Below, piece by piece: positions 1 through 64,000 of a stretch of 64,000 bases of DNA; position 1 is the first letter of the stretch; every line of letters starts with the position of its first letter. The position numbers and the translations under genes are program-made. The DNA comes from Hymenobacter nivis (GTDB lineage: Bacteria; Bacteroidota; Bacteroidia; Cytophagales; Hymenobacteraceae), in NCBI RefSeq assembly GCF_006439025.1, contig NZ_RCYZ01000002.1, positions 753 through 64,752 of the forward strand. The letters are read 5' to 3'. The notes beneath the pieces are model-generated. The model was not told the origin of the DNA and made no database searches. It worked only from the letters and a program-made list of their open reading frames with translations.

Positions 1-6
1 GCTGCG

Positions 7-2223
7 CTACAGCAGCAGCAGGCCTTTTTCGCGCAGCAGTTGCCAGGCGGGGCTGATGAGGAAGGCCTCGAAGGAGCCGGCGGTGGCGGGGAAAGTGGCG
101 GCGGCTTCTTTGAGCAGCAGCTTGGTGTCGTAGTCGTGGGTTAGGCGCACGAGCAAGTCGTGGAGCCAGCGGCCGGCCGCCTCGGGCGCTTTCACCTCAA
201 AATCCTCAGCTTGCTCGTAGCAGGTGAGCACGGCGCGGGCGCCTTTTTTGCCGGCTTCCACGCGCAGCTCGGGGGCGTTGCCGAGCCAGAACAGGCGCTG
301 GTTTTGCTTGGCGAAGTCGGGCTTTTCGGGGGCTTGCAGGGCCTGGGCTACCAGTTGGCGCGGGGTGGTGGTTTTGGGCGTTTTGAAGTCGAACCAGAAG
401 CCCAGCGGCTCGTCGAGGGCCACGCCGTGGAGGTAGTTGTAGAGGCTTTTGGCCAGGCCGGGGCCGAAGGCTTCGTGGTCGGTGCCCAGCGGGTCGTCGT
501 GCCAGAGGTCGTTCCAGGCGAAGCCGGCGGGCTCGGGGCCCACGGCGGCTACTTGGTACTTGGCCGGGTTCTTCCCCACCGGCGAGTGGGCCGTCATCGA
601 GAAGCGGTGCCAGTAGCCGCTCTGCACCACGCCGGCCGCGAAAAGCTGCCGCACAACTTCCAAAGAATCAATGGTTTCTTGAGCGGTTTGGGTGGGGAAG
701 CCGTACATGAGGTAGGCGTGCACCATGATGCCGGCCTGGGTGAAACCGTCGGTGACGCGCGCCACCTGGGCGAGGGTAACGCCCTTCTCCATCAGCGCCA
801 GCAGGCGGTCGGAGGCCACCTCCAGGCCCCCACTGATGGCAATGCAGCCCGAGGCGGCCAGCAGCCGGCAGAGGTCGGGCGAGAAGGTTTTTTCGAACCG
901 GATGTTTCCCCACCACGTGATGGCCACGCGGCGCCGGAGCAGCTCCACGGCCAAGTCGCGCAGGGCCAGGGGCGGGGCGGCCTCGTCCACGAAGTGGAAG
1001 CCGGTTTGGCCGGTTTGGGCAATGATTTGTTCGATGCGGTCCACGAGCAAGGTGGCCGGCGCGGTTTCGTAGCGGCTGATGTAGTCGAGCGTGACGTCGC
1101 AAAACGAGCAGCGCTTCCAATAGCAGCCGTGGGCCACGGTGAGCTTGTTCCAGCGGCCGTCGCTCCAGAGGCGGTGCATGGGGTTGAGCACTTCGAGCAC
1201 CGAGAGGTAGTCGCGCAGCGGCAAATCGGAGTAGTCGGGCGTGCCCACTTCGGGGTGCGGCACGTCGGGGTGCGGGTGGTTGACGTACTGAATCTGCCCG
1301 GCTTCGTCGCGCAGAAACGTGCGTTGCAGCTCGGTTTGCGGAATTTTGCCGGCCCAATAATCGAACAAGCGCAGCCAGGGCCCCTCGCCGTCGTCGAGGG
1401 TGAGGTGGTCGATGTAGTCGAAAAAGCGCGGCTCCTTGATGGTGCGCAGCTCGGTGTTGGGGTAGCCGCCGCCCATGATGGTTTTCGTGTGCGGGCTGAC
1501 TTCCTTGATGCGGCGCGCCAGGCGCAGGGCCCCGTAGAGGTTGCCGGGGAAGGGCACGGTGAAGCCCACCACGTCGGGCTGCGTGCGGGCCAGCAGCGCA
1601 TCCAGTTCTTCCAACAGCAAGGTATCCAGCAGGTTGGCGGACGCTTGCAGGGCTTGGTGCAGCGGCTCGAAGCTGGTGGCGGAGAGGGCCAGCTTTTCGG
1701 CGTAGCGCGAGAAGCCGAAGTGGGGCCCCACGGTTTCCTTGATGAGGTCAGCCAAGTCCTCCAAGTACAGCGTGGCCAGGTGGCGGGCCTGGTCGGTGAG
1801 GCCCATGGTGCCGAAGGCGGTTTCGAGGTCGGCCACGTTGTCGAAGCGGCTGGCTTCGGGCAGGAAGCGGCCGTGGCAGATGCGCGGGGCCAGGGTCAGG
1901 TCCTTGTTCTGCAAGAAGCGCACGACCGGCGCGATGGTGGCCAGGTAGCGGTTTTGGAGCCGCAGCATGCGCTTGGCGTTGTCGCTGAGGTCAAAATCGC
2001 CGGCCTCAATTTCGGCAAACACGCGCTTGAGGCCGTCCACCGAAAACAGGCGCAGCACGAGCTGCAAGCCCAGGTCAGCCTGCGCCACGTCGTAGCCGCG
2101 GCCCTTCAAAAACCCCTTGATGTAAGCCGTGGCCGGGTACGGCGTATTGAGCTGCGTGAGCGGCGGGGTGATGAGCAGGATTTTGGGAGCAGCGAGCGAC
2201 ACGGTAGCCTTCAACCCGGCCAA
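7..2223 (-). CDS. B12-binding domain radical SAM protein
   Basis: Predicted cobalamin-binding radical SAM enzyme of about 738 residues; the substrate cannot be told from sequence. The N-terminus (KILLITPPLTQLNTPYPATA, about residues 14-33) and residues 215-260 (DVVGFTVPF, then GGGYPN) look like a B12-binding Rossmann fold. The radical SAM cluster motif is GCYWKRCSFC at about 366-375. Its cysteines 367, 372 and 375 are spaced CX4CX2C rather than the canonical CX3CX2C. Downstream come HFVDEA and the GGLEVASDR and YGFP strand motifs of the SAM barrel. The longest frame opens with TTG at 2223; a TTG nine bases in or a GTG at 2202 are equally possible, because the family normally starts just before the KILLITPP strand. 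The stop lies 7 bases from the window edge. No partner gene is recognisable nearby. Confidence in family is high. Confidence 0.9.
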   Translation of the reverse strand: MAGLKATVSLAAPKILLITPPLTQLNTPYPATAYIKGFLKGRGYDVAQADLGLQLVLRLFSVDGLKRVFAEIEAGDFDLSDNAKRMLRLQNRYLATIAPVVRFLQNKDLTLAPRICHGRFLPEASRFDNVADLETAFGTMGLTDQARHLATLYLEDLADLIKETVGPHFGFSRYAEKLALSATSFEPLHQALQASANLLDTLLLEELDALLARTQPDVVGFTVPFPGNLYGALRLARRIKEVSPHTKTIMGGGYPNTELRTIKEPRFFDYIDHLTLDDGEGPWLRLFDYWAGKIPQTELQRTFLRDEAGQIQYVNHPHPDVPHPEVGTPDYSDLPLRDYLSVLEVLNPMHRLWSDGRWNKLTVAHGCYWKRCSFCDVTLDYISRYETAPATLLVDRIEQIIAQTGQTGFHFVDEAAPPLALRDLAVELLRRRVAITWWGNIRFEKTFSPDLCRLLAASGCIAISGGLEVASDRLLALMEKGVTLAQVARVTDGFTQAGIMVHAYLMYGFPTQTAQETIDSLEVVRQLFAAGVVQSGYWHRFSMTAHSPVGKNPAKYQVAAVGPEPAGFAWNDLWHDDPLGTDHEAFGPGLAKSLYNYLHGVALDEPLGFWFDFKTPKTTTPRQLVAQALQAPEKPDFAKQNQRLFWLGNAPELRVEAGKKGARAVLTCYEQAEDFEVKAPEAAGRWLHDLLVRLTHDYDTKLLLKEAAATFPATAGSFEAFLISPAWQLLREKGLLLL

Positions 2224-2287
2224 GGGGCCCCGGGTTCAGTGGCCGCAAAGGTCGGGCGGGATTTGCGGGCGCGGGCGGGCGGTGGCC

Positions 2288-3835
2288 CTACATCTTCATG
2301 CCGCCCCTTTTGCTGCCGCCCATCATGCTGGCCATGCTCATCCAGGGCGCGTTCAGGCGCACGTACACCGAGGCCGAGAGGGGTAGCTGGCCGTAGCCGG
2401 GGCCCCGGTAGGCCAAGCCGTACTGGGGGCCCTGCAAATCGGTGGGGATGAAGTAGCCCGTGAGCTGGCCGCCCACGTGCACCTCGGGGCCCCGGGGGCC
2501 ACCCAGGCTGGCGAGGCGGTAGCTGGCGCCCAGCGTGAGGGCGTGCACGTTGAAGACCTTGGCCACCAGCTGGTCGTTGGGCCCCGAGGCGTAGAAGTCC
2601 AGCTCCTCGCTGTCTTTCTGCACGAACTCGTAGCGGCCGTAGAACGTGGGGCGGCCCAGGGTGAGGTTGGTTTCGGCCAGCACGGCGTGTTCGGGGTGCG
2701 GGCCGTGGCCCTCGTTCATGCCCCAGACCAGGGCCGAGGTGATGTAGTGGCGGTCGGCGCCCAGGCTGTGGCTGTGCAAAATGCTGGCCGTGGTGCGGGT
2801 CACGTTTTCGTCGGGGTGCAGGTCTTCGGGGCTTTTGATGAAGGCGCGGCTCACTTGCAGAGCGAATTCGCGGCTGGGGTTCCAGTTCAGGCGCGCGGCC
2901 CAGGAGTCGGCGCGGGGCTTGTCGAAATCGAAGCGGTATTGGTCGGGCTCGCGGCCGGTGAAGTTGCTGCCTTCCAGCTTGAACTGCTTGTAGCGCACGC
3001 CCAGCGTGGCCACCCCGAAGGTGATGTGCGTGGCGTCGGTCCAGTGGTGGGAGAGGGGCGCGTCGGGGTTGGGCATGGCCGAAATGCGGTGCATGAACGC
3101 CACCGGCCCGATGGCCGGCTCGCCGGGGTAGCCCAGGTACAGGCTCACATCAACATCTTGATTAACAGCGTGCACGTAGCCCACGCTCAGGCCCGAAAAC
3201 AGGTCGTGCGGGTGCTGCTTGTCGATGAGCGGCTGGCCCTTGTAGCTCTCGCCGGTTTGGAACAGCAGCGGGTAGCCGCCGCGGGTTTCCGTCAGCGCAT
3301 CCAGCGACATCATCAGCGTGAGGTTGAGCAGGCCGTGGGCCCCCACGTTGCGCTGGGCCATGGCCATGCCCCAGTTGGGGCCGTCCACGGCGTTGGCGTG
3401 GCCGCGGCCGGTGGCGGGGTTTATGCCCCCGCCGCGGTGGTTGAAGTTTTGGCTGGTGTAGCGGCCGTAGGCCTGGCCGTGGGCCATCACCATCCAGGGG
3501 CCCTTGTGCGTCATCCACATGTACATGGGCGTGGCGTCGGGCTGCCAGCTGGTGGCCGAGCCGTTGCGGCTCATGGGCAGGTTGCGCGAGGTAGCGGCCG
3601 ACATGGTGTGGCCGCCGTCGGTGCCGCCCATGCCCATGTGGTTCATGCCCGCGTGGTCCATGCCGCTCATGGGTTCCGTCGGTTTTTTGGGGCGGGTGGT
3701 GTCGGCGGGCGCGGGCATGTTCATGCCCGGCATGGTGGTTTGGGCGCGGGCGGGGGTCCCCAGCAGGCCGGTGGCGAGCAGCAACAGGGCCGCGGCGCGG
3801 ACGGGAGCAGCAGCGAAAAGCGTCGAAGTATTCAT
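2288..3835 (-). CDS. Met/His-rich secreted, probable outer-membrane protein of a copper locus
   Basis: 515 residues with a signal peptide (about 1-32, ending TPARAQ). The mature N-terminus is rich in Met and His (MPGMNM, MSGMDHAGMNHMGMGG) and the C-terminus ends MASMMGGSKRGGMKM; both are the type of clusters that bind Cu(I). The middle has alternating aromatic/polar strands (for example YGRYEFVQKD, SLYLGYPGEPAIGP) that suggest an outer-membrane barrel. Related proteins occur beside copper genes in Bacteroidota, but I know of no assigned activity. It is divergent from the Cys-rich copper-storage protein at 4037 and shares a 200-bp spacer with it. A role in copper handling at the cell surface is inferred from composition and context; transport of another solute is possible. 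Confidence 0.85.
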   Translation of the reverse strand: MNTSTLFAAAPVRAAALLLLATGLLGTPARAQTTMPGMNMPAPADTTRPKKPTEPMSGMDHAGMNHMGMGGTDGGHTMSAATSRNLPMSRNGSATSWQPDATPMYMWMTHKGPWMVMAHGQAYGRYTSQNFNHRGGGINPATGRGHANAVDGPNWGMAMAQRNVGAHGLLNLTLMMSLDALTETRGGYPLLFQTGESYKGQPLIDKQHPHDLFSGLSVGYVHAVNQDVDVSLYLGYPGEPAIGPVAFMHRISAMPNPDAPLSHHWTDATHITFGVATLGVRYKQFKLEGSNFTGREPDQYRFDFDKPRADSWAARLNWNPSREFALQVSRAFIKSPEDLHPDENVTRTTASILHSHSLGADRHYITSALVWGMNEGHGPHPEHAVLAETNLTLGRPTFYGRYEFVQKDSEELDFYASGPNDQLVAKVFNVHALTLGASYRLASLGGPRGPEVHVGGQLTGYFIPTDLQGPQYGLAYRGPGYGQLPLSASVYVRLNAPWMSMASMMGGSKRGGMKM

Positions 3836-3842
3836 GGCAGTA

Positions 3843-3854
3843 GAACGCCCGTTC
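3843..3854. promoter_or_regulatory. short dyad GAACG-CC-CGTTC in divergent copper-locus spacer
   Basis: A 5-bp inverted repeat lies 7 bases upstream of the Met/His-rich gene start, within the 3836-4036 spacer shared with the copper-storage gene. It is a possible regulator site for the HMA-AraC protein encoded at 4476. The dyad is short and could occur by chance in high-GC DNA. Confidence 0.2.
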
Positions 3855-4036
3855 TCCTCACCCGGTTTTCACGCGGGCCAACACAATTCGGCTTGGGGCC
3901 CTCCACGATTTTGGGGCCCGCCCGAATGGTGTTGGGTTTGGGCCAAATGCTGCACGGCCGCGGCGGCCGCGGCCCCGTAAACCAGCCTAGGTGGTACCCC
4001 TCCGCTTTTTGTTCAATCCTTTCTCATCCCCCGCCC

Positions 4037-4378
4037 ATGGCTATTTCCACTGCCCCCCGCCCCGCCCACCAAGATGTGCTCGATGCCCTCGCCCGCTGCG
4101 TAGCGGCCTGTGAGCACTGCGCCACCGCCTGCCTCGGCGAGGACAACATCCAGATGATGGTGCCCTGCATCCGCCTCGACCGCGACTGCGCCGACATCTG
4201 CCGCCTCACCGCCGCCTTCATCGCCCGCGGCTCCGACCACGCCAAGCACGTGCTTAAGGAGTGCATCGAAATTTGCCAGAAGTGCCACGATGAGTGCGCC
4301 CAGCACGAGCACCAGCACTGCCAGGAATGCGCCGCCGCCTGCAAAGCCTGCCTGGAAGCCTGCAAATCGTATAGCTAG
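4037..4378 (+). CDS. Cys-rich four-helix-bundle copper storage protein (Csp-like, DUF326)
   Basis: 113 residues with 16 cysteines, mostly in CxxxC and CxxC spacing along predicted helices (ARCVAACEHCATAC, CIRLDRDCADIC, KECIEICQKCHDEC, HCQECAAACKACLEAC). This pattern is that of the Csp family, in which a four-helix bundle is lined with Cys that bind many Cu(I) ions. There is no obvious signal peptide, so it is probably cytosolic like Csp3. The ATG at 4037 is chosen because the preceding in-frame stretch is a spacer of unrelated composition and DUF326 proteins start close to the first helix. It is divergent from the Met/His-rich gene and convergent with the HMA-AraC regulator, from which a hairpin terminator separates it. 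Regulation by that neighbour is an inference. Confidence 0.9.
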   Translation: MAISTAPRPAHQDVLDALARCVAACEHCATACLGEDNIQMMVPCIRLDRDCADICRLTAAFIARGSDHAKHVLKECIEICQKCHDECAQHEHQHCQECAAACKACLEACKSYS

Positions 4379-4417
4379 CCCGCCGGGCTTCGTCGGTCGC
4401 GCTACCGATTTCAAGCA

Positions 4418-4455
4418 AAAAAGGGGCCCTTACCAATCGGTAGGGGCCCCTTTTT
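4418..4455. terminator. bidirectional hairpin terminator
   Basis: A 17-bp inverted repeat with one mismatch (AAAAAGGGGCCCTTACC, loop AATC, then its complement ending in TTTTT). It lies between the convergent copper-storage gene (+) and the HMA-AraC gene (-), and the A- and T-runs allow it to serve both. Confidence 0.85.
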
Positions 4456-4475
4456 ATAAGTATAGCACTGACGCC

Positions 4476-5045
4476 TTACAGCGAGTCGAGCGAGAGGCGG
4501 GCGGGCAGCGACTGGCGGCGGAATTCGCTCACCGAGTGGCCCGTTACTTGGCGGAACTGGTTGCTCAGGTGCTGGCCCGAGCTGTAGCGCATCTGGTCGG
4601 CAATCTGGTTCAGGGTCAGTTCGCCGTAGCTGAGCAGCTCCTTCACGTGCTCAATTTTGAGGCGGATGAGGTACTTCTCGATGGTGAGGTGGGCGGTGCG
4701 CGAAAACACCTTGCTCAGGTGCGAGTAGGTGGCGGCCAGGCGCTCGGTGAGGAAGGCCGAGGTGGTGAGCGGCGAGCGGGCCGTGCGCAGGTGGTCGAGG
4801 TAGTCGGCGAGCAGGGTCTTGATTTGCTCGGTGAGCTGCTCGGCGCGGCCGCGCAGCAGCTCAAAGCCGGCGGCTTCGAGCAGCGGGGCCACGGTTTCGG
4901 GGTCCACGGGGGTGGTGGCGTCGAGCTCGGCGGTGCCCAGCGTTACGGCCTTGGTCTTGTAACCGGCACGCTCCAGCAGGGTGTGCACAGCTTCAACGCA
5001 ACGCGGGCACACCATGTTTTTGATGTATAGCAGGTTCGTGGACAT
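4476..5045 (-). CDS. AraC-family regulator with N-terminal HMA-like metal-binding domain
   Basis: 189 residues. Residues 1-68 resemble a heavy-metal-associated (HMA) domain: a first strand LLYIKNMVCPRC, with the MxCxxC-type ligands C13 and C16, then VEAVHTLLERAGY and a second half ending LLEAAGFELL. Residues about 90-180 form an AraC helix-turn-helix pair; the signature YSSGQHLSNQFRQVTGHS lies at 154-171. The usual sugar-binding cupin is missing, so the metal site is the likely sensor. The ATG at 5045 is preferred because a longer in-frame extension to 5174 is Pro/Arg-rich and precedes the HMA strand. It starts 4 bases after the stop of the small membrane gene at 5050, so the two are probably cotranscribed. 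Copper sensing is inferred from the domain and the neighbouring Csp protein. Confidence 0.88.
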   Translation of the reverse strand: MSTNLLYIKNMVCPRCVEAVHTLLERAGYKTKAVTLGTAELDATTPVDPETVAPLLEAAGFELLRGRAEQLTEQIKTLLADYLDHLRTARSPLTTSAFLTERLAATYSHLSKVFSRTAHLTIEKYLIRLKIEHVKELLSYGELTLNQIADQMRYSSGQHLSNQFRQVTGHSVSEFRRQSLPARLSLDSL

Positions 5046-5049
5046 ATAA

Positions 5050-5412
5050 CTAGCGAGTTGAAGACCGCCCTGCGGCGGCGGTTGAAGATGCAGAACGAAC
5101 AGGGCCCCGGGCCGGGGCTGGGCGGGGCCGCCGGGCCGCTGGGGCAGGCGAAGCCGCCGCCCAGCCCCGGCCAAACCAATGCTCGGTGGCCCAGCCTACA
5201 AACGGTACCACGGCCAGAAAGGTAACCGCCAGGAGCCAGAAAAAGATGAAGAATGCCGGAGCCAGCCGCCCAAAAAAATGCCCATCGGCCCCGAACACGT
5301 AGCCTATCAGCGCCAGGGCCAGCACGAGGCTGGCGGCGGCCAGCGCACCCACCCGCCGCCACGGCCCGGGGGCCAGGAAACGGGCAAAGCGCAGGCGCGG
5401 GAGCTGGGGCAT
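5050..5412 (-). CDS. small hypothetical membrane protein
   Basis: 120 residues. Two hydrophobic stretches, about residues 22-42 (VGALAAASLVLALALIGYVF) and 50-75 (APAFFIFFWLLAVTFLAVVP), predict an integral inner-membrane protein. The last 35 residues are Pro/Arg/Ala-rich and look disordered. I do not recognise a family. The stop is 4 bases upstream of the HMA-AraC start, so it may be the first gene of a two-gene operon. The membrane segments make coding likely, but the composition of the tail leaves room for a shorter or different product. Confidence 0.55.
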   Translation of the reverse strand: MPQLPRLRFARFLAPGPWRRVGALAAASLVLALALIGYVFGADGHFFGRLAPAFFIFFWLLAVTFLAVVPFVGWATEHWFGRGWAAASPAPAARRPRPAPARGPVRSASSTAAAGRSSTR

Positions 5413-5510
5413 TAGGGGCGGATTGGACAGGTGAAATTACACGGAAATTTATAAGCGCCCCGCGGGCCGGGCCGCTACAACGCGCCCGGGCCCCGGAATA
5501 GTGCCCACCG

Positions 5511-6107
5511 CTACGCCAGCACCGCCAGCAGCTCGCGCTGCAACGATTGGCCCTGGTCGTTGGTGTACCACTCGTTCATCTGGCGCACGATGGCGGCGGT
5601 GTGCTGCTCGGGGTCGGTGTGCAGGCGGTGGGCCAGCTCCTGGGCTTCGGCGGGGCGGGGGCCCCACTCGGCCACGGTGGCGCCGGTGGCCGCGTCCTGC
5701 ATCACCAGCTTGGGGATGCTGTTTTTGCCGTTGGTTTGGTGGGCGGCCATAAAGCCGGGGTGCTCGGAGCGCAGCATCACGTGCAGGGCCACGCGGCCGC
5801 CGCTGCCCTCGGCCAGGTGGGCCAGCAGGGGCAGCTCGTGGGCGGTGTCGCCGCACCAGGCCTCGGCCAGCACCAGCCAGCGCTGGGGGGCGTCGAGGTG
5901 GCGCAGGCGGTCCACCAGCGCGGGCAGCAGGGGCAGGGCGTAGGCCCGGTCGAGGTGCTGCTGGTTTTGCTCGGTGAAGCGCACCAGGGCGGGGCCCTGG
6001 TCGGGGCCGGTGGTGCGGTGCTCGGCGGCCAGCGTGCCCACCAGGGCCCGGAACTCGGCGTAAGTGTAAGCGGGGGCCGGCAGGGCGGCAGCAGCAGAAG
6101 CGGACAT
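5511..6107 (-). CDS. thioredoxin-fold protein with single active-site cysteine (AWCGDT)
   Basis: 198 residues of thioredoxin fold. The motif LVLAEAWCGDTAHELP puts one cysteine (C85) where thioredoxins have CxxC, giving CGDT. The cis-proline region is NSIPKLVMQD, followed by a strand and helix in the expected order. No signal peptide, so probably cytoplasmic. This family of single-Cys 'thioredoxin family proteins' is common in Bacteroidota and its reaction is not established; a classical disulfide reductase is unlikely without the second cysteine. The ATG at 6107 fits the family length. It is divergent from the lipoprotein genes at 6249 and 6590. Confidence 0.85.
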   Translation of the reverse strand: MSASAAAALPAPAYTYAEFRALVGTLAAEHRTTGPDQGPALVRFTEQNQQHLDRAYALPLLPALVDRLRHLDAPQRWLVLAEAWCGDTAHELPLLAHLAEGSGGRVALHVMLRSEHPGFMAAHQTNGKNSIPKLVMQDAATGATVAEWGPRPAEAQELAHRLHTDPEQHTAAIVRQMNEWYTNDQGQSLQRELLAVLA

Positions 6108-6189
6108 AAGCGGGAGAGAAGGGCGAAACGGCCGGGCAAAATAACCGGCGGCCGGGGTGTTAACTAAACCCGGGGCCGGAGGTTGCGTT

Positions 6190-6197
6190 TATCTTTG
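6190..6197 (+). promoter_or_regulatory. -7 promoter box TATCTTTG
   Basis: Matches the Bacteroidota -7 consensus TAnnTTTG, 51 bases before the lipoprotein ATG at 6249. No convincing -33 TTTG is visible at the right spacing. Confidence 0.5.
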
Positions 6198-6248
6198 CGC
6201 CGGAAGGTTGTCGCCGGTTCGTTTCCATCCCCTACGCCCTTCGTTGCC

Positions 6249-6533
6249 ATGAAAAATCGCCTGCGTTCCCTCCCCGTCCTGCTGGCCGTAGCCTTCGCTG
6301 GGGCCCTGGCTAGCTGCAGCAGCAACGCCGACACCCCCGGCGCCGTCAACGTCGAGAACGGCGCGGCCAAGCCCCTTATGCCCGTCGAAGGCACCCCCCC
6401 CGCTGGGATGGGCGAAGATTCGGCCGTGGCCGGCCTGCACCGCAATACCTCCGCCCCGCCCACCGGCGAGCAGCTCTACGAAAACGCCGACAATCGCGTC
6501 GACCACAACCACGACGGCAAGGCCGACCACTAG
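6249..6533 (+). CDS. small lipoprotein with C-terminal DxNxDGxAD loop (copy 1)
   Basis: 94 residues. A signal peptide ends in a lipobox (GALASC-SSN), so the mature protein is probably membrane-anchored by lipidated Cys. The rest is short and polar, with a DSAVAGLHR motif and the last residues VDHNHDGKADH. That ending resembles a calcium-binding EF-hand or dockerin loop (DxNxDG). The ATG at 6249 is chosen because it opens the signal peptide; upstream in-frame codons precede the promoter box. The next gene is a paralogue: both have NVE near the mature start, D-S-x-V-A-G-L-x-R in the middle and N-H-D-G-K-A-D at the end. No function is known to me. Confidence 0.82.
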   Translation: MKNRLRSLPVLLAVAFAGALASCSSNADTPGAVNVENGAAKPLMPVEGTPPAGMGEDSAVAGLHRNTSAPPTGEQLYENADNRVDHNHDGKADH

Positions 6534-6589
6534 CCCCGCGCTGCTTCTTCACGCCGGACCCCCGGCTTTTTTTGTTTTTTAATACCCGT

Positions 6590-6853
6590 ATGAAAACCCT
6601 CTTCCGTCCCCTCCTCCTGGTTGCCGCCGTGGCCACCGGCCTTAGCGTCAGCTCGTGCGGCGAAAAAAAATATGGTGCCACCAACGTGGAGGAGAGCGGC
6701 CCCAAGCACGGCGAAATCATCCAGGCCAACCCCAGCGGCGACTCCATCGTGGCCGGCCTGCGCCGCCCCGCCAAAACCGGCACCCAGGAGCAAGGCTACG
6801 AAGCCGCCGACACCCGCACCGACAGCAACCACGACGGCAAAGCCGACAAATAG
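6590..6853 (+). CDS. small lipoprotein with C-terminal DxNxDGxAD loop (copy 2)
   Basis: 87 residues. Lipobox SVSSC-GEK after a hydrophobic signal peptide (MKTLFRPLLLVAAVATGLS). Mature part alignable over its whole length to the lipoprotein at 6249: NVEES, DSIVAGLRR and the terminal TDSNHDGKADK. The ATG at 6590 opens the signal peptide. The 56-bp gap after the first copy has no strong terminator, so the pair is probably cotranscribed and arose by tandem duplication. Function unknown; calcium binding by the C-terminal loop is a guess from the DxNxDG pattern. Confidence 0.82.
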   Translation: MKTLFRPLLLVAAVATGLSVSSCGEKKYGATNVEESGPKHGEIIQANPSGDSIVAGLRRPAKTGTQEQGYEAADTRTDSNHDGKADK

Positions 6854-7022
6854 CCCTGAGGGACTAAAACAGGGCGATGGTCTAAAACGAAGCGGTCCGG
6901 TGGCTTTTCAGTCGTCGGGCCACGCTGATTAATACCCGGGCCCCTGTCTTTCAGTAAAATAGCTCACGCACGCAGGGCCCCAGCGGGGCAATCCGTCGGT
7001 AGTAATTTTTTGATCAATAGCA

Positions 7023-7087
7023 CTAAAGCCCCAGCGGGGCGACCCACACGGCCAGCAAGGCGATGGGTCGCCCCGCTGGGGCTTTAG
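7023..7087. repeat. perfect inverted repeat, 24-bp arms
   Basis: Arms 7023-7046 and 7064-7087 are exact reverse complements (CTAAAGCCCCAGCGGGGC then GACCCA) around a 17-bp loop. The core GCCCCAGCGGGGC also recurs near 6977. It looks like a dispersed REP/BIME-type element and could also stop transcription. Confidence 0.85.
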
Positions 7088-7175
7088 CACGCAGGGGCAC
7101 TGGCGTACTACCGGTGGGCCGCCCCGCCGGGGCTCCGCGCACGCAAGTCCTGCCTACAGCAGCTGCGGGGCTGGT

Positions 7176-7271
7176 GTACGGTAGGGGCGGGGCTTGCCCC
7201 CGCCCGTGGTAGAACGAAACCGCTGGAGTGGCGCAACCGGCGGGCGGGGGCAAGCCCCGCCCCTACCGTAC
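7176..7271. repeat. perfect inverted repeat, 31-bp arms
   Basis: Arms 7176-7206 and 7241-7271 are exact reverse complements; each begins or ends with GTAC and contains GGGGCGGGGCTTGCCCC. The loop is 34 bp. There is no reading frame inside, so it resembles a non-autonomous repeat or mini-element rather than an insertion sequence. Confidence 0.88.
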
Positions 7272-7315
7272 GCTAACGCCGGAATTACGCTGCATAACCA
7301 ACCACCAAAACTGCA

Positions 7316-8215
7316 TCAGCGCCGGAAGCTCAGGCCCAGGAAGTATTCGCGGTCCACGCCGTGGGTGACGGGCAGGTGGGTGCCAAAGTCCAGCTGCACG
7401 CTGTCGCTGAGGTCGAGCTGGGGCCCCACGTTGATGGAGCTGCGCCACGCCGCTTGGCGCACGTCCCAGTAGCCCACCAGCTCCACGAAGGCCTGAATCA
7501 CCTTATTAAACTGGTAATCAGTGGTAAATGTGGGCGTGAGCTGGAGGTAGCGGCCCTGCGCGTCGCGGTCCCAGTACACCTGCGCGGCCACCTGCCCGCC
7601 GATGCTCCAGGGCTTGGTAATTTGAAACACCACGGGCAGCACCGCCCCGTACTCCACGGCGCCGTCGCCGCGGGGGCCCCCGGTGGGCAGCGTCACGTAG
7701 CCAATCAGGCCCAGGGCCCAACGGCTGTCGTCGTCGCCGGCAATGGTGTGCTTGAGGCGCAGCGTCACGTCGCCGAAGCCGCGGTAGAGCTGCCCCGGGC
7801 CGGGGTCGGCGTCGTCGTAGTTGCGGGTGTCGGTGTACGAATCGATGCCGACCTGCAAATCGGTGCGGTTGGTGAGGCCGATTTTGGCCAGCGCGTGGTT
7901 CACGTACCAGTCGTGGCCGTAGGCGCTGCCCTCGCGCCGCGTGAGCAGGCGCAGGGCGTCGGTTTCGTACTGGAAATGGCCCGCATCCACCGAGTATGGG
8001 CTTTCGGTGATGCCGGGGCGGTCGGGCACCATCGGGCGCATGTATTTGCGCGGCGTGGGCCTAAAGAGCGTGTAACGGCTCTTGTCCACGTCGATGGTGT
8101 CGTTCATCAGCGTCTTCTCGGCCCCGCTCGTCTTGTGGGTCACGTCCTGTTTTTGGGCGGCCGCCGGGCGGGCCCCCACCAGCGCCAGGCCCAGGGCTAA
8201 GTAGCGTAGTTTCAT
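7316..8215 (-). CDS. outer-membrane transporter-like barrel (MetA phenol-degradation family)
   Basis: 299 residues with a signal peptide (1-20, ending PAAAQ). The motif PDRPGITESPYSVDAGHFQYE at about 61-80 and the following regular beta-strand pattern (RTDLQVGIDSY, FGDVTLRLKHT, ALGLIGYVTLPTG, SIGGQVAAQVYW) are typical of the Phenol_MetA_deg / 'transporter' family. The last residue is Arg in LGLSFRR rather than the usual terminal Phe. Members form outer-membrane beta-barrels; the substrate is mostly unknown and the family name should not be read as evidence for phenol degradation. It stands alone, convergent with the lipoproteins. Confidence 0.85.
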   Translation of the reverse strand: MKLRYLALGLALVGARPAAAQKQDVTHKTSGAEKTLMNDTIDVDKSRYTLFRPTPRKYMRPMVPDRPGITESPYSVDAGHFQYETDALRLLTRREGSAYGHDWYVNHALAKIGLTNRTDLQVGIDSYTDTRNYDDADPGPGQLYRGFGDVTLRLKHTIAGDDDSRWALGLIGYVTLPTGGPRGDGAVEYGAVLPVVFQITKPWSIGGQVAAQVYWDRDAQGRYLQLTPTFTTDYQFNKVIQAFVELVGYWDVRQAAWRSSINVGPQLDLSDSVQLDFGTHLPVTHGVDREYFLGLSFRR

Positions 8216-8396
8216 CGGGTAGATTAAAACGGTATTAAAAGGTGCCCCGCATACGCAACCCCCGCCCCCGCGGCCGGATTAGGGCCCCTGGGCGGGCCCT
8301 GGCGCCCGGTTAAATGTTGCCCTTGGTGCCTTCCGGGGCCCCTGGCATTTCCCAAACGGAAGGCCATCAACTAACGGCCAAGCGCCAGCAGCCCAA

Positions 8397-10853
8397 TCAA
8401 AACGGCACCACCACCTTCGCGCTCAGGTTGCGGCCGGGGCTGAAAATGCCCGCCCGGCCGCCGGGCGCAGCCGCGTAGTACTCGAAGTACTTGAGGCGGT
8501 TGAGGTGGGCCTGGTAGGCCACGTCAAAGAGGTTGTCGGCTTGCAGCACCAGCTGCACGGCTTCGCGGCCGCCGCGGGTGCGCAGGCTGGTGCCCAGGCC
8601 CAGGCCCGTGAGCACGTAGCCAGGGGTGCGGGTTTCGGCCCCGTCCACGGCGTAGAAGCGGTTTTGGGGGCCCGTGGCGTCCAGCGTAACGCGCAGGTAG
8701 CTGGCCGTGAGGCGGCTACCGGCCCGCTCGGGGGCGGTGAGGCGCAGCTCGGTGCGGGCCGACGGGGCCGGTATCAGGGGCAGGTAGTGGCCGGCCGTGC
8801 CCACGCGGGCGCGCAGCTCGGGGTTTTGGTTGAGGCCGATGACCAGGGCCGCGCCGGTGCGCAGGCTGGCCCAGGGCAGGGCGCGGGGATGAATATTAAA
8901 GGCCACTTCGCCGCCGTAGAGGTCGGCCGCCGCTTGCTGAAACTGGTAGGTAGAGTTGCCCACCGGGTCGCGCAGCGGCTGGCCCTGGGCATCGTACTGC
9001 CGGGCCTGGTAAATGAAGTTGTTGACGTGGTTGTAGAACACCTCCGCGCTGCCCTCGAAGTCGGCCGATTTCCAGAGCACGCCCAAGTCTTCCTGCACGT
9101 TGAACTCGGGCACGAAATCGCGGTTGCCCAGGTAGATGATGTGCGCGCCGGGGTCGAGGCCGTTCGAGCCGATTTCGGGAATATTAGGGGCCCGGTAGCC
9201 GCGTGCCACGTTGGCCCGCAGCACCAGGTGCGCGCCCACGGCGTAGCTGCCGCCCAGGCTGGCCGACGCGCCGGTGTAGGTGCGCCCGAAGCTGGCAAAC
9301 TGCAAGGTGGCCCCCGGCGCGCCCGCCCCCACGGCCTGCTCGAAGCCGTTGGCCGGGTTGGGGCCCACGTAAAAATCATCCCAGTGCACGCGGCGGGTGT
9401 CGTAGCGCAGGCCGGCGGTCAGCTCCAGGGCCCCAAACGCCTTTTTCACCAGCCCGAAGCCACCCAAATCGAAGAGCCGGAAAGGCGGAATAGGAAAGTC
9501 GGTGGCGTTGAGGTGCTGGTTGTCCTGGCTCATGCCGTTGGCCCCCGCCGTGAACTCGTAGCCGCGCCAGGCATCGAAAAGGTAGCGGGCCTGGTAGTTC
9601 AGGGTGGTCAGGCGCAGGTCGAGGCCCGGCTGGGCAGCGGCGGTGGGGTGGTTGAACTCCTGGCGGTGGTTTTGCTGCACGCCCAGCAGCAGGCGCAGCT
9701 CGCCGGGCCCCAGGCGCACCTCGGTGGTGCCAAAGGCCCGGTAGTGCTGGATGCGCTGGCGCAAGCTGCTGATGCCGTAGCTGTTGAGGTCGTGGGCGCT
9801 CACCACCGGCCGGTCCTTGATGTCGTCCCGGTCGGCCTCGAATACTTGGCGGGTGAAGCGCCGGCTCAGCGAGTCGCGGCTGCCGTCGGGGATTTCCTGG
9901 CGGTCGTCGTAGGCCGTGAGCCAGAGGTGCGCGCCGCCCCGCTGCTTCTGCACGCCCACCATGCCGGTCAGCTGCACCTCCCGGAAGCCGGTGTTGTACA
10001 CCAGGCCATCCACGGGGTTGCGGTAGTCGTGGGCCTGGCGGCGGCTGCCGCGCAGGCTGGCCTGCAAGTCGTGCTTTTGGTAGTTGAAAGCCAGCGAGTT
10101 GCCGACGAGGCCGTTCACGCCCTGGTACTCGGCCAGGGCCTCGCCGTGCAGCTCGCCATCGGGGCCCCGGGGCAGGGCCGGGATGAGGTTGACCACGCCG
10201 GCCACGGCATCGGAGCCGTAGAGCAGGCTGGCCGGGCCCTTCACCACCTCCACGCGGTCCACGCCGTAGCCGTCCACCTCAATGCCGTGCTCGTCGCCCC
10301 ACTGCTGCCCTTCCTGGCGCAGGCCGTTGAACAGGGTGAGTACCCGGTTGTAGCCCAGCCCCCGGATAAAAGGTTTGCTGATGTTGGGGCCCGTCGTCAC
10401 GGCGCTCAGGCCCGGAATGCCGCGCACCGCCGCATCAATGGCATTGGCGTTGGCATTGAGGCGAATTTCCCGGCCCGACAGGGCCGCGATGGGCACCGGC
10501 GAGCGCCGGATTTCGGTGGCCCGGCCCACGCCCGTCACCACCACTTCGGCCAGGCCCGCGGGCGCGGCCACCAGCACGAAATCGAGGGCCTGCGCCGGGG
10601 CCCCGGCCACCGCCCGCTCGGCGGGTGCGAAGCCCACGGCGCTGGCCCGCAGCCGCTGGGGCCCCGGCGGCACCCCGCGCAGCTGGTAGCGGCCGGCCGC
10701 GTCGGCGGTGGCCCCCAGGGCCGTGCCCACCACGCCCACCCCGGCAAACGGCACTGGCTGGTGGCTGCCGTCGCGCACCGTGCCGTTTAGCTCAATACTC
10801 TGGGCAAAAGCCATTTGAGAAATGAAAAGCAGGGCGAGAATAAGTATCTTCAT
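8397..10853 (-). CDS. TonB-dependent receptor, possibly metal or metal-chelate uptake
   Basis: 818 residues. Signal peptide MKILILALLFISQMAFAQ, then a carboxypeptidase-regulatory-like domain (about 20-100), the TonB-box-like stretch LAEVVVTGVG, a plug domain (about 115-230, ending DRVEVVKGPASLLYGSDAVAG) and a 22-strand barrel ending in VVPF. The ATG at 10853 is chosen for the signal peptide; an in-frame extension to 10949 lacks one. The plug segment WGDEHGIEVDGYGVDRVEVV is of the type seen in metal and siderophore receptors. The next gene on the same strand, 225 bp upstream, is the Nramp importer, and a CDF exporter follows, so a metal substrate is likely. That substrate is inferred only from context. 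Confidence 0.92.
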   Translation of the reverse strand: MKILILALLFISQMAFAQSIELNGTVRDGSHQPVPFAGVGVVGTALGATADAAGRYQLRGVPPGPQRLRASAVGFAPAERAVAGAPAQALDFVLVAAPAGLAEVVVTGVGRATEIRRSPVPIAALSGREIRLNANANAIDAAVRGIPGLSAVTTGPNISKPFIRGLGYNRVLTLFNGLRQEGQQWGDEHGIEVDGYGVDRVEVVKGPASLLYGSDAVAGVVNLIPALPRGPDGELHGEALAEYQGVNGLVGNSLAFNYQKHDLQASLRGSRRQAHDYRNPVDGLVYNTGFREVQLTGMVGVQKQRGGAHLWLTAYDDRQEIPDGSRDSLSRRFTRQVFEADRDDIKDRPVVSAHDLNSYGISSLRQRIQHYRAFGTTEVRLGPGELRLLLGVQQNHRQEFNHPTAAAQPGLDLRLTTLNYQARYLFDAWRGYEFTAGANGMSQDNQHLNATDFPIPPFRLFDLGGFGLVKKAFGALELTAGLRYDTRRVHWDDFYVGPNPANGFEQAVGAGAPGATLQFASFGRTYTGASASLGGSYAVGAHLVLRANVARGYRAPNIPEIGSNGLDPGAHIIYLGNRDFVPEFNVQEDLGVLWKSADFEGSAEVFYNHVNNFIYQARQYDAQGQPLRDPVGNSTYQFQQAAADLYGGEVAFNIHPRALPWASLRTGAALVIGLNQNPELRARVGTAGHYLPLIPAPSARTELRLTAPERAGSRLTASYLRVTLDATGPQNRFYAVDGAETRTPGYVLTGLGLGTSLRTRGGREAVQLVLQADNLFDVAYQAHLNRLKYFEYYAAAPGGRAGIFSPGRNLSAKVVVPF

Positions 10854-11078
10854 AAATATCTTCTTGGATATTAAAAGGCACGACGAAGCCGGCCCGCCGC
10901 GGGGCAGGGGAAGGTTTCGGTAGGAGAGTGGATGGCCGCCGCGGAGCAATTAGGGCCCCGGGGCAGCCAGCTTTTTTACCAGTTACCGGGCAACCGTGGG
11001 GCCCCCGGGGTTTTTGGAAACGATGCAGCGGCGCAAAAACTAGCGGGCGGCCGATGGCAAGTCAGCCGCCCTAGGGCC

Positions 11079-12461
11079 CTAGCCCACCACGGTTTGCCAG
11101 AGCAGGTACACGTTCAGCACGATGATGATGGCCGATACGGCCCAGGCGGCCACTTGCACGCCGGGGCGGTTGGCAAACACGCCCATTTTCAGCTTGTCGC
11201 CGGTGAAAAGCACCAGCGGCACCACCGCGAAGCTGAGCTGCAGCGACAGGATAACCTGGCTGAGCACCAGCAGCTGCCCGGTGCCCCGCTCGCCGTACAA
11301 GATGGTGACCACCAAGGCCGGCACCACCGCAATGAGCCGCGTAATCAGCCGCCGCACCCAGGGCTTGAGCTTCAAATCCAGGAAGCCTTCCATCACAATC
11401 TGGCCGGCCAGCGTGCCGGTCAGCGTCGAGTTCTGGCCCGAGGCCAGCAGCGCCACGGCAAACAGGGCCGAGGCCGCGCCCGCGCCCAGCACCGGCGTGA
11501 GCAGCTTGTGCGCATCGGCAATGTCGGCCACGCTGTCGTGGCCCTTGCCGTGGAAAGCGGCGGCGGCCGTGACGAGGATGGCCGCGTTCACGAAAAAGGC
11601 CAGGAACAGCGCCACCGTCGAGTCGATGGTGGAGAACTTAATGGCCGAGCGCTTGGCCGTCTCGTCCTGCCCGAAGGCCCGGGTTTGCACGATGCTGGAG
11701 TGCAGGTACAGGTTGTGGGGCATCACGGTGGCCCCCAGGATGCCGATGGCCACGTAGAGCATGCCGGGGTTCATCACCACCTCGGGGCGGGGCAGCAGGC
11801 CGCCGGCCAGGGCCCGCCAGTCGGGCTGCGAGGCCACGATTTCGTAGAGGAAGCAGAAAAAAATCAGGAGAATAAGGCCCCCAACCAGGCTTTCGATGAG
11901 CCGAAACCCCTTGTGCTGGAAAAACAGCACCACCAGCACGTCGAGCGTGGTGAGGACGACGCCCCAGGCCAGCGGCAGCCCAAAGAGCAGGTTGAGCGCA
12001 ATGGCCGAGCCGATGACCTCGGCCAGGTCGCAGGCGGCGATGGCAACTTCGCACATCGCCCACAGCGCCAGGCTCACCGGGCGCGAGTAGTGGTCGCGGC
12101 AGGCCTGGGCCAGGTCGCGGCCCGTCACGATGCCCAGCTTGGCGGCCAGGTGCTGCAAAAACATGGCAAACAGGCTGGAAACCAACACCACGCTCAGCAG
12201 CGTGTAGCCGTAGCGGGCGCCGCCGGCCAGGTCGGTGGCCCAGTTGCCGGGGTCCATGTAGCCCACGGCCACCAGCAGGCCGGGGCCCCAGTAGGCCCGC
12301 AGCTTCCGCCAAAACGAGGCCCCCGCGCCGGGCACGGCAATGCTGCCGTGCACCTCGCTCAGCGAGTTGGCGCGGCGGGCGTGGCGCCAGCCGGCCTCGG
12401 CCGGATTGGCGACGGTGGGGGATTCAGTAGGCACAGCAGTGGCGGGAGTAAACTCAGTCAT
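11079..12461 (-). CDS. mntH: Nramp-family Mn2+/Fe2+ : H+ symporter
   Basis: 460 residues and about 11 membrane segments of the Nramp fold. The metal-binding motif DPGN of helix 1 is at 70-73 (GYMDPGNWATD), and the helix-6 motif is MPHNLYLHSS at about 250-259. The protein imports Mn2+ and often Fe2+ using the proton gradient. An N-terminal polar extension of about 45 residues is longer than usual. The ATG at 12461 is the only plausible start, because the next Met is the one in the DPGN motif. A perfect -7 box (TACCTTTG) sits just 9 bases upstream, so the mRNA may be nearly leaderless. An upstream palindrome suggests metal-dependent repression. The divergent neighbour is a cation exporter. Confidence 0.95.
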   Translation of the reverse strand: MTEFTPATAVPTESPTVANPAEAGWRHARRANSLSEVHGSIAVPGAGASFWRKLRAYWGPGLLVAVGYMDPGNWATDLAGGARYGYTLLSVVLVSSLFAMFLQHLAAKLGIVTGRDLAQACRDHYSRPVSLALWAMCEVAIAACDLAEVIGSAIALNLLFGLPLAWGVVLTTLDVLVVLFFQHKGFRLIESLVGGLILLIFFCFLYEIVASQPDWRALAGGLLPRPEVVMNPGMLYVAIGILGATVMPHNLYLHSSIVQTRAFGQDETAKRSAIKFSTIDSTVALFLAFFVNAAILVTAAAAFHGKGHDSVADIADAHKLLTPVLGAGAASALFAVALLASGQNSTLTGTLAGQIVMEGFLDLKLKPWVRRLITRLIAVVPALVVTILYGERGTGQLLVLSQVILSLQLSFAVVPLVLFTGDKLKMGVFANRPGVQVAAWAVSAIIIVLNVYLLWQTVVG

Positions 12462-12470
12462 AGTACACTA

Positions 12471-12478
12471 CAAAGGTA
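12471..12478 (-). promoter_or_regulatory. -7 promoter box TACCTTTG of mntH
   Basis: Exact match to TAnnTTTG on the minus strand, ending 9 bases before the mntH ATG. Transcription would begin within a few bases of the start codon. The palindrome at 12488-12503 occupies the spacer and the expected -33 region. Confidence 0.65.
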
Positions 12479-12487
12479 GAGTAAAAA

Positions 12488-12503
12488 TTTAGACTAGTCT
12501 AAA
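12488..12503. promoter_or_regulatory. perfect 16-bp palindrome, candidate metal-regulator operator
   Basis: TTTAGACTAGTCTAAA is a perfect palindrome in an AT-rich stretch, 27 bp upstream of mntH and overlapping its promoter. Size and form resemble operators of DtxR/MntR-type regulators. Binding there would block the mntH promoter. No such regulator gene is in the window. Confidence 0.6.
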
Positions 12504-12614
12504 AATTAATTTTAAACGCCCTAAAATACGCGAAATCCAGGGAAAAGTTGCGGGCCCACCAGCGGCCGGGGGCCCCGGGGGCCCGACCTTTGTCGGCCCG
12601 TTTTGCTTTTCAAT

Positions 12615-13601
12615 ATGACTGCGCTGGCCCAAACCAAAACCCGCCTCGGCCTGCTTTCCCTCGTGGTGAGCGTGGCCCTGGTGGCCATCAAATTCTACGC
12701 CTACCACCTCACCCGCTCGCAAGTGGTGCTGACGGATGCCCTGGAGAGCATCATCAACATCTTCACCAGCGGCTTTGCCCTGTACAGCCTGTACCTGGCC
12801 GGCCTGCCCAAAGACGAGAACCACCCCTACGGCCACGGCAAAATCGAGCACCTGTCGGTGGGCTTCGAGGGGGCCCTGATTTTCATTGCCGGGGCCTACA
12901 TCCTGTACTCGGCCACGGGAAGCCTGCTGCACCCGCACGCGGTGGCCCGGCCCAGCTGGGGCGTGGGGCTGCTGGCCATTACGGCGGTGGCCAACCTGGG
13001 CCTGGGCCTGTACCTGGTGCGCCAGGGAAAGGCCCTGAATTCGGTGGCCCTGGTGGGCGACGGCCAGCACCTGTACATTGATGCCCTCACGTCCATCGTG
13101 TCGTCGGGGGCCCTGCTGCTGGTGGCGGCCACCGGCATCGAGCGCATCGACGGCGGGGCGGCGCTGCTGCTGGGCGGCTTCATTCTGGTGAACGGCGGGC
13201 GCATGGTGGGCCGCTCGGTGGCGGGCCTGATGGACGAAACCGACACGGCCGTCGTCACGGAGGTTATCGCCGAGCTGCAGGCCCACCGCCGGGCCCCCTG
13301 GATCGACGTGCACAACCTGCGCGTGCAGCGCTACGGCGCCAACCTGCACATCGACTGCCACATGCAGATGCCCTACTACTTCAGCCTGGAGCACGTGCAC
13401 ACCGAGCTGCACGACATCGAGGAGCTGATCCGCGAGAAGTTTGCGGTGGAAGTGGAGATGTTCGTGCATGCCGACCCGTGCACGTTTGCCGCCTGCTCGC
13501 TCTGCTGCATGCCCGACTGCCCGGTGCGTGTGCACCCCTTCGAGCACGAAGTGGTGTGGGACCTGCACAACGCCGTGCGCAACGAGCGCCACCGGCTGTA
13601 G
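12615..13601 (+). CDS. cation diffusion facilitator exporter with Cys-rich C-terminus
   Basis: 328 residues from the ATG at 12615 (a TTG four codons earlier is unlikely). Six membrane segments of the CDF fold: helix 2 has LTDALESIINI, then the cytoplasmic loop motif HPYGHGKIEH, and helix 5 has HLYIDALTSIVSS with the H/D metal ligands. In helix 2 the second ligand position of the usual DxxxD/HxxxD is Ser, with Glu one residue earlier. The C-terminal cytoplasmic domain contains VHNLRVQRYG and HIDCHMQMP and then an unusual cluster CTFAACSLCCMPDCP. CDF proteins export Zn, Mn, Fe or Co against protons. Being divergent from mntH suggests Mn or Fe balance, but the metal cannot be fixed from sequence. 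Confidence 0.92.
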   Translation: MTALAQTKTRLGLLSLVVSVALVAIKFYAYHLTRSQVVLTDALESIINIFTSGFALYSLYLAGLPKDENHPYGHGKIEHLSVGFEGALIFIAGAYILYSATGSLLHPHAVARPSWGVGLLAITAVANLGLGLYLVRQGKALNSVALVGDGQHLYIDALTSIVSSGALLLVAATGIERIDGGAALLLGGFILVNGGRMVGRSVAGLMDETDTAVVTEVIAELQAHRRAPWIDVHNLRVQRYGANLHIDCHMQMPYYFSLEHVHTELHDIEELIREKFAVEVEMFVHADPCTFAACSLCCMPDCPVRVHPFEHEVVWDLHNAVRNERHRL

Positions 13602-13607
13602 CGGCTG

Positions 13608-13636
13608 GTTGTCAGTTGTTCGTTGTCGGTTGTCAG
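13608..13636 (+). repeat. heptanucleotide tandem repeat GTTGTCR, 4 units
   Basis: Begins 6 bases after the CDF stop codon: GTTGTCA, GTTGTTC, GTTGTCG, GTTGTCA. The same 29-base block with two differences recurs at 28136. Confidence 0.8.
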
Positions 13637-13669
13637 GCCGGGACGGAGGTAAAGGCCAATCCTTTACGG

Positions 13670-13677
13670 TAGGTTTG
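13670..13677 (+). promoter_or_regulatory. -7 promoter box TAGGTTTG
   Basis: Matches TAnnTTTG, 55 bases before the ATG at 13733. No clear -33 element seen. Confidence 0.45.
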
Positions 13678-13732
13678 CAACCCGGCCGGTCACCCCCGGC
13701 TCTTGTGCTATAACCTCCCTTTCCACTGCTCT

Positions 13733-14404
13733 ATGAAAACCCACCTTTACGCTGCCCTCCCCGTTGTGCTATTGGCGCTGGCCCATGCCCCCGGGGCCCT
13801 GGCCCAAACCGAACGCGCCACGCCGCTGGAAGCCGCCCCGGCCGCGTCCGCCGCGCCCGCTTCGGCGCGGCCCTTCCAGGTGGCCTACCTGCGCCTCGGC
13901 GTCGGCACGACGTTCGATTCGTATAAGCACTACCGCTGCACCCGCATCGCGCTGGAGTACGCCCCGATGCTGACGCGCAAAATAGGCCTGGCCGGGCGCT
14001 TGGTGGGCGTGGTCGGCACGCCTTCGGACTCGGGCCCCTACGGGCCCTGGATCTACCAACTGCCGAACCAGAACTACAAATCCGGCCACGCGGAAGTTGA
14101 AGCGTTGTTCTACCCCTTTGGCAACGCCAAGCGGGTGCGCTTTGCGGTGGGAGCCGGCGGCTTCGCGGGCTACTACAAACTCAACGGTTTCAATTCGGCA
14201 AGCTTGCTGGACGGCAACGTGGTGGCGTACCAGCTGCTCTCGGAACAAAAGGTCTACGGCGGCTACTTGGCCTCGCTGAACCTGGACGTGGCCCTGGGGC
14301 CCCAGCAGCGCTGGCTGGTGGGCCTGCGGGTAGCCCAGCAAAAGGGCAGCGGCGGCGTAACCGACGTGCCTTCCGAAACCCTCACGCTGGCCCGCCGCTT
14401 CTGA
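13733..14404 (+). CDS. hypothetical secreted beta-barrel protein
   Basis: 223 residues. Signal peptide MKTHLYAALPVVLLALAHAP ending ALAQ; then an Ala/Pro-rich linker and a beta-rich domain with alternating strands (VAYLRLGVGTTFDSY, KIGLAGRLVGVVG, AEVEALFYPFG, VRFAVGAGGFAGYYKL, LVGLRVAQQKG) ending LTLARRF, which suits a small outer-membrane barrel. The ATG at 13733 opens the signal peptide and follows a -7 box by 55 bases. I do not recognise a named family. It has no clear functional link to the CDF gene upstream. Confidence 0.78.
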   Translation: MKTHLYAALPVVLLALAHAPGALAQTERATPLEAAPAASAAPASARPFQVAYLRLGVGTTFDSYKHYRCTRIALEYAPMLTRKIGLAGRLVGVVGTPSDSGPYGPWIYQLPNQNYKSGHAEVEALFYPFGNAKRVRFAVGAGGFAGYYKLNGFNSASLLDGNVVAYQLLSEQKVYGGYLASLNLDVALGPQQRWLVGLRVAQQKGSGGVTDVPSETLTLARRF

Positions 14405-14432
14405 GCAGCCAGGGGCCCCGGCGCTGCGCCCT

Positions 14433-14440
14433 TACCTTGG
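14433..14440 (+). promoter_or_regulatory. weak -7 box TACCTTGG
   Basis: A one-mismatch variant of TAnnTTTG, 22 bases before the ATG at 14463. The same octamer precedes the histidine kinase gene at 23114. Confidence 0.3.
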
Positions 14441-14462
14441 CCGGCGCACCCTACTTTTCATT

Positions 14463-14912
14463 ATGGCCAGCACGCCAGACGACCACCACGAACCCGCCGG
14501 GGATGGGGCCCCCGCCGCCGCCCTCATCGGCCTGGCGCCCGCCGCAGCGGCCGCCCCCGGCCGGCGCCAGCGCCTGGCCGGGGCAGCGGCCACCACGGCC
14601 ACCAAGCTGCTGCCGCTGGTGGCTTTGCTCGACGCCGTGCAGCCCGCCGCGGCGCAGGAATCGGTGTTTCGTGTGCGGCGCAAGCGCATTCAGGTGCACC
14701 TGGCCTTGGTGCGCAAGGAGTTGCAGGCCGAGCGGCCGCGCCGCCGGGCCCTGGCCCACGCCTTCCAAACCCTGGCCTACTTGGTGCGCGAGGAAACCCG
14801 CGACATCAGCCCCGACGAGCTAAAGCAGGCCGCCAAGGAAATGGCGCTGGCCACCCTCAAAAATGCGCCCGCCCTCCTCAACGCCGCCCACCAGGCCCGG
14901 CTGCTATCGTAG
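14463..14912 (+). CDS. hypothetical protein, Ala-rich and helical
   Basis: 149 residues. Residues 1-60 are Ala/Pro/Gly-rich and probably disordered; 65-149 are charged and helical (VRRKRIQVHLALVRKELQAE, DISPDELKQAAKEMALATL). No signal peptide despite an AAAQ sequence near residue 64, since it is preceded by only a weak hydrophobic run. I recognise no family. It converges on the gene ending at 14925 with a 12-base gap. Confidence 0.62.
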   Translation: MASTPDDHHEPAGDGAPAAALIGLAPAAAAAPGRRQRLAGAAATTATKLLPLVALLDAVQPAAAQESVFRVRRKRIQVHLALVRKELQAERPRRRALAHAFQTLAYLVREETRDISPDELKQAAKEMALATLKNAPALLNAAHQARLLS

Positions 14913-14924
14913 GGCCCCGGCCAC

Positions 14925-17420
14925 TTACTTGCCGGGGGCCCCTTGCACCACCAGCACCGCGCTGCCGCGCATCGGCGTGCCCTGCGCACTCAGCCCCTCG
15001 GCCACTATTTGGAACGGGCCGCTGGCGTCGGCGGTGAAGAAGGAGAGCTGGGCCTGGCCGCTGGCGTCGGTGCGCACGGCGGGGGCCCAGTAGAGGGTGG
15101 TGTAGCGCGGGTCGGGCTGCGCACTGGGGGCCTCGTAGCGCGGGGCGTAGAACTCGCGGGCGCGGTAGTAGCCCGGCACTTGGGCCGAAAGCACACCGGC
15201 GCGGGCGGCGGCAAATTGCACCTGCGGGTCCGCGTCGAGCGGCGGGGCGGCCTGGCGCGTGTAGGCGGCAATGACGCCCCCGTAGGCCTGGCTGCCGAAC
15301 ATGGCCGCCGCGCTCTGGTTCAGCACGTCGATGGTTTCAACGTCGCGCAGCGGGTACGACGCAAAAAAGTCGGCCGGCACAATGGCCCCGTCAATCAAAA
15401 ACAGCGGCTGCACCAGGCCAAACCCGCCCGTGGACTGGTCCTGCAAGGTGGCGCTTTGGCGGATGTTGATGCTTTGGCCCGACACGGCCACGCCCGCCAC
15501 GCGCCCTTGCAGGTACTGAATCAGCGTGCGGCTCTCGGCGTTTCTAGCCAAGTCGCCCACGCGCAGCACCACGGCGTTGCGGTTGGAGTAGGGGCGGGCG
15601 GCACCGTCGGCCGGGGCCCGCTGGCCGCGCACGCGCACGGCGTCCAGCGCCACCGGCTGGCCCGCGGCAATGGGCGCGCGCAGGGCCAGGGCGCGCTGCT
15701 GCTGGGCGCGGCGGGCATAGTCGGCCAGGGCCCCCGGGGGCAGCTGGGCGGCCAGCGGCGCGGTGGGCAGCGGGGCCCCGGCGGGCGGGGGGGCCAGCAG
15801 GCGCAGCGTGTAGGGCCGCTCGCCCTTGGCCACCGGCGCCCGCAGCAGCACGTGCGCCGTGTCCAGCCCGCCGAGGCCCCGGAATTGGAAGTGCCCGCTG
15901 GCATCGGTTTGCGTTTGGGCCTGGCGGGTGGGGTTGGTTTGCAGGTAGTCCACGGCGCGCGCGGCGGCCGGCTGGCCAGTGGCCGCCAGCAGCTGGCCGC
16001 GCACGCCCAGGCCCTGCTCCAGGGCAAATTCCCGGCCCGGCCGCTGCCCGGCCAGCAGCTCCTTCCACACGAAGCGCCGCCAGCCCTGCGTCAGCAGCAA
16101 GTTGTTGAGCGCTTGGCGGGTGTCGGCCGTTTGGGGCTCGCGGAAGTAGTAGCCCGGGTCTTCCACCGGGCCGGCCAGATCCGACGTTAATAGCAGGTGC
16201 GACACGATGCTGGGGCCCTCCGGCCCGGCGGGGCCCGCCGCCACGGCCACCGAAAACTCGCCCGCCACGGGCTGGCCGGCGGCGTCGGTGGCGGCCAGGC
16301 GCAGGCGCACGGCGGTGCGCGGCGCGTAGGCCGGCCGGTCGGGCGTGAGCACCAGGCGCACGCCGGGCGGGTTGGGCACCAGCACCAGCCGCTCGCACTG
16401 GGCCGTGCCCTGCGCATCGAACAAGGTGATGTGCGCCAGGCCGGGGGCAAATTTGGCCTTGGGCAGCTTGGCCACCACCGGTGCCGCACCGCCCACCGGG
16501 GCCTGGGCGGCGTAGGCCACGTGGCCGCGCACCTGCGCCAGCAGCAGCGCGGGGCCCCCAGCGTCCTCGCCGGCCGCCAGCCGCCGCCGGATGACGACCA
16601 CAAAATCGTCGGCCGTTTCGCTCACCCCAATGGCGTAGCCCGTGGGCTGGCTGGCCGGCAGCGGGTACTCGGCTTGGCCGCCGCCCGGCAGCGCCACCAC
16701 CGCCCGGTAGCGCTGCCCCGGCGCGGGCGCGAAATGAAAAGCGCCCATGCCCAGGTGCCGGCTGCCGAAGCTGGCCACCGGCCGGCCCTGGCCGTCGCGC
16801 ACGGTGCCCTGCACGGCCACGCCGCGCCCGCGCCCGTCCACGGCCCGGAAGCCCACCTCGCTCGCCAGCCCGTCCACCAGGTTGCCGCCTTCGGGGAAAA
16901 ACTGCACGTCAATTTTGGGCCCCGGGGCCCCCGCGTCGGCCGCTGGGGCCCCCGCGGTGGTGGTCACGACCAGCGGGCGGGCGAAGAAAAAGGCCGCGCC
17001 GGCGTTGCGCATCCAGCTGGTGTAGGCCCGCAGCTGGTAGGTGCCGGCGGGCAGCGTGTCGGGTAGGGCGAGGTCGCCGGGGGCCAGGCCGCCGCGCAGG
17101 CGCAGGGTGCGCTTGGCCACCAGGCCGCCCCGGGCCGACAACAGGTCCACGTACAGCACCTTGCTGAGCGTGTCGGGGCGGTGCGAATCGGCCTCGGCCA
17201 GGTAGGCCTTGAACCACACGGTTTCGCCGGCGGCGTAGAACGGGCGGTCGAGGTGCAGGTAAGCTTTTTCGGGCAGCGACGTGCCGTAGAACTCGGCCAG
17301 GCTTTTGACGATGTGCGGGAACGACGCGTCGGCGGCGGGGAGCTGAAACGCGGCGGCTGCCAGCGCGCCAGCGGCGGCCACGGCCCCGGCGAGCCGGCGG
17401 CGAAAAGTTGACGGGAACAT
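14925..17420 (-). CDS. secreted MG2-like protein with C-terminal TonB-plug-like domain
   Basis: 831 residues with a signal peptide (about 1-32). The N-terminal part has EKAYLHLDRPFYAAGETVWFKAYL (about 50-73), the start of a macroglobulin-like MG2 beta domain also found in large Bacteroidota surface proteins. Central beta-sandwich repeats follow (VRLVLTPDRPAYAPRTAVRL is typical). Residues about 650-760 resemble a TonB-receptor plug (LIQYLQGRVAGVAVSG, PLFLIDGAIVP, VETIDVLNQSAAAMFGSQAYGGV) but no barrel follows; the end is another beta domain. Plug-without-barrel proteins of this kind are common in the phylum and their role is unknown. The minus-strand sequence TACCTTTA near 17440-17447 may be its -7 box. 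The gene is divergent from the carboxypeptidase-like protein at 17565. Confidence 0.82.
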   Translation of the reverse strand: MFPSTFRRRLAGAVAAAGALAAAAFQLPAADASFPHIVKSLAEFYGTSLPEKAYLHLDRPFYAAGETVWFKAYLAEADSHRPDTLSKVLYVDLLSARGGLVAKRTLRLRGGLAPGDLALPDTLPAGTYQLRAYTSWMRNAGAAFFFARPLVVTTTAGAPAADAGAPGPKIDVQFFPEGGNLVDGLASEVGFRAVDGRGRGVAVQGTVRDGQGRPVASFGSRHLGMGAFHFAPAPGQRYRAVVALPGGGQAEYPLPASQPTGYAIGVSETADDFVVVIRRRLAAGEDAGGPALLLAQVRGHVAYAAQAPVGGAAPVVAKLPKAKFAPGLAHITLFDAQGTAQCERLVLVPNPPGVRLVLTPDRPAYAPRTAVRLRLAATDAAGQPVAGEFSVAVAAGPAGPEGPSIVSHLLLTSDLAGPVEDPGYYFREPQTADTRQALNNLLLTQGWRRFVWKELLAGQRPGREFALEQGLGVRGQLLAATGQPAAARAVDYLQTNPTRQAQTQTDASGHFQFRGLGGLDTAHVLLRAPVAKGERPYTLRLLAPPPAGAPLPTAPLAAQLPPGALADYARRAQQQRALALRAPIAAGQPVALDAVRVRGQRAPADGAARPYSNRNAVVLRVGDLARNAESRTLIQYLQGRVAGVAVSGQSINIRQSATLQDQSTGGFGLVQPLFLIDGAIVPADFFASYPLRDVETIDVLNQSAAAMFGSQAYGGVIAAYTRQAAPPLDADPQVQFAAARAGVLSAQVPGYYRAREFYAPRYEAPSAQPDPRYTTLYWAPAVRTDASGQAQLSFFTADASGPFQIVAEGLSAQGTPMRGSAVLVVQGAPGK

Positions 17421-17564
17421 GACGGAAGCGGGTGAGGCTTAAAGGTAAACGCGGCCGCCAATTTGCCCGCCGCTACCCGCCCCGGGGCCCCCGCCGGCGC
17501 CGGCAGCCCTGCGGAAATGTTGTAAACTGCATGCGCATTTACTGCCCATCCGCCCGCCTTGTCC

Positions 17565-18806
17565 ATGCGCCTCTTTACCGTTGCCCTCTTGCTGCTGGCC
17601 GCCGCGCTGGGGGCCCTGCCCGCCCGGGCCCAGCTGGTGCTGGACGGTCAGGTGCGCGACGCCCGCACCCAGCGCCCGCTGGCCTACGCCAGCGTATTCC
17701 TGGCCAACACCACCTTCGGCACCACCACCGACTCGACGGGCCGCTTCGCGCTGGCCGGCGTGCCGGGCGGGCACTACGAGGTCATGGTGTCGTACGTGGG
17801 CTACCAGCTCTACCAAAAAACCGTGGACTTGCAGCAGTCCCTCACACTGGCGGCCAACGTGCTGCCGGCCACCACGCAGCTCGACGAAGTGGTGGTGCAC
17901 GCCACCAAAAACCGCCCCGCCGACTACCAGCGCTTCCTCCAGCAGTTCTTGGGCCGCAGCGCCTTTTCGCGGCAGTGCCGCATCGAAAACCCGCAGGACC
18001 TGGTGGTGTACTACGACGAGCAGCGGCGCGAGCTGACGGCGGCTGCGCCCCGCGGCGTGCGCGTCGTCAACCAGGCGCTGGGCTACCGCATCACGTACCA
18101 CAACTTCGATTTCAAAATCCTCTACAACGCCAGCCGCTGCGTGTTTGTGGCCGCGCCCGCGTTTGAGGCCCTGCCCACTGCCGACGCCAAAAAGCGCCGC
18201 CGCTGGGACGAAAACCGCCGCAAAGCCTACGCCGGCTCGCTGCCGCACTTCCTGCGCAGCGTGCGCGAGGGCCACTTGGCAGAAGAAGGCTTCCTGGTGC
18301 AGGCAATGGTCGTGGAGCCCAAGTCGGCGCAGGCGCAGGAGCACGTGGCCGCGGCCGGCGACTCGCTTGCGGCGGTATTTGTGCCCGAGCCGGGCCTGCT
18401 GGCGCGCGTGTACAAGGCCCCGCTGGCCGCGGCGCAGCTGTGCGCGTCGGCCGCGCCCGGGGCCCCCAGCGGCCGGCTCCAGTTTGCCGATGCCGTGCAG
18501 GTGACGTACCAGGGCGAGCAGCCCGACGCCCTGTACGCGACCGATGTGGCGGTGGCCCGCCGCAACAGCCAGCTGGACGCCGCTGGGGCCCGCTGGCAGG
18601 GCGCCAAAAACGAAACGGCCCTGGGCCGGGCCCCCTACGACCCCATCCTGGAAGTGTCGGAGCTGCGGCTGCTGGGGCCCCCGGCGCTCATCCTGCCCAA
18701 CGGCTACCTTGCCAACCCGCTGAGCGTGAAGGTGGACGGCTACTGGAGCTTCGAAAAAGTAGGCGAAAACCTGCCCCTCGACTACGCGCCCAATCTGGTG
18801 AAGTGA
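17565..18806 (+). CDS. secreted protein with N-terminal carboxypeptidase-regulatory-like domain
   Basis: 413 residues from the ATG at 17565 (a TTG two codons earlier is less likely). Signal peptide 1-23 (ALPARAQ). Residues 24-105 form a carboxypeptidase-D regulatory-like beta domain: LDGQVRDARTQRPLAYASVF, DSTGRFALAGVPGG, SYVGYQ. The strand QLDEVVVHATK at about 108-118 resembles the TonB-box region of SusC-like receptors. The remaining 290 residues are a domain I cannot name, found in stand-alone Bacteroidota proteins of similar architecture. It probably sits in the periplasm or at the outer membrane. The next gene converges on it with an 18-base gap. Confidence 0.8.
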   Translation: MRLFTVALLLLAAALGALPARAQLVLDGQVRDARTQRPLAYASVFLANTTFGTTTDSTGRFALAGVPGGHYEVMVSYVGYQLYQKTVDLQQSLTLAANVLPATTQLDEVVVHATKNRPADYQRFLQQFLGRSAFSRQCRIENPQDLVVYYDEQRRELTAAAPRGVRVVNQALGYRITYHNFDFKILYNASRCVFVAAPAFEALPTADAKKRRRWDENRRKAYAGSLPHFLRSVREGHLAEEGFLVQAMVVEPKSAQAQEHVAAAGDSLAAVFVPEPGLLARVYKAPLAAAQLCASAAPGAPSGRLQFADAVQVTYQGEQPDALYATDVAVARRNSQLDAAGARWQGAKNETALGRAPYDPILEVSELRLLGPPALILPNGYLANPLSVKVDGYWSFEKVGENLPLDYAPNLVK

Positions 18807-18824
18807 GCCGGGGCCCCGGGGCCC

Positions 18825-19844
18825 CTAATCCACCGCCGCGTCCTGGGCCTCGCCCTCGTACTCGTCGAGCAAGAACTCGCGCATGCGGTTGACGTGGCCC
18901 TTGAGGTCGGCGAGGCGCTCGGTGTGGCGGGCGGTGCCGTGGGCCGCGTCGCCGCGGGCGGCTAGGCTGGCGAGCAGGTTTTTGCGCTCCTCCATCATGC
19001 GCAGGGCTACCCACAGGGTTTCCTCCATTTTGCGCTGCGAGCCCTCCAGCATAGAGGCTGCGGTGTAGGCGTGGCCGGTGTGGCAGCGGAAGCGCAGCAC
19101 CTCGCCGTGGTTCACTTCCCAGAGGTTGCCGCCGCAGTCGGGGCAGGTGAAGGGCACCAGGCTGCCCAGCTGCTCCACCTGTTCGGCCGAGCCCACCACG
19201 CGCTCGGCAATGGCGGCCTCGAGCTGCAAGTCGGCCGGCACGTCGAGGGGGTTGGCGGGGCCCCCCGGGTGGGTGGGGCCCACCAGCCCCACCAGCACGG
19301 CCCCCATCGCGGCCACGGGCAGCACGTGGTCCACGGCCACGTTGCGCAGGGCGCTTTCGGGCATGCTCGGGAACTCGGCCTCGGCGGGGTCCTGCACCAT
19401 GGCCACGCCCCCGCAGCGCTTAACGAACTCGAGCCCGGCGGTGCCGTCGTGCAGCATGCCGGTGAGCACCACGCCCACCACGTGCGAGTCGAAGGCCACG
19501 GCCGCCGCCCGGAACAGGGTATCGGCCGAGGGGCGGTAGCCGTTCTCGAAGGGGCCCTTAGTTACCAGCACGCGGTCCTGCTTCACCAGCAAGTGGCGGT
19601 CGGGCGGGGCCAGGTACAGGTGGCCGGCCAGCAGCGGGGCCCCGTGGCCGGCCACTTGGCAGCGCAGGGCGGTGTGGGCAGCCAGGCGCACCACCAGGCC
19701 CTCCGAATCGGCGTCGGGGGCCAGGTGCTGCACCACCAGCACGGCGGCGGGCAGGGTGGCGGGCAGCTGGGCCACGAGCTGCAAAAGGGCGGGCATGCCG
19801 CCGGCCGAAGTGCCGACGACGATGAGGTGAGTAGGAGCGGCCAC
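18825..19844 (-). CDS. CheB-type methylesterase with C-terminal zinc ribbon
   Basis: 339 residues from a GTG at 19844. The catalytic triad of CheB is present: S13 in VVGTSAGG, H40 in VVQHLAPDADS and D133 in GMLHDGTAG. There is no receiver domain. A C-terminal extension carries a zinc-ribbon pattern (CPDCGGNLWEV at about 234, RFRCHTGHAY at about 251) followed by a helical tail. CheB removes methyl groups from chemoreceptor glutamates, but no receptor or flagellar gene is nearby, so the target is unknown. An ATG at 19973 in frame would add 43 residues of atypical composition; I prefer the GTG because the family starts just before the first strand and the divergent spacer holds a + strand promoter box at 19881. 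Confidence 0.85.
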   Translation of the reverse strand: MAAPTHLIVVGTSAGGMPALLQLVAQLPATLPAAVLVVQHLAPDADSEGLVVRLAAHTALRCQVAGHGAPLLAGHLYLAPPDRHLLVKQDRVLVTKGPFENGYRPSADTLFRAAAVAFDSHVVGVVLTGMLHDGTAGLEFVKRCGGVAMVQDPAEAEFPSMPESALRNVAVDHVLPVAAMGAVLVGLVGPTHPGGPANPLDVPADLQLEAAIAERVVGSAEQVEQLGSLVPFTCPDCGGNLWEVNHGEVLRFRCHTGHAYTAASMLEGSQRKMEETLWVALRMMEERKNLLASLAARGDAAHGTARHTERLADLKGHVNRMREFLLDEYEGEAQDAAVD

Positions 19845-19880
19845 GGGGCGGGAAGAAAATAAAGGGCGCCAACAGGCGCC

Positions 19881-19888
19881 TACCTTTG
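19881..19888 (+). promoter_or_regulatory. -7 promoter box TACCTTTG
   Basis: Exact TAnnTTTG match on the plus strand, 158 bases before the CheB-CheR gene at 20047. It is directly preceded by GGCGCC-AACA-GGCGCC at 19865-19880, a short dyad that could bind a regulator. Confidence 0.4.
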
Positions 19889-20046
19889 GGTGTACGGCCA
19901 GCCGGGTGGCGTGGTAGCTGCCGCGGGCAGTATTGGTAATATATACGCACTTTGGCAGGACGTTTCTAAGCATCCCCTGCGGAATGTACTTAGTGTGGAC
20001 GCCCGGTGGTAAGTTATTGCCCCAAAAGAAACCTGTGTTTGATTAG

Positions 20047-23000
20047 ATGAAACAACCCGTGCCCCCGGCCGACGCGCCGCCCACCCCGCCCAACCCCGCC
20101 AGCGGGCCCGCTGCGGCGCCCGCCGGGGGCCCCCGGGCCCGGGCCGGGGCCAACAAGTTTCCGGTGGTGGCGCTGTGCGGCTCGGCGGGCTCGCTGGAGG
20201 CGTTTGAAGAATTCTTCGGGGCCCTGCCCGAGCGCAGCGGGCTGGCGTTTGTCGTCGTCACGCACTTGGGGCCCACCCCCTACAGCCAGCTGCCGCAGGT
20301 GCTGCAAAACTTCACGCCGCTGCCCGTGGTGGAGGCCACCGACGGCCTGCGCGTGCGCCCCAACCACGTGTACGTCATCCCGCCCGACGCCGACCTGAGC
20401 CTGCTGCACGGCTGCCTGTTTTTGCTGCGCCCCACCCAGCCGCCGGGCCACCGCCTGCCCATCAATTTCTTTCTGGAAAGCCTGGCCAAGGACGCGGGGC
20501 CCTGGGCCGCGTGCATCATCTTTTCGGGCCTGGGGGCCGACGGCAGCGCGGGCCTGAAGGCGGTGATGGAGAACTTCGGGATGGTGGTGGCCCAGGACCC
20601 CGCCACGGCCGCCTTCGACGCCATGCCGCGGGCGGCGCTGGCCACCGAGTTCGTCGATTTTGCCCTCGCCCCCGCCCAAATGCCCACCGAGCTGCTGGCC
20701 TACGCCGCCCGCCTGCAAGCGTCGGGCGGGCCCGGGCCGCGCCTGCCGCTAACCACCGCCGCCGCCGCGGCCCAGCCGGCCCACGCGCTGCAAAAAATAT
20801 TTGTGCTCATCCGCCAGCGCACGGGGCACGACTTCAGCTTTTACAAGCGCAACACGATGTTTCGGCGCATCGAGCGGCGTATGAACGCCCACCAGATCAA
20901 GGAGTTTGCCGACTACGTGCGCTACTTGCAGCACAACCCCGCCGAGGTAGAGCAGCTGTTTCGGGAGCTGCTGATCGGGGTGACGAAGTTCTTCCGCGAC
21001 CCGGCGGCCTTCCAGAGCCTGCAAGCGCACTTGCAGCCGCTGGTGCTGGCCAAGGAGCCGCGCAGCACCGTGCGCGTGTGGGCCCCGGGCTGCTCCACGG
21101 GCGAGGAGGTGTACTCGCTGGCCATGCTGCTGCTCGAATGCCTCGACGCCGTGGGCCACAGCCGGGGCCTCAAGCTCCAGCTTTTCGCCACCGACATTGC
21201 CCCCGACGCCATCGACTTTGCCCGCGCCGGGCGCTACCCGGCCACCATTGCCGCCGACGTGCCGCCCGAGCGCCTGGCCCGCTTCTTCAACCTGGAGGAC
21301 GGCCACTACCAGATCCGCAAGGAGGTGCGCGACACGGTGGTATTTGCCCTGCACGACGTGAACAAGGACGCGCCCTTCACCAAGCTCGACCTGCTGTGCT
21401 GCCGCAACCTGCTGATTTACCTGAGCGCGGAATTGCAGAGAAACCTGCTGCCCGTGTTCCACTACGCCCTGCGGCCGGGCGGCATTCTGTTTTTGGGCCC
21501 CAGCGAAAACCTGACCGGCTTCCAGGACCTGTTTCAGCCCCTGGACGGCAAGTGGAAGATTTCGCGGCGCCTCGAAACCACCGCCCTGCCCACCCGGCTG
21601 CTCAATTTTCCGTTCTCCCTGTCGCCCCGGCCGCCGGCGGCGGCCCACCCCGCCACCATGCCATCTGCCGCCGCCGCCGCCCGCCCAGGCGGGCCCTTTG
21701 CCGCCCTGGTGCAAAAAAACCTGCTCACCGCCTACACCCCGCCGGCGGTGGTGATTACGCCCAAGGGCGAAATCCTGTACGTGAACGGCCGCACCGGCAA
21801 GTACCTGGAGCCAGCCCCCGGCGTGGGCACCCTCAACCTGTTTGAAATGGCCCGCGACGAGTTGCGGGTGGAACTCAGCGGGGCCGTGCACCAGGCCCTG
21901 CAAACCCAGAAGGACGTGACCGTGGCCCGGGCGCGGGTGGCCACCGCCACCGGGCCGCAGCTCGTGCGCCTCTCGGTGCGGCACCTCGAGGGCCCCGAGG
22001 CCCTGGCCGGCCTGCTGCTGGTGGCCTTTGAAGACCAGCCCACCCCGCGCCGCGGCCGCCGGGCCAAGGGCGAGGGCCCCGACGAGGGCCCCGCCGCAGC
22101 CGCCAGCCGCGACGCCGCCGCCGCCCTCGACCAGGAGCTGCAATACACCAAGCGCCGCCTCCAAACCACGGTGGAGGAGATGGAAAGCAGCCTCGAAGAG
22201 CTCAAAAGCGCCAACGAGGAGCTGCAAAGCGCCAACGAGGAGCTGCAAAGCACCAACGAGGAGGCCATGACCAACAAGGAGGAAATGCAGAGCCTGAACG
22301 AGGAGCTGATGACGCTCAACATGCAGTACCTGGCCAAAACGGAGGAGTTTTCGCAAACGGCCAGTGACATGAAAAACCTGCTCGACGCCACCGAAATCGC
22401 CATCATCTTTCTGGATAATAACCTGACGATAAAGCGGTTTACGCCGCACGTGCGCGACATTATTAACCTGCTGCCCAGCGACGTGGGCCGGCCCCTGGCC
22501 CACTTCGCTTCCAACCTGCGCTACGAGCACCTGCTGCGCGACGCCCAGCAGGTGCTCGACCGCCTCACCAGCGTGGAGGCCAACATCCAAACCACCGGGG
22601 GCGCGTGGTACACGATGCGCATTTTGCCCTACCGCTCCATCGACAACTACATCAACGGGGCCGTGCTCACCTTCACCGACGTGACGGCCCTCAAGCAGCT
22701 CGAAGCCCAGCTCCAGGAAACCGCCCGCTTCGCCGACAGCCTCCAGGAGGCCGTGCCCCAGCCCTCGGTGGTCCTCGACGCGCAGCTGTGCGTGCGCCTG
22801 GCCAACAACGCCTTTGCCGAGGCCTTTGGCCTGGTGGCCGCCGACGTGCGCGGCCAGCCCCTGGCGGCCCTCAGCGGCGGGGCCTGGAACCAGCCGGCCC
22901 TGAGGGCCCAGCTGGCCCAGCTGCTCGACCTGGCCCACCCCCACGACCAGTTCGATGGCCTGGCGCTGACGGCCAATTTTGCCGGCCTGGGGCCCCGGCG

Positions 23001-23091
23001 CGTGGTGCTGTACGGCCGCCGCCTGCTGCGCCAGGGCCAGCCCACCGGCCAGGTGCTGCTGGGCGTGGAAGTGCCGTCCCCGCCGGCCTAG
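20047..23091 (+). CDS. CheB-CheR-coiled coil-PAS fusion protein
   Basis: 1014 residues in four parts. Residues 36-215: CheB methylesterase with the triad S46 (CGSAGS), H73 (VTHLGP) and D165 (GLGADGSAG). Residues 245-515: CheR methyltransferase, including the SAM site APGCSTGEEVYSLAMLL at 346-362, DIAPDAIDFAR, and the FTKLDLLCCRNLLIYL motif. Residues about 695-770: a strong coiled coil with heptads of the LKSANEELQSANEELQ type. Residues 770-1014: two PAS domains. There is no kinase domain; the next gene supplies one. Such fusions are thought to couple receptor-style methylation to a histidine kinase. The first 35 residues are Pro/Ala-rich. The start ATG is 7 codons before the DAPPTPP tract and has no good alternative. 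Confidence 0.93.
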   Translation: MKQPVPPADAPPTPPNPASGPAAAPAGGPRARAGANKFPVVALCGSAGSLEAFEEFFGALPERSGLAFVVVTHLGPTPYSQLPQVLQNFTPLPVVEATDGLRVRPNHVYVIPPDADLSLLHGCLFLLRPTQPPGHRLPINFFLESLAKDAGPWAACIIFSGLGADGSAGLKAVMENFGMVVAQDPATAAFDAMPRAALATEFVDFALAPAQMPTELLAYAARLQASGGPGPRLPLTTAAAAAQPAHALQKIFVLIRQRTGHDFSFYKRNTMFRRIERRMNAHQIKEFADYVRYLQHNPAEVEQLFRELLIGVTKFFRDPAAFQSLQAHLQPLVLAKEPRSTVRVWAPGCSTGEEVYSLAMLLLECLDAVGHSRGLKLQLFATDIAPDAIDFARAGRYPATIAADVPPERLARFFNLEDGHYQIRKEVRDTVVFALHDVNKDAPFTKLDLLCCRNLLIYLSAELQRNLLPVFHYALRPGGILFLGPSENLTGFQDLFQPLDGKWKISRRLETTALPTRLLNFPFSLSPRPPAAAHPATMPSAAAAARPGGPFAALVQKNLLTAYTPPAVVITPKGEILYVNGRTGKYLEPAPGVGTLNLFEMARDELRVELSGAVHQALQTQKDVTVARARVATATGPQLVRLSVRHLEGPEALAGLLLVAFEDQPTPRRGRRAKGEGPDEGPAAAASRDAAAALDQELQYTKRRLQTTVEEMESSLEELKSANEELQSANEELQSTNEEAMTNKEEMQSLNEELMTLNMQYLAKTEEFSQTASDMKNLLDATEIAIIFLDNNLTIKRFTPHVRDIINLLPSDVGRPLAHFASNLRYEHLLRDAQQVLDRLTSVEANIQTTGGAWYTMRILPYRSIDNYINGAVLTFTDVTALKQLEAQLQETARFADSLQEAVPQPSVVLDAQLCVRLANNAFAEAFGLVAADVRGQPLAALSGGAWNQPALRAQLAQLLDLAHPHDQFDGLALTANFAGLGPRRVVLYGRRLLRQGQPTGQVLLGVEVPSPPA

Positions 23092-23113
23092 TGGTCGGGG
23101 GGCCACCGGGTGC

Positions 23114-23121
23114 TACCTTGG
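23114..23121 (+). promoter_or_regulatory. weak -7 box TACCTTGG
   Basis: One-mismatch variant of TAnnTTTG, 36 bases before the histidine kinase ATG at 23158. It may give the kinase its own promoter beside read-through from the CheB-CheR gene. Confidence 0.28.
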
Positions 23122-23157
23122 GGCGCGGGGCCTCTTGGCAGCGCCCCGCGCCCGCCC

Positions 23158-25458
23158 ATGAAACGCCCCGACCCCCATGCCGCCAAAGCCCAGCTGCGCG
23201 CCCGCGCCGAGCGCCAGCGGCTGGTAGCCAGTGCCCCCCTGGACCCCGCCGACGCGCTGCGCCTGGCCCAGGAGCTGCAAGTGCACCAGATTGAGCTGGA
23301 AATGCAGTACGAAGAGTTGCTGCTGGCCCAGGCCGACGCCGAAGCCAGCCGCGCCGAGTACATGGACCTGTACGATTTTGCCCCCGTGGGCTACTGCACC
23401 CTGGCCCCCGACGGCACCCTGGCCAGGCTAAACCTGTACTTGGCCCAGCTGCTGGGCCCCGTGCGCCAGCAGCTGCTGGGCCGGCGGCTGGCGCAGTTTG
23501 TGGCCCCGGCCGAGCGGCTGGCCTTCAGCCAGTTCCTGGCCCGGCTGTGGGCCGCGCCGGGGCAGCGCCACACCTGCGAGTTGGCCATGCTGGGCCCCGG
23601 CGAAGGCCTGTTTTTTGCCCAGCTCGAAGGCTTGGTGAGCGCCGCCCCCAGCGAAGCATACACTTCCGCCCCCTGCCGCCTCGCCCTGACCGACGTGACG
23701 GCCCGCCGCCAGGCCGCCGACGCGCTGGCCGCCAGCGAAGCCCGCTTCCGCGCCACCTTCGAGCAAAGCCACGACGGCCAAGCCCTGCTGCGCGACCTGC
23801 TCCTGGTAGACGCCAACGCCGGGGCCCTGCGCCTGCTCGGCCAGCCCAGCAAAAGCCAGGTGCTGGGCCGCCACCTGGCCGACTTTTGGCCCGACGACCA
23901 GCCCGGCGGCCAGCCCGTACTGGCTACGCTGCTGGCCTGCGCCGAACACACCCAAAACCAAGGCTGGTACCGCCAGGAGCTGCGCCGCTTCGGCGCGGAC
24001 GGCCAGCCCGTGTGGGACGAGCTCTCCTTCGACCCGGTGGCGGTGCAGGGCGAGGCGCTGCTGCACCTCACCTGGCGCGACGTGACCGACCGCCGGCTGG
24101 GCCAAGAGCGCCTGCGCGAGAGCGAGGAGCGCCTGCAGCTGGCCCTGGCCGCCTCCGCCACCGGTGTGTGGAGCTGGGACCTGGCCAGCGACGTGGTGGA
24201 GCAGGACGCCGAGGCCCAGCAAGTGCTGGGCACCGCCGCCCCCCGCGTGCTGTGGGCCGACCTGAAAGCCACCGTTCACCTCGCCGACCGGCCCGTTTTG
24301 GAAGCCGTTATCAGCCAGGCCATGGCGGCGCACAGCCACTTTGAGCTGGAGCACCGCCTCGTGCGGCCCAACGGCGAGGTGCGCCAAGTGGCCGCCAGCG
24401 GCCGCTTCGTGTACGACGCGGCCACCGGCCAGCCCCTGCGCATGGCCGGGCTGGTGCGCGACGTGACGGCCCAGGCCCAGGCGCAGGAGGCGCTGCGGTT
24501 CCAGTACCGGCTGCTTGGCAACATCCTTCACAACCTGCCCGTCATCCTCGCCCGCCTTGCGCCCAACGGCCGCTACCGGGCGCTGGCGGGGGCCGGCCTG
24601 CGCCGCCTGGGCCTGGCCGATGGGGCCCTGGTGGGCCAGCTGGCCGCCGAGCGCTTCCCGCAGGAAGCGGCCCAGATTACGCACCTGCTGGCCGGCCAGA
24701 GCAACAGCTACGTGTCCAGCTTCGAGTACGAAGGCCAGCCGGTGCATTTCCTCACCTACAGCTTTTGGGACCCCGACCACCAGGAGGGCGTCGTGTTTTC
24801 CATCGACGTAACCGAGTCGGAAGTGCTAAAGCGGGCTTTGGCCCGGCAGCAGCAGGTGCTGCTGGCGGCCGTGCTCACGGCCCAGGAGGAGGAGCGCCGC
24901 CGCATTGCCGAGGCCCTGCACAACGGCGTGGGCCAGCTGCTTTACGCCACCCGCCTGCACCTCGACGCGCTGCCGCCCTCCGAGCCGGTGCAGGCCGGGC
25001 AGGGCTTGCTCAGCGAGGCCATCCGGGCCACGCGCACCATTTCCTTCGAGCTCACCCCCAGCGTGCTTGAGGACCTGGGCCTGCCCGCCGCCCTGCGCGA
25101 GCTGGCCCGCCGCATTCCCGCCGCCCAGCTCGCCATCGACCTGAACCTGAACAACCTCGACGCGCCCCTGCCCGCCCTGCTGGCCACCGCCGTGTACCGG
25201 GCGGTGCAGGAGCTGCTCAGCAACGTGATGAAGCACGCCCACGCCCGCGAGGTGTTTGTGCAGGTGGCCCGCGAGGGCCCCGAGGTGCACATCAGCGTGG
25301 AAGACGACGGCCGGGGCTTCGATGCGGCGGCGGCCGTGCCGGGCCAGGGGCTGGCCGGCATCCGCACGCGGGCGGGGCTGCTGGGCGGCACGCTCACCAT
25401 CCGCGCCCGGCCGGGGCAGGGCACGGGCGTGTTTCTGGTGCTGCCGGTGGAGGAGTAG
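23158..25458 (+). CDS. multi-PAS sensor histidine kinase (HisKA_3 / NarL-LuxR type)
   Basis: 766 residues, with no membrane segment, so probably cytoplasmic. Four PAS-like modules span about residues 60-560 (LYDFAPVGYCTLAPDG is the first PAS core; ATGVWSWDLASDVVEQD the third). The dimerisation domain has EEERRRIAEALHNGVGQLL with the phospho-acceptor H588, followed by the ATPase domain: NVMKHAHA (N box), VEDDGRGFD (D box) and GLAGIRTRAGLLGG (G box). This HisKA_3 type normally signals to a response regulator with a LuxR-type helix-turn-helix, none of which is in the window. The ATG at 23158 is chosen since the upstream extension is spacer-like. It follows the CheB-CheR gene by 66 bases and probably forms a unit with it. 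Confidence 0.92.
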   Translation: MKRPDPHAAKAQLRARAERQRLVASAPLDPADALRLAQELQVHQIELEMQYEELLLAQADAEASRAEYMDLYDFAPVGYCTLAPDGTLARLNLYLAQLLGPVRQQLLGRRLAQFVAPAERLAFSQFLARLWAAPGQRHTCELAMLGPGEGLFFAQLEGLVSAAPSEAYTSAPCRLALTDVTARRQAADALAASEARFRATFEQSHDGQALLRDLLLVDANAGALRLLGQPSKSQVLGRHLADFWPDDQPGGQPVLATLLACAEHTQNQGWYRQELRRFGADGQPVWDELSFDPVAVQGEALLHLTWRDVTDRRLGQERLRESEERLQLALAASATGVWSWDLASDVVEQDAEAQQVLGTAAPRVLWADLKATVHLADRPVLEAVISQAMAAHSHFELEHRLVRPNGEVRQVAASGRFVYDAATGQPLRMAGLVRDVTAQAQAQEALRFQYRLLGNILHNLPVILARLAPNGRYRALAGAGLRRLGLADGALVGQLAAERFPQEAAQITHLLAGQSNSYVSSFEYEGQPVHFLTYSFWDPDHQEGVVFSIDVTESEVLKRALARQQQVLLAAVLTAQEEERRRIAEALHNGVGQLLYATRLHLDALPPSEPVQAGQGLLSEAIRATRTISFELTPSVLEDLGLPAALRELARRIPAAQLAIDLNLNNLDAPLPALLATAVYRAVQELLSNVMKHAHAREVFVQVAREGPEVHISVEDDGRGFDAAAAVPGQGLAGIRTRAGLLGGTLTIRARPGQGTGVFLVLPVEE

Positions 25459-25642
25459 CGGGGGCCCCAGGGGGCCCCGGCCGGCTGGCCGGGAGCCGTT
25501 TGGCGGGGGTTGGTCGGGGCAAGCGGGCGGTTGGGCGATTGGCCCGGCGGGCTTCATGCAAAAACCTGGGGGCCCCGCGCTATTTGCGCGCCGGCCGGGC
25601 CATCCGGGCCGGTTCATTCCCCCGTTTCGTTTCCCGCGTTTT

Positions 25643-26317
25643 ATGAAAAAACTGCTCCTGGCCCTGCTCGTGGGCACTGCCGCCGCCCCGGCTGCCCGCG
25701 CCCAGGCCCCCGATGTGCCCGCCAAACCCGCGCCGCCCGCCCCTGCGCCGCGCCCCACCAGCCGCACCAGCATCGGCCTGAAGGGTGGCTACTCGCTCTC
25801 GTCCATCACCGGCGAGGGGGCCAGCGCGCTGCCCGACGCCGCCCGCCTGCCGGCCTTCCACCTGGGGGCCTACGGGCAGCTGGGCCTCAACAAGTTTGCC
25901 TCGGTGCAGGTCGAGCTGCTGTACGCCCGCCGCGGCTACCGCACCACGCTGGGCACCACCGATGCCTACAACACGCGCCTCAACTACCTCGATTTGCCGG
26001 TGCTGTTCGTGGGCAATATCACGCCGAACCTGAGCTTCCACGTGGGGCCCCAGGCCTCGCTGCTGCTCAACGTGGCCCGCGACGGCGCCAACGTATCGCT
26101 CGACAGCCGCTACCAGCGCTTCGCCCTCGGCGGCGTGGGCGGCCTCGAGTACCGGCTGGGCCCGGCCCGCCTCGGCGCTCGCTACAACCTGAGCTTCAGC
26201 CGCCTCTACGAGCAGAACGCCAACGTGCAGTACAACAGCGGCGCCGTGTTCCTCTCCGACAACAACATCTACACCCGCAGCCTGGAGGTGTACCTGGGCT
26301 TCGGCATCGGCAATTAG
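25643..26317 (+). CDS. small porin-like outer-membrane beta-barrel protein
   Basis: 224 residues. Signal peptide MKKLLLALLVGTAAAPAARAQ, a Pro/Ala-rich linker, then an eight-strand-type barrel: RTSIGLKGGYSLSSI, PAFHLGAYGQLGL, ASVQVELLYARRGY, LNYLDLPVLFVGNI, LSFHVGPQASLLLN, ARLGARYNLSFSRLY and the final LEVYLGFGIGN. The segments YLDLPVL and HVGPQASLL are typical of the PF13568 'outer membrane protein beta-barrel' family of Bacteroidota. Function is structural or unknown. It follows the histidine kinase by 184 bp and may or may not be cotranscribed. Confidence 0.87.
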   Translation: MKKLLLALLVGTAAAPAARAQAPDVPAKPAPPAPAPRPTSRTSIGLKGGYSLSSITGEGASALPDAARLPAFHLGAYGQLGLNKFASVQVELLYARRGYRTTLGTTDAYNTRLNYLDLPVLFVGNITPNLSFHVGPQASLLLNVARDGANVSLDSRYQRFALGGVGGLEYRLGPARLGARYNLSFSRLYEQNANVQYNSGAVFLSDNNIYTRSLEVYLGFGIGN

Positions 26318-26376
26318 GGCCCCCAGCGCGGGAGGTGAGGCAGTGCTTTGTGATAAGCTTCTGGAGCTTGAATGCC

Positions 26377-28122
26377 TTACCCCGCCACGGGTAGTGTGAA
26401 GTGAAAGGCGCTGCCGCTGCCCAGCTCGCTCTCCACCCACAGGCGGCCGCCCTGGGCGGTGATGAACTCGCGGGCGATGCTCAGGCCCAGGCCCGAGCCG
26501 CCCTGGTAGCCGGTCTTGTCGGGGATTTGGGCGAAGCGCTGGAAGATTTTGTCGTGGTGCTCGGCCGCGATGCCGGGGCCCTGGTCCTGCACCGTGAGCT
26601 GCACAAACTTGCCGGCCGGGGCGGCCCGCACCGTCAGCGTTTCGCCGGTGGGCGAGTAGCGGATGGCGTTGGCCAGCAGGTTGATGAGCACCCAGGTGGT
26701 CTTCTCCACGTCGGCGCGCACGGCGGGCAGGTCGGCGGGCAGCTCGGTGGCCAGGCGCAGCTGCTTATTGTCGATTTGGGCCTGCACGGTGGCCGTGGCG
26801 AAGGCCACCACGTCGGGCAGCGCGGTGGGCCCGAAGTTGAGCTCAATGCCGGCCCCCGGGTCGAGGCGCGACACGTCGAGCAGCTCGCCCACCAGGCGCA
26901 GCAGGCGCTGGGTTTCGCGCCGGATGCCGTCGGTGACGCGCGTGCGCTCGGCGGCGTCAATCTTGTCGGTTTGCAGCAGCTTCAGGCTCATGTTGATGCT
27001 GGAAAGCGGCGTCTTCAGCTCGTGTGACACCGTGGCCAGGAAATTAGACTTTACCTGGTCGAGCTTCTTGAAATCCGACACGTTGCGCAGCGTCAGCACC
27101 TGGCCCACAAACTCGGTTTTGTCGCTGGCTTCATTGAAGTTCACCAAGTCCTGCACCGCCAGGCGGTAGTAGGCTTCCTCGCCGTTGCGGGTCACCGTTA
27201 GCAGTGGGGTTTCGGCAATGGCCGTGGCACGGCGCGGGGCCCCCAGGGGGCGCAGCATGGTGGCCAGCAGGTCGTTGCGCTGGGCCACGTCGGCGGCCAA
27301 CTGGTCCACGAGCTGGGCCACGGGCAGGCCCAGCAGCTCGCCCAGCACGGGGTTGGCCAGCAAAATGCGGCCGTTTTCATCCAGCAGCAGCAGGCCTTCG
27401 TCGAGGCCGTTCACCACGCTGCGGGCCCGGTTGCGCTCGGTCACGAGCTCGGCCAGGGTGGAGGTGCGGTACTCCTGCAATTGCACCAGCATCCGGTTAA
27501 AGGCCCGCGCCACGCGCCCAAACTCGTCGTAACTCTCTACCGGAATGCTGGCCGCGAAGTTGCTGCTCGTGGCGTGCTCCAGGGCGTTGGTGAGCTTGCG
27601 CAGCGGCAGCACCGCCGCCTCGGGCACGCTGCCCACCAGCAGCAAGGCCAGCAGCACGGCCAGCGTGGCCACCAGCAGCAGGTTGCGGCCCGCGCCGTTG
27701 GCTTGCTGGGCCAGCTGGTCATTTTTATGCCTCAGGGCCAGCGTATTGAGCCGGATCACGCGGTGGGTTTGGGCGCGCAGCTGCTCCAGGGCCGGCACGG
27801 TGGGCTGCCGCTGAAACACGTTCAGGGTTTGGGTGAGCGAATCGACCAGGGCCCGCTCGCCGGCCTCCGTGATGTTGCCTGCCTCGCGGGTGAGGGCCTG
27901 CTGGAACCGCGGGCTGGCCCCCGGGGCCCCCGGCGCGATTTCCATCTGGTCGAGGGCTTGCAGCATCTGCTGCCCCAGCTCCACGGAGTAGAAGTTGGCC
28001 GTCAGGATGTTGCCCGAGCCCGTGCTCAGGCCCCGCACCGTGTAGTAGGCGTAGCCGCCGATGCTGCCCAGCAGCACTAGCAAAGCCAGGAAGCCCAGGG
28101 TAATCTTGGTTTTAAGGTTCAT
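26377..28122 (-). CDS. membrane sensor histidine kinase of the kdp module (detached KdpD kinase half)
   Basis: 581 residues. TM1 about 7-28, a periplasmic or external helical region to 145, TM2 about 147-166, HAMP linker 168-222, PAS domain 232-345 (DEGLLLLDENGRILLANPVL), HisKA with H367 in ATVSHELKTPLSSINMSL, and the ATPase domain with NAIRYSPTGE, DQGPGI and GGSGLGLSIAREFI. In E. coli the KdpD sensor and kinase are one protein; here the sensor half is the separate gene at 28257 just upstream. It ends the potassium operon. Its natural partner is probably the sigma-54 activator at 38331, since no KdpE is present. This pairing is inferred from context. The 134-bp gap before it contains dispersed repeats. 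Confidence 0.92.
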   Translation of the reverse strand: MNLKTKITLGFLALLVLLGSIGGYAYYTVRGLSTGSGNILTANFYSVELGQQMLQALDQMEIAPGAPGASPRFQQALTREAGNITEAGERALVDSLTQTLNVFQRQPTVPALEQLRAQTHRVIRLNTLALRHKNDQLAQQANGAGRNLLLVATLAVLLALLLVGSVPEAAVLPLRKLTNALEHATSSNFAASIPVESYDEFGRVARAFNRMLVQLQEYRTSTLAELVTERNRARSVVNGLDEGLLLLDENGRILLANPVLGELLGLPVAQLVDQLAADVAQRNDLLATMLRPLGAPRRATAIAETPLLTVTRNGEEAYYRLAVQDLVNFNEASDKTEFVGQVLTLRNVSDFKKLDQVKSNFLATVSHELKTPLSSINMSLKLLQTDKIDAAERTRVTDGIRRETQRLLRLVGELLDVSRLDPGAGIELNFGPTALPDVVAFATATVQAQIDNKQLRLATELPADLPAVRADVEKTTWVLINLLANAIRYSPTGETLTVRAAPAGKFVQLTVQDQGPGIAAEHHDKIFQRFAQIPDKTGYQGGSGLGLSIAREFITAQGGRLWVESELGSGSAFHFTLPVAG

Positions 28123-28135
28123 GGCGGGGCTTTTA

Positions 28136-28177
28136 GTTGTCAGTTGCTAGTTGTCGGTTGTCAGTTGGCGGTTGTTT
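28136..28177 (+). repeat. heptanucleotide tandem repeat GTTGTCR, 6 units
   Basis: GTTGTCA, GTTGCTA, GTTGTCG, GTTGTCA, GTTGGCG, GTTGTTT. The first four units match the array at 13608 in 27 of 29 positions. Confidence 0.8.
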
Positions 28178-28190
28178 GGGGGCCCCAGGC

Positions 28191-28214
28191 TGTCATGCAG
28201 AGCGCGGCGAAGCA
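28191..28214 (+). repeat. candidate dispersed intergenic repeat (GTCATGCAGAGCG...GAAGCA)
   Basis: TGTCATGCAGAGCGCGGCGA followed by AGCA resembles the GTCATGCTGAGC...GAAGCATC family I associate with Hymenobacter-like spacers. Only one copy is seen in this window, so the call rests on memory of the family. Confidence 0.35.
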
Positions 28215-28256
28215 GCCGTCCTGTGGCAGTGATGACTGCTCACTGATAACTGTTTT

Positions 28257-29429
28257 TCAATAGGTTACTAAAAAAATGTCGATGTCCGGCGAAGCCGTGG
28301 CTACGGCCCGCACCAAGGACCGGGTGATGCCGCCGCGGCCGGCGAGGCGCTCCCAGGCGGTTTTTTCGCCCGTCACGCCGCACACGAGCAGGGTGGCGTG
28401 CTTCTCTTCGGCCACCCGCCGGATGGCGGCCACCACGTCGTCGTCCTTCACGCGCAGTATTTGGGCCCCCAGCTCGGTGGCCAGCTGGAGGTTGTTGAGC
28501 AGGTGGCGCTGGGTGGCCAGGCCGATGCGGTCGGCGCTTTCGCGGCCCGTTTGCACGTAGAGCACGTACCAGGCGGCGGCCGAAAAGCGGTCGGCCAGGC
28601 GCGAGGTTTTGCGGATGATTTCCTTGGCGGCGGCTGCGTTGGAGTTGATGCAGGCCAGCAGGCGGTCGTCGTTGCGGCGCAGCGCGGCCACGGGCGCGGC
28701 GCCGCCGGCTTCAGTTTCGACCTGCCGGCCCAGCAGCTGGGCCACCTCGCGCACGGCCAGCCGGCGCAGCTGCAGCAGGTTTTCGGCCTGGAAGAAGTTG
28801 GCCAGCGCGGTGGGCACCTTGGCCGCGTCGTAGATTTTGCCTTGCTCGAGGCGGCCGCGCAGCTCGCCCACGGTCAGGTCCACGTTCACTACTTCGTCGG
28901 CCTCGCGCAGCAGCTGGTCCGGAATGCGCTCCGTCACGTCGGTGCCGGTTATTTTGAGCACTTGGTCGTGCAGGCTTTCGAGGTGCTGCACATTCACGGC
29001 GGTTATCACCGAAATGCCGCTTTTCACCAGCTCCTCCACGTCTTGCCAGCGCTTGGCATGGCGCGAGCCGGGCACGTTGGAGTGGGCCAGCTCGTCCACA
29101 ATCACCACCTGGGGGCGGCGCTTTTCGATGGCGTCGAGGTCCAATTCCTCCACCGCGTGGCCTTTGTAGTACACCTGCTTGCGGGCCAGCAGCGGTACCT
29201 CGCCCAGCTGGGCCACGGTGCCAGCGCGGCCGTGGGTTTCGATGTAGCCCACCAGCACGTCCACGCCGTGGGCGTGCAAGTCATTGGCCTCCTGCAACAT
29301 GCGGAAGGTCTTGCCAACCCCCGCCGCCAGGCCCAGGTATATCTTGAGCGTGCCGCGCCGCTTCTCGCGCACCAGGCGCAGGAAGCGCTCGGCCGATTGG
29401 TCGCGCAGGTCGTTTTCGGCGGGAGCCAT
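28257..29429 (-). CDS. kdpD: KdpD N-terminal sensor protein (KdpD + UspA domains, no kinase)
   Basis: 390 residues. Residues about 25-235 form the KdpD domain: Walker A GLAAGVGKT at 33-41, VDELAHSNVPGSRHAKRWQD at about 110-129 and the HLESL stretch. Residues about 250-390 are a universal-stress-protein domain (VAALRRNDDRLLACI, AAWYVLYVQTGRESAD, VCGVTGEKTAWERL). E. coli KdpD continues with four TM helices, GAF and kinase domains, but this protein stops at the Usp domain (DIDIFLVTY). The kinase is the next gene, 26377. The protein is probably soluble, sensing K+ or a nucleotide signal and acting on the separate kinase; that division is inferred. It follows kup by 39 bases in the same operon. 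The ATG at 29429 suits the family. Confidence 0.92.
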   Translation of the reverse strand: MAPAENDLRDQSAERFLRLVREKRRGTLKIYLGLAAGVGKTFRMLQEANDLHAHGVDVLVGYIETHGRAGTVAQLGEVPLLARKQVYYKGHAVEELDLDAIEKRRPQVVIVDELAHSNVPGSRHAKRWQDVEELVKSGISVITAVNVQHLESLHDQVLKITGTDVTERIPDQLLREADEVVNVDLTVGELRGRLEQGKIYDAAKVPTALANFFQAENLLQLRRLAVREVAQLLGRQVETEAGGAAPVAALRRNDDRLLACINSNAAAAKEIIRKTSRLADRFSAAAWYVLYVQTGRESADRIGLATQRHLLNNLQLATELGAQILRVKDDDVVAAIRRVAEEKHATLLVCGVTGEKTAWERLAGRGGITRSLVRAVATASPDIDIFLVTY

Positions 29430-29468
29430 GGGGAGGGGGGAAATAGGGGTTTCGGAGTGGCGGCGGCC

Positions 29469-31445
29469 TTATTCCCGCCGCAAATGCAGCTCGGGGCGCT
29501 CGGGCGTGAGCAGCGGAATGTTCTCCACGGTCAGCGACGAGTTGTCGAGGCCGAAGCTTTCCTGGGGGCTGGCCGCCAGCCAGCGCAGCGCCCCCGACAC
29601 CCACGCCACCAGCCGCTGCCAGCCGCTCAGGGCCTGGGCGTAGGGCAGGGTGCGGTTGATAATAACAAATTGAAAATCACCCACTTCGCCTTCGTTGCGC
29701 AGCGACGCGTAGGGCGAGGAAATGTCGATTTCGTGGTTGCGAACCAAGTCCGTGACCACCTGCCGGAACATGTAGTTGATGGCGTGGTCGACCCGGAAGC
29801 CCAGCCGGAACGTGATGCGTACCAGGTCGTTGGGCAGCAGCACCTCGGCGTGGTAGGCGCGGGTGTAGGGCTCGTCGGTAGTCACCACGTGCAGCAGGTA
29901 GTAGAGGCTGGCGCGCTTGGGGCTTTTGCGGAAGATGCTGTGAATGATGGCGTTCTCGACCAGGCTGGGGTCTTCCGAGTCGGTGAAGTACACCAGGTTG
30001 GTGGCCAGGCGGGGCACCGTTTCGTCGGCGCTCAGCTTTTGCAGGCGGGGCAGCCACTCGGCCAGCGGCAGGTACTTGTAGAGGTCCTGGCGCAGGCGGC
30101 GGCCCTGAATCCAGCTCACCATCACGAGCAGCAGCAGGGCCCCCAGCAGCACGCTCAGCCAGCCGCCCTGCGGAAACTTGCGCAGGTTGGCCACCAAAAA
30201 CGAGCCTTCCACCACCCCGTACACCAGCAGCAGCAGCCCGATCCAGCCGGCTGCCACCCGGCGCAGGCGCAGGTAGTAGGCCAGCAACAGCGTGGTGCTG
30301 AGCATGGTAACCGTGACGGCCAGCCCGAAGGCCGCCTCCATGCGGCTGCTCTCACGGAAGTACAGCACCACGCCCACGCAGCCCGCGCCCAGCAGCCAAG
30401 TCAGCGAGGGCACAAAGGCCTGCCCGCGCAACTCGGTGGGGTAGCTCACCTTGACCTTGGGCCAGAAATTGAGCCGCAGCGCCTCCGTAACGAGCGTGTA
30501 GGAGCCCGAAATGAGCGCCTGCGAGGCAATGATGGTGGCCAGCGTGCACAGCCCAATGGCCGGCAGCAGGCCCCAGCGCGGTATCATGTCAAAAAACAGG
30601 TTACGCTCGCCCAGCGGCGCGCCCAGGTGCTGCAGCAGCCACGCGCCCTGCCCCAGGTAGTTGATTACCAGGCAAATCTTCACGAAAGTCCACGACACGT
30701 AGATGTTGCGCCGGCCCACGTGGCCCATGTCGGCATACAGGGCTTCGGCCCCGGTGCTGCACAAAAAAATGCTGCCCAGCAGCCAGAACGCGCCCGGCAA
30801 TTGCGTGAGCATGTGCAGGGCGTAGTACGGGTTGAGGGCCCGCAGAATGCCGGGCTCGCGCAGCACGTAAGGCAGCCCCAGGGCGGCCAGCATCGAGAAA
30901 AACGCCACCATCACGGGCCCAAACAGCTTGCCAATAATGGCCGTGCCAAACTGCTGAAACCCAAACAGCGCCACGATGATGACCAGCACAATAGGCACCG
31001 TATCAAGGTCGGGCTTGAGCACCCGCAGGCCCTCAATGGCCGACGACACCGAGATGGGCGGCGTGATGATGCTATCGGCCAGCAGCGCTGCCGCCCCCAC
31101 AATGGCCGGCACGTAGAGCCAGGGCAGGCGCAGGCGCCGCAGCAGGGCGTAGAGCGACAAAATGCCGCCCTCGCCGTGGTTGTCGGCCCGCATGGCAATG
31201 AGCACGTACTTGACCGTGGTGAGCAGCGTGAGCGTCCAGATAATGGCCGACACCGTGCCCAGCACCACGTCCTCCGTCACGGGCCGGCCCACAAACACGC
31301 CGCGCACCGTGTAGAGCGGCGAGGTGCCGATGTCGCCGTACACGATGCCCAGCGCGATGAGGGCCCCGGCCGCCGTAATGCGGTGGTGCAAAGCGGCAGC
31401 CGGCGCGTGGGCGCCCGCTACGGGGGTAGGGCCGGATGAAACCAT
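29469..31445 (-). CDS. kup: Kup potassium : proton symporter
   Basis: 658 residues, 12 membrane helices then a C-terminal cytoplasmic domain of about 180 residues. Kup signatures: ALGIVYGDIGTSPLYTV near 32-48, RADNHGEGGILSLYALL near 87-103, FLCSTGAEALYADMGHVGRR near 228 and VNYLGQGAW near 258. It brings K+ in with H+. It is placed inside the kdp operon, between the porin and the sensor, so a low-affinity uptake route is coregulated with the high-affinity ATPase. The ATG at 31445 is the first codon of a 20-residue polar leader before TM1. Confidence 0.94.
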   Translation of the reverse strand: MVSSGPTPVAGAHAPAAALHHRITAAGALIALGIVYGDIGTSPLYTVRGVFVGRPVTEDVVLGTVSAIIWTLTLLTTVKYVLIAMRADNHGEGGILSLYALLRRLRLPWLYVPAIVGAAALLADSIITPPISVSSAIEGLRVLKPDLDTVPIVLVIIVALFGFQQFGTAIIGKLFGPVMVAFFSMLAALGLPYVLREPGILRALNPYYALHMLTQLPGAFWLLGSIFLCSTGAEALYADMGHVGRRNIYVSWTFVKICLVINYLGQGAWLLQHLGAPLGERNLFFDMIPRWGLLPAIGLCTLATIIASQALISGSYTLVTEALRLNFWPKVKVSYPTELRGQAFVPSLTWLLGAGCVGVVLYFRESSRMEAAFGLAVTVTMLSTTLLLAYYLRLRRVAAGWIGLLLLVYGVVEGSFLVANLRKFPQGGWLSVLLGALLLLVMVSWIQGRRLRQDLYKYLPLAEWLPRLQKLSADETVPRLATNLVYFTDSEDPSLVENAIIHSIFRKSPKRASLYYLLHVVTTDEPYTRAYHAEVLLPNDLVRITFRLGFRVDHAINYMFRQVVTDLVRNHEIDISSPYASLRNEGEVGDFQFVIINRTLPYAQALSGWQRLVAWVSGALRWLAASPQESFGLDNSSLTVENIPLLTPERPELHLRRE

Positions 31446-31463
31446 TGCCGGGAGCAGTTGATT

Positions 31464-32630
31464 TTAGAAAGAAAGCGCGATGCTGGTAGTCAGATTGCCG
31501 TAGTTGCGGCTCGGGCCGTTATCGTGCTGAAAAATGGCGTTTTCTGACCTCAAGTAACGGCCCTCGATGCGAAACACCACGTTGGCCGTGGGCAGGTAGT
31601 CTAAGTTGAGCGAGGTGCCGCCAGCCAGGAAGCGGGCATCGGTCGGGGCCGGCGAAATGCCATTGATGAACACGCCCCGCTGCGCGTAGTAGTACTCACC
31701 GCGCAGAGTGGTCGAAAACTGCTCGGCCAGCTGGTATTTTACGAAGGCCGAGCCCGTGTGCCAGGTGTCGTAGCCGTGGTGGCCGGCACTCTGCTGCTTG
31801 CCCACATCAAACACCAAGGCCAGGTTGAGGCGCTGGGCGGCGGCGTAGGTGATGTAGAAATTGTGGAAGTAGCGCCGGCGCTTGAGCGAGTCCTGCGGCT
31901 GCTCGTTGCCGTAAAACGTGCTGCTGTTAATCAGCACCTTGGCCGTGGGCCGCCACTGGATTTGGGTGCCCAGGGCCTTGCCCTGGTTGGTTTCGCGGAT
32001 GTTCTGCCAGCCATTCAGCACCAGCCCGGTGAGCGTGAGCTTGGGGGCCACCTCGTAAGTAAACCGGGCCCCCGACTCGTAGTACGGCGAGTTTTCGGCC
32101 ATAATGGAGCGCGTCAGCGTCCAGTTATCCTTCGAAATGGCCGACTCAAACCCGATGTGCGAGGCAAAGATGCCGAGGTCGAGCCAGGCCTTTTTGAAGG
32201 GCCGGAAGCCCGCGTAGGCCTCGTAGATGTGCTGAAGCACGGGGTCTTCGGTGGCGTAGTTGGCGCTCACGTAGGTGCCCGCGTGCAGGGCCACCGAGCC
32301 GCGCACCCGGCCGTTGTCGTAGCGCGCGCCCAGGATGGCGTTGTTCACCGAAAACTCGTTCTGGCGGTTGTGGGCGTACAAAAAGTAGGGCCGGGCGTTG
32401 GTGCCCGCGTGGTTGAAATCGAAGCCATAGTACGCGTCCACGAACCCGTAGTAGGTGAGGGGCCCCGGGGCTGCGGGCGCTGCGGGCGGGGCCGGCGCGG
32501 CGGCGGGCGGCACGGCCAGGGCGGGGTCGGTGGTGGGGGCGGTTTGGGCCAGAGCGGGGGCCAGGGTGCCGGCGGCCAGCAGTGCCGTCAGTAAAGGTTT
32601 GGGCAGCAGGAAATGCGGAAAAGTTTTCAT
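31464..32630 (-). CDS. OmpL-like beta-barrel porin-2 family protein in kdp operon
   Basis: 388 residues. Signal peptide about 1-29 (APALAQ), an Ala/Pro linker, then a barrel starting TYYGFVDAYYGFDFNH and ending YGNLTTSIALSF with a terminal Phe. Features of the bbp2 (OmpL-like) family are FLYAHNRQNEFSVNNAILGARYD, EAYAGFRPF, SHIGFES and MAENSPYYESGARFTYE. It probably forms an outer-membrane channel; its position between kdpC and kup suggests it admits K+ or is needed under K+ limitation. That role is inferred from the operon. The ATG at 32630 opens the signal peptide. Confidence 0.88.
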   Translation of the reverse strand: MKTFPHFLLPKPLLTALLAAGTLAPALAQTAPTTDPALAVPPAAAPAPPAAPAAPGPLTYYGFVDAYYGFDFNHAGTNARPYFLYAHNRQNEFSVNNAILGARYDNGRVRGSVALHAGTYVSANYATEDPVLQHIYEAYAGFRPFKKAWLDLGIFASHIGFESAISKDNWTLTRSIMAENSPYYESGARFTYEVAPKLTLTGLVLNGWQNIRETNQGKALGTQIQWRPTAKVLINSSTFYGNEQPQDSLKRRRYFHNFYITYAAAQRLNLALVFDVGKQQSAGHHGYDTWHTGSAFVKYQLAEQFSTTLRGEYYYAQRGVFINGISPAPTDARFLAGGTSLNLDYLPTANVVFRIEGRYLRSENAIFQHDNGPSRNYGNLTTSIALSF

Positions 32631-32750
32631 CTAAAAGAAGCGGAACAAGAAGCAACTAGTGCCTCCCCGGCGGCCCAGGCAGGCCGCGCGGGGAGGACTT
32701 TTTAGCAGGTGCGGAAAGAATAGAATGAAACGATTTAGGGCCCCGGGGGC

Positions 32751-32810
32751 TCAGACGGTCAGCTCAATGGCGGCCCACAGCAGAAACAGAAACGTTACGG
32801 CGGCTTTCAT
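32751..32810 (-). CDS. 19-residue hydrophobic micro-ORF between kdpC and the porin gene
   Basis: ATG at 32810 and TGA at 32751 encode MKAAVTFLFLLWAAIELTV, a single membrane helix with a Lys at the cytoplasmic end. It starts 20 bases after the kdpC stop. By size and hydrophobicity it resembles KdpF-type peptides, although kdpF itself lies upstream of kdpA. Very short frames arise by chance, so this is a candidate. Confidence 0.4.
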   Translation of the reverse strand: MKAAVTFLFLLWAAIELTV

Positions 32811-32830
32811 GGCGCAGCGAAGAAAGGCGG

Positions 32831-33397
32831 TTAGCGGCCGGCGGGCGCGAGGGCGTCGAGGGCCAGGTTGAGCTGGAGCACGTTCACTTTGTCGGGGCCC
32901 AGCAGGCCGGCCTCCACGTGCTGCTGCACCAAGGCCTGCACCTGGGCCGGGGCCAGGTGGCGGGCGGCGGCCACCCGGGCCACCTGCACCAGGGCCCCTT
33001 GGGGCGAGAGGTGCGGATCGAGGCCAGAGCCGCTGGCGGTGAGCAGCTCGGCGGGCACGTCGGCGGCCTTCACGCCGGGGTTTTGCACCAGAAAGGTGTC
33101 GAGGCGGGCCTTCACCTGGGCCAGGTACTCGGGGTTCGAGGGCCCCTTGTTCGAGCCGCTGGAAGCATCAGCGTGGTAGTCGGCCGCCGAGGGGCGCGAG
33201 TTGAAGTACTGGGGCTTATCAAACTTCTGGCCCACGTTGGCGAAGCCCACGAGGCGGCCCTGGCGGCTGAGCTGCACGCCCTCGCCGCGGCCGGGAGCCA
33301 GCTGGGCAGCGGCCCAGACAAGGGCCGGATACGCGACGCAGCACAGCACCAGCAGGGTGAGGGTGAGGCGAAAGGCGATGAAGAGTTGGGATTTCAT
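32831..33397 (-). CDS. kdpC: KdpC, potassium-transporting ATPase subunit C
   Basis: 188 residues, the usual KdpC length. One N-terminal membrane helix (FRLTLTLLVLCCVAYPALVWAAAQL, about 9-33) and a periplasmic domain with QKFDKPQYFNSRPSAADYHAD, SSGSNKGPSNPEYL, PAELLTASGSGLDPHLSPQGA and the C-terminal VNVLQLNLALD, all KdpC signatures. KdpC stabilises the complex of KdpA and KdpB. It lies 79 bp downstream of kdpB. Confidence 0.96.
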   Translation of the reverse strand: MKSQLFIAFRLTLTLLVLCCVAYPALVWAAAQLAPGRGEGVQLSRQGRLVGFANVGQKFDKPQYFNSRPSAADYHADASSGSNKGPSNPEYLAQVKARLDTFLVQNPGVKAADVPAELLTASGSGLDPHLSPQGALVQVARVAAARHLAPAQVQALVQQHVEAGLLGPDKVNVLQLNLALDALAPAGR

Positions 33398-33476
33398 TGG
33401 GAAAGGAGGTTTCTATGGGCCGTAGCGCTTCGCTGTGCGCTGCACGACGGCCAATTATGCCTTGACGGTGAATTAA

Positions 33477-35522
33477 TTACAAAAACAGACCCACTACCAG
33501 GTCGATGGCCTTGATGCCGATGAAGGGCACGATGACGCCGCCGAGGCCGTAGATGAGCAGGTTGCGGCGCAGCAGGGCCGAGGCGCCCACGGCCTGGTAG
33601 GCCACGCCCCGCAGGGCCAGCGGCACCAGCGCCGGGATGATGAGGGCGTTGAAAATAACGGCGCTCAGGATGGCCGACTGCGGCGACTTCAGGCCCATCA
33701 CGTTTAGGGCCCCCAGCGCGGGGATGGCCACCATGAACAGGGCCGGCACAATGGCGAAGTACTTGGCCACATCGTTGGCGATGCTGAACGTGGTGAGCGT
33801 GCCGCGCGTCATCAGCAGCTGCTTACCAATTTCCACCACCTCAATGAGTTTGGTGGGGTCGTTGTCGAGGTCCACCATGTTGCCGGCTTCCTTGGCGGCC
33901 TGGGTGCCGCTGTTCATGGCCACCCCCACGTCGGCCTGGGCCAGGGCGGGGGCGTCGTTGGTGCCGTCGCCCATCATGGCCACCAGCTTGCCGGCCTGCT
34001 GCTCGGCGCGGATGTACTGCATCTTGTCCTCGGGCTTGGCCTCGGCGATGAAGTCGTCCACACCGGCTTTTTCGGCGATGAACTTGGCGGTGAGCGGGTT
34101 GTCGCCGGTCACCATTACGGTTTTGATGCCCATTTTGCGCAGGCGCTCGAACCGCTCCTGGATGCCGGGCTTGATGATGTCCTGCAATTCCACCACGCCT
34201 AGCACGCGGTCGTTTTCGCTCACCACCAGCGGCGTGCCGCCGTTGCTTGCCACCGCTTTCACGCGGTCGGCTACGTCGTCGTGGTAGGGCTGGCCGGCGG
34301 CCTCGGCCAGGCGGCGGATGGCGTCGGCGGCGCCCTTGCGGATGCGGGTGCCGCCGGCCAGCGTCACGCCCGAGGAGCGGGTTTCGGCCGTGAACTTGAT
34401 AAGCTCGGCCCCGTCGAGGCGGCTTTGCAGGGCCTGGGGGTTCACTTTGTTGTCGCGGGCCAGTTCCACAATGCTCTTGCCCTCCGGGGTTTCGTCGGTG
34501 AGCGAGCTGATGGTGGCCTTTTCCACAAACTCCAGCATCGGCACGCCGGGGGCGGGCCAGAAGTGGGTGGCCTTGCGGTTGCCGATGGTGATGGTGCCGG
34601 TTTTGTCCAGCAGCAGCACGTCGATGTCGCCGGCCGTTTCCACGGCTTTGCCGCTCTTGGTGATGACGTTGGCGCGCAGGGCCCTATCCATGCCGGCGAT
34701 GCCGATGGCCGAAAGCAGGCCCCCAATCGTGGTCGGAATCAGGCACACAAACAGGGCGATGAAGGCCGAAATGGCAATCGGGGTGCGGGCGTACTCAGCA
34801 AACGGCTGGAGCGTGACGCACACGATGACGAACACCAGCGTAAAGCCCGCGAGCAGGATGGTGAGGGCAATTTCGTTGGGCGTTTTCTGGCGCGAGGCGC
34901 CTTCCACGAGGGCAATCATCTTGTCGAGAAACGACTCGCCGGGGGCCGTCGTCACCTGCACCACGATGCGGTCGGAAAGCACCTTGGTGCCGCCCGTGAC
35001 CGACGACTTGTCGCCGCCCGCCTCGCGGATGACCGGGGCCGATTCGCCGGTGATGGCCGACTCGTCAATCGTGGCCAGGCCCTCGATGATTTCGCCGTCG
35101 GTGGGGATGATCTCCCCGGCTTCGACCACGAACACCTGGCCTTTTTGCAGTTGGGCTGAGCTCACGGCCGTCATCGTGCCGTCGGGCTGGCGCACGTTGG
35201 CGGGCGTGTCCTGGCGGGTTTTGCGGAGCGAGTCGGCCTGGGCCTTGCCGCGGGCCTCGGCAATGGCCTCGGCGAAGTTGGCGAACAGCAGCGTGAGGAA
35301 CAGCACCACGAACACCGTGGCGTTGTAGCTGAAGCTGCCCTGTGCCGCGTCGGGCCGCACGAGCAGGCCGATGGTGACGAAGAACATGACCACCGTGCCC
35401 AACTCCACGGTGAACATGACCGGATTGCGGAACATGATGCGCGGGTCGAGCTTCACGAACGCTTGGCCGATGGCTTCGCGGACGAGGGCGGGTTGAAAAA
35501 GGGATTGGGACTGGGTTGCCAT
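33477..35522 (-). CDS. kdpB: KdpB, P-type ATPase subunit of the Kdp potassium pump
   Basis: 681 residues, complete. Phosphorylation site D306 in [10 protein letters not shown]; actuator motif ITGES at 157-161 with Ser161, the equivalent of the inhibitory phosphoserine of E. coli; nucleotide-binding and hinge motifs [11 protein letters not shown] and [18 protein letters not shown]. The membrane helices are spread as in other KdpB proteins. It hydrolyses ATP to drive K+ uptake through KdpA. It starts 92 bp after kdpA ends and precedes kdpC. ATG at 35522 gives the family's normal N-terminus ([21 protein letters not shown]). Confidence 0.97.
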
Positions 35523-35614
35523 TGTCGGAAGCTGTTGGCCGAGGGCTGCTAGCTGTTAGGTTTTTTTGGGTAAAAGCGAGGAAGGGAGAAGGCCGGCGCG
35601 GCGGGTGCGGGGCC

Positions 35615-37321
35615 CTAGCGGGCGTACAGCGTAAAGTGCTCGGCCAGGGGCCCCAGGGCCAGGGCGGGGAAGAAGGCCAGGGCGGCGATGATCCAGATCA
35701 CGAAGAAGACCATGATGCCGAAGGTGCCCGTGTCGGTGCGCAGGGTGCCAGCGCTTTCGGGGATGTACTTTTTGCGGGCCAGCAGGCCGGCGATGGCCAC
35801 CGGCCCGATGATGGGCAGGTAGCGGGCCAGGATCATCACCACGCCGGTGCTGATATTCCACCAGAGTGTGTTGTCGCCGAGGCCCTCGAAGCCCGAGCCG
35901 TTGTTGGCGGACGCGGAGGTGTACTCGTAGAGCATTTCGGAGAAGCCGTGGTAGCCGGGGTTGGCCAGCCAGCCGGCGTAGGCCGTGGGGTTGCCCACGT
36001 AGAGGTGGGCGGCCATGGCGGTGCCGGCTAGGATGAGCAGCGGGTGCAGCAGGGCCACTACTATGGCAATTTTCATCTCGCGGGCCTCAATCTTCTTGCC
36101 CAGGAATTCGGGGGTGCGCCCCACCATCAGGCCCGAAATGAACACGGCGATGATGACGAACACGAAGAAGTTGAGGAAGCCCACGCCCACCCCGCCGTAG
36201 AAGGCGTTGGTCATCATGCCCAGCAGCTCGGCCATGCCCGACACGGGCATGTGCGAGTCGTGCATGGAGTTCACCGAGCCGCAGGAAATGACGGTGTTGG
36301 TGATGCCCCAGTAGGCCGAGGCCGCCGCGCCGAAGCGCACTTCCTTGCCCTCCAGGGCCCCCAGGCGCTGGTCGGCGCCCATGTGGGCGATGGCGGGGTT
36401 GCCGTGGGTTTCGTAGTACACGGTGGGGGCCAGCAGCATCAGGAAGCCCACCGTCATCACCCCGAACACCATGTACGACAGCCGGGGCCGCTTAATGTAG
36501 TAGCCGAAGGCGAACACCAAAGCCAGTGGGATGAGCACCAGGGCGAAGTTCTCGACGGCGTTGGTGAGGTAGGTGGGGTTTTCGAGCGGGTGGGCCGAGT
36601 TGGCCCCGAAGAAGCCGCCGCCGTTGGTGCCCAGCTCCTTGATGGCCACCATGGCGGCCACGGGGCCCCGGCTCACGAAGGTGCTGTCGCCCTGCACGGT
36701 CACGAGTGGCGCCTTGCCGGCCCAGCCCATGGGCGTGCCCTGAAACACGAGCACCAGCGCCACGGCCAGCGCAATGGGCAGCAGCACGCGGGTGATGCTC
36801 TTGAGGAAGTAAACGTAGAAGTTGCCCAGCTTCTCGGTGGTGCGGTCGCGCAGGGCGTTGAACACCACCACGCAGGCGGCCATGCCGATGGCGGCCGTCA
36901 CGAACTGCAAAAACATCAGGCAGAACACCTGCGAGAAGTACGTGGCGCCCGACTCGCCGGAGTAGTGCTGCAAGTTGCAGTTTACCAGGAAGGAGATGGC
37001 CGTGTTGAACGCCTGGTCGGGCGACATGCTGGGGTTGTGGTCGGGGTTGAGCGGCAGGCTGCCCTGGGTGCAGAGCACGAACATGGCCCAAATGAACCAG
37101 ACCAAGTTGATGGTGAGCAGCGCCACCAGGTGCTGCTGCCAGCTCATTTCGCGCTCGGGCCGCACGCCGCCCAGGCGGTAAATGAGGCGCTCCAGGGGCC
37201 CCAGGAAATCGGACCAGCTTTTGTCGCCCCGGTACACGGTGGCCAAGTAGCGGCCCAGCGGCACGGCCAGCAGCACGGTGCTGCCGAAAATGACGAGGAT
37301 GCCGAGAAGTTCTTTGTTCAT
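35615..37321 (-). CDS. kdpA: KdpA, potassium-translocating subunit
   Basis: 568 residues with about ten membrane helices. KdpA motifs: PLGRYLATVYRGDKSW near the start, FNTAISFLVNCNLQHYSGE and the selectivity-filter stretches TNGGGFFGANSAHPLENP, ITNTVISCGSVNSMHDS and YTSASANNGSGFEGLG. It forms the K+ channel-like path of the KdpFABC pump. Length and motifs are complete. It lies downstream of kdpF with a 43-base gap that contains a GC-rich inverted segment. Confidence 0.97.
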   Translation of the reverse strand: MNKELLGILVIFGSTVLLAVPLGRYLATVYRGDKSWSDFLGPLERLIYRLGGVRPEREMSWQQHLVALLTINLVWFIWAMFVLCTQGSLPLNPDHNPSMSPDQAFNTAISFLVNCNLQHYSGESGATYFSQVFCLMFLQFVTAAIGMAACVVVFNALRDRTTEKLGNFYVYFLKSITRVLLPIALAVALVLVFQGTPMGWAGKAPLVTVQGDSTFVSRGPVAAMVAIKELGTNGGGFFGANSAHPLENPTYLTNAVENFALVLIPLALVFAFGYYIKRPRLSYMVFGVMTVGFLMLLAPTVYYETHGNPAIAHMGADQRLGALEGKEVRFGAAASAYWGITNTVISCGSVNSMHDSHMPVSGMAELLGMMTNAFYGGVGVGFLNFFVFVIIAVFISGLMVGRTPEFLGKKIEAREMKIAIVVALLHPLLILAGTAMAAHLYVGNPTAYAGWLANPGYHGFSEMLYEYTSASANNGSGFEGLGDNTLWWNISTGVVMILARYLPIIGPVAIAGLLARKKYIPESAGTLRTDTGTFGIMVFFVIWIIAALAFFPALALGPLAEHFTLYAR

Positions 37322-37364
37322 GGTAAGAGGGTGGGGCCCCCGCCGAAAGGCGCCGGGGCCCCGG

Positions 37365-37445
37365 TTAGAATTTTTCCGGTTTCAGCAACACGTAGCAGAG
37401 GTAGCCGAAGGTGGCAAGGGCAAGCAGCAAAAGGGCGAACATCAT
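37365..37445 (-). CDS. kdpF: KdpF, small accessory subunit
   Basis: 26 residues: MMFALLLLALATFGYLCYVL then LKPEKF. One membrane helix followed by the LLKPEKF ending that is characteristic of KdpF. It lies directly upstream of kdpA, the standard place. Either of two adjacent ATG codons (37445 or 37442) may be used. KdpF stabilises the pump complex. Confidence 0.88.
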   Translation of the reverse strand: MMFALLLLALATFGYLCYVLLKPEKF

Positions 37446-37458
37446 GGCGCGGGGCGGA

Positions 37459-37554
37459 TTAGATGTGGTCGAAAAAATCGACCGATTTGTAGAAGAGCCA
37501 GAAGAAGCCGATGCCGGCGGCAGAGAGGACCGGAATCATGAGGGCGGGGGCCAT
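37459..37554 (-). CDS. 31-residue membrane peptide at head of kdp operon
   Basis: From ATG 37554 to TAA 37459, starting MAPALMIPVLSAAGIGFFWL and ending FYKSVDFFDHI. One hydrophobic helix with an aromatic, acidic tail. It stops 13 bases before kdpF and appears to be the first cistron of the operon. I have the impression that similar short frames precede kdpF in other Bacteroidota, but I cannot name a family. A pump-associated role is inferred from position. Confidence 0.62.
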   Translation of the reverse strand: MAPALMIPVLSAAGIGFFWLFYKSVDFFDHI

Positions 37555-37597
37555 GGCGAAAACTTTTAGTGAAGAATAAGTGGTTGCGTGGGCCGTA

Positions 37598-37613
37598 AGC
37601 CAACGGCGCACCC
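37598..37613 (-). promoter_or_regulatory. possible sigma-54 promoter of the kdp operon
   Basis: On the minus strand GGGTGCGCCGTTGGCT has GG and GC exactly 10 bases apart, plus C6, G7, T12 and W16 of the consensus TGGCACG-N4-TTGCW. The match at positions 4-5 is poor. Transcription would start about 30 bases upstream of the 31-aa peptide. Confidence 0.35.
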
Positions 37614-37708
37614 ATTCCCCGCACGGCACCTGCTCTTGCGCGTAACAATCAGATTGTCAGTAATAAATATTTTTTTGGCGTCCCACACCGGGGCCCTGGC
37701 GGCCCGCT

Positions 37709-37751
37709 CACCCTACCGTTTTGGTAGGGTGCTTTCCAAAACGGTAGGGTG
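37709..37751. promoter_or_regulatory. nested inverted repeats, candidate activator binding sites
   Basis: ACCCTACC-GTTTT-GGTAGGGT (37710-37730) is a 21-bp dyad. In addition 37709-37724 and 37736-37751 are exact 16-bp reverse complements around an 11-bp loop. It lies about 90 bp upstream of the plus-strand sigma-54 promoter and about 110 bp upstream of the minus-strand candidate, a usual distance for an enhancer-type site. Confidence 0.55.
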
Positions 37752-37812
37752 CCGGCGGGCATGAACGGCCGCTTGGGTCCCCAGGGCGGCATGGGCGGGC
37801 TTTTGGGGCCCC

Positions 37813-37828
37813 TGGCACGGCACTGGCA
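37813..37828 (+). promoter_or_regulatory. strong sigma-54 promoter candidate TGGCACG-GCAC-TGGCA
   Basis: TGGCACGGCACTGGCA matches the consensus TGGCACG-N4-TTGCA at every defined position except one (G for T at position 13). The GG and GC dinucleotides are 10 bases apart. Start of transcription would be near 37839, about 20 bases before the ATG at 37860. Confidence 0.65.
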
Positions 37829-37859
37829 TTCCCAGGAGCATTACCACCCAGCTTGCTCT

Positions 37860-38171
37860 ATGCCCGACTTACTGGCCGAAATCACCGCTGCCGCCCGTGC
37901 CTACTACGCCCAGGCCAACGCCCTGCCCCTCACCGCCACCGATTTCCTGTCTTGGCTCGACGAGCAGCCCCCCGCCCGCCGGGCCGATTTGCTGGCGCGC
38001 GGCCTGGTGGCCAGCCGCGCCGAGCCCCACTTCCTGCGCTACTGCCTCGAGTGCCGGGGCTACGCCATGCGCGCGTTCATGGCCCCGCGCCTGTCGGTGC
38101 CCGCCTACGAGCTGTGGGCCGCCCACGGCGAATTCAACGGCGACCTGCCGCCGCACGGCATTGCCCGGTAG
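37860..38171 (+). CDS. hypothetical 103-residue protein behind a sigma-54 promoter
   Basis: 103 residues, no signal peptide or membrane helix. Sequence is helical in the first half (LLAEITAAARAYYAQANALP, TDFLSWLDEQPPARRADLL) with a Cys-containing middle (FLRYCLECRGYAMRAFM) and the end YELWAAHGEFNGDLPPHGIAR. I recognise no family. It sits alone between kdp and the sigma-54 activator gene, transcribed opposite to both. A near-consensus sigma-54 promoter lies 31 bp before its ATG and near-identical dyad elements flank it, so it is probably a target of the activator. Codon use and GC match the neighbours. Confidence 0.72.
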   Translation: MPDLLAEITAAARAYYAQANALPLTATDFLSWLDEQPPARRADLLARGLVASRAEPHFLRYCLECRGYAMRAFMAPRLSVPAYELWAAHGEFNGDLPPHGIAR

Positions 38172-38208
38172 GCTAGTTAGGGCCCCGGCGCGGGCGGCGC
38201 CGGGGAAT

Positions 38209-38230
38209 TACCATTTTGGTAGGGTGCTTT
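38209..38230. promoter_or_regulatory. second copy of TACC-N5-GGTAGGGTGCTTT element
   Basis: Identical to 37714-37735 at 21 of 22 positions, including TTTTGGTAGGGTGCTTT. It lies 38 bp after the 103-aa gene and about 100 bp beyond the stop of the activator gene. A further activator site or a flanking repeat are both possible. Confidence 0.45.
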
Positions 38231-38330
38231 GCCGCTTCGGGCGCGGCTCTCAGGCGGGTTGCCGCACCGAAGCACAGGGGCCCCGGGGTAACCTGGGGCT
38301 GTATTGAAGCTGTATTGAACAGGGCCCCCG

Positions 38331-39698
38331 CTACCCCAGCCCGTACTCTTGCACCTTGCGGTAGAGCGTGGTGAGGCCGATGCCGAGCACCCGGGCGGCC
38401 TCGGTTTTGTTGCCGCCGGCTTCCAGCAAAATGCGGCGGATGTGCTGCTCCTCCACGCGGCGCAGGCTGCGCTCATCGTCGGCCGCGGCGGGGCCGGCGG
38501 GGGCCGCGGCGGCGAGCTGAATTTCCAACGGCAGGCCGTCGAGGTCGAGCGGCTGGCCGGCGGGCGTGAGGATGGCAGCGCGTTCGAGCACGTTGCGCAG
38601 TTCGCGCACGTTGCCGGGCCAAGCGTAGGCTTGCAGGGCGCGCAGGGCCTCGGCGGTGAGCACCAGGGGCCGCCGGGTGAGCTTAGCGGCCAGCTGGCGC
38701 GAGTAGAACTCGACCAGCGCGGGCACGTCGGCGCGGCGGGCACTGAGGGGCGGCACTTGCACCTCAAACACCGAAAGGCGGTAGTACAAGTCGGGCCGGA
38801 AGCGCCCGGCGTCGGCCTCCTGCTTGAGGTTGCGGTTGGTGGCGGCGACGAGGCGCACGTTCACGCGGGTGGGCTTGGTGTCGCCAATTTTCAGGAACTC
38901 CTGGCTTTCGAGCACCCGCAGCAGCTTGGCTTGCAGGCCTAGCTCCAGCTCGCCAATCTCGTCGAGGAACAGCGTGCCGCCGTTGGCTTCCTCAATCAGC
39001 CCCTTCTTGTCGGCCTGGGCCCCCGTGAAGGCGCCCTTCTTGTAGCCAAACAGCTCCGACTCCAGCAATTCGCGCGAAAAGGCGCTGCAATTGACGGCCA
39101 CAAACGCCTTCTGCCGCCGCCCGCTGGCCCCGTGGATGGCCTGGGCAAAGAGCTCCTTGCCCGCGCCCGTGGGGCCCCCCAGCAGCACGGTGGCGTCGGT
39201 GGGCGCCACTTGGCGGGCCAGGTGCTTGGCCGCTTCCAGGGCCGGCGCGTGCCCGATGATGGCGTCGAACGTGGACTGGGCCCCCGCCACCTGGCGCTCG
39301 AGGTCGGCCACGCGGTGCTGGAGGCGCGCTTTTTCCACGGCCCGCTCGGCCACCACCAGCAGCTGGTCGTCGGAGTCGCCCTTGGTGAGGTAGTCGAAGG
39401 CCCCCGCCTTCATGGCGCGCACGCCGTCGGCCACGGTGCCGTAGGCGGTCATCAGCACCACTTCGGCCAGGGGGGCCTGGGCCTTGTAGCGGGGCAGCAG
39501 CTCCACGCCGTGGCCGTCGGGCAGCTTCACGTCGCTCAGCACCAGCAGCACCTCGTCGGCGTGGTCGTGCAGGGCTTGCAGGCCGCGGCGGGCGTCGGAG
39601 GCTTGCAGCACGGTGTAGCCTTCCAACTCCAGCAGGCGCCCCACCACGGTGCGCAGCTGGGTTTCGTCGTCAATCAGCAAAATGGTGCCGGTGGGCAT
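38331..39698 (-). CDS. sigma-54-dependent response regulator (NtrC family)
   Basis: 455 residues from the ATG at 39698. Receiver domain 1-120 with acidic pocket D10-D11, phospho-acceptor D56 (LSDVKLPDG), and T84 in VVLMTAYG. AAA+ domain about 143-375 with Walker A GGPTGAGKE (174-182), the sigma-54 contact loop GAFTGA (222-227), Walker B GGTLFLDE (240-247) and RFRPDLYYRLSVF. C-terminal Fis-type helix-turn-helix (EEQHIRRILLEAGGNKTEAA, LGIGLTTLYRK). It activates sigma-54 promoters after phosphorylation. Its position upstream of kdp, with no KdpE present, suggests that it is the partner of the kinase at 26377 and controls the sigma-54 promoters at 37.6-37.8 kb. An N-terminal extension to 39773 is rejected as it precedes the receiver's first strand. 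Confidence 0.95.
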   Translation of the reverse strand: MPTGTILLIDDETQLRTVVGRLLELEGYTVLQASDARRGLQALHDHADEVLLVLSDVKLPDGHGVELLPRYKAQAPLAEVVLMTAYGTVADGVRAMKAGAFDYLTKGDSDDQLLVVAERAVEKARLQHRVADLERQVAGAQSTFDAIIGHAPALEAAKHLARQVAPTDATVLLGGPTGAGKELFAQAIHGASGRRQKAFVAVNCSAFSRELLESELFGYKKGAFTGAQADKKGLIEEANGGTLFLDEIGELELGLQAKLLRVLESQEFLKIGDTKPTRVNVRLVAATNRNLKQEADAGRFRPDLYYRLSVFEVQVPPLSARRADVPALVEFYSRQLAAKLTRRPLVLTAEALRALQAYAWPGNVRELRNVLERAAILTPAGQPLDLDGLPLEIQLAAAAPAGPAAADDERSLRRVEEQHIRRILLEAGGNKTEAARVLGIGLTTLYRKVQEYGLG

Positions 39699-39758
39699 GG
39701 GCGGGCGGGGCAAGTGGGCCCCCAAAGAACGGCCACGCGGCCCGCCCACTACGCAAAA

Positions 39759-39788
39759 AGGGCCCCGCACCAAGCGGTGCGGGGCCCT
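39759..39788. terminator. hairpin terminator after susD-like gene
   Basis: Perfect 13-bp stem AGGGCCCCGCACC with loop AAGC, flanked by AAAA on one side and AAAAAA on the other. On the minus strand the stem is followed by a T-run, so it ends the SusC/SusD transcript and insulates the sigma-54 activator gene. Confidence 0.85.
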
Positions 39789-39810
39789 AAAAAAGCGGCT
39801 GCCCGGGCGG

Positions 39811-41262
39811 TTACTGGTTCACGCTGGTGGGCGTGAACAGGTCCGTCACGGTTTGGGCGGGCGTGTTGGGGTTGGTCGTAATCTCAATTTGGGGGTACAG
39901 GAACCGCTGGGGCAGCGAAGTGCCCTTCTTGGGCGTCACCCCGATCAAGCTCTTGGCCAGCACGCTGCCGCCGGCCAGCGGCCGGGCCCGGCGCTGGTCG
40001 TTGAAGGGCTCGATCTGGCCCACCAAGCTCAGGTACTTCTCGGTCAGAATCTCCTTCAGCAGCGACTCGTTGGCGTTGGCCGCGCCGTAGGCAGCGATGC
40101 CGCCGGCGGCAAAATCATCGGCCGTGTAGGCGTCGTACTTCACCGCACCGTTGGCGGCGTAGGGGCTGCTGCTGCCGGCGTGGTAGGCGCGCACGGCGTT
40201 TAGGGCCCCCAGCGCCGCCGTGAAGTTGCCCGTCCGAATTTGCGCCTCGGCCAGAATCAGCTGCGTTTCGGCGTAGGTTACTATGGGGTAGGGCGAGCTC
40301 GAGGTGAAAGCACCGTCGTAGATGTTGGGCTCGTAGTCAACAGAAGCGTATCCAGTGGCCGTGCCGTTAACGAACGTCTTGGTGTAGAAGTAGTTCAGGC
40401 GGCCCGTTTCCGTGGTTTTGGAGTTGGTGTGGCCCGATGCCAGCAGCTTGGTGGCAAAGGCCCCGTCGGCGGTGATGTCGCCGGGGCGGTCCTGGTCCAG
40501 AAACGAGTAGATTACGTTCAGGTCCACCTGGTAGGCCGTGCCCGCGTGGGGCATAATCAGGTTGTTGGCCGGGGCCGATACGCCCAGCGCGGCGTACTTG
40601 GCGGCGTTGGCGTAGTCCTTGGTGTGCAGGGCGTAGCGGGCGCGCAGCGTGTTGGCCACGGCCAGCCACTTCGAGCTGCTGCCGGCAAAGAAAATATCGG
40701 CGGCCCCAGGGCTGGCCCCGGGCTTGGCCAGGTTGGCGGCTGCGTCGGTCAGCAGCGCTTGCACGCTGGTGTACACGTCCTTCTGGGCGTCAAACTTGGG
40801 CTGGGTGATGGTCGCATTGAAGGCTTCCGAGTACGGAACATCGCCCCATAGCGCAGTGGCCTGGCCGATGGACAACCCCTCTATTGTCTGGACGATGCCT
40901 TTCACGAGCGGGTTCTTGTCCACGTCGGCGCTGGCCTCGGCCAGGCGGGCGTTGTTGCTCACGTTCAGGTAGAAGTCGCCCCAGTCGCCGTCGTAGTCCG
41001 AGGCCAGGGTTTGGTACACGTCGAGGCCGGCGTGCTGGCGGGCCACCCCAGTAAACTGCTGCGTCCAGATGCCGGACAAGCGGGCTGCGTTGGCCTCTTC
41101 CTGCAAGCCTGTGCCCACTTCTATCGACGTGAGCAGCAGTGAGGTAGAGGCCCCCAGCGGTACGTTGGGGTTGATGTCGTAGCCGGAAGTGAATTTTTCG
41201 CAACCCGCCAGTGCCGTCGCGGCCAGGAGCCCGGGGACGAGGAATCTTAGTTGTTTTTTCAT
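39811..41262 (-). CDS. SusD/RagB-type outer-membrane lipoprotein (pair 1)
   Basis: 483 residues. Lipobox ALAGC with Cys21. SusD-like alpha-helical fold: the N-terminal NPN pattern (DINPNVPLGAS), the conserved ALWGDVPYSEAF segment near 138-149, SSSKWLAVANTLRARYAL and the C-terminal RFLYPQIEITTNPN. It most resembles the SusD-like_2 subgroup. SusD proteins lid the SusC barrel and capture the nutrient, often a glycan or peptide. It lies 48 bp downstream of its SusC partner. No enzyme or regulator is linked, so the substrate cannot be guessed. Confidence 0.93.
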   Translation of the reverse strand: MKKQLRFLVPGLLAATALAGCEKFTSGYDINPNVPLGASTSLLLTSIEVGTGLQEEANAARLSGIWTQQFTGVARQHAGLDVYQTLASDYDGDWGDFYLNVSNNARLAEASADVDKNPLVKGIVQTIEGLSIGQATALWGDVPYSEAFNATITQPKFDAQKDVYTSVQALLTDAAANLAKPGASPGAADIFFAGSSSKWLAVANTLRARYALHTKDYANAAKYAALGVSAPANNLIMPHAGTAYQVDLNVIYSFLDQDRPGDITADGAFATKLLASGHTNSKTTETGRLNYFYTKTFVNGTATGYASVDYEPNIYDGAFTSSSPYPIVTYAETQLILAEAQIRTGNFTAALGALNAVRAYHAGSSSPYAANGAVKYDAYTADDFAAGGIAAYGAANANESLLKEILTEKYLSLVGQIEPFNDQRRARPLAGGSVLAKSLIGVTPKKGTSLPQRFLYPQIEITTNPNTPAQTVTDLFTPTSVNQ

Positions 41263-41310
41263 ATCAGCAGGGATGCGCGGGGCATCCGCGAATAAAGAAG
41301 ACGGGAGGGA

Positions 41311-44300
41311 TTAATAAGTGAGGCGGACGGAGAACAAGATCGAGCGCGTGCTCGGGTTGTTGAAGTAGTCCAGGCCACGGCCGTTGGATACCCCCGTCAG
41401 GTTCGTTTCCGGGTCCACGCCCGAGTAGTTCGTCCACAGGTACAGGTTGCGGCCGGTCAGGCTGAAGTCGATGGACTGCAGCTTGGTAGCGTCGCGGAAG
41501 CCCGCACTGTTCAGCGAGTAGGAGAGCGTCACTTCGCGCAGGCGGGTCGTGTTCACGTGCTCCACGTACTGCTCGCCGGCGCCAGTAAAGCCGCTGCCGG
41601 CCCCCAGCGTGTACCAGTCCTCGTCGAGGGCCACGGGGCCCCCGCCGTAGTTGGCCACCGTGCCGCGGAAGGTCACGCTGCCGTCGGCGTTGGCCACGTA
41701 GGCGGCATTCTGGCCCACTTTGGAGGCCACCGTGCCGCCGCCGAAGGTTTTGGTGGCGGCCGCGTCGGCGGCGCTCAGCGTGGTGCGGGTGCCGCTGCTG
41801 GCCGAGGTGCCGAAGTAGTTGGTGATGCCGCGGGTGCCGTTCCACACGTCAAAGGCGTGCACGTGGTCAAACAAAGCGTACAGCGACACGCCCTTGTAGC
41901 GGAAGGTGGCGCCGAGGCCCCCGCGCCACTGCGGGTTGGGGTCGCCCACCACGCCGTTGCTGGGGTCGAGCTGGGCAAAGCCCTGGGCATCGAGCACGAG
42001 GGCCCCGGTGCCGTCGGTGGCGCGCTGGAAGCGCGAGCCGTACAGCGTGCCCAGCTGGTGGCCCTGGATGGCCACCGAGTTCACGGAGTTGCCGCCGAAG
42101 CCGTTCAGGAACACCGAGCTGACGCCGGCCAGGTTGGCCACGTTGTTCTTGTTCTGCGAGAAGTTGGCGGCCAGGTTGAAGCCAAAATCCCGGGTCTTGA
42201 TGATGGCCCCGTCCAGCTGCAGTTCAATGCCCTTGTTGGTGATGACGGCCGCGTTCTGGTACTGCGACGCAAAGCCCGTGGTGTAGGGCTTCGAGATGGC
42301 CAGGATGGCGTCGGTCGTTTTGTTGTTGTAGTACGTGGCGCTGAAGCTGATGCGGTCCTTCAAGAAGCGTAGGTCCAGACCGGTTTCCACTTCCTGCTTG
42401 CGCTCGGGCTTCAAGGTATTGTTGCCCTGGGTGGTGCTGCGAATGTAGCCGCCGCCGTAGGCCGCCACGTCCAGGGCGGGGCCGTAGCCGTCCACGAACT
42501 GGCCGCTGGCGGGCACGTAGTACGTCTGGGTTTGGTACAGGCCGGGCTGCACGCCCACCTGGCCGTAGGCCACGCGCAGCTTGCCGAAGGTCAGCCCCTG
42601 CTTATCGGCTAGGGCCCCCACTTTGGTGAACTGCCAGGCAAACGTACCCGAAGGGAAGTAGAACGTGTTTTTGGTGGCGGTGCCAAACGTCGAAGCTGCT
42701 TCGCCGCGCAGCGTACCCGTCAGGAAAAACTGGTTGAGCAGGGCCACGTCCACTTCGCCGTACACGGCCGCCGTGCGCAGCACAGTTTTCAGGTTGAAAG
42801 GGGTGCGGGCGGTGGCCGGCGAGTTGTTGAGCTGCGGCGGCGACAACACGTTCACAATGTTGGTGGCCGAAGCGCCCACTTGGTCGGCGCGCCGCTCGTT
42901 CAGGTTGTTGCCCAAAATCCCCGAAATCGAGAAGTTCTCGCTGAAGTTGTGGTTGGCCCGCACGATGAAGTCGTTGTTCACCTGGGTTTCGGTGATGTTC
43001 TCCTCCGTTACGGAGCCCGTGAGCTGGGCCGCCGACTGGCGCGGGAAGAAGGCCTCGCGGCGGTCGTTGTAAGTGTCCACGCCCGTGCGGTTCAGGAAGC
43101 TCAGCCAGTCGGTGGGGTGGTAGTTAAGCTCGGCCGAGCCCACCAGGCGGTTCACCAGCGAGTTGTTCGTCACGCGGTTGATGGTCCAGTTGGGGTTGTC
43201 GTAGCCGGGGTTGCCGGCCCCCAGCGGCTGGCGGTAAGTCACCTGGGTACCGGTCGTGACGACGCCGGTGGCGCTGGTGTAGTCGCCGTAGTACTGGCTG
43301 TTGTTGTAGTCGCCCGGGGTGCGCAGGCCCCCCAGGAAGATACCGCTGACGTTGGAGCCCTGCTGGATGCGGCTGGAGTAAGTGCGGGCATACGTCGCGT
43401 TCACGGCCGAGCTGAACTTGTCCGATAGGTTGCGGGTCACATTCGCGCGGATGGTCGTGCGGTTGTTGTCGCTGTTGTTGTACACAATGCCCTTGGTGTA
43501 GGTATTGCTGCCGCTCAGGAAATACGTCGATTTCTCGTCGCCGCCGCTGAACTCGATGGAGTTGTCGCGGTAGTAGCCCGTGCCGAAAATGTCGCGGCCG
43601 TGGTCATAAGTCTGCTGGCTGTTTTTGCCGCCGTGGGGGTTGGCCGCCGTGCCGTTAGCAATGGCGTACTGCGTGCTGCCGTCGGGGAAGGTCACGAAGC
43701 CGCGGTAGCCAGCCGCCGTGGGGTCGGTAATCTGGGTATCGGCCCCGCCGGTGCGGTCGCCGATGTAGTCGCCCCAGTTGGTGCGGTTGCCAAATGCGTA
43801 CAGGCCACCGGCCCCCTGGCCGTAGTTGAGCTGCAACGCCGGCGTCTTGTTGATGCGGTCGAAGCTGAAGGCCGAGCGCACGGCAATGTGCATGCGGTCG
43901 CCGAGCTTGCCCTTTTTGGTGGTGATGACGATGACGCCGTTGGCGGCGCGGGTGCCCCACAGGGCGGCCGCGGCGGCGCCTTTCAGCACTTCCATCGAGG
44001 CAATGTCGTCAGGGTTGATGTCGTTGAGGCGCGAGGCCTGCACCACGCCGTCCACCTGGTTCGAGCCGGCCCCGCCGTTGCTGGTCAGAATGCCGTCGTT
44101 GCCCACCGACGAGTTCGAAATCGGAATGCCGTCCACCACAATCAGCGGCTGCAAGTTGCCCGTGATGGTGGCCGCGCCCCGAATCTGGATGTTGGCGCTG
44201 GCGCCCGGATCGCCCGACGAGCGGGTGATGAGCACGCCCGGCGTTTTGCCCGAAATGCCGGTCACGACGCTCGTTTCGCCCGAGCTCACCAGGGCCGAGC

Positions 44301-44688
44301 CCTGCACCGTGGCCTGGGCCGTGCCCAGCTGGTCGCGGTTGGCCTGGAGGCCCAGGGCCGTCACCACCACCTCGCTCAGCTGCTTGGCGTCCACGGCCAG
44401 GGCCACCCGCATGGGGCCCCCGGTAATGGGCTGCTCCTGCGTGGCGTAGCCCACAAAGCTGAACGTCAGCGCCGTGGCATCGGCTGGCACGTCGTTCAGC
44501 AAGAAGTTGCCTTCCGCGTTGCTGGTGGTGCCCAAAGTGGGGCGGCCCGTCACAATCACCGTCACCCCGGGCAAGCCCTGGCTGGTGGACCGGTCGGTTA
44601 TTTTCCCCGAAACGGTTCGGTTCTGCGCCTGGGCCTGCTGCAACAGGCCGCCAAGCAGCAGGACAAACAATAATAGAGTTTGCTTCAT
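41311..44688 (-). CDS. SusC/RagA-type TonB-linked outer-membrane transporter (pair 1)
   Basis: 1125 residues. Signal peptide ending QAQAQ, carboxypeptidase-like domain (about 24-105: VSGKITDRSTSQGLPGVTVI), TonB-linked box LSEVVVTALG, plug (115-260 with GVLITRSSGDPGASANIQIR, LIVVDGIPISNSSVG, IASMEVLKGAAAAALWGTRA) and the barrel ending FSVRLTY. A complete SusC. With SusD it imports an oligomeric nutrient using TonB energy. Just before its ATG is a short TTTGG repeat (44689-44705). It is divergent from the second SusC across a spacer containing a small lipoprotein. Confidence 0.95.
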   Translation of the reverse strand: MKQTLLLFVLLLGGLLQQAQAQNRTVSGKITDRSTSQGLPGVTVIVTGRPTLGTTSNAEGNFLLNDVPADATALTFSFVGYATQEQPITGGPMRVALAVDAKQLSEVVVTALGLQANRDQLGTAQATVQGSALVSSGETSVVTGISGKTPGVLITRSSGDPGASANIQIRGAATITGNLQPLIVVDGIPISNSSVGNDGILTSNGGAGSNQVDGVVQASRLNDINPDDIASMEVLKGAAAAALWGTRAANGVIVITTKKGKLGDRMHIAVRSAFSFDRINKTPALQLNYGQGAGGLYAFGNRTNWGDYIGDRTGGADTQITDPTAAGYRGFVTFPDGSTQYAIANGTAANPHGGKNSQQTYDHGRDIFGTGYYRDNSIEFSGGDEKSTYFLSGSNTYTKGIVYNNSDNNRTTIRANVTRNLSDKFSSAVNATYARTYSSRIQQGSNVSGIFLGGLRTPGDYNNSQYYGDYTSATGVVTTGTQVTYRQPLGAGNPGYDNPNWTINRVTNNSLVNRLVGSAELNYHPTDWLSFLNRTGVDTYNDRREAFFPRQSAAQLTGSVTEENITETQVNNDFIVRANHNFSENFSISGILGNNLNERRADQVGASATNIVNVLSPPQLNNSPATARTPFNLKTVLRTAAVYGEVDVALLNQFFLTGTLRGEAASTFGTATKNTFYFPSGTFAWQFTKVGALADKQGLTFGKLRVAYGQVGVQPGLYQTQTYYVPASGQFVDGYGPALDVAAYGGGYIRSTTQGNNTLKPERKQEVETGLDLRFLKDRISFSATYYNNKTTDAILAISKPYTTGFASQYQNAAVITNKGIELQLDGAIIKTRDFGFNLAANFSQNKNNVANLAGVSSVFLNGFGGNSVNSVAIQGHQLGTLYGSRFQRATDGTGALVLDAQGFAQLDPSNGVVGDPNPQWRGGLGATFRYKGVSLYALFDHVHAFDVWNGTRGITNYFGTSASSGTRTTLSAADAAATKTFGGGTVASKVGQNAAYVANADGSVTFRGTVANYGGGPVALDEDWYTLGAGSGFTGAGEQYVEHVNTTRLREVTLSYSLNSAGFRDATKLQSIDFSLTGRNLYLWTNYSGVDPETNLTGVSNGRGLDYFNNPSTRSILFSVRLTY

Positions 44689-45467
44689 TTTTGGTTTGGT
44701 TTGGTGAATGAAAAGGGGGGAGGGATGAAAAAATGAGGCGGGTTGATAAAGAGAAAATCGGCGCCTCGCTTATGCGTTGTTTTTGGGATTAATCGGGGCC
44801 CTGGGGGCCCTCGCCGCTGTTCAGCGGAGCGTAATTGTTGCTAGCCATCCGCGGCGCCCGGCCTGTTCTCTGCTTTCCGTAGCAGCAATTTGTGTCAACC
44901 AATGGTGAGCAATTGATTAAGAATAAGTTAAATCGTTGAAATACAAGAAAAATAATATTCGACGGTACTATTCTAGGGCCCCTAACGGTCAATTATTTCA
45001 CCGCCAAATGCACAAAGAGCCCGGGGCCCCGCTGCACAGCAGGGGCCCCGGGCTCTTTTAAGTGGGTCAGAATTTAGCGCCGGCCTACAGTTTCCCGGCC
45101 CCGCCTTAGCGGCGGCGGGTGCTTTTTACTGCGCAGGTGGTAATGCAGGCACTAGGCCTAGCACTTCCCCCCCAGAAAATCTTGGTGCCTATTTGGCCAC
45201 GGCCGCTGTGCAGCCAACCAGCGCGCGGGCGCACAAGCCTGCCAATGCGCAGCCACAATGCCCTGCCCGGCGCAGCTGAAATTGCTTTGAGGGCTTGGCT
45301 AAATAAGCCAAATTCACTAATCTGTTAGCCCCGACGGAATTCATTAAATGAATCCGTGCGCCGCGAATTAGGCCAAGCTATCCTGCCCTCTATTTAATTT
45401 AATTACCTTAGCGGCAGCAGTGTTATTGACGCTAAATCATCTTTCCACCCACCCACCACTCTTCTCT
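44689..45467. other. 779-bp AT-rich spacer with terminator-like hairpin
   Basis: No gene is supported. The part from 44720 to 45000 is much more AT-rich than the genes and probably holds the promoter for SusC pair 1. A strong hairpin lies at 45014-45058. A 20-bp imperfect dyad (CGGAATTCATT / AAATGAATCCG) sits at 45335-45356, about 110 bp upstream of the lipoprotein ATG at 45468, and TACCTTAG at 45404 is a weak -7 box. A 69-codon frame at 45119-45328 has no homology that I recognise. Confidence 0.6.
45014..45058. terminator. long hairpin with AAAGAGCCCGGGGCCCC arms
   Basis: Exact 17-bp arms at 45014-45030 and 45042-45058, loop GCTGCACAGCA that can itself pair, followed by TTTTAAG. The loop and inner stem resemble the hairpin after uvrB at 52112. 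What it terminates is unclear, because it lies upstream of both neighbouring genes. Confidence 0.7.
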
Positions 45468-45926
45468 ATGAACAAACTTCCTCTTTTAGGCCTGGCTATA
45501 AGTTTACTAACGCTAGGAACTACATTTTCTGGCTGCAAAAAGGACGATACTGAAGTCAGCGTCCTCTCGCCAATAGCCGGCAATTTCGTGGGAACCGAAA
45601 AGTGTCCAACCACTCCGGGGGCCCCCTACACCATTACCATCTACAACCAGGCAGATGCTGGCAATGGTAAAGTATTTATCTCCAACCTGTACGGTATTGG
45701 GGAAGTGTACGAGGCGACCGTAGACGGCAAAAACATTACGGTGCCGAAGACGCCCTACCAGTACACGGTTGGCAAAGACACCTACCGCGGTAATATATCC
45801 GCGACCGGCACCGTTGATGGCAACATCCTGACCATCAACTACACCCTGGATGGCGACGACCCGGAACAATGCTCATTCGTCGGCGACCGTGAATTCCGCG
45901 GGCCGACGCACCAGGGCCCTAACTAA
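45468..45926 (+). CDS. small lipoprotein between the two SusC/SusD pairs
   Basis: 152 residues. Signal peptide with lipobox TFSGC-KKDD (Cys23), which is typical of Bacteroidota surface lipoproteins. The mature part is beta-rich: NFVGTEKCPTTPGAPYTITI, KVFISNLYGIGEVYEATVDG, NITVPKTPYQYTVGKDTYRG and ILTINYTLDGDDPEQCSF. Two Cys besides the lipidated one might form a disulfide. It looks like a small beta-sandwich or lipocalin-like domain, but I know of no function. The ATG at 45468 opens the signal peptide. Its position between nutrient uptake systems does not prove a link. Confidence 0.83.
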   Translation: MNKLPLLGLAISLLTLGTTFSGCKKDDTEVSVLSPIAGNFVGTEKCPTTPGAPYTITIYNQADAGNGKVFISNLYGIGEVYEATVDGKNITVPKTPYQYTVGKDTYRGNISATGTVDGNILTINYTLDGDDPEQCSFVGDREFRGPTHQGPN

Positions 45927-46557
45927 GCCCTTGCCTTGGCGCGCCCAGGCCCGCCGCCGCCCCGAAGTTGGTTGAGCAAAACGTTCCGCGCAAGTACTCG
46001 CCGGCTACCGGCCGAACCCTGCCGGAAGGTGCTGCTGGCCCTCGTCGGCCGGGCCTGCATCGTCAGCGCTGGCCCCGCTTCCGGGGCAGGGCCCCAACGG
46101 TTGAATACCCCACTGCAGGCGCTGCGGGCTACGTGAGTGACCAGCGTTTTGCACGGTATTGAGAGGCTGGCGGTAGTTGCGAATTGGCTTGTGCAGCCAT
46201 TTCTACCCGATTCAATAGGCTGCTTTAATTATTGCTTTTCGTAGATTTTTCTGCAAAATCTATGGCTGGCCCGTCCGCGAAAGCATTATTAATTAGGCAG
46301 CTTATTAGCTACAAGCTATTTAATTATAGCATGCGGTTGAGCTAATTAATTCATTACGGTACCCCGTAAAAAATGCGTGCTGCTATTACCCAAGCAGGAG
46401 GGAATAAACCGCCTTTTCATAAAGGCCTCACGGTGCCGCTTTAAAGGTTGTATTTCCTATTAAAGCGAGGGGGCGAGCCAACGCAAGTTGTCTTTTAGTC
46501 CCGGCACATCGATCAAAAAATCACATTACCCCTTTCCAAAACAAACAAATTCAGTCA
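45927..46557. other. 631-bp spacer upstream of the second SusC
   Basis: No gene is supported. The first 200 bp are GC-rich and hold only a 66-codon frame with no recognisable features. From 46180 on the DNA is strongly AT-rich and probably carries regulation for the SusC at 46558. A dyad TAGATTTT-TCTGC-AAAATCTA occurs at 46242-46262. I see no exact TAnnTTTG box. Confidence 0.6.
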
Positions 46558-49500
46558 ATGAAAAACAATCTATTCTGGATGGTCTTCCTGCTGCTGCTTG
46601 GCTCATTTGGAGCTGCTGAGGCGCAAGCGCAGGAACGCACTATATCGGGCCGGGTGATAGACCGGGCCACCAACGAAGGCTTGCCTGGCGTGACCGTGCT
46701 GGTGCCGGGTACTTCCGTTGGGGTTTCGACGAATGCTGACGGCGTCTTCTCTCTGTCCGTTCCCAGCGGGGTTACCGAGCTGCGCTTTAGCTCGGTAGGC
46801 TACGTGGGCACGCAGCAAGCCATTACCAACGGCAACGGCCCCTACACCGTGTCGCTGGCCACGGATACCAAGCAGCTTAACGAGGTGGTAGTTACTGCCT
46901 TGGGTATCGAGAAAGACAAGAAGACCCTGGGCTACGCGACCCAGACCATTGAGGCGGGCCAGCTGACGCAGGGCCGCGACCGCAGCGTGCTGAACTCGCT
47001 GCAAGGCAAGGTAGCCGGCGTGCAGATCAACAACGCTTCGGGCGGCGTGGGCAGCTCGACCCGCGTGGTGATTCGGGGCAACAAGTCCTTCTCGGGTAAC
47101 AACCAGCCGCTGTACGTGGTGGACGGTATCCCGATTGACAACAGCTCGGTGGGCACCGGCGACAACCTCAACAACGGCGTGGATACCGGCAACCGGGCCA
47201 ACGACATCAACCCGGAAGACGTGGAATCGGTGACGATTCTGAAAGGGCCGGCCGCTACGGCATTGTACGGTTCGCGGGCAGCCACGGGCGCCATTCTCAT
47301 CACCACAAAATCGGGCCGGGGAGCAGCTAAGAACGGCAAAAAGGCCGAGGTAACCTTCACCTCATCCTACGTTATCGACAACATCCTCCGGCTGCCCGAA
47401 ATGCAGAATGAGTTCGGCCAGGGCTTCCCGCAGGACGGTTTCACCCGCGTTTCCGACACGCGGGAGAACACGAGCTGGGGCCCCCGCTTCGACGGTGTGG
47501 ACCGCGTATGGGGCAACATTGTGGGCAACCAGCAGCTCTCCAAGCCTTACGTAGCCCTGCCGAACAACGTCCGCGAATTCTTCAACGTGGGCAAGACCTT
47601 TAACAACAGCATCTCGCTGGGTGGCGGCGATGCCAAAACCAACTACATCGTGTCGGGCTCCAATGTGCAGCAGTCGGGCATTACGCCCGGCACCAAGTAC
47701 GACCGGAGCTCGGTGAAAGTAGGCGGCGAAACGCACCTGACCAACAAAATCACCAGCAGCGTAAGCGCTACCTACACCAACACCAGCAGCGACCAGGCCG
47801 TAACCGGCCAGGGCAACACCTCCATCTACGACCAGCTGATTCAGACCCCGCGCGACATCAGCTTGCTGGAGCTGCGCGACCTCAACAGCAAGTTCAACGA
47901 CATCAACGGCTTCTACAGCCCCTACACGGTAAACCCCTGGCAGGTTATCAACGACAACAAGTTTCACAACGACGTTAACCGCCTCGTGGGCAACGCCCAG
48001 ATTGGGTACGACCTGAACGACCACTTCCGGGCCAAGTACCGCCTCGGCATGGACACGTACAGCGACCAGCGCTCGCAGTTCACGGCCCGCCGCGACCCAA
48101 CTACGGCTGGCTACCCCACTGGCACCGGCTACTATTCTGAAACTCAGATCAATTACCGCGAAATTAGCTCGGATGTGATCCTTACCTACAACGGTAACAT
48201 CACCAAAGATCTGACCGTCAGCGCACTGCTTGGCCAGAACTACAACCAGCGCCGCTACGACCAAACCGGCATCGGTACTAACAACCTGGTGAGCAACTCC
48301 ATCGGGCCCACGCTGAACAACAACAAGAACAACGGCTACCTGAACACTTCGCTCTCGCACACGCTGCGGCGCCTGGTGGGCGTGTACTCGACGGTTGACT
48401 TCGGCTACCGCGACTTCCTATTCCTAGGCCTCACGGCCCGGAACGACTGGTCGTCCACGCTGCCCAGCGGCAACCGTAGCTTCTTCTACCCGGCCGTGAA
48501 CGCGGGCTTCGTCTTCACCGACCTGCTGGGCCTGAAGGAAAACCGGTTCTTCAACTACGGCAAGCTGCGCGCCAACGTGGCCCAGGTGGGCAACGACGCC
48601 AGCCCTTATCTCACCCGCTCCGTGTTCAACGTGGCCAGCGTGACGAACGGCTACACTGGCGGCGACCTGCAATACCCGCTCGGTAATGTGGTGGGCTATG
48701 CCCAGAGTAACATCATCGGCAGCAGCACCTTGCAGCCGGAGATTACGAAATCGGTGGAAGTGGGCGCGGAGCTGCGCTTCTTCGGCAACCGCCTCACCAC
48801 CGACGTTTCGCTGTACGACACGCGCAGCACCAAGCAGATTCTCACCATTCCGCTGCCTCCGGGCTCGGGCTTCACCGGGCTGGTGGGCAACGTGGGCGAA
48901 ATCCAGAACAAAGGCATTGAGGTATTGCTCAGCGGCACCCCGGTTAAGGCGGGCGGCTTCACCTGGGACGTGTCGCTCAACTACTCCAAAAACGTCAGCA
49001 AAGTGCTTTCGACTACGCCCGACGGCGCTGACGTGGCCATTGGGGGCCTAGGCGGCGTAACCCTCACGGCCCGCGTGGGCGAGCCCTACGGCGTATTCCG
49101 GACCAACGACATCCTGCGTAACGAGCTGGGCCAAGTGGTGGTATCGGCCGCTACCGGCACGCCGCTGAGTAGCCAGATTACTTCGCTGGGCACCATTACG
49201 CCGCACTACACGGCCGGCCTCACCAACACGTTTGCCTACAAAGGTCTGAACCTGACCGTGGTGTTTGATACCAAGCAGGGCGGCTCCATCTACTCGCGCA
49301 CCCGGGGCACCCAGCGCTTTGCCGGCACGGCCCCCGAAACGCTGATCAACGACCGCCAGCCGTTCGTCGTCGCCAACAGCGTGATTCAGAACTCGGATGG
49401 CTCGTACTCGCCCAACACCACGCCGACGGATGCCTACAACTACTTCGGCGCGTTGGAAGGGGCCAGCGGCCCGGCCGGTACCAACATCATCGACGCATCG

Positions 49501-49743
49501 TACGCCAAGCTGCGCGAAGTGGCCTTCTCGTACACCTTGCCCGCCAACTGGCTGACCAAGACACCGTTCGGGAGCCTGTCGGTGGGAATTACCGGCCGCA
49601 ACCTGCTGTTGTGGACGGCCAAGGAGAACACCTACATCGACCCCGAAATTTCCAACTTCGGCAACGGCAACGTGCAGGGTTTCGACTTCACCGGGGCCCC
49701 CAGCCTGCGTAGCTACGGCGCCAACATCCGCGTCAGCTTCTAA
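46558..49743 (+). CDS. SusC/RagA-type TonB-linked outer-membrane transporter (pair 2)
   Basis: 1061 residues. Signal peptide 1-26 (EAQAQ), carboxypeptidase-like domain (ISGRVIDRATNEGLPGVTVL, SVGYVGTQ), TonB-linked box LNEVVVTALG, plug with GVQINNASGGVGSSTRVVIR, LYVVDGIPIDNSSVG and VTILKGPAATALYGSRAA, then a barrel with final LRSYGANIRVSF and a terminal Phe. A full-length SusC, less similar to pair 1 in the barrel than in the plug. It heads an apparent operon with the SusD at 49763 (19-base gap) and the lipoprotein at 51282 (16-base gap). Confidence 0.95.
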   Translation: MKNNLFWMVFLLLLGSFGAAEAQAQERTISGRVIDRATNEGLPGVTVLVPGTSVGVSTNADGVFSLSVPSGVTELRFSSVGYVGTQQAITNGNGPYTVSLATDTKQLNEVVVTALGIEKDKKTLGYATQTIEAGQLTQGRDRSVLNSLQGKVAGVQINNASGGVGSSTRVVIRGNKSFSGNNQPLYVVDGIPIDNSSVGTGDNLNNGVDTGNRANDINPEDVESVTILKGPAATALYGSRAATGAILITTKSGRGAAKNGKKAEVTFTSSYVIDNILRLPEMQNEFGQGFPQDGFTRVSDTRENTSWGPRFDGVDRVWGNIVGNQQLSKPYVALPNNVREFFNVGKTFNNSISLGGGDAKTNYIVSGSNVQQSGITPGTKYDRSSVKVGGETHLTNKITSSVSATYTNTSSDQAVTGQGNTSIYDQLIQTPRDISLLELRDLNSKFNDINGFYSPYTVNPWQVINDNKFHNDVNRLVGNAQIGYDLNDHFRAKYRLGMDTYSDQRSQFTARRDPTTAGYPTGTGYYSETQINYREISSDVILTYNGNITKDLTVSALLGQNYNQRRYDQTGIGTNNLVSNSIGPTLNNNKNNGYLNTSLSHTLRRLVGVYSTVDFGYRDFLFLGLTARNDWSSTLPSGNRSFFYPAVNAGFVFTDLLGLKENRFFNYGKLRANVAQVGNDASPYLTRSVFNVASVTNGYTGGDLQYPLGNVVGYAQSNIIGSSTLQPEITKSVEVGAELRFFGNRLTTDVSLYDTRSTKQILTIPLPPGSGFTGLVGNVGEIQNKGIEVLLSGTPVKAGGFTWDVSLNYSKNVSKVLSTTPDGADVAIGGLGGVTLTARVGEPYGVFRTNDILRNELGQVVVSAATGTPLSSQITSLGTITPHYTAGLTNTFAYKGLNLTVVFDTKQGGSIYSRTRGTQRFAGTAPETLINDRQPFVVANSVIQNSDGSYSPNTTPTDAYNYFGALEGASGPAGTNIIDASYAKLREVAFSYTLPANWLTKTPFGSLSVGITGRNLLLWTAKENTYIDPEISNFGNGNVQGFDFTGAPSLRSYGANIRVSF

Positions 49744-49762
49744 TCCTTACTTCCTCGACGAT

Positions 49763-51265
49763 ATGAATAACAAACATAAAAGTCTGCTTTCTCTAGCCCT
49801 GCTGCTGGGTTTGGGGGGGCTGGCCAGCTGCGAGAAACAGCTTGATATCAACACCGACCCCACCCAGGCGGCTACCGCCAGCCCCGACCTGGTGCTGCCC
49901 GCCGGCACTGGCAACGTGGCCTACATTATGGGCGCGTCGTTCAACATCATCGGCAACTTTTTCGCCCAGCACTGGACCGAAAGCCTGACGGCCAACCAGT
50001 ACAAGGACTACGACCGCTACCGCATCGGCCAAACCACCAACGACCGCGACTACCAGGCCCTGTTCACCGGCGGCCTGAAGAACTACCGCTACGTGATTGA
50101 CCGGGCCAAGGGCGACAGCTCAAACTACGCCGCCATTGCGGGCCTGCAATCGGCCTACACCTACCAGGTGCTGTCGGATGCCTTCGATAAAATTCCCTTC
50201 ACCGAGGCATTGCAGGGTGCGGCCAACACGCAGCCCAAGTTCGATGATGGCACCGTGGTGTACGACGGCCTGATTACCCTGATTGACGAGTCGATTGCCA
50301 AAATCAATACGGGTACTAGCGCCATCAGCGTGGGTGGCCAGGATTTGATTTTTAGCGGCAACATGGAAAAATGGCGGCGCTTTGGCAACACATTGAAGCT
50401 GAAAATCTACCTGCGCCAGGTGTACGCGCGGCCCGCCGTGGCCGAGGCTGGCATTAAGGCACTGTACACGAGCGGGGCGCAGTTTTTGGGCGCCAGTGAG
50501 AATGCGCAGATAAGCGGCTTCTCCACTACCAACCAAAACGGCAATCCGTTCTACCTCACCGATGTGTACGCCGGCTCGGGTATCCGCAACAACGTCATTG
50601 CCAGCGCCACCAGCATCAACTACCTGACCACGACCAACGACCCGCGCATCGACGACTTCTTCAGCCGGCCCGGTAGCACCACTGATGTAGCTTCCACCAC
50701 CCCGCACCAGGGCACCCCGCAGGGCGACGCCATCCGCGGGGCTTCGGGCGATATCAGCACCCGCTCGCGCCCCAACCTGCAAAAGATTGCCGGCCCAGCT
50801 TCGCCCGTGGTGCTGCTGAGCGGTGCCGAAAGCCTGTTCCTGCAAGCCGAAGCCGCCCTGCGTGGCTACACGACCACCGCCACGGCCCAGTCGCTGTATG
50901 AGCAAGCCATTGCGGCTTCTTTCGCCAATTTTAACCGGGCATTGCCGGCTACTTTCCTCGCGAGCACGGGCATTGCCTTCAATAGCGGTGCCGGCAGCGG
51001 GGCTGGCGGTTTCAGCGAGGCGCGCCTGGAGCAAATTATTACCCAAAAGTGGGTGGCCCTCAACGGCACCGAGGGCTTTGAGGCCTGGACGGAGCTGCGC
51101 CGCACCAAGTACCCGTCCTTCATCACGGGCACTACCTACAGCGACTTGCCGAGCAAAACCTACGCCAAGCGCTTGATTTATCCCTTCTCCGAAATCTCCC
51201 GCAATGCCAATGCCCCGGCCGTCGAGCTGGCGCAGGTGCCCGTGTGGTGGGACAAGAAGCAGTAG
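49763..51265 (+). CDS. SusD/RagB-type outer-membrane lipoprotein (pair 2)
   Basis: 500 residues. Lipobox GLASC with Cys23. SusD-like features: DINTDPTQAATASPDLVLPA, a conserved VLSDAFDKIPFTEALQG segment near 137-153, GNMEKWRRFGNTLKLKIYLR near 202-221, FLQAEAALRG, GFEAWTELRRTKYP and RLIYPFSEISRNA at the end. Belongs to the SusD-like_2 type. It acts with the SusC directly upstream in ligand capture at the cell surface. Substrate unknown. Confidence 0.94.
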   Translation: MNNKHKSLLSLALLLGLGGLASCEKQLDINTDPTQAATASPDLVLPAGTGNVAYIMGASFNIIGNFFAQHWTESLTANQYKDYDRYRIGQTTNDRDYQALFTGGLKNYRYVIDRAKGDSSNYAAIAGLQSAYTYQVLSDAFDKIPFTEALQGAANTQPKFDDGTVVYDGLITLIDESIAKINTGTSAISVGGQDLIFSGNMEKWRRFGNTLKLKIYLRQVYARPAVAEAGIKALYTSGAQFLGASENAQISGFSTTNQNGNPFYLTDVYAGSGIRNNVIASATSINYLTTTNDPRIDDFFSRPGSTTDVASTTPHQGTPQGDAIRGASGDISTRSRPNLQKIAGPASPVVLLSGAESLFLQAEAALRGYTTTATAQSLYEQAIAASFANFNRALPATFLASTGIAFNSGAGSGAGGFSEARLEQIITQKWVALNGTEGFEAWTELRRTKYPSFITGTTYSDLPSKTYAKRLIYPFSEISRNANAPAVELAQVPVWWDKKQ

Positions 51266-51281
51266 TATTCACTCTTAACTT

Positions 51282-51944
51282 ATGAAAGCCATGCGGAAGC
51301 TAGCTCTTTCCCTTTTTGGCCTGGCGGCGGCAGCTTCGTCGTTGGCGTTTAGCGGGTGCAAAAAGGACGAAACCGACAATATTTCCCGGGTCAAGGACTA
51401 CGCGGGAATCACCCTGGCCGGCAACGAATATTATGTCATCAACGTGGGCGAAACCTTCACGGAGCCCGGGGTGACGGCCAACCTGGGTGGCCAGCCCCTT
51501 ACCCCCACCATCAATAACCCGGTGAACTCGGCCAAGCCCGGCATCTACGTTATCCAGTACAAAGGCGCCAACACGGAAGGCGACACCATTGCCCGGTCGC
51601 GCACGGTTATCGTGACCGATCCGGCCGTGAACAACCTGGACCAGAGTGGCACCTTTGCCCGGTCAGGCTTCGATGCCTCCCCGGTGACCAAAGTGGGCAC
51701 CAAAGGCCTGTACAAACTCGACAACTTCGGCTTCTCAACTTCGCCGAATTTATTCCCCGCTTACTTCGTGCAGATTGATGCCACCCACATCGTGGTACCA
51801 GGCCAAACCATTCCGGGGCTTGGCTACACAACATTTACTTCTGTGGCTGGCACGTTCACCGCAGGTAAGCTGACGAGCATTGCTTACGCCATTCGCGCAC
51901 CAGCCATATTTGGCTCTACTGTGCGTGCGGCAGTTCGGCAATAA
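51282..51944 (+). CDS. surface lipoprotein with DUF5011/BT_2262-like domain
   Basis: 220 residues. Lipobox AFSGC-KKDE (Cys26). Residues about 40-115 resemble an immunoglobulin-like DUF5011 module: GNEYYVINVGETFTEPGVTA, NSAKPGIYVIQYKG, SRTVIVTDP. The C-terminal 100 residues (SGTFARSGFDASPVTKVGTK, GLYKLDNFGFS) look like the domain that follows it in accessory lipoproteins of Sus-type systems. It is the third gene of the pair-2 operon and probably helps surface binding. A very long hairpin begins 5 bases after the stop. Confidence 0.85.
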   Translation: MKAMRKLALSLFGLAAAASSLAFSGCKKDETDNISRVKDYAGITLAGNEYYVINVGETFTEPGVTANLGGQPLTPTINNPVNSAKPGIYVIQYKGANTEGDTIARSRTVIVTDPAVNNLDQSGTFARSGFDASPVTKVGTKGLYKLDNFGFSTSPNLFPAYFVQIDATHIVVPGQTIPGLGYTTFTSVAGTFTAGKLTSIAYAIRAPAIFGSTVRAAVRQ

Positions 51945-51948
51945 GTAG

Positions 51949-52015
51949 TTGCGAGACAGGGTTCATAAAAAAAGCTGCACACTGTGCAGCTTTTTTTATG
52001 AACCCTGTCTCGCAA
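51949..52015. terminator. 67-nt perfect hairpin, 33-bp arms and 1-nt loop
   Basis: Arms 51949-51981 and 51983-52015 are exact reverse complements. The inner part is an ordinary terminator (AAAAAAAGCTGCACA / TGTGCAGCTTTTTTT). The outer part (TTGCGAGACAGGGTTCAT) extends the stem well beyond what termination needs. It ends the SusC/SusD pair-2 operon. Confidence 0.88.
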
Positions 52016-52111
52016 CCGGTAGGAGTAAGTTGACCCGTTAAAAGACAAGAAAAACAATAGCCTACCGCGTTGCTTTAGGGCCCCGGGCGGCTGCGGCTAC
52101 CACCACTAAGT

Positions 52112-52170
52112 GCATAAAAAAAACTCTGGGGCCCCTGCGCACAGCAGGGGCCCCAGAGTTTTTTTTATGC
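52112..52170. terminator. bidirectional hairpin terminator, 26-bp arms
   Basis: Arms 52112-52137 and 52145-52170 are exact reverse complements (GCATAAAAAAAACTCTGGGG plus CCCCTG), loop CGCACAG. It lies 9 bases from the uvrB stop and ends uvrB transcription on the minus strand. Stem and loop resemble 45014-45058. Confidence 0.88.
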
Positions 52171-52179
52171 AGAGAAAAG

Positions 52180-54225
<2,046 letters not shown>

Positions 54226-54332
54226 GCGGGAGGAAAAGCGGCGGAAAAGGCCAACCTACCCAACCCCAAACGCCGGGCTTGGGTTTCTGCGCTTGCAACA
54301 AAAATAGTGCGCGTCGCCGCCCAGGGCCCTGC

Positions 54333-54698
54333 TCAGCGCGGGTCGCGCCACACCAGCTGCCGGTCGGTAGACAGTTGGTAGAATTCCGGGCAGCGCCCAT
54401 CGCCTTTGCCCGTAAGGCCGCCGCTGGGCGCGCACAGCACGTTCAGGCACTCGTCGTAGAGGGTGATGTACTGGTCGCAGCACGAAGACGTGACGAGGTA
54501 CACTTTGCGGCCCTGGTAGGCGTACTGCCAGATTTCGTAGGCCGGGTTGCCCTTGGGCAGCGTCTGCAGTTCGGCAATCTTGGTTTGGATGCTGGCCGCG
54601 CAATCAGGGGCCGGCTCGCTGGCCGCGGAGCCGCACTGGAAGGCCAATAGGGGCAAGCTGCTCGCCACCGCCCAGCAAAAAATTCGAAGGTTACGCAT
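54333..54698 (-). CDS. small secreted Cys-rich protein (DUF6970-like)
   Basis: 121 residues from the ATG at 54698. N-terminal signal sequence MRNLRIFCWAVASSLPLLAF followed by QC, a poor lipobox. The mature domain has IQTKIAELQTLPKGNPAYEI, WQYAYQGRKVYLVTSSCCDQ, YITLYDECLNVLCAPSGGLT and GKGDGRCPEF. The CCDQ and GGxTGKGDG motifs are those I associate with the DUF6970 family; its function is unknown. Conserved cysteines suggest disulfides in the periplasm. It follows the gene at 54744 by 45 bases on the same strand. Confidence 0.8.
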   Translation of the reverse strand: MRNLRIFCWAVASSLPLLAFQCGSAASEPAPDCAASIQTKIAELQTLPKGNPAYEIWQYAYQGRKVYLVTSSCCDQYITLYDECLNVLCAPSGGLTGKGDGRCPEFYQLSTDRQLVWRDPR

Positions 54699-54743
54699 GG
54701 CGAAAATCAGGAAAAGCGCGGGCATTAGGGCCCCCGGCGTTGG

Positions 54744-55748
54744 TTAAAACCGCCGGGCCAGGAATAGGCTCATGCCGTCGGCGCGCTGCCCGGCGCCGGC
54801 AGGGGCGGGGCCCACGTTCCAGCTGGTGCGGGGGCCCTGGGAGGTGGCCGCCGGGCGGTGCAGCAGGTTCCAGGCGCCAAAGAGTACCGTGGCCGTGCCC
54901 ACGCCAATGTTGGCCATCGACAGCAGTTTCTGCGATTCGTTGGTGGGCAGCGACGAGCCGTTGAACGTTGTCACCGGCTCTTCTGGAAACCGGGTGGCCC
55001 CCAGCACGAGCTGGGTGGTGCCGCTGGCCATCGTCAGCCAGGGCAGCCAGCGTCCGGCTTGGCGGCCCGCGTCGGAAGCGTTCAGCACCATGGCCGACGC
55101 GTTGAGGCCCACGAGCACCGCCGAAGCCGTGCCGTAGCCGGTGGGGATGTTGTTGCCGGTGGCGACGGGTATGTAGCTGGGCCCGTACGTGGGCTGAATC
55201 AGGGCGCAGTCGGCCAGGCTCAGGCCGCTTTGGGCCACCCAGCGGCCGAGGCCCTTGTCGCGCATGTCCAGCAAGTTGCTGTATTGGAAGCGCTGGTTGA
55301 TGCGCTCGGCGGCGGGGCGGCCGGCGGTTTTGGCCACCAAATAGCCCACCGCGCACAGCCGGCCCGCCCCGTCGATGAAGCAGGGGTGGCGCTGCCCGTC
55401 GGGGGATGCGTTTTGTGGGAACACGCCGGCCTGCCAGTAGGCGTGCAGCAGATCGAGCAAGTGGGCGCGGCGCTGGCGCAGGGCGGCCGGCAGGGCCCCC
55501 GGAGTGCGCTGGCGCAGCTGCTGCTCGGCATAGGCCAGGTGCGTTTGGATGCGCAGCGCATCGGGCGTGTCGGCCGTGGGGCCCCGGCCGAAGCGGGCCA
55601 CGAAGCTGGCGTCGCCCACTACGGGGTTCACCGGCGCCAGGGCCCCAGGGGACGCCGGATGGTTGCGCGCCGCCAGGTTAAAGCCCAGCCGGCCCAGTCC
55701 CACCAACGAAATAATTACTAAAAGCAGCGGTAGTAGACGACGGCGCAT
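54744..55748 (-). CDS. hypothetical membrane-anchored or secreted protein
   Basis: 334 residues from the ATG at 55748. One N-terminal hydrophobic segment (LLPLLLVIISLVGLGRLGF) serves as signal or anchor. Residues about 65-190 contain ALRIQTHLAYAEQQLRQRTP, RQRRAHLLDLLHAYWQAGVF, CFIDGAGRLCAVGYLVAKTA and the helix RINQRFQYSNLLDM. The C-terminal half is Ala/Gly-rich with hydrophobic helices (ASAVLVGLNASAMVLNAS, ANIGVGTATVLFGAWNLL). I have seen similar N-terminal halves in uncharacterised Bacteroidota proteins, but I cannot name a family. It probably forms a unit with the gene at 54333. Confidence 0.72.
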   Translation of the reverse strand: MRRRLLPLLLVIISLVGLGRLGFNLAARNHPASPGALAPVNPVVGDASFVARFGRGPTADTPDALRIQTHLAYAEQQLRQRTPGALPAALRQRRAHLLDLLHAYWQAGVFPQNASPDGQRHPCFIDGAGRLCAVGYLVAKTAGRPAAERINQRFQYSNLLDMRDKGLGRWVAQSGLSLADCALIQPTYGPSYIPVATGNNIPTGYGTASAVLVGLNASAMVLNASDAGRQAGRWLPWLTMASGTTQLVLGATRFPEEPVTTFNGSSLPTNESQKLLSMANIGVGTATVLFGAWNLLHRPAATSQGPRTSWNVGPAPAGAGQRADGMSLFLARRF

Positions 55749-55788
55749 AAGCAAGTAAAAGGTTGGTAGAGAAGGGGATGTTGCGGAG

Positions 55789-57444
55789 TTAGGGCATCTT
55801 CACGGTGCCCCCAAAGTCAACGGCGGCCTCCAGGCCCACGCTGTAGGGGCGGCGCTGGTTGGCAAAATCCTGCACGGGCTGGGCATTCAGCGAGAGCACG
55901 CCAATCTCGGCCGTGGGGCCCGCCGAGAGAGCCCAGCGGCCGGCCCCGGCGCGGTACTGCACCCCCGCCCCGCCGCGCAGGGTGGTGAGCAGCCGCCGGT
56001 AGGGCGAGCCAGGCGCGGCCAGTGGGTAGTCTTTGGTAGCGCCGGGCTCGCCGGCCACTTCCGAGCGCACGCTCAGCAGGGCCCCCACCACGGCCCCGAG
56101 GTGGCCGTAGCCGCTCCAGCCACGCTTGGCGGGGTTGGCGTAGTGCACAGCCACTGGCACGCCCACGGTGCGGTAGCGGAACGAAGTGGTGCGCAGCGCG
56201 GGCCCGGGGGCAAAGCTGGTGGTGATGTTGCTGGCCGCGTAGTAAGTGGGCAGCTGCTCGCCCACGAAGCTGGTGCTGGTGGCCGATTGCGCCTCATGCT
56301 GGCCCAGTTCGACGCCCGTGCGCAGGGCCCAGTGGCCGCCCAGCAGGCGCGTGGCCCGCACGGCCACGCGCTGGTCGAGGCCCCCGCGCAGGTACTGGCG
56401 GTACTCGGCCGCCGAGCGGTTGTTGAATGCCACCGCGTTGGTGCTGGCCGCCATCGAGTACGGAATGCTGACCGTAGGCGCTGGCGCGCCGCCGTTCTGC
56501 GAAAAATCGGCGTTGGGCGAAAACACCCCCGACGCCACGCTGACCCCAAACTGCCAGCGCTTGAGGGGCGCGGCGGCCACGTTGGGCGCCACGGCCACGG
56601 CCGCCAAGCGCACTGGCAGCGCCGTGGCGAGGCCCTTGGGCAGCGCCGCCGACCGCTGGTCCAGCACGTCCCACTCCGCCGCCAGCGGCGCGGTGGCAAC
56701 GGCGGCAGCGGCATCGTTGCCGGGGCCCTGGGCCGTTACTTCGGTGTAAGCAGCGGCGGCGGTGCGGAAAATGCCGCCGTGCCGGCCGGTGGCCGAGCTG
56801 GCAAGCGCTGCCGCACCCGCCTCAGCCGCCGCGCCGAAAGCCGCGCCGCGGCTGCTGCCCGCGTTAGCTAATCCGGGCGCGTTGCTCCGCCCTGTGCCCA
56901 TCGCCGGGGCCCCCGCCGCGTAGCCCGCCCCGCGGCCGCTGGCCGCGTTGGCATAATTGGCATAAGCACTGCCTGGGGCCCCCGCCGCCAGTTGCTGGCC
57001 GGCCGCTAAGTAGCCCGCGCCCATATCCGCGCCTTTATCTGCACCCGAACCGACCGCTCCGCGGTGGCTGGCCGCGGCGGGGGCTCCGCCGCGGCTCGTG
57101 CCCGGGGCCCCGGTGGCCACCCAGCCGCGGGCCCTGGGGGCCCCAGGCACTGGTGCCGTGGCGGCTACCGGGGGCCCCTGGGGGCCCTGGTGCGCCCACC
57201 AAGCCCCCCCGCCGGCCAGGGTGGCCAGCAGCAGGCTGGCGGCCGCCACCCAGCGGGTAGCGGCGAGGCGGCGGCGGTACGTTTCGTTCTGGTGCACGAG
57301 CAGTGCGGTGTCAATTTGCTCCCACAGCATCGGGCGCGGGGGCGCCTCGGCTTGGGCCAGGTGGTGGCGGAACAGGTCTTCCAGGCTGCCCTGGGGCCGG
57401 TCGGCGTCGTGGTCGGCGTGGCTAGCAGGATCGGTAAAAGCCAT
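55789..57444 (-). CDS. membrane-anchored beta-barrel-like protein next to ECF sigma gene (putative anti-sigma partner)
   Basis: 551 residues in four parts. Residues 1-58 are polar and cytoplasmic-like (GSLEDLFRHHLAQAEAPPRP, MLWEQIDTALLVHQNETYRR). A single membrane helix follows (TRWVAAASLLLATLAGGGAW, about 63-82). Residues 85-250 are Ala/Gly/Pro-rich and low in complexity. The last 280 residues have the alternating strands of a PF13568-type barrel (WQFGVSVASGVFSPNADFSQ, HWALRTGVELGQHEAQSATS, VGVPVAVHYANPAKRGWSGY, WALSAGPTAEIGVLSLNAQP). The MLWEQID helix and TM resemble the anchors of anti-sigma-like proteins, and the sigma gene ends 25 bases upstream. Whether it binds the sigma factor is inferred. 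Inner-membrane anchor plus barrel domain is an odd topology. Confidence 0.8.
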   Translation of the reverse strand: MAFTDPASHADHDADRPQGSLEDLFRHHLAQAEAPPRPMLWEQIDTALLVHQNETYRRRLAATRWVAAASLLLATLAGGGAWWAHQGPQGPPVAATAPVPGAPRARGWVATGAPGTSRGGAPAAASHRGAVGSGADKGADMGAGYLAAGQQLAAGAPGSAYANYANAASGRGAGYAAGAPAMGTGRSNAPGLANAGSSRGAAFGAAAEAGAAALASSATGRHGGIFRTAAAAYTEVTAQGPGNDAAAAVATAPLAAEWDVLDQRSAALPKGLATALPVRLAAVAVAPNVAAAPLKRWQFGVSVASGVFSPNADFSQNGGAPAPTVSIPYSMAASTNAVAFNNRSAAEYRQYLRGGLDQRVAVRATRLLGGHWALRTGVELGQHEAQSATSTSFVGEQLPTYYAASNITTSFAPGPALRTTSFRYRTVGVPVAVHYANPAKRGWSGYGHLGAVVGALLSVRSEVAGEPGATKDYPLAAPGSPYRRLLTTLRGGAGVQYRAGAGRWALSAGPTAEIGVLSLNAQPVQDFANQRRPYSVGLEAAVDFGGTVKMP

Positions 57445-57469
57445 AATGATTGCGTAGTTAAAATAATCG

Positions 57470-58099
57470 TTAAGAATCGTGGCGAGGCGGGGTGCCCAGC
57501 CGCTCCACTTTGGCTTGCAGAATGGCGCGGGCCCGCGAGTACTGCGACTTGCTGGTGCCCTCGCTGATGCCCATTAGCTCGCCGATTTCGCGGTGGTTGT
57601 AGCCCTCGATGGCGTAGAGGTTGAACACCATGCGGTAGCGCGGGGCCAACTCCTGCACCAGCCCCAGCAGCTCCTGGAAGCTGTAGTTGCTGAGCGTGAA
57701 CTCGGGGCTGGCCAGCGCGGCCGGGTACTCGGCGTCGCTCACCGCCACCAGCGGGGCGTTGCGGCGGTGCTGGCGCAGGGCGGCGTTCACCATCACCCGG
57801 CGCACCCAAAACTCCAGCGGGCACTCGCGCCGGAAGCTGCCCAGCGTCCGGAAAACGGTCAGGAAACCTTCCTGAAGCACGTCTTCGGCCTCAAACGTGG
57901 TTTGGGCGTAGCGCAGGCACACGGCCATCATGCGGGCCGCGTACTTGTCGTAGAGCTGCTTCTGGGCCAGTTGGCGGCCAGCCAAGCAGCCGTCGATGAG
58001 CTCCTCCTCGGTGGGCGCGGCGGCAGTGGTGCGGCTCACGGTCAGGCGCGGCAAGGCGGCTTCGTCGGCCCCGTGGGCCGGCCAGGCGGCCGCGCTCAT
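57470..58099 (-). CDS. ECF-type RNA polymerase sigma factor
   Basis: 209 residues from the ATG at 58099 (a TTG six codons upstream is possible). Sigma-2 region about 38-105: LIDGCLAGRQLAQKQLYDKY, MMAVCLRYAQTTFEAEDVLQ, EGFLTVFRTLGSFR. Sigma-4 region about 145-200: LGLVQELAPRYRMVFNLYAI, EGYNHREIGELMGISEGTSK, SQYSRARAILQ. The N-terminal 35 residues are Ala/Pro-rich. ECF factors direct polymerase to a small regulon and are usually held by a membrane partner; the next gene, 25 bases downstream, has an N-terminal anchor that could be that partner. There is no linked SusC/SusD pair, so this is not a classic Sus-type sigma unit. Confidence 0.93.
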   Translation of the reverse strand: MSAAAWPAHGADEAALPRLTVSRTTAAAPTEEELIDGCLAGRQLAQKQLYDKYAARMMAVCLRYAQTTFEAEDVLQEGFLTVFRTLGSFRRECPLEFWVRRVMVNAALRQHRRNAPLVAVSDAEYPAALASPEFTLSNYSFQELLGLVQELAPRYRMVFNLYAIEGYNHREIGELMGISEGTSKSQYSRARAILQAKVERLGTPPRHDS

Positions 58100-58329
58100 G
58101 CGCGGGGCCGGCGGCAAAAACCGGCCCGGTGCCCGGCGGGACCAGCGGTGGGGGGAGTAGAAAAGGAAAAGTCCGGCATAAGGGCGCGCGAGGTGGGTAG
58201 AACTGGCAAAGCCGTGGGCTATTCCCGGGAGGCCGGCCGCGCCGAAAAGGTTGCACGCGCGCCCGCCACCCTTAAAATAAGTTAATTACAGCGGAAACTA
58301 ATATTTCTGCGTAACCACGACAGTGTGTT

Positions 58330-58345
58330 TAATGTATGTACATTA
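58330..58345. promoter_or_regulatory. inverted repeat TAATGTA-TG-TACATTA upstream of wrbA
   Basis: Perfect 7-bp arms in an AT-rich stretch 49 bp before the wrbA ATG. A second imperfect dyad (GCGGAAAC-TAAT-ATTTCTGC) lies at about 58291-58310. These are candidates for a redox- or stress-responsive regulator, none of which is encoded nearby. Confidence 0.4.
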
Positions 58346-58394
58346 GTGCCGCGCTCCGCGCTCCATTCACTTTTTCCACCCAACCCCCAACCCC

Positions 58395-59006
58395 ATGAAA
58401 ACGCTGGTTCTGTTTTATTCCACCTACGGCCACGTCTGGAAGCTGGCCGAGGCCGTAGCCGAAGGCGCCCGCCAAGTAGCTGGCAACGAAGTAGTAGTGA
58501 AGCGCGTGCCCGAAACGCTGCCCAAGGAAGTGCTCGACAAAACCGGCGCCACGGGGGCCCAGCAGGCCTTCGCCCACGTGCCCGTGGCTACGCCCGACGA
58601 ACTGGAGGAGTATGACGCCATCATCTTCGGCACGCCCACGCGCTACGGCAACCTCTGCGGCCAGATGCAGGCGTACATGGACAGCACCGGCGGCCTCTGG
58701 GGCCGGGGGGCACTGGTGGGCAAAGTGGGCGGCGCTTTCGTGAGCACCGCCACCCAGCACGGCGGCCAGGAAGAAACCATCCGCAACTTCCACACCGAGC
58801 TGCTGCACCACGGTTTCGTCATCGTGGGCCTGCCCTACGCCTGGCAGGGCCAAATGGGCCACGAGGAAGTGACCGGCGGCACGCCCTACGGCGCCAGTAC
58901 CGTGGCCGGCGGCCAGGGCGAGCGCCAGCCCAGCGCCAACGAGCTGGAAGGTGCCCGCTTCCAAGGCCGCCACACGGCCGAAATCGCCAGCAAACTGGTC
59001 AAGTAA
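58395..59006 (+). CDS. wrbA: WrbA-type NAD(P)H:quinone oxidoreductase (flavoprotein)
   Basis: 203 residues, the typical WrbA length. FMN phosphate-binding loop [18 protein letters not shown] near the N-terminus, [20 protein letters not shown] with the GGLW stretch near 76-100, and [13 protein letters not shown] near 117-129, all WrbA signatures. It reduces quinones by two electrons and limits semiquinone radicals. Cytoplasmic. Upstream spacer (58100-58394) contains palindromes, so it is probably regulated on its own. A perfect hairpin follows. Confidence 0.95.
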
Positions 59007-59020
59007 GGCTACGCTGAACG

Positions 59021-59066
59021 AGAAATAAAAAAGGGCAGCCCGTACGGGCTGCCCTTTTTTATTTCT
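59021..59066. terminator. perfect bidirectional terminator, 23-bp arms without loop
   Basis: 46-bp exact palindrome with AGAAATAAAAAAGGGCAGCC outermost and CCGTACGG at the centre. It lies between wrbA (+) and aroE (-), serving both. Confidence 0.9.
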
Positions 59067-59077
59067 GTCGGAAGGCC

Positions 59078-59824
59078 TTAAGCTGGTGGGTTCCAAATAT
59101 CCCAGGCGGCTTCGGCTTGGAGGCACAGCATCTCGTAGCCGTTCTTCACTTGGGCCCCGGCGGCTCGGCCGCGGGCCATGAAGGCGGTTTCGGAGGGGTT
59201 GTACACTAAATCGTAGAGGTAGTGGCCGGGTCCCAGGGCCCCGTAGGGCAGGTCGGGGGCCTCGTCTACGTGCGGGAAGGTGCCCACCGGCGTGGCGTTG
59301 ATGAGGAGCGGGTGGGCGGCCAGCACGGCCGGCGTGAGGTCGGCATAGGTTAGGCCGGGGCCCCCGGGGCGGCGGCCCACCAGCTGGTACGGGATGCCAA
59401 GGTCGTGCAGGGCGGCTTCCACGGCTTTGGCCGCACCGCCCATGCCCAGCACCAGGGCCGGGGTGTGGGGCCCCGCGCCGGGGAAAAACCGGCGCAGCGA
59501 CTCGCGGAACCCGATGTAATCGGTGTTATGGCCCACCAGGCGGCCGTCGGGGCGCACGTCAATCACGTTAACCGCCCCGATGCGGGCCGCGGCGGGTACC
59601 ACCTCGTCCAGCAGCGGCAGCACATCTTGCTTGTAGGGCACCGTCACATTCAGGCCGCGCAGGCCCGGGTTGGCGCGTAGCAGCGCCGGCAACTCGGCGG
59701 CAGTGGGCAGCTCGTGCAGGTTGTAGCGGCAGTCGGCCAGGCCCAGGTCGCGGAACTTCTGGGTGAAATAGGTTTGCGAAAACGAGTGGCTGAGCGAACG
59801 GCCAATGAGGGCGAACTCACGCAT
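59078..59824 (-). CDS. aroE: shikimate dehydrogenase
   Basis: 248 residues. Shikimate-site motifs IGRSLSHSFSQTYF (7-20) and LNVTVPYKQDVLP with catalytic K65; GHNTDYIGF with D102; NADP-binding GMGGAAKAVEAAL near 127-139; INATPVGTFP; C-terminal LVYNPSETAFMARGRAAGAQ and NGYEMLCLQAEAAWDIW. It reduces 3-dehydroshikimate to shikimate for aromatic amino acid synthesis. The adjacent DedA gene starts upstream on the same strand with a 22-base gap, so the two may be cotranscribed. Confidence 0.96.
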   Translation of the reverse strand: MREFALIGRSLSHSFSQTYFTQKFRDLGLADCRYNLHELPTAAELPALLRANPGLRGLNVTVPYKQDVLPLLDEVVPAAARIGAVNVIDVRPDGRLVGHNTDYIGFRESLRRFFPGAGPHTPALVLGMGGAAKAVEAALHDLGIPYQLVGRRPGGPGLTYADLTPAVLAAHPLLINATPVGTFPHVDEAPDLPYGALGPGHYLYDLVYNPSETAFMARGRAAGAQVKNGYEMLCLQAEAAWDIWNPPA

Positions 59825-59846
59825 GGGGCGGGGCTAAAACGGGCGG

Positions 59847-60524
59847 CTACTGCGCCGGGGCCCCGGCCTGGGCCCCCAGCTTGCTCTTCAAAAACGACCA
59901 CAGCGGCGGCAGCACCGACAGGGCGATGATGCCGTAAATCACGAAGGTGAAGTTGTTCTTGACCACGGGAATCGAGCCCAGAAAGTACCCGGCCAGCGTG
60001 AGCGACACCACCCATAGCACTGCTCCCACGATGCTGTACGAGGCAAAGAAGCGGTACGTCATGGTGCCCACGCCGGCCACAAACGGGGCAAACGTGCGCA
60101 CAATGGGCACGAAGCGCGCCATGATGATGGTTTTGCCCCCGTGCTTGGCATAGAACGCCTGCGTCTGCTCCAGGTACTTGCGCTTCAGAAAACGAAAGTC
60201 TTGCTGGAATACTTTGGGCCCCAAATAGTCGCCCACAAAATAGTTGAGGTTATCGCCGATAAAAGCGGCCGCAATCAGCAGTGGGATGAGGTAGCCGATT
60301 TGCAGCAGAGGCTCGCCGGTGGAGGCGCTTTGCTGGGCCGCCAGTGTGCCGGCCACAAACAGCAGCGAATCGCCGGGCAGGAAGGGAAAAACGATGACCC
60401 CGGTTTCGGTGAATATGATTAGGAACAGGATCAGGTAGGTGAGGCTGCCGTAGTCGTGCACCACGTTCACGAGGGTTTTGTCGAGGTGCAGCAGCAGGTC
60501 GAAAAAGTGCTTAATAATTTCCAT
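59847..60524 (-). CDS. DedA-family membrane protein
   Basis: 225 residues from the ATG at 60524 (a TTG nine codons earlier is less likely). Four to five membrane segments and the DedA/SNARE-associated signatures: LIIFTETGVIVFPFLPGDSL near 38-57, GDNLNYFVGDYLG, KHGGKTIIMARFVPIVRTFA, PFVAGVGTMTYRFF and GAVLWVVSLTLAGYFLG. DedA proteins act in the inner membrane and are linked to lipid (undecaprenyl phosphate or phospholipid) translocation and envelope integrity. It precedes aroE on the same strand. Confidence 0.94.
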   Translation of the reverse strand: MEIIKHFFDLLLHLDKTLVNVVHDYGSLTYLILFLIIFTETGVIVFPFLPGDSLLFVAGTLAAQQSASTGEPLLQIGYLIPLLIAAAFIGDNLNYFVGDYLGPKVFQQDFRFLKRKYLEQTQAFYAKHGGKTIIMARFVPIVRTFAPFVAGVGTMTYRFFASYSIVGAVLWVVSLTLAGYFLGSIPVVKNNFTFVIYGIIALSVLPPLWSFLKSKLGAQAGAPAQ

Positions 60525-60644
60525 CAGGGGCGCAAAAAGTATAGACGACAAAGAAAACGGCCCCGAAGCAAAGCCCGGATACTCAAAACGCTGGCCCCTG
60601 CCAAGAGACCAGCGTTTCGGTGGCGATGCGCCGGGGGGCCCGGG

Positions 60645-61475
60645 CTAGCCGCGGGGCATGGAGGTGCCGGGCTTGCCGGTTTTGGCAGCCGGGTGGAACA
60701 TGGGGTCCACCGCGTCCATGTCGAGGAAGTGGGTGAACGTGTCGCCGCGCAGGCCCAGGCGGATGGTTTCGAGGCTCACCACCTCATTGGGGGCAATGTT
60801 GCCCAGGTTCACGTTGGCGCCGAGCAGCTTGATGAACCACACCTGCTGGGCTTTCTGCGGGGCCTCCCAGATGATTTTTTCGCCCGGAATCTTGGTCAGA
60901 ATCTCCTCTACCAGGCCCGAGCGCACCTCGCCGGTGCTGCGGAACAGGCCCACGTTGCCGCCTTCGCGGGCCTCGCCGATGACCTTGATGGCCCCGGCGG
61001 ATAGCTCGGCGTCCATCTGCGAAATCCACTTGTAGGGCGGAATGATCTTCTCGGCATCCTTGCTGCCCACCTCGCTCAGCACCCGCACCGCCTTGCTCAG
61101 GTCGCGGATGTACTCGCACTTGCGGTCGTGGGCCAGGTCGATGCTGCCGTCCGATACCTCGGCGTACTCCATCTGGTACTGGTCGAGCAGGCGGCGGTAG
61201 TCGTCGAACTGGTTGCGGATGATAAAAGCCTCGAACAGCGTGCCCCCGAAGTACACCGGGATGCCGGCCGCCCGGTAAATTTCCAGCTTGCGCTTCAGGT
61301 TGGGCACTACGTACGAGGTGGCCCAGCCCAGCTTCACCACGTCGGTGTAGGCGGCGCCCACTTCCAGGAAGTCTTCTACTTCGCGCAGGCTCATGCCCTT
61401 GTCCATCACCATGGTATAGCCTTGCTCGCGGGGCTTGGCAGTGCGTTCGGGAAGTTGGTTAATCGAGTAATTCAT
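60645..61475 (-). CDS. phosphosulfolactate synthase (ComA family)
   Basis: 276 residues from the ATG at 61475 (a TTG two codons upstream is unlikely). ComA-type TIM barrel: MVMDKGMSLREVEDFLEVGA, AYTDVVKLGWATSYVVP, PVYFGGTLFEAFIIRNQFDD, VSDGSIDLAHDRKCEYIRDL, SEVGSKDAEKIIPPYKWISQ, GEAREGGNVGLFRSTGEVRS, IIWEAPQKAQQVWFIKLLGA. The enzyme adds sulfite to phosphoenolpyruvate to give phosphosulfolactate. In archaea this leads to coenzyme M; in Bacteroidota a sulfonate branch leading to sulfonolipids is plausible, but no other gene of such a pathway is in the window. It follows the TPR gene on the same strand, with a terminator between them. Confidence 0.93.
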   Translation of the reverse strand: MNYSINQLPERTAKPREQGYTMVMDKGMSLREVEDFLEVGAAYTDVVKLGWATSYVVPNLKRKLEIYRAAGIPVYFGGTLFEAFIIRNQFDDYRRLLDQYQMEYAEVSDGSIDLAHDRKCEYIRDLSKAVRVLSEVGSKDAEKIIPPYKWISQMDAELSAGAIKVIGEAREGGNVGLFRSTGEVRSGLVEEILTKIPGEKIIWEAPQKAQQVWFIKLLGANVNLGNIAPNEVVSLETIRLGLRGDTFTHFLDMDAVDPMFHPAAKTGKPGTSMPRG

Positions 61476-61520
61476 GGGCAAAAACAGGCGGGAAATGGAC
61501 CGGCAGGCGCGGCAAAAAAC

Positions 61521-61553
61521 AAAAAACCTGCCCGCCCCGAAGGGCAGGCAGGT
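61521..61553 (-). terminator. rho-independent terminator after the TPR gene
   Basis: On the minus strand a GC-rich stem built of ACCTGCC/GGCAGGT and CTGCCC around CTTCGG is followed by TTTTTTG. It starts 28 bases after the TPR stop and precedes the phosphosulfolactate synthase gene, which therefore probably has its own promoter. Confidence 0.75.
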
Positions 61554-61580
61554 GCAAAAATAACAACCGGGGCCCCACCG

Positions 61581-62984
61581 CTACGACCGGTGCTGGTCGA
61601 TGAGGCGCAGCAGGGCCGGCTGGCGGCGCAGCTCGGGGAAATAATCGAAGAGCAGCGTGTGCTGGTCGTAGTTCAGGGCCAGGGCTGTTTCCAGCGACTG
61701 GTACGCCTCGCGCAAGTGGCCGTCGGCCAGCAAGTAAGCGCAGCGCATGTAGTGGAAATGGGCCTCGTGGGGGTGCAGCTCCACGGCGTGCTGCACCAGC
61801 GCCGCGGCCTCGCCAAAGTGGCCCTGCTCGTAGAGAATGGCGCTCCAGTTCACCCAGCCCTGGGCTTCCTCGGGGGCTACTTCGGTGGCTTTTTCGTAGG
61901 CCTCCAGGGCGCTCACCACGTTGCCCACCTGGTTTTCGGCCGCACCCAGCGCCGCCCAGTACTCGCCGCTTTCGCCGTAGAGCTCGGTGGCCTTGCGGAA
62001 GAAGTGGATGGCCTCCATCCAGCGTTCCTGCTCTTGCATCAGCACGCCCTGGCCAAACCAGGCTTCGTCCATTTCCGGGTTCAATTCCAACGCTTGGCGG
62101 TAGAAGCGCCGAGCCGAGTCCCACTCGCGCAACTTCTCGTAGCACTCGCCGATGTTGCACAGCGCCTCGTCGGTGGGCTCGCCGGGCGCGTAGCTCAGCT
62201 CAAACTCGGCAATGGCCTTGCGGAATTCCTCCTGGCACACAAAGGCGTCGGCCAGCCAGTGGTGGGCGTCGTAAAAATCGGGGCTGATGACGATGGCGTA
62301 GTCAAATGCCTCGGCGGCTTTCGTAAAGTCTTCGCGCCGGTACCAGTACTGGCCCAGGTTGTACCAGGCCATGGCGGCGTAGGGGTCGTCGTCGGTGAAT
62401 TTCTGGAAGAACTCCAGGTGCTCCTCCAGTCGCCCGCTGATGTCGAGGCAGTGCAGCAGCTCCTGCACCCCGGTTTCGTTGTCGGGGTTCAGGCGCAGGC
62501 TCTGCTTGTAGTGCTTGGCGGCGCTCTTGAATTTCTGCCAGCTCTGGTAGGCCAGGCCCAAGTTGAAGTGGATGTCGTCGCGCTCGGGCTCCTGCTCCAG
62601 CCCTACTTGAAAAAACGCCACGGCCTCGGCAAACTGCCCGCGCTGGGTGCTGATGATGCCCCGCGTCACGGCCACGTCGGCGTTGGTGGGGTCGATGGTG
62701 GCCACGTGGTCAATCTGGCGCTCGGCCTCGGAGTAGTCGCCGCGCATGGCCGTCACCTGGGCCCGGTCGATGAGCAATTCGGTGGAAAAAGGGTACTGTC
62801 CGAGCGCGGCTTCGCACGCCTGCAGCGCCTCCTCGAAACGGGCGCTGGTGACGTAGTGGTCAATGATTAATTCAAAGTCTTCTAGGTCGAAAAAAACAGA
62901 CTCTTGGCGGGCCTGCATTTGCTCGAAGCGCCGGACGGTGTCAAGCACGGCCCGGTGGTTTTCATAATGTTCGTTCATTCGCAT
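61581..62984 (-). CDS. tetratricopeptide-repeat protein
   Basis: 467 residues without signal peptide, nearly all in 34-residue TPR helices. Clear repeats: YAAMAWYNLGQYWYRREDFT, KAAEAFDYAIVISPDFYDAH, ALCNIGECYEKLREWDSARR, FYRQALELNPEMDEAWFGQG and GEYWAALGAAENQVGNVVSA. I count roughly ten to twelve units. Such proteins scaffold complexes; the partner is unknown. Two ATG codons (62984 and 62978) are possible. It follows no obvious operon and is terminated by the hairpin at 61521-61553. Confidence 0.92.
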   Translation of the reverse strand: MRMNEHYENHRAVLDTVRRFEQMQARQESVFFDLEDFELIIDHYVTSARFEEALQACEAALGQYPFSTELLIDRAQVTAMRGDYSEAERQIDHVATIDPTNADVAVTRGIISTQRGQFAEAVAFFQVGLEQEPERDDIHFNLGLAYQSWQKFKSAAKHYKQSLRLNPDNETGVQELLHCLDISGRLEEHLEFFQKFTDDDPYAAMAWYNLGQYWYRREDFTKAAEAFDYAIVISPDFYDAHHWLADAFVCQEEFRKAIAEFELSYAPGEPTDEALCNIGECYEKLREWDSARRFYRQALELNPEMDEAWFGQGVLMQEQERWMEAIHFFRKATELYGESGEYWAALGAAENQVGNVVSALEAYEKATEVAPEEAQGWVNWSAILYEQGHFGEAAALVQHAVELHPHEAHFHYMRCAYLLADGHLREAYQSLETALALNYDQHTLLFDYFPELRRQPALLRLIDQHRS

Positions 62985-63164
62985 AGTGTCGCCGCTAAGC
63001 CCCGGGGCTGGTGCGACCCGGCCCGGGCGCTAAACGCAGAGCCGGGCGCGGTGCAACCGGTGGGCGCCGGGAGTTAACCAATATTACTAACAATATTCCC
63101 CAGAATCCGTGCGATTAACGAAAAAACTACGCGCCGCGGATGGGATAGCCATTATTAGCTAAAG

Positions 63165-64000
63165 CTACGTTGCCGCCGGGGTTGCTACCAAATTGGCCGC
63201 GCACCAGGCAATGGTTTCGGGTAAGGATTTGAAGGGAAGGCCGGTAACCTGCTGCACCCGCGCGCTGGCGTAGGTGATGGGGTGGCGGCCGGCGCGGGCC
63301 GTGTCGCGGGTGATGAGTGGCCGGGCCCCCGTTAGCAGCGACCGCAGGTGCTCGAAGCGCCAGATGCCCTCGGCGGCCCAGTCGGGCACGGCCACCGTGG
63401 GCGGCCGCCGGCCCAACGCCGCCGCCGCTTGCCCAAAGAAATCGGCCAGTGGCAGGGCCCCCGCGCTGAGGATGAAACGCTGGTCGCGCACGGCGGGCAG
63501 GTCCAGGGCCAGGGCCAGCAGCTGGGCCACCACGTCGCGCACATCCACAAAGTTGACCAAGCCCCTCGTATAGAAGCGGTGCTGCTCGTGGGCGTAGCGC
63601 AGCAGGCGGGTGCTGCTGCGGTGCCAGTCGCCGGGACCCAGTACCACCGAGGGGTTCACCACGACGGTGGAGAGGCCCTCGGCCGCGCCGCGCCACACCT
63701 CCAGCTCGCCCAGGTACTTGCTGGTGGCGTAGGCGGGGTGGGCGGCCCCGAGGTCCCAGGTGGCGGTTTCGGTCACTGTTTGGGGCCCCGGGGCAGTGGG
63801 CGTGCCCAGGGCCGCCACCGACGATACGTGCGCCAGCCGGATGCCCGGCCGCTCCAGGCAGGCATCCACCACGGCCGCCGTGCCGTCCACGTTCACGCGC
63901 TGGAGCAACTCCACGTCCTGCGGGGCGTACGACACCAGCCCGGCGCAGTGAAACACGTGTGTGACGTCGGGCGTGAGGGCGGCCCGCAGCAGGTCGGTGT
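63165..64000 (-). CDS. NAD-dependent epimerase/dehydratase family protein (5' end outside window)
   Basis: About 278 residues are visible; the start lies beyond position 64000. Extended short-chain dehydrogenase fold: VTHVFHCAGLVSYAPQDVEL near the visible start, ERPGIRLAHVSSVAALGTPT, AYATSKYLGELEVWR with the YxxxK pair, VVVNPSVVLGPGDW, FVDVRDVVAQLLAL and SARVQQVTGLPFKSLPETIA. The N-terminal glycine-rich NAD loop is not in the window. Family members act on nucleotide sugars, dihydroflavonol-like ketones or similar; this one resembles the dihydroflavonol-reductase-like subgroup, but the substrate is unknown. The stop at 63165 is followed by a 180-bp spacer to the TPR gene. Confidence 0.9.
   Translation of the reverse strand, partial: TDLLRAALTPDVTHVFHCAGLVSYAPQDVELLQRVNVDGTAAVVDACLERPGIRLAHVSSVAALGTPTAPGPQTVTETATWDLGAAHPAYATSKYLGELEVWRGAAEGLSTVVVNPSVVLGPGDWHRSSTRLLRYAHEQHRFYTRGLVNFVDVRDVVAQLLALALDLPAVRDQRFILSAGALPLADFFGQAAAALGRRPPTVAVPDWAAEGIWRFEHLRSLLTGARPLITRDTARAGRHPITYASARVQQVTGLPFKSLPETIAWCAANLVATPAAT

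Follow-up and report, generated by a model that had tools for sequence, protein, structure and literature searches.

REG, an AraC-family protein of Hymenobacter nivis, very probably activates transcription in response to cytosolic Cu(I), acting via a direct-repeat operator with half-sites 21–22 bp apart, as judged from the sequence and comparative evidence below. The DNA analysed, here called the window, comprises 64,000 nucleotides (assembly GCF_006439025.1, contig NZ_RCYZ01000002.1, positions 753 to 64,752, forward strand), and all coordinates refer to it. An earlier sequence-only reading had described a four-gene locus at 2288–5412, and the frames of all four genes (CSP, OMP, REG and MEM) were indeed found open at the coordinates given below.

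The regulator and its neighbouring genes

REG (189 aa; 4476–5045, reverse strand) had been read as an AraC regulator fused to an HMA domain, and this description held. Its DNA-binding domain (residues 99–178; 4512–4751, reverse strand) was identified by Pfam, profile and structure matches, with HTH_18 (E 2.3e-15) and HTH_AraC (E 1.2e-7) both above their cut-offs and AraC (2k9s) as one of the top structural hits, and the C-terminal double helix-turn-helix places REG in the AraC family. AraC models were the only regulator families matched in REG, and a MerR-type helix-turn-helix, as in CueR, was absent. According to the AlphaFold2 model, residues 67–88 (4782–4847, reverse strand) form a linker helix.

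The N-terminal domain (residues 5–63; 4857–5033, reverse strand) gave no match to the HMA family PF00403, nor did 32 Hymenobacter homologues at E ≤ 0.1. Profile comparison matched it to the metal-binding domains of ATP7B (2ew9, E 1.7e-6) and to CopZ (E 0.007–0.009), the AlphaFold2 model (pLDDT 84) predicts the order strand-helix-strand-strand-helix, and Foldseek returned CopZ, Atx1-type proteins and NmerA with probabilities of 0.97–0.99 but E values of 0.18–0.39. REG contains only two cysteines, Cys13 and Cys16, both inside MVCPRC, and these form the CxxC putative metal site of NMVCPRC (4998–5009, reverse strand); the motif NMVCxRC was invariant in 110/110 homologues. REG thus presents the HMA fold order, a CxxC after the first strand and likeness to known HMA proteins, from which we infer an HMA-like domain with a putative Cu(I) site at the CxxC.

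The csp gene (4037–4378, forward strand) encodes a protein of 113 aa with 16 Cys, previously read as a Csp-type storage protein, and this was confirmed by a DUF326 match (E 5.5e-11) and by Csp3 (5fig, E 1.7e-18) as closest solved structure, while the score against the Csp1-family model fell below the cut-off (44.4 of 100 bits). A signal-like start was absent by eye, which fits cytosolic Csp3, and the protein is assigned to the Csp3-type four-helix copper-storage proteins. By sequence it is an ordinary member of that group, differing from other Csp3 proteins in that it appears to be governed by an HMA-AraC operator.

The omp gene (2288–3835, reverse strand) encodes 515 aa with 29 Met, 24 His and no Cys. 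The N-terminus is signal-like by eye and the first 110 residues hold 14 Met and 4 His, in agreement with the Met/His-rich secreted protein proposed earlier. The protein matched no Pfam or NCBIfam family, including known outer-membrane copper families such as CopB/PcoB, and no PDB sequence; its model is beta-rich at low confidence (pLDDT 53), and 21 homologues gave weak barrel matches only (best E 0.017). Homologues also occur in plasmid copper islands. Composition, model and homologues together suggest a secreted protein with a Met/His-rich N-terminal arm that is probably an outer-membrane beta-barrel.

MEM (120 aa; 5050–5412, reverse strand) is the small membrane protein noted earlier, and its gene does lie 4 bp before REG. 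It adjoins REG in 80/80 Hymenobacter loci; neither an operator upstream nor conserved metal ligands were found for it. The packing of the locus into 3 kb is real in H. nivis but is not kept across these loci, since CSP was present in 28/80 and OMP in 36/80. The csp and REG genes converge, and the hairpin that separates them at 4418–4455 (-31.5 kcal/mol, z -5.7; no strand assigned) is likely a two-way terminator.

The operator in Hymenobacter

The candidate operator consists of two direct half-sites, about AATNNTRYA, spaced 21–22 bp apart as in AraC-like operators. Before csp it occupies 3925–3957 on the forward strand (half-sites 3925–3935 and 3946–3957, 21 bp apart) and reached a score of 21.6 with a matrix trained on copA promoters. 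The omp operator (3878–3910, reverse strand) combines a poor upstream half-site (3900–3910) with a good downstream one (3878–3888) at 22 bp; this dyad is weak, with a score of 9.8 on the same matrix, for which the 99% null threshold is 3.9. The 14-mer CCGAATNGTGTTGG has three exact matches in the genome, at csp, omp and copA, and the strict 21-bp dyad occurs genome-wide in two places, before csp and copA. A dyad with one mismatch lies 110 bp upstream of a gene for a 68-residue HMA protein. Other than L223, one-mismatch dyads numbered 10 at spacing 21 and 5 at spacing 22, 14 of these 15 having been checked solely for lying inside long reading frames.

From this sequence comparison, csp, copA and, more weakly, omp appear to share a candidate REG operator. 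The idea of a copper locus run by one regulator is accordingly supported for csp and, less strongly, for omp, but the regulon exceeds the locus; copA lies 205 kb away.

The matrix was trained on Hymenobacter copA promoters only and then applied to the regions upstream of csp, omp, MEM and TRX. It found the operator in 26/28 csp loci and 25/36 omp loci, of which 15 represent the divergent csp site and only 10/36 had their best match in the omp orientation, compared with 1/80 for MEM and 0/24 for TRX as controls. The spacing count obtained with the matrix is partly built in because it was seeded with 21/22-bp pairs; a separate unseeded spacing count was also made, for which one of 30 copA loci was dropped owing to a short upstream region. 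Autoregulation of MEM-REG was considered and rejected, as its own upstream region scored -11.5 and the dyad was found in 1/80 Hymenobacter loci; elsewhere in the phylum a dyad at 13/14 or better precedes 3/64 REG genes.

Operator and copper genes across Bacteroidota

Nine further Bacteroidota families also carry the 21-bp operator upstream of copper genes. Once genes shorter than 65 aa, or with less than 150 bp of upstream sequence in the locus, had been set aside, a perfect 21-bp dyad was found at 17/74 copper genes versus 2/876 other genes. Among the spacings scanned (14–30), 21 bp alone yielded perfect pairs at copper genes, and shuffled sequences gave 0.0 pairs. A separate phylum count gave 8 pairs at 21 bp, which correspond to 5 distinct places because an overlapping pattern was used. 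A looser phylum score (threshold 13) did not discriminate, since about 70–76% of the 1044 genes reached it whatever the spacing; it was replaced by the strict count of perfect dyads, and its ranking alone was retained, as a lead.

Operator occurrence goes with regulator presence across genomes. A dyad at 13/14 or better was found at 15/30 copA loci from regulator-positive genomes, the other 15/30 being without one, and at 0/30 from regulator-negative genomes, two groups that differ in lineage and base composition and of which the negative one may include missed regulators, since in many genomes only the best 8 candidates were scored. The regulator is accompanied by a predicted site of the kind expected for the AraC family, with direct half-sites about 21 bp from each other. 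A -7 box stood at a fixed distance from the operator in 24/31 sites (three REG sites were dropped before the count); by eye, the copA, csp and omp operators of H. nivis have no clear -7 box downstream. At sites with a recognisable box, position -33 falls within the downstream half-site, an arrangement that by analogy would suit a class II activator.

It had been set down that HMA-AraC homologues never found near copper genes would speak against the copper reading, and the opposite was observed: 39/58 divergent loci have a P-type ATPase gene no more than three genes away from the regulator (after L148 and L171, which lack a REG frame, had been dropped). Cu(I)-type motifs were present in 37/40 of the neighbouring ATPases, and 32/40 follow the regulator on its own strand at a distance of one or two genes. 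By a strict rule, 18/58 divergent loci had no copper gene within three genes, three of these 18 having an HMA-motif gene there. Regulator partners include Csp3, multicopper oxidase and cupredoxin, and plasmid copper islands likewise link the HMA-AraC regulator to copper genes. One plasmid copy adjoins a gene annotated "Cu/Zn efflux transporter". The view of this regulator as an unusual logic for copper control is hence supported as to its copper linkage, but the protein belongs to a widespread family and is not a local oddity.

Proposed mechanism, alternatives and known copper sensors

In the proposed mechanism, Cu(I) would load Cys13/Cys16 of REG, REG would occupy both half-sites, and its position on the downstream one, which overlaps -33 at sites with a recognisable -7 box, would let it bring in RNA polymerase as a class II activator. 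The genes switched on would serve the export of copper (CopA), its storage in the cytosol (Csp3) and its chaperoning (the 68-residue HMA protein), and would include that of the probable outer-membrane protein with its Met/His-rich arm. Alternatively, REG could bind the same operator as a repressor that is released by Cu(I), as in CsoR and CopY. A half-site over -33 would suit repression too, but the AraC family, whose members are mostly activators, includes class II activators to which the fixed -7 box spacing and the domain type of REG correspond, and repression seems unlikely. It is rather improbable that REG responds instead to thiol redox state or to a different soft metal (Ag, Hg, Zn, Cd), with only a partial response of the copper genes: CxxC sites take several soft metals, the structure matches include the mercury domain NmerA and there is the plasmid copy beside the Cu/Zn transporter gene, whereas the ATPase motifs and the partners named above point to copper.

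The two remaining alternatives concern the operator. The H. nivis genome holds five further AraC-type matches, one of which might bind the dyad with REG as a mere neighbour; however, there is a single REG, the five others all start at residue 65 or later and none reaches the REG N-terminal domain, and the dyad tracks REG across genomes, so we regard this as very unlikely. It is barely credible that the operator has no function and merely reflects chance or AT-richness. The half-site is short and AT-rich, and its pattern was written after the Hymenobacter and phylum sites had been seen, guarded by the spacing controls and by the separate genomes of the comparison between regulator-positive and regulator-negative copA loci; yet the spacing scan and the shuffled sequences argue against chance, and the operator stands out in GC-rich Hymenobacter too.

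Bacteria usually sense copper with CueR, CsoR, CopY or two-component systems. CueR, of the MerR family, detects Cu(I) in the cytosol and switches on copA and chaperone genes; REG resembles it in its proposed role but differs in DNA-binding family, in sensor domain and in its predicted site, a direct repeat instead of a palindrome with a spacer. CsoR and CopY are repressors that control copA and copZ genes; REG is likewise tied to such genes, although the folds are unrelated and CsoR and CopY repress. In the H. nivis genome no CsoR-family match and nothing above the CueR cut-off was found. REG shares helix-turn-helix and structure matches with AraC, SoxS and YesN-type domains, and its candidate operator resembles AraC I1-I2, direct repeats 21 bp apart that overlap -35/-33, but it carries an HMA-like sensor where these relatives have a sugar-binding cupin or a receiver domain. 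With CopZ and the HMA domains of P1B-ATPases it has in common the fold order and an MxCxxC-type motif, unlike them being fused to a DNA-binding domain and lying below Pfam detection.

Pyrococcus furiosus CopR is described as a transcription regulator and putative copper-sensing metalloregulator (PMC7830388), comparable to REG in that putative role but archaeal. For the Bacteroidete Bizionia argentinensis, the accessible part of a copper-resistance study reports MerR and CopY-like candidates without copper sites and names two ArsR/SmtB proteins as possible cytoplasmic regulators, with no mention of AraC in that part (PMC11213822). A literature search, with most subscription papers and bioRxiv preprints outside its scope, retrieved no description of an HMA-AraC copper regulator.

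We consider it likely that HMA-AraC proteins serve much of Bacteroidota as the general Cu(I) sensor of the cytosol and form a separate class of regulator, in which a chaperone-type HMA domain would drive an AraC activator. Instead of CueR, CsoR and CopY, this sensor would control a regulon found throughout the phylum, made up of copA and copZ with csp, omp and multicopper oxidase added in places, and it may take copper directly from CopZ by exchange between HMA domains. A defined protein, operator and regulon are hereby proposed for Bacteroidota copper control. If true, the proposal would assign a function to a protein whose sole annotation is "AraC family transcriptional regulator" and provide a compact copper-responsive promoter for Bacteroidota; much of the phylum may then have REG as its internal copper sensor.

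Gene order and conserved core of the locus

The 5.44 Mb Hymenobacter genome holds the window at C12:753-64752 (contig C12), where the genes run from a B12/radical SAM protein on the left (7-2223, minus strand) through omp (2288-3835, minus), csp (4037-4378, plus), the HMA-like/AraC regulator (4476-5045, minus) and a small membrane protein (5050-5412, minus) to a thioredoxin-like protein (5511-6107, minus). The convergent csp and regulator genes are separated by a near-perfect GGGGCCC hairpin (4418-4455; -31.5 kcal/mol) with runs of A and T on its flanks. The radical SAM protein is of the B12-binding kind, and its nearest NCBIfam model is the RiPP maturation rSAM TIGR03975, with a score far under the cut-off.

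Judged by identity of the regulator, the nearest relatives found were Hymenobacter coccineus at 97%, H. caeli at 95% and one Hymenobacter MAG at 94%. The membrane protein gene lies immediately before the regulator in 80/80 Hymenobacter loci, while 65 loci have the radical SAM gene, 36 have omp and 28 have csp; because of these counts, regulator and membrane protein form the core of the locus, and csp and omp are optional. The regulator was present in 101/101 sampled Hymenobacter genomes and CopA in 99/101. The genome studied here has one of each; in a number of other species a second regulator (~45% identity) adjoins a second copA, as on the genome contigs G433:C7, G478:C16 and G397:C4 (twice).

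Csp has 16 cysteines, matches the Csp3 structure 5fig (E 1.7e-18) and, judged by eye, has no signal-like start at its N-terminus. Omp combines a signal-like N-terminus with a Met/His-rich arm, and a search for a known family found none. Its predicted model is rich in beta strands with a pLDDT of 53, for which reason its identity as an outer-membrane barrel is only inferred.

Domains of the regulator and its linkage to copper genes

The regulator contains an AraC domain. The Pfam HMA profile did not match its N-terminus; a profile built from 32 Hymenobacter regulator sequences matched ATP7B metal-binding domains (E 1.7e-6) and CopZ (E 0.007-0.009). Its AlphaFold2 model (pLDDT 84) shows a strand-helix-strand-strand-helix fold, a linker helix (67-88) and then the AraC domain, and Foldseek placed AraC domains on top, followed lower by CopZ, Atx1-type and NmerA structures (probability 0.97-0.99, E 0.18-0.39). 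The motif NMVCxRC occurs in 110/110 aligned homologues. This is a biased set: 80 came from a search with YIKNMVCP among six peptide patterns, and the other 30 were the best phylum hits, including four from Hymenobacter, the present gene among them.

Across Bacteroidota, 222/395 sampled genomes gave a match at E<=1e-3, a figure that includes matches to the AraC domain only. Sixty divergent loci of at most 20 kb were sampled, and 58 of these, from 52 genomes, contained the regulator frame. A P-type ATPase lay within three genes of it in 39/58 loci; 32 of 40 such ATPases were encoded on the regulator's strand, one or two genes downstream of it, and 37/40 had CPC-LGLA, YN and MxxSS, the Cu(I)-type motifs. 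A small HMA chaperone was near the regulator in 14/58 loci. By a strict rule, a copper gene was nearby in 40/58. Three of the 18 remaining loci have a gene with an HMA motif at most three genes away, and a fourth (locus L160) has an ATPase that fails the strict motif.

A paired operator ahead of copper genes

Between csp and omp lies an inverted repeat, CCAACACAATTCGG / CCGAATGGTGTTGG. The genome contains three exact copies of the 14-mer CCGAATNGTGTTGG, namely the two csp/omp sites and one just upstream of copA, which played no part in defining it; with at most one mismatch there were 10 in total, versus 7 for the reversed control. All three sites belong to direct repeats. An unseeded count of half-site pairs upstream of 29 Hymenobacter copA genes gave 18 at 21 bp, 12 at 22 bp and 13 in a second spacing class of 39-40 bp, versus 0.0 in Markov shuffles. 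The second class perhaps reflects a third half-site.

A two-block matrix trained on copA only, and applied at a 99% null threshold, recovered 28/29 of its training set (27 in gene orientation), 26/28 csp (25 in gene orientation) and 25/36 omp upstreams, 15 of the latter being the divergent csp site; elsewhere it found 0/24 for the thioredoxin-like gene, 1/80 for the membrane protein and 8/65 for radical SAM (8/8 on the opposite strand). Within the window the scores were 21.6 (csp), 9.8 (omp) and -11.5 (membrane protein). The regulator was in the flank of 11/30 fetched Hymenobacter copA loci. Genome-wide, the strict 21-bp dyad (two direct half-sites, ~AATNNTRYA) had two exact copies (csp, copA) and 11 with one mismatch, versus 4 in total for the reversed control; the 22-bp dyad had 0 and 5 (control 1). 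The omp dyad is missing from both lists because it is too weak. One single-mismatch dyad (C1:850235; locus L223:1501-1817) stands 110 bp before the gene of a 68-residue HMA protein.

The 58 phylum loci provided 1014 genes with 150 bp upstream, scored for paired AATNNTRYA at spacings 14-30. Perfect 21-bp pairs preceded 17/74 copper genes, 1/64 regulators and 2/876 others; all remaining spacings combined gave 0, 0 and 1. At >=13/14 matching positions, 21-bp pairs preceded 30/74 copper genes versus 6/876 others (P 1e-30), with 0-3 copper genes at each other spacing, and these dyads span nine of the 15 families sampled. Among the six other genes are those of a multicopper oxidase and of a small, Cys-rich protein. 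At locus L173, a perfect dyad with 21 bp spacing stands 70 bp ahead of ORF 17 (128 aa; small, secreted-looking, Cys-containing), which is a possible further regulon member. In 24/31 sites scored (30 copper genes and one other), TANNTTTG, the Bacteroidota -7 box, starts 31 or 32 nt past the start of the downstream half-site, which therefore lies over -33.

Operator and regulator were then compared between 60 regulator-negative genomes (20 of 173 without a match, 40 whose matches were all weak, at E 1e-7 or worse) and 60 that have the regulator, the latter taken from outside the first sample. CopA was present in 50/60 and 58/60, respectively. In 600 bp upstream of copA, at the best 30 of 50 negative and best 30 of 58 positive loci, 21-bp dyads (>=13/14) numbered 0/30 versus 15/30 (9 perfect), with P 5.8e-6 being too kind because the two groups are unlike in lineage and in base composition; other spacings gave 0-1 and 0-2. 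Four dyads precede a copA without the regulator in its flank (loci L270, L272, L275, L279).

Plasmid copies and the proposed copper sensor

Homologues of the regulator were found on 30 plasmid records. Among six examined, four carry an ATPase together with a cupredoxin, four-helix copper protein or multicopper oxidase, one has a 'bilirubin oxidase' two genes upstream of the homologue, and in one a Cu/Zn efflux transporter adjoins it. On Pontibacter akesuensis plasmid Paks1 (L298:5000-11610), regulator, CopA, an omp homologue and csp (four-helix copper protein) form one cluster with a 13/14 dyad of 21 bp spacing ahead of the regulator operon; by its make-up, this appears to be a mobile version of the regulon. 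Two Sphingobium plasmids (L299, L300; Alphaproteobacteria), both absent from the 30 records, bear omp homologues of ~44% identity beside MerR regulator, glutaredoxin and DUF305 genes, one of them also beside a P-type ATPase, and these homologues are candidates for an unnamed copper-associated outer-membrane family.

The genome has no match to the CsoR family and no CueR above the cut-off, with one weak match at 22 of 147 bits. Alongside the domains, linkage, operator and operator-regulator co-occurrence observed here, we consider it likely that the regulator is a copper sensor and activator, a reading that overlaps with its rivals, as they do with one another, so that their probabilities are not additive. 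Cu(I) would be the ligand, and the protein would bind as a dimer and activate. AraC proteins and HMA domains are each well known. Searches of an open-access library found no account of the two combined in a copper sensor, which does not prove its absence from print; the new element would be HMA and AraC joined as a copper sensor, from separate parts already known.
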